IMG/VR virus record: IMGVR_UViG_3300044612_000348 | Span: 1-24,102 of that record | Source: a virus | Reading direction: 5' to 3' (one strand) | Length of the DNA: 24,102 nt | Notes under the pieces: generated by a model | Databases searched by the model: none | What the model was told of the DNA's origin: nothing | Seen by the model: the letters and a program-made list of their open reading frames with translations, nothing else | Shown here: positions 1 to 24,102 of the stretch, piece after piece | Layout: the number at the start of each line of letters is the position of its first letter | Numbering within the stretch: position 1 is the first letter of the stretch | Program-made: the position numbers and the translations under genes

Positions 1-7
1 CTCTCCT

Positions 8-49
8 CGCTGATACTGCGCCCCTCCTGCGCTAACCAAGGTATCAGCG
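8..49. repeat. Nine-base inverted repeat downstream of recT
   Basis: CGCTGATAC at 8-16 is the exact reverse complement of GTATCAGCG at 41-49. GCGC at 18-21 and 29-32 lies nested inside. On the minus strand this sits just after the recT stop. The minus strand also shows two purine-rich Shine-Dalgarno-like tracts (the complements of 1-8 and 21-27), so the next leftward gene probably begins just outside the window. The repeat could be an mRNA hairpin or an operator. There is no U-tract, so I do not call it a terminator. Confidence 0.45.
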
Positions 50-63
50 GGTTTTCCCGGCTA

Positions 64-1059
64 TCAGTCGGGATTTTTTTCCCGGTTCATCTCAGCACCC
101 AGCATTCGCAGCCGCTTCTGGTAAGTTTGCGAGTGCTGCAGCATGGCACCAGGCTCCATCCGTTTGAACTGCACCTGGTTTGCTTCCTTGAAATTTTTTA
201 GCGCTGTCATCCGGTCGCGCTCACTTGCCTTGCCTGCTGACATGGTTTTGTCGGCGAGCTCTTCGTAAGCTGCAGACCACTCGAGCTGGGTCGCGTGCGT
301 TGACTTGACTACTGGCCCGGCATCACCTTTGCCTGGCACCATCAGCTGGTAGTTACCTACCACATCAGGTTCTGCAGCAGGTTCTGCAGATTCTGCAGAA
401 TCATTCTGCAAATTGGATTCGGCTTCCTCCAGGTCTGGCACATACTCATCTACTGGTGGCGGTGCGATCCGATCCAGTGGGTTAGATGGCAGCGGCGTGA
501 TATTCTTGGCTGGCTGTGGCTTGGCCTCTGGCGGGAAGTCTTGCGCCTCCTCGACTGTGATCAGCCCCTTCAGCGCATCAGGAAAGGCATCACGCAGCGC
601 AAACCCGCGAGCTCTCATTTGCATCATGCGCTTTGGGTACGCCTGCCACGGGCCTTGCTTACCCCACAAGCCAGCTCTTTTGGCATCCTCGACGCTGAAC
701 TTAGCGACCACCGGCTTGCGACCCTTGCGCTTGGCCACGCAGACAGCGGTCGGGTTCGGCGTGCCTTCACCCTCGAAATACTCTTCGATGTCTTCGCAGT
801 GTGGGCTGGCCTGCACCAGTGCCATCGCTGCGTCACCGTACACGCTAGGCTTGCCATTTATCACCGCGATATTTTGGAGCGCCTGCATGGGTGCCAGGCC
901 GATCTCTGCGCCCCACTGCATGGCCACCAGAATATCTTGCGGCTTGCCGGTGTAGGCTTTGGGTACTAGGCTGGACGATGCCAGCTCTTCGGCAAACTGC
1001 CTGGCTTCGGTAAAGGTCACAGGCGCAAACCCCTGTCTAGTTGTAACGAGATTGCTCAT
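64..1059 (-). CDS. recT: RecT-family single-strand annealing protein
   Basis: This 331-residue protein matches the RecT family of phage recombinases, which coat single-stranded DNA and anneal complementary strands. The N-terminal core (about residues 1-180) has the family pattern: a Thr-Gly-Lys-Pro loop followed by the amphipathic ILVAMQWGAEIGLAPMQAL helix and the NGKPSVYGDAA segment. Residues of about 185-270 are an acidic, Pro/Ala/Glu-rich linker, and the C-terminal third is charged. The start at 1059 was chosen over the longer frame (to 1137) because AGGAG lies just upstream and the alignable family sequence begins there. It overlaps the preceding small gene by 23 bases. With the YqaJ exonuclease upstream it forms an exonuclease/annealase pair, presumably for phage genome recombination and concatemer formation. 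The family call is firm; the biological role is inferred. Confidence 0.93.
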   Translation of the reverse strand: MSNLVTTRQGFAPVTFTEARQFAEELASSSLVPKAYTGKPQDILVAMQWGAEIGLAPMQALQNIAVINGKPSVYGDAAMALVQASPHCEDIEEYFEGEGTPNPTAVCVAKRKGRKPVVAKFSVEDAKRAGLWGKQGPWQAYPKRMMQMRARGFALRDAFPDALKGLITVEEAQDFPPEAKPQPAKNITPLPSNPLDRIAPPPVDEYVPDLEEAESNLQNDSAESAEPAAEPDVVGNYQLMVPGKGDAGPVVKSTHATQLEWSAAYEELADKTMSAGKASERDRMTALKNFKEANQVQFKRMEPGAMLQHSQTYQKRLRMLGAEMNREKNPD

Positions 1060-1222
1060 TGTTATCTCCTGGTAGAAATGCTTCGATGGTGTACAGCACA
1101 AGCGCGGTAAAGGACTCGACAATCTCTTCGGCCTCATCCTCGCGGCACTGCGGGATGGTGTTGAGCAAGGACACGACAGCGCGTGCGTGAGCCTTCTCCA
1201 GGTTGGTTAGTTCGCGGTTCAT
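1037..1222 (-). CDS. Small protein of the recombination operon, unknown function
   Basis: This 61-residue product is acidic in its second half, with an EDEAEEIVESF stretch. I see no membrane segment or known motif. Its ATG (1220-1222) overlaps the stop of the exonuclease gene in an ATGA-type junction. A good AGGAGG ribosome site lies inside the exonuclease tail, so translation is probably coupled. Its 3' end overlaps the recT start by 23 bases. The tight packing between exonuclease and annealase suggests a co-expressed accessory, but no function can be read from the sequence. Confidence 0.7.
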   Translation of the reverse strand: MNRELTNLEKAHARAVVSLLNTIPQCREDEAEEIVESFTALVLYTIEAFLPGDNNEQSRYN

Positions 1223-2175
1223 GCTGCTGCCTCCTTGACTGAAAGGGTGGACTGTCGGATCGAGTACGCTGCCTTGGCCGGCACGATCTTCTCGGGCTGC
1301 GCCTGGTAGCTGCGCATCGGCCACTTGATCTCAAACCTGCCGGCGACTGCAGCCTTGGCGTCGCCCAGCAAGACCTTGAGATCCTTCTCTGCTTCGGCCT
1401 TGTCGTCTGCTGCCTGCTTGGCTCGCTTGTTGGCGTCGATGATCTTGGCTGCCAAAAGCTCGGCCTCGACATCCAGCTGGATGACCTTGTCTTCGGCGAC
1501 TGGCCACATCCGATCGGCGTCCTCGTTGCTGGCCGGCGGGTAGTAGTCGACCTCGCCGGTCGTGCGGAACAAGTCGAGCTTGGCCTGAAAGGCTGTCGTT
1601 ACCTCGGCAATGGTCTTGACGGTCTGCGGGTGCGGAGCGAACAGGAAGATGCGCAGCTCGGTGCCGCGGTACAGCACGCAGACAGCGCCCCACTTGGCCT
1701 CGAGGATGTCCATCTGTGCCTGCAGCTGGACAGGGCCACGGTGCAGCGCTGGCGAATCCTCCGGCGAGACTGCGGTCAGCTTGGCCTCGAGCACGCCGAC
1801 GCCCTCAAGGGTGATCGACTCCTGCCCGATGACGAAGATGCCGTTGTCGGGGTCGGTGCGGATGACCTGGCCGCGACCGTCAGCGGTGCCGTCCAGGCTG
1901 CAGGCGATCGGCAGGGTGGCGTGGAACTTGGCGGTGTCGTGGTTGACATCCAGATCCACCAGCTCAAGCCGCTTGGCTGCCTCGCGCAGGATCAAGGGCT
2001 CCAGCTGGTTGCCCCAGTCCATCGATTCGTTCTGCTTGAACTTGCGCTCCTCGCCTGTGATGGCGTTGATGCAGCCGTCGAGCACGTCGTTCGGGGTGCC
2101 ATACTTCGACAGCCCCATGAGTGCCGGCAGCAGGCTGGCCGACAGCATGGTGTCAGGGGTTACCTTATTAACCAT
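1219..2175 (-). CDS. YqaJ-type viral recombinase exonuclease
   Basis: This 318-residue protein belongs to the YqaJ/lambda-exonuclease branch of PD-(D/E)XK nucleases, which resect double-stranded ends to give tails for a RecT partner. Visible motifs are a SLLPALMGLSKYG opening (residues 14-26), WGNQLEP with the conserved Glu near 59, SLDGT with Asp near 95, the E-A-K catalytic triad element at 130-132, and the QLQAQMDIL helix at about 150-158. The C-terminal part (about 240-318) is a charged, probably coiled-coil extension. The start at 2175 has an AGGAGG ribosome site; the longer frame to 2379 overlaps the upstream gene and lacks support. It overlaps the upstream gene by 8 bases and the next gene by 4. 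Nuclease family is clear; polarity and partner choice are inferred. Confidence 0.9.
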   Translation of the reverse strand: MVNKVTPDTMLSASLLPALMGLSKYGTPNDVLDGCINAITGEERKFKQNESMDWGNQLEPLILREAAKRLELVDLDVNHDTAKFHATLPIACSLDGTADGRGQVIRTDPDNGIFVIGQESITLEGVGVLEAKLTAVSPEDSPALHRGPVQLQAQMDILEAKWGAVCVLYRGTELRIFLFAPHPQTVKTIAEVTTAFQAKLDLFRTTGEVDYYPPASNEDADRMWPVAEDKVIQLDVEAELLAAKIIDANKRAKQAADDKAEAEKDLKVLLGDAKAAVAGRFEIKWPMRSYQAQPEKIVPAKAAYSIRQSTLSVKEAAA

Positions 2176-2476
2176 TTTTATTGTCCTCCTCGGTGAGTTG
2201 ATACACGCGCACGACGCGAGCGTGGGCAGCCTTGTGGGTTGCTTCAGTGAACCCAACTGCCGTGAATTTTTTTGACCTGAAAACCGCGCCCAGGACGGAC
2301 GGGTGTGTTTCAGCGGGCAAGCGCAGCTCTGCCCGAATGTCGTTGATGCTGACCGTGCCTTGGCGACGGCAGACCGCAACCGCTAGGGCTCGGCACTGCT
2401 CCAGGAAGTCACCGTCTCTCTGCTCAAACAGCGCAAGCTGGCTGTCGCGCAGTGCGCGTCCGATCTCGAGTTGCAT
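2168..2476 (-). CDS. Small protein, possible winged-helix DNA-binding fold
   Basis: This 102-residue protein has no family I recognise with confidence. The middle (about residues 28-70) reads like a winged helix: a helix, the strand-turn GTVSINDIR, a second helix RAELRLP, then a loop and the helix VLGAVFRSKKF. A beta-like VVRVYQLTE stretch closes it. AGGAGG lies directly before the ATG at 2476. The stop overlaps the exonuclease start by 8 bases, indicating coupling. A DNA-binding accessory or regulator of the recombination genes is plausible but unproven. Confidence 0.65.
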   Translation of the reverse strand: MQLEIGRALRDSQLALFEQRDGDFLEQCRALAVAVCRRQGTVSINDIRAELRLPAETHPSVLGAVFRSKKFTAVGFTEATHKAAHARVVRVYQLTEEDNKNG

Positions 2477-2489
2477 GGTGGCCTCCTGG

Positions 2490-2723
2490 TCAAGTCAGGA
2501 CGGCCAGCACCACCATTGCGCCGAGGACGGCGCACAGGGCGTGCGAAACGAACAGGTCGGTGCGTTCTGCGTTCCGCTGTGCGGAAATCTGCTCGGCTAC
2601 CCAGCGATCGGTGAAGTCACGCGGCGAACACAACCTATTGTGTTTGCTGGGGAAATAACCGGAATACACATTGTGCCGGTTTTGGTTCTCAGAACCTTTT
2701 TGGATCATGGGCTTGTTGTTCAT
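2490..2723 (-). CDS. Small C-terminally anchored membrane protein
   Basis: This 77-residue product has a polar N-terminal half rich in Asn, Arg and Ser. It ends in a hydrophobic stretch (about residues 61-77) that could form one membrane span at the very C-terminus, a tail-anchor arrangement. A GAGG ribosome site precedes the ATG, and the leader next to the start is almost identical to that of the exonuclease gene. It is separated by 15 bases from its neighbour on each side. I do not recognise the family, and a short frame like this could be overcalled. Confidence 0.55.
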   Translation of the reverse strand: MNNKPMIQKGSENQNRHNVYSGYFPSKHNRLCSPRDFTDRWVAEQISAQRNAERTDLFVSHALCAVLGAMVVLAVLT

Positions 2724-2738
2724 TTTTATTGTTCCTCT

Positions 2739-3266
2739 TTAAATATCGCTGTGGCACTGCGTACCACTAGATGTTGTGGTCGGCACTTCGACGTACTCGC
2801 GCTTTGGCGTATACGGGAAGGTCACCGGCACGAAGCTGTCGCTGCCTGTGTAGTGGCTTTTGAATCGCCTCTTGCCTGGGTAGCCCGGCTCGTCGGGATC
2901 CAGGTCGCGCTCGTGCCATTCGTAGAACACCCGGCCATTGATGTCGTAGGCTTGACCATCAAACCGGTCGGCCTGCTTAAAAACGTGGCTGCAGCGTTTG
3001 TTCTGAAAAACGCCTGGTGACACCTCGTTCCATTCCCAGTCCTCCCCCGTCAGCGGGACGATGGGCTCAAACATGGCTAAGGTCTTGAACAGGTTGACCG
3101 CATAGGGTGCGGTGGTGCCGCTGTGACCCTCGTCTGAGAAGACGCGCAGCAGTTTCATGACGTGCATGCAGATGGCCTCCTGCATCTCGTCCTTGAATAC
3201 ATCGTGCTCGTTGAGCCAGCCAGCAGCCCTGAACTCAAGCCATGCGTGGTTTTGTAGGTTGCTCAT
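2739..3266 (-). CDS. Conserved-looking phage protein, unknown function
   Basis: This 175-residue soluble protein is rich in aromatic residues (Trp, Phe, Tyr) and in Asp/Glu. It has no signal peptide or membrane segment. Its ATG overlaps the stop of the recombinase gene (3263-3266, ATGA), so it is translationally coupled to it. The C-terminal half contains many short aromatic/charged turns, suggesting a compact beta-rich fold, but no catalytic motif stands out. Position in the recombination operon is the only hint to function. Confidence 0.75.
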   Translation of the reverse strand: MSNLQNHAWLEFRAAGWLNEHDVFKDEMQEAICMHVMKLLRVFSDEGHSGTTAPYAVNLFKTLAMFEPIVPLTGEDWEWNEVSPGVFQNKRCSHVFKQADRFDGQAYDINGRVFYEWHERDLDPDEPGYPGKRRFKSHYTGSDSFVPVTFPYTPKREYVEVPTTTSSGTQCHSDI

Positions 3267-3910
3267 GCTGCACCCCGCTGAAGAAGGTTGGAAACTTGGG
3301 CAGCGCCCCAGGTATGGCCACCACGCGCTGTCTGCACGCCGCGAGCGGTCAGTGCTGCTGCGATTGAGCGCAGGCTGGTGATGCCTGCACGCTGCAGGTC
3401 GGCGATCAGAGGCATCATGCGAGCTGCGAATGCGTCAGCGTTGGCACGGCCAGCTGCTGAACCGGCTTCTGCTGCTGCCTGTGGGTTTGGGTTACCGAGC
3501 TTGACACCGCGAGCCTTAGCTGCCTGCAGTGCTGCCTTGGTACGGCGGCTGATCTCTTCGCGCTCATGCTGGGCGACCACAGCGCGGATACCGAACTCAA
3601 GCGTACCAGCGTGCGGCATGTCGGCTGCAACGATCTGCACGCCGGAATCACGCAGGGTCAGCAGGAACGCTGCCTGGCGTGACAGTCGGTCGATCTTGGC
3701 AATCAGCAGAGCTGCGCCTGTGGCTTTGCACATGGCGATGGCAGCGGCCAGCTGTGGCCGGTCATCGTGCTTGCCTGATTCGATCTCGGTAAATGAATGG
3801 ATGATGCCGTCAGCGTAGGCTTTGACTGCTGCCTGCTGGGCTTCGAGGCCGAGGCCAGACTGACCTTGGCGCTCAGTGGAAACTCGGAAGTAGGCGACAT
3901 ATTTGGACAT
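3263..3910 (-). CDS. Small serine recombinase (resolvase/invertase family)
   Basis: This 215-residue protein carries the serine recombinase catalytic domain. Tyr7, Arg9 and the nucleophile Ser11 lie in the AYFRVST motif. ESGKHDDRPQL with Arg51 follows, then the signature KIDRLSR at 72-78 with the conserved Asp-Arg and Arg, and the E helix from about 115 to 135. After a glycine/alanine-rich linker, residues of about 165-215 form a helix-turn-helix-like DNA-binding tail (ITSLRSIAAALTARG). The length suits the small resolvase/invertase class rather than large serine integrases. It is the first gene of the leftward operon, beside the divergent operator region. It might resolve multimers, invert a segment or act in integration; no inverted site pair was found here. 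Confidence 0.9.
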   Translation of the reverse strand: MSKYVAYFRVSTERQGQSGLGLEAQQAAVKAYADGIIHSFTEIESGKHDDRPQLAAAIAMCKATGAALLIAKIDRLSRQAAFLLTLRDSGVQIVAADMPHAGTLEFGIRAVVAQHEREEISRRTKAALQAAKARGVKLGNPNPQAAAEAGSAAGRANADAFAARMMPLIADLQRAGITSLRSIAAALTARGVQTARGGHTWGAAQVSNLLQRGAA

Positions 3911-3972
3911 TTCAATCTCCCTGTATCTCGGTGAGGTTGCGGTCTTGAGTGACCGTAGACAGAGACTCTCAT

Positions 3973-3987
3973 ATATCGCCGGGATAT
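3973..3987. promoter_or_regulatory. Operator candidate, copy 1
   Basis: ATATCGCCGGGATAT is a near-palindrome with ATAT arms around a GC core. Compared as reverse complement, it matches the second copy at 4063-4077 in 13 of 15 bases. On the minus strand it lies just after a perfect TTGACA hexamer (complement of 3987-3992), in the spacer of a possible leftward promoter for the recombination operon. I see no convincing -10 for that promoter. The likely binder is the ribbon-helix-helix protein encoded at 4091, which is inference. Confidence 0.5.
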
Positions 3988-4037
3988 GTCAACACCCCAA
4001 ACCAAAATAATTTTAGGTGCTATCAAATTGGCAAGCG

Positions 4038-4067
4038 TTGACGGCGTTACGGTCTTAGAATTATATT
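4038..4067 (+). promoter_or_regulatory. Candidate rightward early promoter
   Basis: TTGACG at 4038-4043 and TATATT at 4062-4067 are separated by 18 bases. Each differs from the sigma-70 consensus at one position. The -10 box lies inside the second operator copy, which would allow repression by a bound regulator. It would drive the ribbon-helix-helix gene and the whole early operon, whose first ribosome site begins about 13 bases after the -10 box. That leaves a very short leader. Confidence 0.5.
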
Positions 4068-4077
4068 CGGGCGATAT
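4063..4077. promoter_or_regulatory. Operator candidate, copy 2
   Basis: ATATTCGGGCGATAT is the inverted partner of the copy at 3973-3987 (13 of 15 matching as reverse complement), with an exact 9-base inverted match (3972-3980 against 4070-4078). It covers the candidate -10 box of the rightward promoter. The two copies lie 90 bases apart, a distance compatible with either independent binding or looping. Confidence 0.5.
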
Positions 4078-4090
4078 ACAGGAGGGCGTT

Positions 4091-4270
4091 ATGAAGCAAG
4101 GCAAGATGTTTCTCATGCGTATGCGGCCAGAGGTAAGGCAGCTGCTAGACCAGGCGGCTGCAGAACAGCGTCGCACCAGGGTGTCGATTTTGGAAGAGCT
4201 GATACTGGAGGCCTACGGCAAGCGCTACCAGAGCACGCAGGATCGGCTGAACAAGCTGCTAGGTGCGTAG
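4091..4270 (+). CDS. Ribbon-helix-helix (Arc-like) transcription regulator
   Basis: This 59-residue protein has the ribbon-helix-helix plan. A short beta strand (KMFLMRM, residues 5-11) is followed by helix A (about 13-26) and a second helix (about 31-43, SILEELILEAYG). A short charged tail follows. Such dimers bind palindromic operators through the strand. The ATG at 4091 has a near-perfect AGGAGG site 5 bases upstream. The upstream in-frame ATG at 3986 was rejected because it lies in operator copy 1 and lacks a ribosome site. As first gene of the rightward operon, next to two operator-like repeats, autoregulation and control of the divergent leftward operon are likely. Confidence 0.8.
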   Translation: MKQGKMFLMRMRPEVRQLLDQAAAEQRRTRVSILEELILEAYGKRYQSTQDRLNKLLGA

Positions 4271-5532
4271 TGCGGTACTTGTCGGTGTGCTCTGGCATTG
4301 AGGCCGCGACGGTGGCGTGGCACCAGCTTGGCTGGGAGGCTGCAGGCTTTGCAGAGATTGAGCCTTTCCCTGCTGCTGTGCTGGCGCATCATTATCCAGC
4401 CGTCAAAAACCTTGGTGATATGACTAACTATAAGGAGTGGGATCTTGGAACAATTGACCTTCTGGTCGGTGGAACCCCTTGTCAATCTTTTTCCGTCGCC
4501 GGACTTCGCAAAGGACTCGCAGACCCAAGGGGCAACCTTGCCCTCGTCTATTGCGGGATTCTTGACCACTTTAGACCCAAGTGGTGCGTTTGGGAAAACG
4601 TGCCGGGTGTCCTCAGTTCAAACGGTGGGCGGGACTTTGGTTCCTTCCTCGGGGCGCTGGCAGAACTCGGGTATGGGTTCGCATACAGAGTGCTTGACGC
4701 TCAGTACTTCGGAGTGGCCCAGCGACGCCGTCGTGTGTTCGTTGTCGGATACCTTGGAGACTGGCGACCTGCCGCCGAGGTTCTTTTTGAGCCCGAAAGC
4801 GTGCGCGGGGATCCTGCGCCGAGCAGAGAAGCGCGGCAAAAAGTTGCCGGAACCCTTAAAGGTGGCTCTGGCAGCCGTGGCTACCCAGATCCCAGCGACG
4901 GAAACGGTGGAATGCTGACTATCGCCATGAGCTCTGGTCAAGCCGGTGCTGAGATCCGCATTGACGGCGGTGCGCCAACCCTGACCTGCCTGCATGAAGC
5001 GCCGATTGCTGCTGGCGCGTTGTGCAAGGAAACATTCAGCGGTGGAATGGGCGGGCGTCCTGATAGTGCGGCTGCTGCTCATGTTTTGCCCGTCGCCATT
5101 CAAGGCAACCTGATCGGGCGTAACGCCGGCGGCCCCAATGGTGTTGGCGCATCAGCTGACGGCACGATGTACACGCTGACCAAGGCTGATGTGCATGGTG
5201 TAGCGCAGCCAACTGCTGCCTTTAAGTGGAACATGGGCGCAAAGGCTCACGGCATTGGCTATGCCGAGGAGCAGTCGCCGACTTTCGACACAAAGCCGGA
5301 CTCCATAGCCGTTATGGCGCAGATGGCCGTGCGCCGCCTGACTCCGGTTGAATGCGAGCGGCTGCAGGGCTTCCCAGACGGCTACACCAACATCCCTTGG
5401 CGCAAGCAGCCGGAGTCGCCTGACGGCCCTCGCTACAAGGCGCTGGGCAACAGCATGGCGGTGCCTGTCATGGCGTGGATTGGCCGCCGCATAGCGATGT
5501 ACAAAATACAACAGTCACGGATGGTTGCATGA
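4270..5532 (+). CDS. Orphan C5 cytosine DNA methyltransferase
   Basis: This 420-residue enzyme transfers a methyl group from S-adenosylmethionine to carbon 5 of cytosine in DNA. Motifs in order are: I, SVCSGIEAAT (5-14); IV, GGTPCQSFS with catalytic Cys71; VI, WENVPG (108-113); VIII, QRRRRVF (151-157); IX, RRLTPVECERLQGFP (355-369); X, GNSMAVPV (about 392-399). The stretch between VIII and IX, where the target-recognition domain should be, is unusually glycine-rich. The GTG start at 4270 uses the last base of the preceding TAG. No restriction partner is nearby, so protection from host restriction is the likely role. Codons in 4445-4918 differ sharply from the rest because a second frame is open there. 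Confidence 0.93.
   Translation: MRYLSVCSGIEAATVAWHQLGWEAAGFAEIEPFPAAVLAHHYPAVKNLGDMTNYKEWDLGTIDLLVGGTPCQSFSVAGLRKGLADPRGNLALVYCGILDHFRPKWCVWENVPGVLSSNGGRDFGSFLGALAELGYGFAYRVLDAQYFGVAQRRRRVFVVGYLGDWRPAAEVLFEPESVRGDPAPSREARQKVAGTLKGGSGSRGYPDPSDGNGGMLTIAMSSGQAGAEIRIDGGAPTLTCLHEAPIAAGALCKETFSGGMGGRPDSAAAAHVLPVAIQGNLIGRNAGGPNGVGASADGTMYTLTKADVHGVAQPTAAFKWNMGAKAHGIGYAEEQSPTFDTKPDSIAVMAQMAVRRLTPVECERLQGFPDGYTNIPWRKQPESPDGPRYKALGNSMAVPVMAWIGRRIAMYKIQQSRMVA
4445..4918 (+). CDS. Candidate overlapping gene inside the methyltransferase gene
   Basis: A 157-codon frame, shifted +1 from the methyltransferase, starts at TTG 4445. TAAGGAG lies at 4431-4437, 7 bases upstream, which is near-ideal Shine-Dalgarno placement. 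The product has a Ser/Thr/Pro-rich N-terminal part, a central SSGRWQNSGMGS stretch, an SLSDTLETGD segment and a basic end (RFFLSPKACAGILRRAEKRG). I recall phage hypothetical proteins ending in this way, but could not check. In the methyltransferase frame, 14 of 16 leucines inside the overlap use CTT or CTC and only 2 use CTG. Downstream of the overlap none of 10 use CTT/CTC and 8 use CTG. The frame ends where the first downstream CTG-A creates TGA. Function unknown; a non-functional overprint remains possible. Confidence 0.55.
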   Translation: MEQLTFWSVEPLVNLFPSPDFAKDSQTQGATLPSSIAGFLTTLDPSGAFGKTCRVSSVQTVGGTLVPSSGRWQNSGMGSHTECLTLSTSEWPSDAVVCSLSDTLETGDLPPRFFLSPKACAGILRRAEKRGKKLPEPLKVALAAVATQIPATETVEC

Positions 5533-5879
5533 ATGGCAAGGGAAAAAGAAACAAGGGAGCCGCTGGCGAACGAGAGCTCGCCGCCCTGCTCTCTGACGAG
5601 CTCGGGTTTGTGGTCAAGCGCAACCTGGGGCAGGCCAGAGATGGTGCTGATGACATTACGATCCAGCACTTCAGGCTCGAGGTTAAGCGGCAGGAGCGGT
5701 TGCAGATTGATGCCTGGTCGCAACAGGTCGAGGCTTGTGCGCAACCGCATGAGGTGCCGGTGGTAGTCTACCGGCGCAACGGCCAGCCCTGGCGCGTCTG
5801 CCTTTTACTGGATGACTTTATACCTATGCTACGAGATCAATTGGAGGGAAACAATGCAAACGAAGCTGAAGCTGGCTGA
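5529..5879 (+). CDS. PDDEXK-fold nuclease, Holliday-junction-resolvase-like
   Basis: This 116-residue protein resembles the small archaeal-Hjc-like or phage PDDEXK nucleases. GERELAALL near residue 13 supplies the first acidic helix. QARDGADDI (about 34-42) supplies the conserved Asp, and the LEVK motif (about 49-52) gives the E-x-K of the active site. A Gln-containing helix (DAWSQQVEAC) follows. The ATG at 5529 overlaps the methyltransferase TGA (ATGA), so translation is coupled. It could resolve branched DNA during replication or recombination. Because it follows a methyltransferase, a restriction-like role is an alternative, though the protein is small for that. Confidence 0.72.
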   Translation: MNGKGKRNKGAAGERELAALLSDELGFVVKRNLGQARDGADDITIQHFRLEVKRQERLQIDAWSQQVEACAQPHEVPVVVYRRNGQPWRVCLLLDDFIPMLRDQLEGNNANEAEAG

Positions 5880-6051
5880 TGAGATGCCACCAAAGAAAGA
5901 AAAGAAGCCGGATGACACGCCGAGTGTGTGGAACCCAAATTTCAAATACAAGCCAGCGGGTACAGCTCAGGATCTAGCGGCCAAGTTCAAGCGCATCCAG
6001 CGCGAGCAGGCCAAGGCTGCGAAGGCAAGCAAGGTGAGGCGCGTCAAATGA
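5854..6051 (+). CDS. Small lysine-rich protein, unknown function
   Basis: This 65-residue basic protein has Lys/Pro-rich and Lys/Ala-rich stretches at both ends (PPKKEKKPDD near the start; a KAAKASKVRRVK-type tail). A helical AAKFKRIQREQAKAAK segment is visible, and there are no hydrophobic segments. GGAGG lies 6 bases before the ATG at 5854. The gene begins inside the preceding nuclease gene (26-base overlap). Its charge suggests nucleic-acid binding, but no family is recognised. Confidence 0.65.
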   Translation: MQTKLKLADEMPPKKEKKPDDTPSVWNPNFKYKPAGTAQDLAAKFKRIQREQAKAAKASKVRRVK

Positions 6052-6161
6052 TTCGACTGTGGCGAGCGTTTCGGATGTGGCGTTACTCCGGCCTTGGGAT
6101 CATGGCCTCGATCAGGCAGGCCAGGCGGTATCTGAGGCGGCATGGTGGCCGCAGGCTATGA
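6048..6161 (+). CDS. Arg-rich 37-residue peptide
   Basis: The ATG at 6048 overlaps the previous stop (ATGA), and the frame closes with TGA at 6161. The peptide has 11 arginines in 37 residues, mixed with Trp, Leu and Ile, giving an amphipathic, strongly cationic helix. It overlaps the next start (6142) by 20 bases, in keeping with the stop/start chain of this operon. It could bind RNA or DNA or interact with membranes. Only length, junctions and composition support it as a gene. Confidence 0.5.
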   Translation: MIRLWRAFRMWRYSGLGIMASIRQARRYLRRHGGRRL

Positions 6162-6423
6162 GCACTGCCAGCACTGCGACAGGCCGCACTGGAAGCCTCG
6201 CACTGTGCTGGTGGACGGCGTTGAGCTCTGTACCCACAGCGAAGCCTGGCGCTTCGAGTGCGAAGTGCGGTGGGCTTTGAAGCTGCCGGACAAGGCGAGG
6301 AAGCCCAAGGTTACCAAGATGCAATATTTACTCAGTGTCGAAGAGCGGCGCGGCATTGAGGGCAAGACCAAGCTGCGCAATGAAATGTTGAGGAGATATA
6401 AGAATGCAAAAACCAAGGAATGA
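6142..6423 (+). CDS. Small cysteine-containing phage protein
   Basis: This 93-residue protein opens with a CQHC pair (Cys9, Cys12) followed by Cys30 and an SEAWRFECEVRW segment with Cys40, and then a basic helical tail. The Cys pair could contribute to a metal site. The LCTHSEAW..ECEVR pattern resembles a phage hypothetical family I recall from replication regions, but I cannot name it securely. GAGG lies 5 bases before the ATG. It overlaps the next gene by 20 bases. Confidence 0.65.
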   Translation: MVAAGYEHCQHCDRPHWKPRTVLVDGVELCTHSEAWRFECEVRWALKLPDKARKPKVTKMQYLLSVEERRGIEGKTKLRNEMLRRYKNAKTKE

Positions 6424-6616
6424 TCACCGGCTGCTGGACACACTGATTACTGAGCTCCGAGCTCGCAACGACGCGCACCTGGCTACCAAGTTTGGTTGGC
6501 CGCAGGCGTATGTCAGCAAGATCCGAAGCGGCAAGATGTCTGTCACAGCGGAGCGCATCCTGCAGATTCACGACAAGACCGGCTGGGAGATCAGCCGGAT
6601 CAAGGGGCTGCTGTGA
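6404..6616 (+). CDS. Cro/XRE-like helix-turn-helix protein
   Basis: This 70-residue protein is almost entirely one helix-turn-helix domain. The first helices run from about 8 to 30. The turn-recognition element is LATKFGWPQAYVSKIRSGKM (about 25-44). A VTAERILQIHDKTG helix and the ending ISRIKGLL follow, typical of small phage Cro-like regulators. AGGAG lies 8-9 bases upstream of the ATG. Being mid-operon, it may modulate early or replication transcription. No operator for it was identified. Confidence 0.75.
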   Translation: MQKPRNDHRLLDTLITELRARNDAHLATKFGWPQAYVSKIRSGKMSVTAERILQIHDKTGWEISRIKGLL

Positions 6617-6813
6617 ATACCCGGTTCTGCACCAGCTGCCAATGCACCAGGGAAGAGGCAGGAGGCATCTACAAGCGCGGCAAGACCACGGCGAGGTGGA
6701 TCTGTAAGCCTTGCATCGAAAAGCGCTCAGAGAGCCCGTATCGCAACCACAGCGGCCAGATAACGCCAGAGGCGCATGTGCGGAAGCTGGGCTCACAGCT
6801 GCGGTGGCCGTGA
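6613..6813 (+). CDS. Small zinc-ribbon-like protein, GTG start
   Basis: This 66-residue product starts at GTG 6613, which overlaps the previous stop as GTGA, with AAGGGG upstream. It has two Cys pairs: C-T-S-C near residues 6-9 (with another Cys at 11) and C-K-P-C near 32-35, separated by a basic KRGKTTARW stretch. This is the layout of a short zinc ribbon. Many phages carry such proteins among their early genes; the partner is unknown. The metal site is inferred from cysteine spacing only. Confidence 0.65.
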   Translation: MNTRFCTSCQCTREEAGGIYKRGKTTARWICKPCIEKRSESPYRNHSGQITPEAHVRKLGSQLRWP

Positions 6814-6929
6814 TGTTGCTCGCGCTGATAGGCGTGGTGCTGATGACGATCGGTGGTCTGATTGCATTGGCAGCGATGGCGTTATACATCGGCCTGCTTG
6901 CAGGCGACAGTGAGGATGATTGGAAATAG
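6813..6929 (+). CDS. 38-residue single-span membrane peptide
   Basis: The ATG at 6813 shares its first base with the last base of the preceding TGA. The peptide is a hydrophobic segment of about 28 residues (Leu, Ile, Val, Gly, Ala, Met) followed by a short acidic tail (GDSEDDWK), so it should insert once in the inner membrane. In-frame GTG codons at 6804 and 6810 are alternative starts. It is smaller than typical holins and is not beside lysis genes. Function is unknown. Confidence 0.5.
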   Translation: MLLALIGVVLMTIGGLIALAAMALYIGLLAGDSEDDWK

Positions 6930-6939
6930 GAGAAGAACA

Positions 6940-7230
6940 ATGAGCGCAGCATTAGAGCGAGTAATCGCGGAGCAGCAGGCAACCATTGACCGCATGGAAG
7001 CAACGATCGAAAGCCAGTCGAAAACCCTGACCACCATGTGGAAGCAGCACGAGGATTTGTTTGAGGCTGCGGCAAAGCTGGCAGATACCACGTTGCCAAA
7101 AGCAGAGGACGAGGCCCAGGCAAAGGCTTATCACGCCCTGCGGCACAACTTGCGTATGCAGCTGCTGAATACCGGGTATTGCATGGGTTGCTACAGCTTT
7201 GTGTGCGAGTGCGACCATGATTACAACTGA
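6940..7230 (+). CDS. Coiled-coil protein with C-terminal cysteine cluster
   Basis: This 96-residue protein begins with a predicted coiled coil (about residues 1-60, heptad-like, with Gln/Glu/Met). It ends in a cluster of the form C-x2-C-x4-C-x-C (CMGCYSFVCEC), which could bind zinc. AGGAG lies before the ATG at 6940; the longer frame to 6862 would overlap the membrane peptide and lacks a ribosome site. No family recognised. Dimerisation through the coil and a metal-bound tail is a reasonable guess. Confidence 0.65.
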   Translation: MSAALERVIAEQQATIDRMEATIESQSKTLTTMWKQHEDLFEAAAKLADTTLPKAEDEAQAKAYHALRHNLRMQLLNTGYCMGCYSFVCECDHDYN

Positions 7231-7405
7231 CGACGTTGGCGACCGCTTTGCCCACCGGTTAGCGATCATGCTCGAGTGTTCGCTTTTGAGCCCTGAGAAG
7301 ACATGGGATGAAGCGCACGCGCTGCTCGATGAGTACCGGCAGGCTTTGTACGAGCGCGACCAGGCACTAGGCATCCCGTATGTCAGCAGCTTTGGGAAGG
7401 ATTGA
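7217..7405 (+). CDS. Small acidic helical protein, unknown function
   Basis: This 62-residue product starts at ATG 7217, inside the end of the previous gene. It has no good ribosome site, so it depends on coupling. It is largely helical (a DRFAHRLAIMLECSLL segment and a WDEAHALLDEYRQAL segment) and net acidic. Its TGA overlaps the start of the replication initiator by one base. I do not recognise it. Confidence 0.5.
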   Translation: MITTDDVGDRFAHRLAIMLECSLLSPEKTWDEAHALLDEYRQALYERDQALGIPYVSSFGKD

Positions 7406-8379
7406 TGAGCGCAGCACCCGACAATGTGGTGCAGTTCCAGCTGCCCAAGAAGCCCAAGGTCAGGGAAAAGGAACCGGCACCGGATCAGCGCAAGGTGTGT
7501 GTCGTTCCAATTAAGGCGATCAGGGATGCCAGCCTGACCGATGCCAGCATCAGGGTATTGGCGATCCTCTGCAGCTACACCAACCGCGCAGGCATCACCT
7601 GGGTTAGCCAGAACCGGCTGGCAGCTGACATGGGCGTAACCAAGCAGGCGATCAGCAAACAGTTTGTCAAGCTGAAGGCCGCCGGTTACATCGAGGTGGT
7701 CAAGCGCGGGTTCAAAGGCCAGCGCTCGGACACAGTGCGCGTCGTGTTTGATGAGTCAGTCGATACGGCCACAGCACTGGCAGTCACCAGCCGACATGAA
7801 GACAACCGATCACCACAGTTGAAGGAACAAGACATGAAGAAAGAGCAAGAGCTGACACCAGATCCTGAAGGCCTAAAGCGTATCCAGGACATGATTAAAG
7901 GCGTTGTCAAACCCATCACACAACCACCACAGGAGTACCAGATGCCGAAGTCAGGAGACACCATCACAGTTGCCAAGATGAAAAAGGAAATAGCAGCCAA
8001 GAAAGCGTCCAAAGAGCAGCCCATAGTCAACCCAGAGGTTGTCAATGTAAAGCCGTCACATAGTCAACCAAAGGCTGTGGATAAGTCTCACACTGACAAC
8101 CATACTGACAACCAAGGGGTTGACCATAACCTAAAGAACGAAGGTATAGATAAAGTATTAAGGTTATTTTTAAATAAAGGTTTTAATGTTCTAAGCAACC
8201 TGCAAGCAATCGAAGCAGTTGTCGATACCGCAACAGTTGCAGAACTGGAAACACTGATGGATAAGTTGTCAGAACGCTATGCAGCTGAAGGTTTGCCCTT
8301 GCCGACCGATGGCGCACTGCTGGCTAACGACCTGATCATGCTGCAGTCGGATGAGCTAACAGCACGGCATGGCATTTAA
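7405..8379 (+). CDS. Winged-helix phage replication initiator
   Basis: This 324-residue protein has an N-terminal winged-helix domain at about residues 30-115. Helix LTDASIRVLAILCSY is followed by GITWVSQNRLAADMGVTKQA with the recognition helix (about 78-92) and the wing YIEVVKRGFKGQRSD. This is the plan of phage replication initiator or replisome-organiser proteins that bind origin iterons. The middle (about 120-255) is polar and low in complexity, and contains the DNA repeats listed separately. The C-terminal domain (about 255-324) is helical and could recruit a helicase or its loader. The organisation resembles lambda O, where the origin lies inside the initiator gene. No helicase gene follows directly. 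Confidence 0.72.
   Translation: MSAAPDNVVQFQLPKKPKVREKEPAPDQRKVCVVPIKAIRDASLTDASIRVLAILCSYTNRAGITWVSQNRLAADMGVTKQAISKQFVKLKAAGYIEVVKRGFKGQRSDTVRVVFDESVDTATALAVTSRHEDNRSPQLKEQDMKKEQELTPDPEGLKRIQDMIKGVVKPITQPPQEYQMPKSGDTITVAKMKKEIAAKKASKEQPIVNPEVVNVKPSHSQPKAVDKSHTDNHTDNQGVDHNLKNEGIDKVLRLFLNKGFNVLSNLQAIEAVVDTATVAELETLMDKLSERYAAEGLPLPTDGALLANDLIMLQSDELTARHGI
8076..8084 (-). promoter_or_regulatory. Consensus DnaA box
   Basis: The plus strand reads TGTGGATAA, so the minus strand carries TTATCCACA, the exact high-affinity DnaA box. It lies between the CATAGTCAACC repeats and the tandem 12-base repeats. This suggests the host DnaA may assist origin opening. One 9-mer alone could arise by chance; its location is what gives it weight. 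Confidence 0.5.
8092..8115 (+). repeat. Tandem 12-base iterons
   Basis: ACTGACAACCAT is followed directly by ACTGACAACCAA, two direct units differing in the last base. They encode the peptide repeat TDNH-TDNQ within the initiator. A related core occurs inverted at 8037-8046 and at 7903-7910. They are candidate binding sites of the encoded initiator. Confidence 0.6.
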
Positions 8380-8731
8380 ACGCGATCTAAGGTGCCTACA
8401 AGGCGCGATCAGGGTGCAGGTAATAGGCAGACATGGGTACGCATGGAAAACGGCTCTACGGGGCTGTAATCCAAAGTGTCCAAAGACCAAACGAACGTAT
8501 GGTGTTTTGACATGTCCGGAAGGCAGGGGGGGTAACGACGTGTCTGCGTTGAAGCGATGCCAGCACGACCTGGCTGCAGGATCGATTGCGTTATCGATCT
8601 GGCATCACCTGTTGTCAAAAAGGCACCCTTTGCCCCCTCCCCCGTCATGAGCGCTAGCGGGTCTCTGTCACAATTTTTCCCCACTTTTTTGTCTGGTGGG
8701 TTTTTTGCAACAACTTAGGAGATTGATAATT
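8380..8731. other. Non-coding interval between replication and late genes
   Basis: This 352-base stretch has no convincing gene. An open frame at 8369-8650 overlaps the initiator end, has no ribosome site and has an unconvincing product. The interval holds an 8-base palindrome GACATGTC (8509-8516), a seven-G run, and nested inverted repeats: GATGCCAG at 8556-8563 pairs with CTGGCATC at 8599-8606, and GATCGAT at 8580-8586 pairs with ATCGATC at 8593-8599. It ends in a terminator. I found no clear promoter, although the genes from 8732 onward need one or need read-through. Confidence 0.5.
8680..8706 (+). terminator. Rho-independent terminator before the late genes
   Basis: CCCAC at 8680-8684 pairs with GTGGG at 8696-8700 around an 11-base loop, followed by six T residues at 8701-8706. 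The stem is short, so termination may be partial. It ends the early and replication transcript and lies only about 25 bases before the next start codon, consistent with regulated read-through into packaging genes. Confidence 0.6.
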
Positions 8732-9004
8732 ATGGGATGGGAACATAAGCCGAACTTTGGCAGTGCGTTTATCAACAAGGAAAAGAAGGAGGATTGGCAC
8801 GCTGCCTACCGTGGTGACGTGATGTTGCCGGATGGCACGGTGCATTACCTTGACTTGAATCCTGCGACTACGAAGGCGGGTGAGCAGTATTTCAAGATCA
8901 AGATCGGCAAGGTGAAGTCGATTGGTGCGCCGCCGCTGTCTACGCACAACCAGGCCAAGGGCAATGGCTACCAGCCGCAGGCTGACGAAGAGATACCTTT
9001 CTGA
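8732..9004 (+). CDS. SSB-like single-stranded DNA-binding protein
   Basis: This 90-residue protein ends in DEEIPF, matching the acidic tip (DDDIPF type) by which SSB proteins recruit replication partners. The body (about residues 1-70) looks beta-rich, with a GDVMLPDGTVHYLDL strand pair and a YFKIKIGKV strand, compatible with a short OB fold. A Gln/Gly/Asn-rich linker (about 72-84) precedes the tip. It is shorter than bacterial SSB. AGGAG lies upstream of the ATG at 8732, the start chosen over an upstream in-frame TTG. It may coat DNA for RecT, the exonuclease and the replication initiator. The tip is seen directly; the fold is inferred. Confidence 0.62.
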   Translation: MGWEHKPNFGSAFINKEKKEDWHAAYRGDVMLPDGTVHYLDLNPATTKAGEQYFKIKIGKVKSIGAPPLSTHNQAKGNGYQPQADEEIPF

Positions 9005-9423
9005 TGCCAGCCAAGAAACAATCCAACGTAGTACCGCCCCTGACCAACTGGGGTGGTACTCGCTCGATCCAGCGTCGGTTGGAGCGCTCAAACACCCTGA
9101 TCCAGAACCGTGAGGCCGTGTCCTATGCCTTGCTGTGCATGGCCAACACCAAGATCACGGACATCATGACCTGGGATGAGGACGGCCAGGTTAAGGTCAA
9201 GGCTGCGCACCAGATCCCTGAGCACGCTTTGCAGGCGATTAAGAAGGTCTCGGTCAGGACGGACAAGGAAGGCAACAGTTTCTTGGACATCGAGTTGTAC
9301 GATAAGGTGGGCGTGCTGCGGTTGCTGGCCAAGGCTAGTGGCCTGCTGGATACGCCGGATGAGAATGACAAACCGTCTGTGATTGATGTCAACGTGGTCG
9401 CGCCACAGAGAGGGGAGCAATGA
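9004..9423 (+). CDS. Terminase small subunit
   Basis: This 139-residue protein directly precedes the large terminase region and resembles small-terminase proteins in its C-terminal half. A DIMTWDEDGQVKVK segment is followed by ALQAIKKVSV and by LYDKVGVLRLLAKASGLL (about 99-116), the helix typical of this family. The small subunit recognises the packaging site and regulates the large subunit. Its ATG shares a base with the SSB-like stop (TGATG). No textbook helix-turn-helix is obvious in the N-terminal part, which is basic. The call rests on position plus the C-terminal pattern. Confidence 0.65.
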   Translation: MPAKKQSNVVPPLTNWGGTRSIQRRLERSNTLIQNREAVSYALLCMANTKITDIMTWDEDGQVKVKAAHQIPEHALQAIKKVSVRTDKEGNSFLDIELYDKVGVLRLLAKASGLLDTPDENDKPSVIDVNVVAPQRGEQ

Positions 9424-9683
9424 GCGATAGAGAGAAGCTGGCGCAATGGATGATGCAGCGCGGCTACGCTACCGGCCACGGCGACACGCTTGAAGATCTG
9501 CTGCAAGAACTGGACTGGCAGATTGCTGATGGCTGGAATCGTGCGTTGATGAATGGCGTTGAGACTGAGCGTGAGCAATGCGCGAAGGTGTGTGATGGTT
9601 TGTACAACGATGCTCAAAACCATTGGCAGGTTCGTGTTGGAGCAAATAATTGCGCCGACGCTATCCGCGCAAGATCGAAATGA
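9420..9683 (+). CDS. Small phage protein between the terminase genes
   Basis: This 87-residue protein overlaps the small terminase stop by 4 bases (ATGA). It has an acidic helical N-terminal half. The second half, with EREQCAKVCDGL and NCADAIRAR, resembles a motif common in short phage proteins of unknown role, which may bind a metal through its cysteines. The 15-base gap to the large terminase contains that gene's ribosome site. I cannot assign a function. Confidence 0.7.
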   Translation: MSDREKLAQWMMQRGYATGHGDTLEDLLQELDWQIADGWNRALMNGVETEREQCAKVCDGLYNDAQNHWQVRVGANNCADAIRARSK

Positions 9684-9698
9684 GTCTTTGGAGGAAAC

Positions 9699-11252
9699 GT
9701 GGCAAAAACGAAAGAGCAGTCAAGCAAGACGGTGTCGAGCGAGGGTCTGAGGTTCGACTTCAGCGAGAGCCCGGTGATCTACGACTTCTTCCAAAGCAAC
9801 GCCTTCGTCCAGGGCGTGATGGGGCCGGTGGGCTCCGGCAAAAGCTACGGTTGCGCGGCCAAGATCTTCAAGAAGGCGATTCAACAGAAGCCAAGCCCGA
9901 TTGATAACATCCGGTATTCGCGCTGGGCGGTGGTGCGAAACAGCTACCCCATGCTGAAAACCACGACGATTAAGACCTGGCTCGACCTGTTCCCCGAATC
10001 TACCTTCGGGCCGATGATGCACACCCCACCCATCACCCACCACATCCGGCTGCCAGCCCGCGGTGAAGCTGCAGGGATCGATATGGAAGTCATTTTCTTG
10101 GCGCTAGACCAGCCAAAAGACGTTAGAAAGCTGCTGTCGCTTGAGCTCACTGGTGCCTGGGTCAACGAAGCGCGAGAGCTGCCCAAGGCGGTGATCGATG
10201 GCCTGACCCACCGGGTCGGACGCTACCCAACCAAGCGCGATGGCGGCGCTACATGGCACGGTATCTGGATGGATACCAACCCAACTGATGACGATCACTG
10301 GTGGCATAAGATGGCCGTCAAGGAAAAGATGACCGGCCAGTACGCTTGGAAGTTTTGGCAGCAGCCTGGTGGTGTGATTGAGGTCGATCCTGAACACCTG
10401 CCCGACAATCCCGAGGCCAACGACCATATATTCGCTGCTGGCAAGTGGTGGAAGGTCAACCCCAAGGCCGAGAACGTCAACAACCTACCCGGCGGCTACT
10501 ACCAGCAAATGCTGCTGGGCAAGAACCTAGATTGGATCAAATGCTATGCAGGCGGTCTGTACACCTACGTCCAAGAAGGCCGACCGGTTTGGCCTGAATA
10601 TGATGACTCCACCATGTCGGGTGAAACCGAACTGTCGCTTGATGTGCCGATTCAGGTCGGGCTCGACTTCGGATTGACCCCAGCTGCCACCATTGGCCAG
10701 CGTCTACCCAATGGCCGCTGGGTAATCCACCACGAGATCGTGACGTTTGACATGGGGCTTGAGCGATTCGGTATGCAACTGCTGGCCGAGCTCAATGCGA
10801 GGTATCCACAGCACCAGGTCATGATTTGGGGCGACCCTGCCGGTATGGCGCGTGATGCCATCTATGAGGTAACTGCCTTTGATTTCCTGCGCACATTGGG
10901 GCTGAAGGCTCAACCCACTGCCAGCAACGACTTCAAGGTACGCCGAGAGGCCTCCGCAGCGCCCATGCAGCGCCTAATCGACGGCAAGCCAGGGCTGATC
11001 GTCAACCGCAACTGCAAGCTGCTGCGCAAGGCTCTGGCCGGTGGCTACCACTTTAAGCGCGTGGCAGTCGGCGCAGGGCAAGAACGGTTCCGAGATGCGC
11101 CCAACAAGAACGAACACTCGCACATTGGCGACTCATTCGGGTATTTGATGCTTGGTGGCGGCGAATATAACCGCATGACAAGAGTTCACAGCCTGGGCGG
11201 CAAGGCACCCGGCCTGACGGTGGCGAAGATGGACTTCGATATTTTTGCATGA
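9699..11252 (+). CDS. terL: Terminase large subunit (ATPase-nuclease)
   Basis: This 517-residue motor packages DNA into the prohead and cuts concatemers. The Walker A motif is GPVGSGKS (42-49). A Walker B-like TGAWVNEARE (151-160) carries the catalytic Glu157, and the MDTNPTDDDHW segment (191-201) fits the coupling motif. The nuclease domain shows GLDFG with Asp323, GDPAG with Asp379 and a C-terminal HIGDSFGYLMLGG segment with the third Asp. The GTG start at 9699 follows GGAGG by 4 bases. It is full length for the family with no missing catalytic residue. Headful or cohesive-end packaging cannot be told from sequence alone. Confidence 0.95.
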   Translation: MAKTKEQSSKTVSSEGLRFDFSESPVIYDFFQSNAFVQGVMGPVGSGKSYGCAAKIFKKAIQQKPSPIDNIRYSRWAVVRNSYPMLKTTTIKTWLDLFPESTFGPMMHTPPITHHIRLPARGEAAGIDMEVIFLALDQPKDVRKLLSLELTGAWVNEARELPKAVIDGLTHRVGRYPTKRDGGATWHGIWMDTNPTDDDHWWHKMAVKEKMTGQYAWKFWQQPGGVIEVDPEHLPDNPEANDHIFAAGKWWKVNPKAENVNNLPGGYYQQMLLGKNLDWIKCYAGGLYTYVQEGRPVWPEYDDSTMSGETELSLDVPIQVGLDFGLTPAATIGQRLPNGRWVIHHEIVTFDMGLERFGMQLLAELNARYPQHQVMIWGDPAGMARDAIYEVTAFDFLRTLGLKAQPTASNDFKVRREASAAPMQRLIDGKPGLIVNRNCKLLRKALAGGYHFKRVAVGAGQERFRDAPNKNEHSHIGDSFGYLMLGGGEYNRMTRVHSLGGKAPGLTVAKMDFDIFA

Positions 11253-11316
11253 GGTATATCTGCAATATAGCTTTATGGTTGCAACCTTTTGAAAACCCAA
11301 TAGAATTGCTTGCTAT

Positions 11317-11634
11317 ATGAGCGACATTGAGATTGATTTAGACATATCACACCATTTCAGCGATGGCGTATATGCACGCAAAATGCTGTTGCCAGCTGGT
11401 CATTATGCTGTGACGCACGCGCATGAGTATGACCATCTAAGCATTTTGGCTGCAGGCCGAGTAACGCTTGAGGTTGATGGTGATAGTCGGGAATTGATTG
11501 CGCCGACTTGTGTGACGATTCTGGCAAATAAGCACCACCAGATTGTGGCACTTGAGGATGCCGTTTGGTTTTGCATCCATGCAACCGACGAAACCGATGT
11601 CGATAAACTGGATGAAGTATTAATTAGGGGGTAA
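11317..11634 (+). CDS. Cupin-domain protein
   Basis: This 105-residue protein is a single cupin barrel. The first motif is HAHEYDHLSILAAGRVTLEVDG, with His34, His36 and His40, and Gly47. The second motif includes His73/His74 and the closing strand DAVWFCIHAT with His88. Such barrels bind a metal ion and may be enzymes or structural. The gene sits after the large terminase with a 64-base gap and no strong ribosome site. A weak promoter-like TTGCAA/TAGAAT pair (11279-11306) would give an almost leaderless message. The role in the phage is unknown; a virion-associated or metabolic role is possible. Confidence 0.75.
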   Translation: MSDIEIDLDISHHFSDGVYARKMLLPAGHYAVTHAHEYDHLSILAAGRVTLEVDGDSRELIAPTCVTILANKHHQIVALEDAVWFCIHATDETDVDKLDEVLIRG

Positions 11635-11636
11635 TC

Positions 11637-12083
11637 ATGCCTTGGATTGCAGCAGCAATATTTGCCGGATCTGTTTATCAAGCAAACGAAGCAAACAAAG
11701 CGCGTCGAGATGCTGAACGTCAACAGCAAGCCGCATTAAAACAACAAGCATCTGATGCCGCTGCAATGCGCATGGAAATGTCGCGGCAGACTGCTGAGTA
11801 CGCCAAGCAGGGCGCGTCGCTTGAGCAGCAGGCACAAACTGCGAGAGAGCAATTCCAAAAGCAGCAGCTCCAGTACCAAGAGAACAAGCTAGAGATGGAG
11901 AAGAAGGCCAAGGAAGTGCAAGAAGCTGCTGACGAGGAGCGTCGCAAGGCTGCAGCATCTGAAGCCTCTGCGATGAAAGCTCGCACCCGTGGTGGCCGGC
12001 GAGCGCTACTGTCGCAGGAGCGTCTAACGCCAGAGCTGGGCATTACATCGGCTGAGTTTTCACCAGGGATGAGGCTGCAATAA
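11637..12083 (+). CDS. Coiled-coil virion-region protein with N-terminal hydrophobic patch
   Basis: This 148-residue protein starts with a short hydrophobic stretch (WIAAAIFAGSVY) that may touch a membrane. A long Gln/Lys/Glu/Ala-rich coiled coil follows, about residues 15-110. The C-terminus has TRGGRRALLSQERLTPELG, a pattern I associate with small proteins near podovirus structural genes. AGGGGG lies 7 bases before the ATG, and the preceding cupin stop is 2 bases away. It could be an internal or assembly protein. Its place between packaging and portal genes supports virion morphogenesis only loosely. Confidence 0.65.
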   Translation: MPWIAAAIFAGSVYQANEANKARRDAERQQQAALKQQASDAAAMRMEMSRQTAEYAKQGASLEQQAQTAREQFQKQQLQYQENKLEMEKKAKEVQEAADEERRKAAASEASAMKARTRGGRRALLSQERLTPELGITSAEFSPGMRLQ

Positions 12084-12754
12084 TGGCAGAGACACTCTAT
12101 CAAAAGCGCACAAAGGTGCGCAGGATGTCAGACATTGAACGTCTTGCGCAGCAGTATTCAAAAAGTATTGCGTCGATGACTGGCGAATATGAAAAGAGTT
12201 ATGCCGATTACCAAAAGATGGTTGCCGAGCAAATGGCACCGTATGAATTCGAGGTGAAACGGTATCAGACTGAACTGATGCCAAACTATGAATCGCAGGT
12301 ATCGGCTTATAGGCAAAGACTTACCGACTATCAGACAAAACTGGCTGATATACAAAAGCGTCCATACGATTACATTTCACCAGCGCCGCGCAGTGAAACG
12401 ACTGAGAGTTTCGGCGACGATTGGCGAAGAAACTTTTCTGGCTACTTTCCCCAATTTCAAAAACGATTAAAGCCAATTGATTTGATCAATATGGGATATG
12501 AGGTATCGCAAAATCAATATGGTGGTTTTGGCGAAATAAGAAAAAGAAGAACCCTAGAAAAGTTTACAGAGGCAGCGCCTTCTGCCCCATCTGTTCCGCA
12601 AAAACCAGAAATAGCTGCGTTTGATCAGTCTAAATTTCAGGCTTCAAGAGAAGAAACGCAGAAAACATTTCAACGTGAAGTCAGCGAGCGCAAGGCTGCA
12701 CGCTTGGGCGCTGTCAGCCGACGCGCAACCCGACCAATGCTACAGGAGACTTGA
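12083..12754 (+). CDS. Tyr/Gln-rich coiled-coil protein, unknown function
   Basis: This 223-residue protein starts at an ATG sharing a base with the previous stop (TAATG). The first 100 residues form a helix rich in Tyr, Gln, Lys and Met (SYADYQKMVAEQ, YQTELMPNYESQ, YRQRLTDYQTKLAD). The centre is aromatic and Gly-rich, and the end is basic with Ala/Pro stretches. The DNA is visibly richer in A and T than the neighbouring genes. No family recognised. It is likely a structural or accessory morphogenesis protein that varies between relatives. Confidence 0.65.
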   Translation: MAETLYQKRTKVRRMSDIERLAQQYSKSIASMTGEYEKSYADYQKMVAEQMAPYEFEVKRYQTELMPNYESQVSAYRQRLTDYQTKLADIQKRPYDYISPAPRSETTESFGDDWRRNFSGYFPQFQKRLKPIDLINMGYEVSQNQYGGFGEIRKRRTLEKFTEAAPSAPSVPQKPEIAAFDQSKFQASREETQKTFQREVSERKAARLGAVSRRATRPMLQET

Positions 12755-12756
12755 TC

Positions 12757-12927
12757 ATGCCAGGCAATTACGACAAAGAAGACAAGATGAAGAGCAAGGT
12801 TTCCAAGGTCATGCGCGAGTACAAGGCAGGCAAGCTGAAATCTTCCAGCGGTGACAAGGTCAAGTCACGCGACCAGGCTGTTGCGATTGCGATGTCCGAG
12901 GCCGGTATGGCCAAGAAAGGTAAGTGA
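12757..12927 (+). CDS. DUF6496-like small basic protein
   Basis: This 56-residue protein is short but recognisable. It has a Lys-rich start, then VMREYKAGKLKSSSGDKVKS followed by RDQAVAIAMSEAG, the pattern of the DUF6496 family found in many phages. AGGAG lies before the ATG at 12757. The TGA overlaps the next start (TGATG). The family function is unknown; the basic REYK..KLKSSSG core suggests nucleic-acid contact. Confidence 0.82.
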   Translation: MPGNYDKEDKMKSKVSKVMREYKAGKLKSSSGDKVKSRDQAVAIAMSEAGMAKKGK

Positions 12928-13085
12928 TGAAAGAGGTATGGGATAAGCCAAGGCCGAAGGATTTAGGCAAGCCGCAAAAGCTATCCGAGTCGGAGAAGCG
13001 CAGCGCGATGCGTCGAGCTCAGAAAGCAGGCCGACCCTATCCCAACCTGATCGACAACATGATCGCAGCGAAAGGCAGCAAATGA
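12927..13085 (+). CDS. 52-residue basic protein, unknown function
   Basis: The frame begins at the ATG overlapping the previous stop and ends at TGA 13083-13085, which overlaps the next start as ATGA. The product is basic and Pro/Lys-rich at the start, with an EKRSAMRRAQKAGRPYPNL segment in the middle. The KAGRPYPNLIDN pattern resembles small phage proteins near portal genes, but I cannot name the family. Perfect stop/start chaining on both sides is the main support. Confidence 0.65.
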   Translation: MKEVWDKPRPKDLGKPQKLSESEKRSAMRRAQKAGRPYPNLIDNMIAAKGSK

Positions 13086-13267
13086 AAATCGAAATTTGCA
13101 TTGAGGATGAGAGCGAAGAGGAGGGGAAGGTCGAGCTGTCGAAGCTGCCACCGGCTTTGCGCAAAAAGGTTGCGAAGTACATGTCCACCAAGAAGCCAGA
13201 GAAGCCAATGCGCGGCCTGAAAGAAATGATGGACGAGGCTGAACTCGAAAACGAAGAGGAAGATTAA
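13082..13267 (+). CDS. 61-residue acidic protein before the portal
   Basis: This protein has an acidic patch near the start (EDESEEEGKVE), a central KLPPALRKKVAKYM helix and an acidic tail (EAELENEEED). It follows two basic proteins in the same coupled chain and ends two bases before the portal start codon. Charge opposite to its neighbours hints that they may interact. There is no family match I can make. Confidence 0.6.
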   Translation: MKIEICIEDESEEEGKVELSKLPPALRKKVAKYMSTKKPEKPMRGLKEMMDEAELENEEED

Positions 13268-13269
13268 TC

Positions 13270-14868
13270 ATGGCTTACAAAGAGCCGCTGGGCGGCATGA
13301 GGTTAAAGCCTGAAGAAATTATCAAGCGGCAGGCTGCAGCTCAGACCAAAAAGGATGAGTTTCAGCAGCTGTACCAGGATGCCTACGAGTTTGCCTTGCC
13401 ACAGCGACAGCTCTATGGCGTTTGGGAAGGTGGCGCGACCGGCAGCAAGAAGATGGCGCGGGTGTTTGACTCGACTGCTATCAACTCGACCCAGCGCTTT
13501 GCCAACCGGCTGCAGTCTGTGGTGTTCCCACCACAACGCAAATGGTGCAGGCTGGAACCTGGCCCGTCGATTCCGACAGAGCGCCGCCAACAGCTGCAGG
13601 CAGTGCTGGATGTCTACAGCGACCAGATGTTTGCTGTACTGAAGCAATCCAACTTTGACATCGCTATCGGTGAATTCCTGCTGGATCTGGCAGTCGGCAC
13701 GGCTTGCATGATGGTGCAGCCGGGTGACGATGTTGCCCCGATTAACTTTGTGCCTGTGCCGCTGTTTCTGGTCAGCTACGAAGAAGGCGCGAACGGTCAA
13801 GTAGATAACGTCTACCGCCGGATGCGCATGAAGGCTGAGTCGATCCAGCGCCAGTGGCCAGACGCGAAGATACCGGACACGCTGCAGCGCTTAATTGAAC
13901 AGAAGCCGACCGACGATGTTGAGCTACTTGAGGCGACGATCTTTGATGCCAAGCGCGGTGATTACTGTTACCACGTTATCTGGAAGGAAGGCAAAGACGA
14001 GCTAGTCTATCGCCGTCGCAAGACTTCACCTTGGGTGATCTCGCGGTACATGAAGGTCGCAGGCGAGATCTATGGCCGCGGCCCGTTGATGACTGCGCTG
14101 CCAGACATCAAGACGCTGAACAAAACCAAGGAGCTGCTGCTAAAGAATGCCTCACTGGCGGTCGCTGGTGTGTACACAGCGGCTGATGACGGCGTGCTGA
14201 ATCCGAACACGGTCAAGCTGGTGCCTGGTGCGATTATTCCTGTGGCTCGCAATGGTGGCCCACAAGGCCCAGCACTGCAGGCGCTGCCCCGCTCGGGTGA
14301 CTTCAACGTGTCGCAGCTGGTGATCAACGACCTGGTGGCTAACATCAAGCGCATTTTGCTAGATGAATCGCTGCCGCCGGACAACATGTCGGCACGGTCG
14401 GCCACCGAGATTGTCGAGCGCATGAAGGAACTCGCGCAGAATCTAGGCTCGGCATTTGGTCGCCTGATCAACGAGACAATGATCCCGCTGGTGGCCAAGA
14501 TCCTCGAGGTGATGGACGAGCGCGGCTTGATCGACATGCCTCTGCGCATCAACGGCCTCGAGGCCAAGGTCGTGCCGGTGGCACCGCTGGCCATGGCGCA
14601 GAACATGGAAGAGGTCAACGCCATCATCCAGTACACTCAGCTGATGCAAGGCTTTGGCACCGATGGCGCACTGGCAATCAAGACTGATGCTGTGGTCGAT
14701 TACATTGGCGACAAGCTGGGCGTGCCAGCTGCTGTGCGCAATACGGCAGCAGAGCGTGCGGTACTGATGGAAACCATGCAACAGCAACAGCAAGAGGCTG
14801 CAATGGCGCAGGCAATGGCCATGCAGGCACAAGCTGGGGCGATGCCTGCCGCTGAAGGTATGGCCTAA
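13270..14868 (+). CDS. Portal (head-to-tail connecting protein)
   Basis: This 532-residue protein matches the podovirus head-to-tail connector family, which forms the dodecameric ring through which DNA enters and leaves. Family hallmarks are the N-terminal YQDAYEFALPQR segment, the DSTAINSTQRFANRLQSVVFPP stretch, the later VISRYMKVAGEIYGRGPLMTALPDI segment and the DESLPPDNMSARSATEIVERM helix near 370-390. The C-terminal tail (about 495-532) is rich in Gln, Met and Ala and may be disordered. GAGGAAG lies upstream of the ATG. Placed between terminase and scaffold, as expected. Full length for the family. Confidence 0.94.
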   Translation: MAYKEPLGGMRLKPEEIIKRQAAAQTKKDEFQQLYQDAYEFALPQRQLYGVWEGGATGSKKMARVFDSTAINSTQRFANRLQSVVFPPQRKWCRLEPGPSIPTERRQQLQAVLDVYSDQMFAVLKQSNFDIAIGEFLLDLAVGTACMMVQPGDDVAPINFVPVPLFLVSYEEGANGQVDNVYRRMRMKAESIQRQWPDAKIPDTLQRLIEQKPTDDVELLEATIFDAKRGDYCYHVIWKEGKDELVYRRRKTSPWVISRYMKVAGEIYGRGPLMTALPDIKTLNKTKELLLKNASLAVAGVYTAADDGVLNPNTVKLVPGAIIPVARNGGPQGPALQALPRSGDFNVSQLVINDLVANIKRILLDESLPPDNMSARSATEIVERMKELAQNLGSAFGRLINETMIPLVAKILEVMDERGLIDMPLRINGLEAKVVPVAPLAMAQNMEEVNAIIQYTQLMQGFGTDGALAIKTDAVVDYIGDKLGVPAAVRNTAAERAVLMETMQQQQQEAAMAQAMAMQAQAGAMPAAEGMA

Positions 14869-15125
14869 TGTCGTGGGATGAGCTCGATGCAATAACGGCT
14901 GACATACGGCCAGCAGAACAGCAGCGGGAAGACTTAGCTAGGCTTTGCCTGCGGGTGTTTGCCACCGAGGACGGCCAAAAGCTGCTGGCTTGGCTGCGTC
15001 AAATGTATGTGGATGTGCCTGTCGCCGTGCCAGGCACCGACCCATCGCACGCATTCTTTGCTGAAGGGCAGAGGACTGTCGTGCGAGAACTCATAGCACG
15101 GATCCATCAAGCGAGGAATTTATGA
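14868..15125 (+). CDS. Bbp19-like small structural-region protein
   Basis: This 85-residue protein lies between portal and scaffold, where BPP-1-like phages encode Bbp19. The LARLCLRVFATEDGQKLLAWL segment followed by a PGTDPSHAFFAEGQRTVVREL helix fits that family as I recall it. It is mostly helical and soluble. Its start overlaps the portal stop by one base (TAATG), and its end overlaps the scaffold start by 4 bases. It presumably takes part in head assembly, but its exact role is unknown. Confidence 0.7.
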   Translation: MSWDELDAITADIRPAEQQREDLARLCLRVFATEDGQKLLAWLRQMYVDVPVAVPGTDPSHAFFAEGQRTVVRELIARIHQARNL

Positions 15126-15907
15126 CAGACACAACTTCTGTCGAGCCCGGTCAATCCGGCCTACTCGACAGCGTTACAGTCGAAGACCCAAACGCACCAG
15201 CACAAGCCACCCAGGCAGTCGATATTGATCACCGGCCACCTGACCCCACCAAAGCGCCAGCAGAAGATCCGCTGGAGCGGCCAGACTACTGGCCTGAGAA
15301 CTTCTGGAACAAAGACAGCAACGAGCCCGACCTGGAGGGTATTGCCAAGTCATGGCGCGACCTGAGAGCCAAGATCAGCAAGGGTGCTCACAATGCCCCG
15401 GCTGATGGCAAGTACGACCTTTCCTCTTTTGGCGGCGAGGACTCTGCTGACAACCCGATGGCAGCGACACTTGCTGGTTGGGCAAAAGAGAACGGACTAT
15501 CCCAAGCACAGTTTGATGACCTGGCAACATCGTTGCGTAGCCAGGCGCAAGAGATGATGGCTGGCGAGATGGTCGATCCTGCCGAGGAAATGAAGAAGCT
15601 CGGCCCGAATGCCGGTGCCGTGGTCAACGGCATGGTTGATTGGGCTCGCGGCCTGGTCAGCAAGGGCGTTTGGAGCAAGGACGATTTCGAGGAATTCAAG
15701 ATTATGGGCGGCACTGCCCGTGGCTTGAATGCCTTGATGAAGATCCGCGAGGCATACGAAGGACGCATCCCGATTGAGTCAGCGCCGCTCGAGGGAGCGC
15801 CCAGCGAGGCAGAGCTTTATGCAATGGTGGCCGATCCCAAATACAATAGCGACCCAGCCTACCGGCAGAAGGTCGAGCGCATGTTTCGCACCTATGTAAA
15901 AGAGTAA
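15122..15907 (+). CDS. Capsid scaffolding protein
   Basis: This 261-residue protein has the character of a scaffold. It has an acidic, Pro/Ala-rich disordered N-terminus (about residues 1-70) and the WPENFWNKDSNEPDLEGI-type segment seen in podovirus scaffolds. The rest is helical and Glu/Ala-rich, with a basic-tipped C-terminal helix (DPAYRQKVERMFRTYVKE) that would contact the capsid. It directly precedes the capsid gene, as in related phages. It would line the prohead and leave before or during packaging. A strong terminator follows 19 bases after its stop. Confidence 0.82.
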   Translation: MTDTTSVEPGQSGLLDSVTVEDPNAPAQATQAVDIDHRPPDPTKAPAEDPLERPDYWPENFWNKDSNEPDLEGIAKSWRDLRAKISKGAHNAPADGKYDLSSFGGEDSADNPMAATLAGWAKENGLSQAQFDDLATSLRSQAQEMMAGEMVDPAEEMKKLGPNAGAVVNGMVDWARGLVSKGVWSKDDFEEFKIMGGTARGLNALMKIREAYEGRIPIESAPLEGAPSEAELYAMVADPKYNSDPAYRQKVERMFRTYVKE

Positions 15908-15926
15908 CCTTGCAGCCGCGACTTTG

Positions 15927-15953
15927 CCCCAGTCTGTGTGCTGGGGTTTTTTT
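15927..15953 (+). terminator. Rho-independent terminator after the scaffold gene
   Basis: CCCCAG at 15927-15932 pairs perfectly with CTGGGG at 15941-15946 around an 8-base loop, followed by seven T residues. This is the clearest terminator in the window. It separates the packaging/portal/scaffold transcript from the capsid gene. Confidence 0.88.
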
Positions 15954-15954
15954 A

Positions 15955-15975
15955 TTGCTTTTTTCCAAAAAGCAA
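15955..15975. repeat. AT-rich perfect hairpin after the terminator
   Basis: TTGCTTTTT at 15955-15963 pairs with AAAAAGCAA at 15967-15975 across a 3-base loop. It follows the terminator T-run directly and overlaps the candidate capsid promoter region. It may be a second pausing element, an RNase III-type site, or part of a promoter. Confidence 0.6.
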
Positions 15976-15982
15976 ATACAAT
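15955..15982 (+). promoter_or_regulatory. Weak candidate promoter for the capsid gene
   Basis: TACAAT at 15977-15982 (one mismatch to TATAAT) lies 16 bases after TTGCTT at 15955-15960 (three matches to the -35 consensus). Its place just after a strong terminator and before the capsid leader makes a promoter likely here. A phage-modified or phage-encoded polymerase site cannot be excluded. Confidence 0.35.
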
Positions 15983-16123
15983 TGTGGTAAGGCCCACCGG
16001 TTTACCGACCCTGACTCATGGCGAGATGCCATCGACCGGCTGACGTAATCAGCAAGCAAAGGCCCGGATTCCCGGCTCACCGACGCGCAAAACCCTGACT
16101 AATCAACCGAACGAGGTTATCAA
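15983..16123 (+). promoter_or_regulatory. Long structured capsid mRNA leader
   Basis: About 140 bases lie between the candidate promoter and the capsid ATG. CCGGT (15997-16001) pairs with ACCGG (16035-16039), enclosing ATGGC (16018-16022) paired with GCCAT (16028-16032). CCGG-ATTC-CCGG forms another small hairpin in the second half. A direct repeat CCCTGACT-x-AT occurs at 16009-16019 and 16093-16103, each after an ACCGAC. A 26-codon frame (16018-16098) has no ribosome site. It may stabilise or regulate the capsid message. Confidence 0.45.
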
Positions 16124-16978
16124 ATGGCTATCTCTCTGAGCAATGCCTTTGTGACACTGTTTGATGCCGAGGTCAAGCAAGCCTATCAAGGCAAGGCTAT
16201 GCTTGTGGGCGCAGTGCGCCAGCGTCGTGGTGTCGAAGGCTCTGTTGTTAAATTCCCGAAAGTCGGTCGCGGCGTAGCTACTGCTCGCGTCACCCAGACC
16301 GATGTCACGCCGATGAATGTCGGCTTCTCGACCGTTACCTGCACGCTGTCCGATTGGAATGCTGCTGAGTATTCGGATGTGTTCTCGCAGGCAAAGGTCA
16401 ACTTTGACGAGCGCTCTGAGCTCGCCCAGGTTGTCGGCGCTGCGATTGGCCGTCGCCAGGATCAGCTGATTCTGGACGCACTGTCTGCCGCTTCCGGCAC
16501 TGGCACCGTGGCAAACTCAATTGGTGGTGCAAACACCAACATGAACATTGCCAAGCTGCGCGAAGCTGCGAAGATCCTGAACACCAAGAACGTGCCGTCG
16601 GATGGTCGCCACATCATCATCCACGCCAACAGCTTGGCATCGATGCTCGAGCAGACTTCGGTCACCAGCTCGGACTTCAACACTGTCAAAGCGCTGGTAC
16701 AGGGCGAGATCAATTCGTTCCTGGGCTTCACGTTCCATGTGCTGGGTGACCGCACTGAAGGCGGCCTGCCAATCGACGGTTCCTCGGATCGCACGCTGTA
16801 CGCTTTCCACAAGGACGCTATCGGTTACGCAGAAGGCATCGCGCCCAAGACCGAGATCAACTACATCCCTGAGAAGACCAGCTGGCTGGTCAACGCACTA
16901 TTCTCAGCGGGTTCGGTTGCTATCGACTCCGAGGGTATTGTTAAAATCACTGCACGCGACACTGCGGCTGCAGCTTAA
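16124..16978 (+). CDS. Major capsid protein
   Basis: This 284-residue protein matches BPP-1-like major capsid proteins, which are HK97-fold shells. Conserved stretches include the N-terminal VKQAYQG segment, VATARVTQTDVTPMNV (about 52-67), TCTLSDWNAAEYSDVF and VVGAAIGRRQDQLILDAL (about 103-120). A HIIIHANSLASML and a FHKDAIGYAEG segment fit the later part of the fold. GAGG lies about 8 bases before the ATG. It is flanked by terminators together with the small head protein that follows, and so forms its own expression unit. Full length, with no obvious cleaved leader domain. Confidence 0.92.
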   Translation: MAISLSNAFVTLFDAEVKQAYQGKAMLVGAVRQRRGVEGSVVKFPKVGRGVATARVTQTDVTPMNVGFSTVTCTLSDWNAAEYSDVFSQAKVNFDERSELAQVVGAAIGRRQDQLILDALSAASGTGTVANSIGGANTNMNIAKLREAAKILNTKNVPSDGRHIIIHANSLASMLEQTSVTSSDFNTVKALVQGEINSFLGFTFHVLGDRTEGGLPIDGSSDRTLYAFHKDAIGYAEGIAPKTEINYIPEKTSWLVNALFSAGSVAIDSEGIVKITARDTAAAA

Positions 16979-16993
16979 TAGGAGGGCAAAGTC

Positions 16994-17272
16994 ATGGCTT
17001 ATGATGCAGCTGGCTTTACAGCCTACAGCGCCTCCAAGCGAGGCAACGCCCCGTCGATGTACGGTTACAAAACGACCGATGCAATCGCGGATGTCAACAC
17101 CAGCGGCTATTTCAACTCGCTGGCCAACACGCTCGAAGTGGGCGATGTTATCCACTGCGTGACTTCGACCGGCTCGACCGCCGTTGTCACCTTGGTGTAT
17201 GTCGTATCTAATGCGAGCGGTGTAGTGGATGTAACCGACGGCACCACGCTGTCGGCTACTGACGGCGACTAA
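16994..17272 (+). CDS. Small head-associated protein, possible decoration protein
   Basis: This 92-residue protein follows the capsid gene with a strong GGAGG site. It has the pattern DAIADVNTSGYFN (about 28-40) then LEVGDVIHC and a beta-rich VVTLVYVVSNASGVVDVT end, which I recall from proteins encoded beside phage capsids. The fold is probably a small beta barrel. It shares the capsid transcript and would be made in large amounts, so a cement or decoration role is likely. BPP-1 encodes its cement protein at the same place. I cannot confirm homology to that protein. Confidence 0.7.
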   Translation: MAYDAAGFTAYSASKRGNAPSMYGYKTTDAIADVNTSGYFNSLANTLEVGDVIHCVTSTGSTAVVTLVYVVSNASGVVDVTDGTTLSATDGD

Positions 17273-17291
17273 ATAGTCACCATGTAGTGTC

Positions 17292-17326
17292 AAGGGCTGG
17301 TTTCTGCGAGAGGCCAGCCCTTTCTT
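17292..17326 (+). terminator. Rho-independent terminator after the capsid pair
   Basis: AAGGGCTGG at 17292-17300 pairs perfectly with CCAGCCCTT at 17314-17322 around a 13-base loop, running into TTTCTT. With the terminator at 15927 it isolates the capsid and small head genes. The tail genes start 17 bases later, so they need read-through or a promoter I could not see. Confidence 0.82.
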
Positions 17327-17342
17327 ACATTAAGAGGTTGCA

Positions 17343-17957
17343 ATGGCAGCAGGCGACACAGGTGTATCAATTTGCTCTGACGCGCTGATTCTGCTGGGCG
17401 CGAAGGCAATCTCATCTTTTAACGATGGTACTGACGAAAGCTCTACTTGCGACCGTCTATACCCAGACATCCGAGATTCGACCCTGATGATGCATCCCTG
17501 GTCGTTCTCCATGAAGAAGATCCAGCTGGCGCGGTTAGTGACAACACCAACCAGCTTTTGGAAATACGAGTATCTGTTACCTGGTGACCGGCTGGGCAAT
17601 CCGCATGCTGTGCGCGATTCTGCTGCGGTTGGCGGGTATCTCAGCGTCGATTGGGAAATCCAGGGCGACAAGCTGCTAACCAATCTGGAATCGGTCTACA
17701 TCGATTATCAGTACCAGACACCAGAATATGCAATGCCGCAATACTTTGTGCAGTTGCTGAAGTACATGATTGCTTGGCACATTGCAGAGCCGATTACCGA
17801 GCAAGGTGAAAAGACACTGCGCTGGCGGCAGATCGCTGTCGGCGATCCAGCTGAGAATGGGCGCGGTGGTTACTTCCGGCAGGCTGCTGTGATTGATGGC
17901 AAGAATCAGCCAGTGCGCGTGATTGAAGATTACACGCTGACTGCGGTGAGGAACTAA
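17343..17957 (+). CDS. Tail tubular protein A (gatekeeper/adaptor)
   Basis: This 204-residue protein matches T7 gp11-like tail tubular protein A, which joins the portal to the nozzle. The N-terminal helix SICSDALILLGAKAISSF is the family signature. It is followed by a YPDIRDSTLMMHPWSFSMKK segment and a later LLKYMIAWHIAEPIT helix with EKTLRWRQIA. The length is near that of the T7 protein. AAGAGG lies before the ATG, and the stop overlaps the next start (TAATG). Assignment is strong from sequence and order. Confidence 0.9.
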   Translation: MAAGDTGVSICSDALILLGAKAISSFNDGTDESSTCDRLYPDIRDSTLMMHPWSFSMKKIQLARLVTTPTSFWKYEYLLPGDRLGNPHAVRDSAAVGGYLSVDWEIQGDKLLTNLESVYIDYQYQTPEYAMPQYFVQLLKYMIAWHIAEPITEQGEKTLRWRQIAVGDPAENGRGGYFRQAAVIDGKNQPVRVIEDYTLTAVRN

Positions 17958-20170
17958 TGGCACGTTTCGTTGACTTTACAACGAACTTCTCGACGGGCGA
18001 GCTCGACCCGTTACTGCGTGCGCGTGTCGATCTGCAGCAGTATGGCAATGCGCTGGCCAAGGCAACGAATGTCCTGATCCAACCGCAAGGTGGCCTGCGC
18101 CGCCGCCCAGGCTTAAAGCATATCCTTGAGCTGCCCAATACCAGCACTGAGTCTGCAGGCAATGGCGTGCGCTTGGTGCCGTTCCAGTTCTCGGTTGATG
18201 ATTCCTACATGCTGTGCTTCACGCACAACCGCATGTATGTCATCAAGAATGGAACCGTCCAGGCTAACATCAATGGCAGCGGAAACAACTACCTGACCAC
18301 CAGCATTGGCAGCAGCATCGTTGACGACATGTGCTGGACGCAATCTGCTGACACGCTGATTGTGGTGCATCCCGACCTGCAGCCGGTGCAGATCCAGCGC
18401 ACTAGCGACACAGCCTGGACGGCTACCACGATTACCTTTGACAGTGTGCCGAAGTATGCGTTCAACATTGACTTTCATACGAACAACTCAGAAACGCTGA
18501 CACCATCAGCCGTTAGCGGAAACATTACGCTGACAACGACCAGCTCAAAGCATGACACTGGCACAGCGCAGGCTGGCACAAGTACGACTATCACTCTGAA
18601 ATCATCATCAAGTTCTGTTAATGATTATTTCAATGGTTTGTACATCACCATTACTGGCGGCACAGGTTCAGGTCAAATCCGCATCATTGAGGATTATGTT
18701 GGATCAACTAAGGTGGTTACAGTTGATCGTGCCTGGACAACGACACCGGACAGCACTAGCACATACAGCATCACAAGTTTTACAACAGAGTCGGTCAACC
18801 AATACATCAATGCCAGCCCACAGGGCAGGGCAAGAATTACTAGGTATGTATCGGCAACGGTGGTTGAAGCGGTTACCGAATACCCATTCTTTAGCAGCTC
18901 TGCGATAGATGCTGGCCGGTGGGAGCTTGAGCATGGTTACGAGGATGTCTGGTCGAGCACCAAAGGCTGGCCACGGTCGGTAACTTTCCACGAGGGTCGG
19001 TTGTACTTTGGCGGCAGTAAGTCGCGGCCATCGACTGTGTGGGGCAGCAAGATCGGGCTATTCTTTGACTTTGTGCCATTTGAGTCTTTGGACGATGATG
19101 CGGTCGAGGCGACGCTAGACACCAACGAGCTGAACGTCATCACCGACATTATTAGCTCAAGAGACTTCCAGGTCTTTACCACTGGTGGTGAGTTCTATGT
19201 GCCGCAGCAGGGTACTGATCCGATCACGCCGCTGACTTTCACGTTTAAGAACGTCAGCCGAAATGGGATTAAGCCTGGCACTCGGGTGCAATCGGTGGAG
19301 TCTGGCTCGGTCTACATCCAGCGCCAGGGCAAGTCACTTAATGAGTTTTTGTTTAGCGACACCCAGCTGACCTACATCACCCAGCGGATCTCGCTGCTGT
19401 CTGGCCACCTGCTAAAGGGGCCGCAGCGCATTGGCTTGCGTCGGGCATCTAGTACAGAAGAAGCCGATCTGTTGCTAATGACCAACACTACCGACGGCAG
19501 CATGGCAGTCTTTTCCATCATGCGCAGCCAGCAGATTACGTCGCCGTCTGAGTACACCACCGACGGTGAGTTTATCGACGTTGGCGTGGACATCACGCAG
19601 ATCTATGTAGTCACCAAGCGCGTATTCAATGGCACAACCAGGTACTTCATTGAGCGCTTCCAGGATGATCTGTATACCGACTGCGCATTCATTGGCGGCG
19701 CTGCAGCCAGCGCATCTAGTCTGCCGCATGTCGGTAAGGCGCTTAATGTCATCACTGATGGCGTGCCGCAGAGTAACGAGACTGTCAGCGGTGGCGGCTC
19801 GGTGACGTTTGACCGCGCATCGACCACTAGCTATGAGGTTGGACTGCCTATTACTGTGTATGCCAAGACAATGCCCGTTGAGATTAAACTGCAGACCGGC
19901 AGCCGGGTATCGTTTAAGAAACGCATCGTTGAGATCAGCGCGGTGCTAGAAGAGACACAGAACCTAGTAATCAATAATCAGCCGGTGGCATTCAGGTTGC
20001 TGGACAATCCGCTGCTGGATGATCCAGAGCCGATCTATACCGGCATCAAGCGGGTCAATGGTGTGCTGGGTTACAGCCGCGAGCAGTCGATTGAGGTGTC
20101 GCAGAATCTGCCGCTGAAAATGAATCTACTCGGCCTTGACTATCGCGTGGCCGTTTACTCGGGAACATAG
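17957..20170 (+). CDS. Tail tubular protein B (nozzle)
   Basis: This 737-residue protein is the nozzle of the short tail. The N-terminus has the family signature NFSTGELDPLLRARVDLQQY (residues 10-29), then QPQGGLRRRPG (about 43-53). A later segment reads YGNALAKATN-like helices and beta-rich modules. A Ser/Thr-rich insert near residues 175-275 (TGGTGSGQIRIIEDY) looks like a surface beta domain. The length is close to that of T7 gp12. It is coupled to tail tube A. It would bind fibres at its tip, but none are in this window. Confidence 0.9.
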   Translation: MARFVDFTTNFSTGELDPLLRARVDLQQYGNALAKATNVLIQPQGGLRRRPGLKHILELPNTSTESAGNGVRLVPFQFSVDDSYMLCFTHNRMYVIKNGTVQANINGSGNNYLTTSIGSSIVDDMCWTQSADTLIVVHPDLQPVQIQRTSDTAWTATTITFDSVPKYAFNIDFHTNNSETLTPSAVSGNITLTTTSSKHDTGTAQAGTSTTITLKSSSSSVNDYFNGLYITITGGTGSGQIRIIEDYVGSTKVVTVDRAWTTTPDSTSTYSITSFTTESVNQYINASPQGRARITRYVSATVVEAVTEYPFFSSSAIDAGRWELEHGYEDVWSSTKGWPRSVTFHEGRLYFGGSKSRPSTVWGSKIGLFFDFVPFESLDDDAVEATLDTNELNVITDIISSRDFQVFTTGGEFYVPQQGTDPITPLTFTFKNVSRNGIKPGTRVQSVESGSVYIQRQGKSLNEFLFSDTQLTYITQRISLLSGHLLKGPQRIGLRRASSTEEADLLLMTNTTDGSMAVFSIMRSQQITSPSEYTTDGEFIDVGVDITQIYVVTKRVFNGTTRYFIERFQDDLYTDCAFIGGAAASASSLPHVGKALNVITDGVPQSNETVSGGGSVTFDRASTTSYEVGLPITVYAKTMPVEIKLQTGSRVSFKKRIVEISAVLEETQNLVINNQPVAFRLLDNPLLDDPEPIYTGIKRVNGVLGYSREQSIEVSQNLPLKMNLLGLDYRVAVYSGT

Positions 20171-20172
20171 AC

Positions 20173-20769
20173 ATGGCAGATCCCTCCCAAATAGTCGCAG
20201 GCGCTGGCCTTATAGCGTCATACGGCGCTGCCCAAGCGCAGCAAGCTGCAGGCATTCAACAGCAGACAGGCTACCTGCTGCAAGCACGCGACAACCTGGC
20301 GGTGGCCGAGGTTCGCGCAGAGATGTCGGATCAGTATGCGCAGATTCAAGCTGGCCGGATGCTGAAGAAGGCAGAAGTTGAGGCGCGAAATTATCAGATT
20401 GCTGGCAACCAGCTGCTGAAGAATTTGAGGGCGACTAATGCCACAGCTAGAGCTCGAGCTGCTGCGTCGGGTGTCGCATTTGGCGAAGGCAGCGCAGCTG
20501 CAATCCAGCGCGAGAATGTGCAGGCCACCATGTTTGATGTTGGCATTGCTGATCTGAACGCGCTGACAGCTCGCGTGCTTGGGTTTGAGGATGCGTCTGC
20601 GATGATCCAATCGACTGACTATCAGAACTTCCTGAACGTGTTTGCGGCACAGCGCCAGGCTGGTCAGTACACCCAAGCTGGCAAAGCTGCGCGTCAGCAG
20701 GCTGGTTTATTGGCTGGTGCCACACTGACTCGCGGCTTTGTTGAGTTTGGGCAAACTGTGTACAGATAA
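20173..20769 (+). CDS. Internal virion protein, T7 gp14-like in position and size
   Basis: This 198-residue protein has a small-residue hydrophobic N-terminus (VAGAGLIASYGAAQAQQAAG), suited to insertion in a membrane. Long Gln/Ala/Arg-rich helices follow, with a RARAAASGVAFGEGSAAAI motif near 92-110. Size, helical character and place right after the nozzle match ejected core proteins such as T7 gp14, which help form the channel for DNA entry. No good ribosome site is visible, so coupling with the nozzle gene is likely. Sequence homology to gp14 is not claimed. Confidence 0.72.
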   Translation: MADPSQIVAGAGLIASYGAAQAQQAAGIQQQTGYLLQARDNLAVAEVRAEMSDQYAQIQAGRMLKKAEVEARNYQIAGNQLLKNLRATNATARARAAASGVAFGEGSAAAIQRENVQATMFDVGIADLNALTARVLGFEDASAMIQSTDYQNFLNVFAAQRQAGQYTQAGKAARQQAGLLAGATLTRGFVEFGQTVYR

Positions 20770-20781
20770 TAAGGCAACGAC

Positions 20782-22557
20782 ATGGCAACCAGAATTGAAT
20801 CCGGTCGAATCCAAATAGATGCACCAGGCAGCGTGCCGATGGAACGCATCGCGCCGCAGCAGGTTGATTTTATGACTGCAGCCAGAGAAGAGGCCAGAGG
20901 CGCGGCCACGATGGCTGACATTATTGACCGCATGTCAACGACTGTGTTTGGCATGGCCAAGGAAATGGCGCAAGAAGAGGCGCTGCGGTTTGCTGCAGAA
21001 AATCCAATTACCGATGAGCAACTTGCGCTTGCTAGAGAAGGATTCCCATCAGCAATTCCTGGCGTTGGCAAAACATCTGGTGATTTTTCTGTCTATGGCA
21101 AGGCATTGCAAAAGGCTCGCACGCTGCAGCTGTCCGGTTATTTTGAGATGGAAGGCCGCAACGAATTAGCAAAGCTGCTGGTCGATGTGCAGAATGGCAA
21201 AGCATCTTCGACCGATGTTGCAAATAAGATTGCTGTTGTGACTGATGGGTATGCCAAGTCATTAGCCAAGATCGATGGCGAGGCATCCATCAAGCTGCGT
21301 GCAACGATGGCAACGCATGGCAACACGGTGCTGAATGCTGCCTATGAGTCTGAGTTAAAGCGCAAAAAGTCTGAGGATATTACCAAGTTTGACTTGGACT
21401 TTGACAACACAATGAATCTGCTAGAGGCTACCGTTTCCAGAGGTTTCTGGATTGATCAAAAAGGTGAGCAGAGATCAATCTATGATCTTGTCAAAAATAT
21501 AGAGGTCAACATTGCCAATCAGTCGCTACTGATCGGTGACGCTGGCGTGCAAAAAGAATACAGCGAAAAGTTTCGAGTTGCGTTGCGCACGGCAAAAATC
21601 AATGCTGTGACTAAGCATGTTATGAGCGACGAGTTTATGGCAGATCCAACGGTCGGGCTTAACAAAATTAGAGCTGGCGATGTCGGCAAGATGTCTCAGT
21701 TATTTAAGGAAATGGTCGCAACTGATTTTGATGCTGTTGCCAAAGTAACTGCCAACTATATGCTAGCCGTCAATCAGAAAGAAGAGATTGCACGACGCAA
21801 GCGAGATGATGAGAAGCGCGTTGCAGAAGCAGCAGCAATTGATTTGATTGAGAAGATATATTCAATTGAAGACACCAAAAACCCAACACGCAGAAAACTT
21901 GTTGAGCAATTAATGGCGCTGCCTCAAGGATCAACGCCTATTGGAACGATCAAGGATGTTCTTCAGCCAGAGAAACAAGGCGAAGGTAATTCATTGGCTG
22001 AATACAATGCGCTAGGCATGATCTTTGACGGCAAGATTACTGACAAAGCGCAGCTGGACAGAATCCCAGGCTTGAATATTAAACAGCGCCTAACACTGCT
22101 GAAGGCTTTGCGCAGCGAAAACAAAGCTGGCGATAGAGAGCTTGATTCTGGATTGAACAAGCTGTCAGGCATTAACGCTGACCCTAGCACCATTGTTGTG
22201 CTGGACAAGAACAGCGCAGAATTTAAGCGTAAGCAAGAACTAAAAGCCAGAGCATTAGCGATACAAGCTGAAGTTACGGCAAAGGGCGAAACCATAACCG
22301 AGCGCCAGATCCTGAATCAGATTGAATCTGAAATCCTTGCAAAGAAAAATACTTCTGAAGCAAAGCAGGCAAAGGATTCGCTGGATTACTTTGTGATTGA
22401 TAAGAGCGGTCGCGCAAAGCCAGATCGGGATTGGATTACTGGCTCGATCAATCGGCAGACTCTGCCAGCGCTAAAGCAAAAGGCTGGAACTGATCCAAAG
22501 AAACTGCGCCAGATCCAAGAGATTGAGCGCCTGCTAAAAATATCTGAAGGAGGCTGA
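20782..22557 (+). CDS. Internal virion protein, T7 gp15-like in position
   Basis: This 591-residue, mostly helical soluble protein follows the gp14-like gene, where podoviruses encode a second ejected core protein. The N-terminal segment MATRIESGRIQIDAPGSVPM fits internal core proteins, and the rest is helical and rich in Lys, Glu and Ala without catalytic motifs. AAGG lies 8 bases before the ATG. The DNA is richer in A and T than the capsid region. It is probably ejected into the host envelope with the genome. The family is inferred from order and composition. Confidence 0.7.
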   Translation: MATRIESGRIQIDAPGSVPMERIAPQQVDFMTAAREEARGAATMADIIDRMSTTVFGMAKEMAQEEALRFAAENPITDEQLALAREGFPSAIPGVGKTSGDFSVYGKALQKARTLQLSGYFEMEGRNELAKLLVDVQNGKASSTDVANKIAVVTDGYAKSLAKIDGEASIKLRATMATHGNTVLNAAYESELKRKKSEDITKFDLDFDNTMNLLEATVSRGFWIDQKGEQRSIYDLVKNIEVNIANQSLLIGDAGVQKEYSEKFRVALRTAKINAVTKHVMSDEFMADPTVGLNKIRAGDVGKMSQLFKEMVATDFDAVAKVTANYMLAVNQKEEIARRKRDDEKRVAEAAAIDLIEKIYSIEDTKNPTRRKLVEQLMALPQGSTPIGTIKDVLQPEKQGEGNSLAEYNALGMIFDGKITDKAQLDRIPGLNIKQRLTLLKALRSENKAGDRELDSGLNKLSGINADPSTIVVLDKNSAEFKRKQELKARALAIQAEVTAKGETITERQILNQIESEILAKKNTSEAKQAKDSLDYFVIDKSGRAKPDRDWITGSINRQTLPALKQKAGTDPKKLRQIQEIERLLKISEGG

Positions 22558-22558
22558 A

Positions 22559-23908
22559 GTGCCATATAGCCAAATTGAACAGCGTTATATGGACATGATT
22601 GTGGAGGGGTATTTCCCTACCACGCCAACAGAGCCTGCGCCAGAGGAGCCAAGCCTAGATGGTGTCCAGCTGGCCGCTGCCCCGAGCAAGACACGCACAG
22701 ATGCGCCTGCTGGTGCTGGTCTGCCTAAAGCGCCGACCACGCCTGAACAGGCTGCGGAGATGATGCGCAATATGCCGCTGGCAACGCAATCGGAAATGAT
22801 CATGCGCCGGATTGCAGAGGATCAGAAGGCTGGCGTTGTGGGCTCTGTCATTCCAAAAGATATGACGCTGCGTGAGAAGCTGGCTTCCGGTATGCAGCAA
22901 ATGCTGATTGACAACGCCGGCATGGACAATGTCCGCGCACGCAGGCTGGCGCAAACCATGTTTGGTGGCGAGAGCTCTGGCGCACCGCTTGGTATTGGTT
23001 TAGTTGATGTCACGCCGTTTGTGATTCCACTTGCCGCGCAGGAAGCAGGCATCTCTGCCGGTGAGGCAAGAGAGGCTGCGCAGGCTGGTGAGTATGGCCA
23101 AGCCGCATTGAGCTACGGAACTGGCGTGCTGCAGGGATTGGATGTTGTGCCTGGCGTTGCGCTTGCCGCAAAAGGTGGCAAGGCTTTGGGTGAGGCGCTA
23201 GCACCAGCTGCTGCTGATGTAATGGAAAAATATTTGACAAAAACTGGCGCAATATTAAAGATGGCGCCGGATAGCCCCGGCATTGAAGTAAAGTCTGCGC
23301 CGAAGCTGAACACGCCTGCTTTCAAAAACTGGTTTGGCAATAGCAAAGTGGTGGACGAGAAAGGCAAGCCGATTGTTGTGTATCACGGAACAAAAGCAGC
23401 AGTCTCCGACGATTTTGCGTTTGACCGAAAGAAAAACATCACTGCGGCAGATTTTTACTTCACTCCCAACAAAGAAACCGCATCAATTTATGGAGCCCCG
23501 ATTCCCGTTTATTTAAAAGCCGAGAATCTGATTGACATAAGGCCGGACAACATTGAGGCAAAAGAAGCCAATGCTTTACAAAAAGTCTTTAAACTTATCG
23601 GTGAGGATTATGGGTTTGATGACTTTGATTCTTTTGTTGATGTCGTTACTGGCGGCAGGATGTATGAAGTTGGTAATAACCAGCGATTCCAAAACGCAGT
23701 GCTGGGTGAGTTAAACAATATTGGATTTGATGGCGTGAGAATGGTTGATGCTGGGTTTGGCGGTGCGCTAGATGAAAGCATTGTGGTATTCAATTCAGCG
23801 CAGATTAAGTCAGTATTTAACAAAGGCACGTTTGATCCGAAAGACCCGCGCATCCTGTATGGCGGTGGCGTGGCTGGAGTAGCAACTGCAGGCGAGGAGA
23901 AAAAGTAA
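22559..23908 (+). CDS. Virion-region protein with ADP-ribosyltransferase-like domain
   Basis: This 449-residue protein starts at GTG 22559 with GGAGG upstream. The first 140 residues are Pro/Ala-rich then helical. Residues of about 143-225 are hydrophobic and Gly/Ala-rich and could contact a membrane. Residues of about 250-435 form an ART domain of the polyvalent-protein type: FKNWFGNSKVVD leads to VVYHGT with His276, then FYFTPN with Tyr311 shortly after. A late DESIVVF holds a candidate catalytic Glu406, followed by the closing GTFDPKDPRIL. This fits an H-Y-E triad using NAD. Sitting among internal virion proteins, it may be injected and modify host targets, as T4 Alt does. The domain call is firm; delivery and target are inferred. 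Confidence 0.8.
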   Translation: MPYSQIEQRYMDMIVEGYFPTTPTEPAPEEPSLDGVQLAAAPSKTRTDAPAGAGLPKAPTTPEQAAEMMRNMPLATQSEMIMRRIAEDQKAGVVGSVIPKDMTLREKLASGMQQMLIDNAGMDNVRARRLAQTMFGGESSGAPLGIGLVDVTPFVIPLAAQEAGISAGEAREAAQAGEYGQAALSYGTGVLQGLDVVPGVALAAKGGKALGEALAPAAADVMEKYLTKTGAILKMAPDSPGIEVKSAPKLNTPAFKNWFGNSKVVDEKGKPIVVYHGTKAAVSDDFAFDRKKNITAADFYFTPNKETASIYGAPIPVYLKAENLIDIRPDNIEAKEANALQKVFKLIGEDYGFDDFDSFVDVVTGGRMYEVGNNQRFQNAVLGELNNIGFDGVRMVDAGFGGALDESIVVFNSAQIKSVFNKGTFDPKDPRILYGGGVAGVATAGEEKK

Positions 23909-24102
23909 ATGGCAACCGCACCACTTGAGCAGCGCCTCGGTTCCATCCTGCCTGACGTACCTACGCCGCCGACCGGCGAGGTGCCACTAGAGCCGTTTCC
24001 AATGGAAGCAGCTGCCGATCCGATAGACATGCCGAGCGGCGACCCTGGCTCGCCCAACATGGACGGGATGCAGGTTGCTGGTGTCGGATCGCTTCTCCGC
24101 AA
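23909..24102 (+). CDS. Start of a further virion protein (truncated by window edge)
   Basis: The ATG at 23909 follows the previous TAA directly, with GAGGAG in the end of that gene. The 64 visible codons are open to the window edge and encode a Pro/Met/Asp-rich, disordered segment (VPTPPTGEVPLEPFPMEAA). This resembles the disordered start of the preceding protein. By position it may be the large core protein that in T7 (gp16) carries a transglycosylase, but no domain is visible yet. Confidence 0.7.
   Translation, partial: MATAPLEQRLGSILPDVPTPPTGEVPLEPFPMEAAADPIDMPSGDPGSPNMDGMQVAGVGSLLR

Follow-up and report, generated by a model that had tools for sequence, protein, structure and literature searches.

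A widespread, overlooked gene nested in the +1 frame of phage C5-cytosine methyltransferase genes likely encodes a second subunit of the enzyme

Our results show that the C5-cytosine DNA methyltransferase gene of a phage sequence from the IMG/VR database encloses a second gene in its +1 frame, and that this nested gene is widespread and has been overlooked. Its product, as judged from sequence comparison, is likely a beta-type subunit of the methyltransferase within whose gene it lies. The window, i.e., the whole stretch of DNA that was analysed, is a 24,102-base record, and genes across it (a large terminase, a phrog_332 head-tail adaptor, a head protein and a tail protein) suggest a tailed phage of podovirus-like type.

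Frame 0 of the methyltransferase gene (alpha) contains motifs I, IV (PCQ), VI (ENV), VIII, IX and X, the set that marks a C5 methyltransferase. A sequence-only reading of the window had proposed that a +1 frame of 157 codons runs from a TTG to a TGA inside this gene and that TAAGGAG stands 7 bases ahead of the TTG; both are present at the positions listed in Table 1, and the translation ends as had been claimed (...ACAGILRRAEKRG...). The +1 frame is shut upstream of the nested gene by a TGA, and most relatives share the equivalent stop. Directly upstream of the methyltransferase, a small ORF (3986-4270) matches the Arc-like repressor family PHROG 3431.

Table 1. Features of the methyltransferase locus in the window
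Feature	Position	Strand	Basis or remark
C5-cytosine DNA methyltransferase, frame 0 (alpha), 420 aa, GTG start	4270..5532	+	Pfam PF00145 DNA_methylase, E 3.6e-53; alignment with 52 relatives
Frame-0 Met codon ATG of 'GDMT'	4420..4422	+	overlapping TGA 4421-4423 ends the +1 frame ahead of the nested gene
Shine-Dalgarno TAAGGAG of the nested gene (AAGGAG 4432-4437), 7 nt before the start	4431..4437	+	sequence; kept in relatives
Nested gene, +1 frame, 157 codons, TTG start, TGA stop	4445..4918	+	ORF list; openness in relatives; +1-specific conservation
N-terminal part of nested product, predicted disordered, overprinted on motifs IV-VIII	4445..4740	+	AlphaFold pLDDT mostly <60
Conserved C-terminal core of nested product LSDTLETGDLPPRFFLSPKACAGILRRAEKRGKKLPEPLKVALAAVA, helical hairpin of residues 117-130 and 136-147	4742..4885	+	pLDDT, invariant residues, hhalign
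Alpha motif IX RRLTPVECERLQGFPD	about 5332-5379	+	frame 0
Alpha motif X ALGNSMAVPV	about 5440-5469	+	frame 0

The relatives were gathered as 80 viral loci by similarity of the main frame only, thus the second frame played no part in their choice, and 66 distinct methyltransferase genes were analysed. Synonymous codons shuffled within each gene, with the protein and its codon usage preserved, served as the null (100 shuffles for openness). The +1 frame is open across window codons 63-205 in 65 of the 66 relatives, against a mean of 0.98 and a maximum of 3 in the shuffles. Over codons 61-200 the 66 genes contain a single +1 stop in all, compared with about 310 in the shuffles, while outside this interval +1 stops occur at roughly the expected frequency or above it. 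Only in codons 51-200 is the +1 translation more conserved than in the shuffles (z about 30-95), and at codons 181-200 its identity is.88/.59 versus.51/.20 for frame 0, i.e., the nested protein is better conserved there than the enzyme. Base diversity at the three frame-0 positions of codons 161-200 is.41/.26/.20, with position 1, the wobble position of the +1 frame, the most variable; this order is the reverse of that in the rest of the gene, and the least variable position is the frame-0 wobble. The internal ribosome site is retained as well, since a Shine-Dalgarno sequence of at least 5 nt plus a start codon was found in 58 of the 66 relatives versus 20% in synonymous shuffles. AAGGAG or a near form, then ATG or TTG, occupies the equivalent position in nearly all members of this set, and one subgroup starts with ...AAGGAGTGGAATT TAA ATG.

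The negative controls were clean. In 61 distinct canonical phage C5 methyltransferases (L343-L423) we counted 383 +1 stops versus 399.5 expected, and none of the 61 was open; 12 others had 97 +1 stops versus 93.7 expected. The leucine codons of the window had been offered as a further sign, with CTT or CTC said to make up 14 of 16 within the overlap and none of 10 after it. The bias holds and the figures were slightly off, the counts being 13/16 and 0/9; the leucines after the overlap are seven CTG and two TTG, three of the five before it are CTT, and the comparison of the overlap with the rest of the gene gives a Fisher p of 0.0027. The second frame is thus open beyond chance, is under selection at the protein level and has its own start signals, as is characteristic of an overprinted gene. 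The openness, the ribosome site and start, the +1-specific conservation, the reversal of codon phase and the controls strongly support translation of a gene overprinted on the methyltransferase, as first proposed, and on these data we regard it as practically certain that the nested frame is a real gene.

The nested product was matched in 129 phage records (tblastn), and in the annotated ones that were opened the match sits within C5 methyltransferase genes in the +1 frame, dmt of phage P1 included. The best 80 loci from bacterial genomes, spanning Proteobacteria, Acidobacteria, Verrucomicrobia, Planctomycetes and others, carry the core in the +1 frame of a C5 methyltransferase, 36 of them as determined by script and the others by eye among the matches listed. 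The same holds by script for 80/80 Firmicutes-type viral loci, two of which have a frame-0 stop nearby. The nested frame is carried by hundreds of phages and prophages altogether, the former infecting Proteobacteria, Firmicutes, mycobacteria and cyanobacteria and the latter spread over many phyla, and among the loci whose frames were examined the product was never found away from a methyltransferase gene. The core consensus is LxxxLE...P.r(Y/F)(Y/F)LSxkACxGILrRAxxRgKxLPxxLxxAL. P1-like and Firmicutes-type relatives have a later nested start, mostly a purine run resembling a Shine-Dalgarno sequence followed by ATG. In P1 (L007) the ORF lies at about 2231-2701 of the locus within dmt, corresponding to about 66728-67201 of NC_005856.1, and is unannotated; of 5,426 complete E. 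coli genomes, 517 contain a match to the P1 segment, in most cases on a P1-like plasmid.

Some loci depart from this layout. In Pseudomonas abyssi (L162) frame 0 stops 70 codons past the core and the +1 ORF continues into motifs IX and X; because frame 0 ends early, the enzyme looks naturally split, or else reflects a sequencing error or a broken gene. The +1 ORF of a Geobacteraceae MAG (L144) also extends into motifs IX/X. A core of Faecalibacterium FP_Toutatis apparently in frame with the methyltransferase was rejected as a frame break within the enzyme. In Mycobacterium phage Thibault (L424, 17-1818) an HNH endonuclease gene splits the methyltransferase gene downstream of motif VIII, and gp104 is the annotation of the +1 core alone. 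The canonical C5 methyltransferase of Streptococcus phage Javan129 (L343, 1072-2302) is annotated as two separate ORFs, and in its relatives L345 and L348 the first ORF ends just past the YYLS segment.

The AlphaFold model of the nested product consists of about 100 poorly ordered residues followed by a confident helical hairpin (pLDDT about 88-97 in blocks 121-150). Searches of Pfam, NCBIfam and PDB sequences yielded no useful homologues, a fold search with the model gave no PDB match, and the notable matches in BFVD were limited to a methyltransferase and copies of the nested product, without any at E <= 0.001. The name 'methylase-associated X1' for this product was without support and was rejected; 31 of 38 members of the family match PHROG 16143. 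Profile comparison was more informative: the core aligned with the stretch that canonical phage C5 methyltransferases have just after motif VIII (RLKDILEdeVDEKYYLS), with an hhalign probability of 95.1 and a score of 36.7 over a match of 29 columns only, compared with 8.2 +/- 1.7 and a maximum of 14 for the column-shuffled segment. The nested protein had been called unrelated to the enzyme, an idea that this resemblance does not support. The window enzyme does not have the corresponding segment in frame 0, where other sequence stands. In the model of alpha the catalytic domain is folded, and pLDDT is about 30-45 over most of residues 190-340, the expected recognition domain; hypervariability of the region and the shallowness of the alignment may account for this low confidence. 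Sequence comparison establishes a real and conserved nested gene with its own start site and a core resembling a methyltransferase segment.

A second lineage of C5 methyltransferases, found in Paenibacillus phage Bloom and Lactobacillus phage Lc-Nu, also has a nested +1 ORF, which opens at the same place (L181 from Bloom, 1783-2487; L182 and L183; L184-L243); the Bloom annotation lists it as an overlapping CDS. The +1 frame is open in 40/40 distinct loci, chosen via the +1 product, versus 0.36 expected. The nested product of this lineage often has QLTLF at its start and a motif-IX-like LNPxWVExLMGFPxGWT at its end. Among 37 alpha ORFs, the motif-IX-like sequence is in the +1 frame in 21 and in frame 0 in one, and motif X is in frame 0 in 31. 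The 722 plasmid records matching the second-lineage nested protein (tblastn) were left uncounted, as weak ones may be shadows of conserved methyltransferase motifs. A third kind of C5 methyltransferase (MTVYYNEFDPNAADWL...), encoded by CDS 1267-2292 of a locus (L425) from Enterobacter hormaechei plasmid pTO42E, likewise contains an extended open frame in +1, with the motif-IX-like GGQLNPALPRWLMGFPISW at its end.

The N-terminal QLTLF resembles the ligand motif of the beta sliding clamp, the consensus of which is Q-aliphatic-x-[L/M]-[F/L] (PMC11139829). Such a motif occurs near the nested start in 23 of 42 members of the second lineage (class II) versus 1.0 in shuffles, in 8 of 62 members of the window class (class I) versus 0.4, and in 0 of 61 controls. 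Variants of it (QLTLF, QMSMF, QLTMF, QLDLF, QLELF) recur at differing nested starts in both classes. The window product begins MEQLTFW where other members carry QLTLF or QMSMF; QLTFW does not strictly fit the consensus, whereas many relatives do.

The resemblance of the core to the segment after motif VIII, together with a second lineage laid out like the two-polypeptide enzyme M.EcoHK31I, led us to propose a nested beta subunit. We hypothesize that the C5 methyltransferase gene of the window encodes two proteins: the enzyme would be translated in frame 0, and other ribosomes, guided by AAGGAG, would initiate internally at TTG 4445 and produce the 157-residue +1 protein. The bulk of the latter would be a disordered Ser/Pro-rich leader, and its functional end a helical hairpin equivalent to the piece that lies between motif VIII and the target-recognition domain in ordinary methyltransferases. 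As a nested beta subunit like that of M.EcoHK31I, it would bind the methyltransferase and complete the small, DNA-recognition domain. We infer that the nested protein is produced, that it binds the enzyme and that methylation requires it. The poorly modelled recognition region of alpha and the layout of L162 also speak for a subunit. This explanation as a whole, with two proteins from one gene and the nested one a beta-type subunit, appears to us a fairly probable one, and we lean, slightly less firmly, towards the subunit function of the product. The simplest account common to the lineages would be that the nested products are second subunits bearing pieces of the small domain, which for the window class is presumed. 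A bolder possibility, which we consider rather doubtful, is that the nested second subunits form an ancient family hidden in several phage and prophage C5 methyltransferase lineages. A piece of the recognition half would have shifted into the +1 frame where it overlies the catalytic half, and the N-terminal motif present in many members might tether the enzyme to the replication clamp, which would let phage DNA be methylated during copying.

Instead of a subunit, the nested protein could be a separate small phage factor, such as a regulator of the enzyme, an anti-defence or a clamp-targeting protein, that merely shares the locus, its likeness to a methyltransferase being a relic of its origin. 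Alpha of the window class retains motifs I-X, and the long disordered leader and the clamp-binding-like N-terminus of many members suggest contact with the replication machinery, both of which would suit such a factor. A free factor, however, would be expected to escape sometimes into a gene of its own, and in the loci with frames examined this one stays with the methyltransferase. The similarity of the core to the post-motif-VIII segment also favours an enzyme subunit over the anti-defence factor that had been suggested at first as one possibility; we consider a separate factor the less likely reading, although a regulatory role for the nested product is still conceivable.

Programmed ribosomal frameshifting would yield the N-terminus of the methyltransferase fused to the core and no separate protein, and it would suit a core that sits where canonical methyltransferases have their in-frame segment, in the same order. 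Yet the stop-free stretch of the +1 frame begins at about codon 61, long before the region after motif VIII in which a shift would be useful, it has a conserved Shine-Dalgarno sequence and start of its own, and the fusion would be without motifs IX and X, which makes this mechanism very improbable. Least credible of all is that no second protein exists and the conservation stems from the methyltransferase protein, from codon bias or from a DNA element, e.g., a homing-endonuclease target, as the HNH endonuclease genes at this locus in mycobacterial phages might suggest. All but one of the stops predicted by the synonymous-shuffle nulls are missing, canonical methyltransferases show none of these signals and the reversal of codon phase is a signature of protein coding, and at the level of sequence these tests refute such a reading; chance or codon bias as the source of the +1 openness is rejected by the same shuffles and canonical controls.

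Nearly 500 bases that code for two proteins at once and are so widely kept would rank among the most broadly distributed families of overprinted genes in bacteria, and the nested gene sits unannotated even in the well-studied phage P1. Should the product prove to be a subunit, assays of the enzyme alone may have led to a verdict of inactivity or a wrong specificity for many phage C5 methyltransferases, and it would become possible to test how a piece of an enzyme can pass into a different frame of the gene that encodes it.

A literature search of incomplete coverage did not find a description of nested genes in phage C5 methyltransferases. The closest relatives of the window arrangement differ from it in detail: P1 dmt (P1_gp069) has the same nested +1 frame and core, but is a bifunctional Dam/Dcm fusion with a later nested start. 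PHROG 16143 and Thibault gp104 (G1FGG9) are built from or match the +1 product and are labelled 'DNA methyltransferase' or 'hypothetical', and neither the overlap nor a function appears in these labels. BLOOM_57 of Paenibacillus phage Bloom (AXF40081.1) is, like the window product, a +1 ORF nested in a C5 methyltransferase gene, but its C-terminus differs, with WPTP repeats and a motif-IX-like LNPDWVECLMGFPIGWT. Among characterized enzymes, M.AquI is a two-subunit C5 methyltransferase split between motif VIII and motif IX, the two proteins forming one enzyme (PMC3404938). The L162 variant resembles this split, whereas alpha of the window is full length. The subunits of M.AquI are encoded by adjacent, not nested, ORFs. 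PMC3404938 describes M.EcoHK31I as a two-polypeptide C5 methyltransferase recognizing YGGCCR (Lee, Kam and Shaw 1995), with motifs I-VIII and X on the large subunit and motif IX on the small polypeptide. As the small polypeptide of that enzyme carries part of the small domain, so the nested product of the window carries the post-motif-VIII segment. The gene for the small polypeptide of M.EcoHK31I is said to lie inside that of the large subunit in another frame, and the window likewise has a second polypeptide inside the alpha gene in another frame. In most of the second lineage motif IX is on the +1 product as in M.EcoHK31I, whereas in the window it is kept in frame 0 (RRLTPVECERLQGFPD). Because alpha of the window class keeps motifs IX and X, the enzyme may be active alone, unlike the large subunit of M.EcoHK31I, and the role of beta may be to complete the recognition domain, or to modulate it, and not to restore an absent motif.
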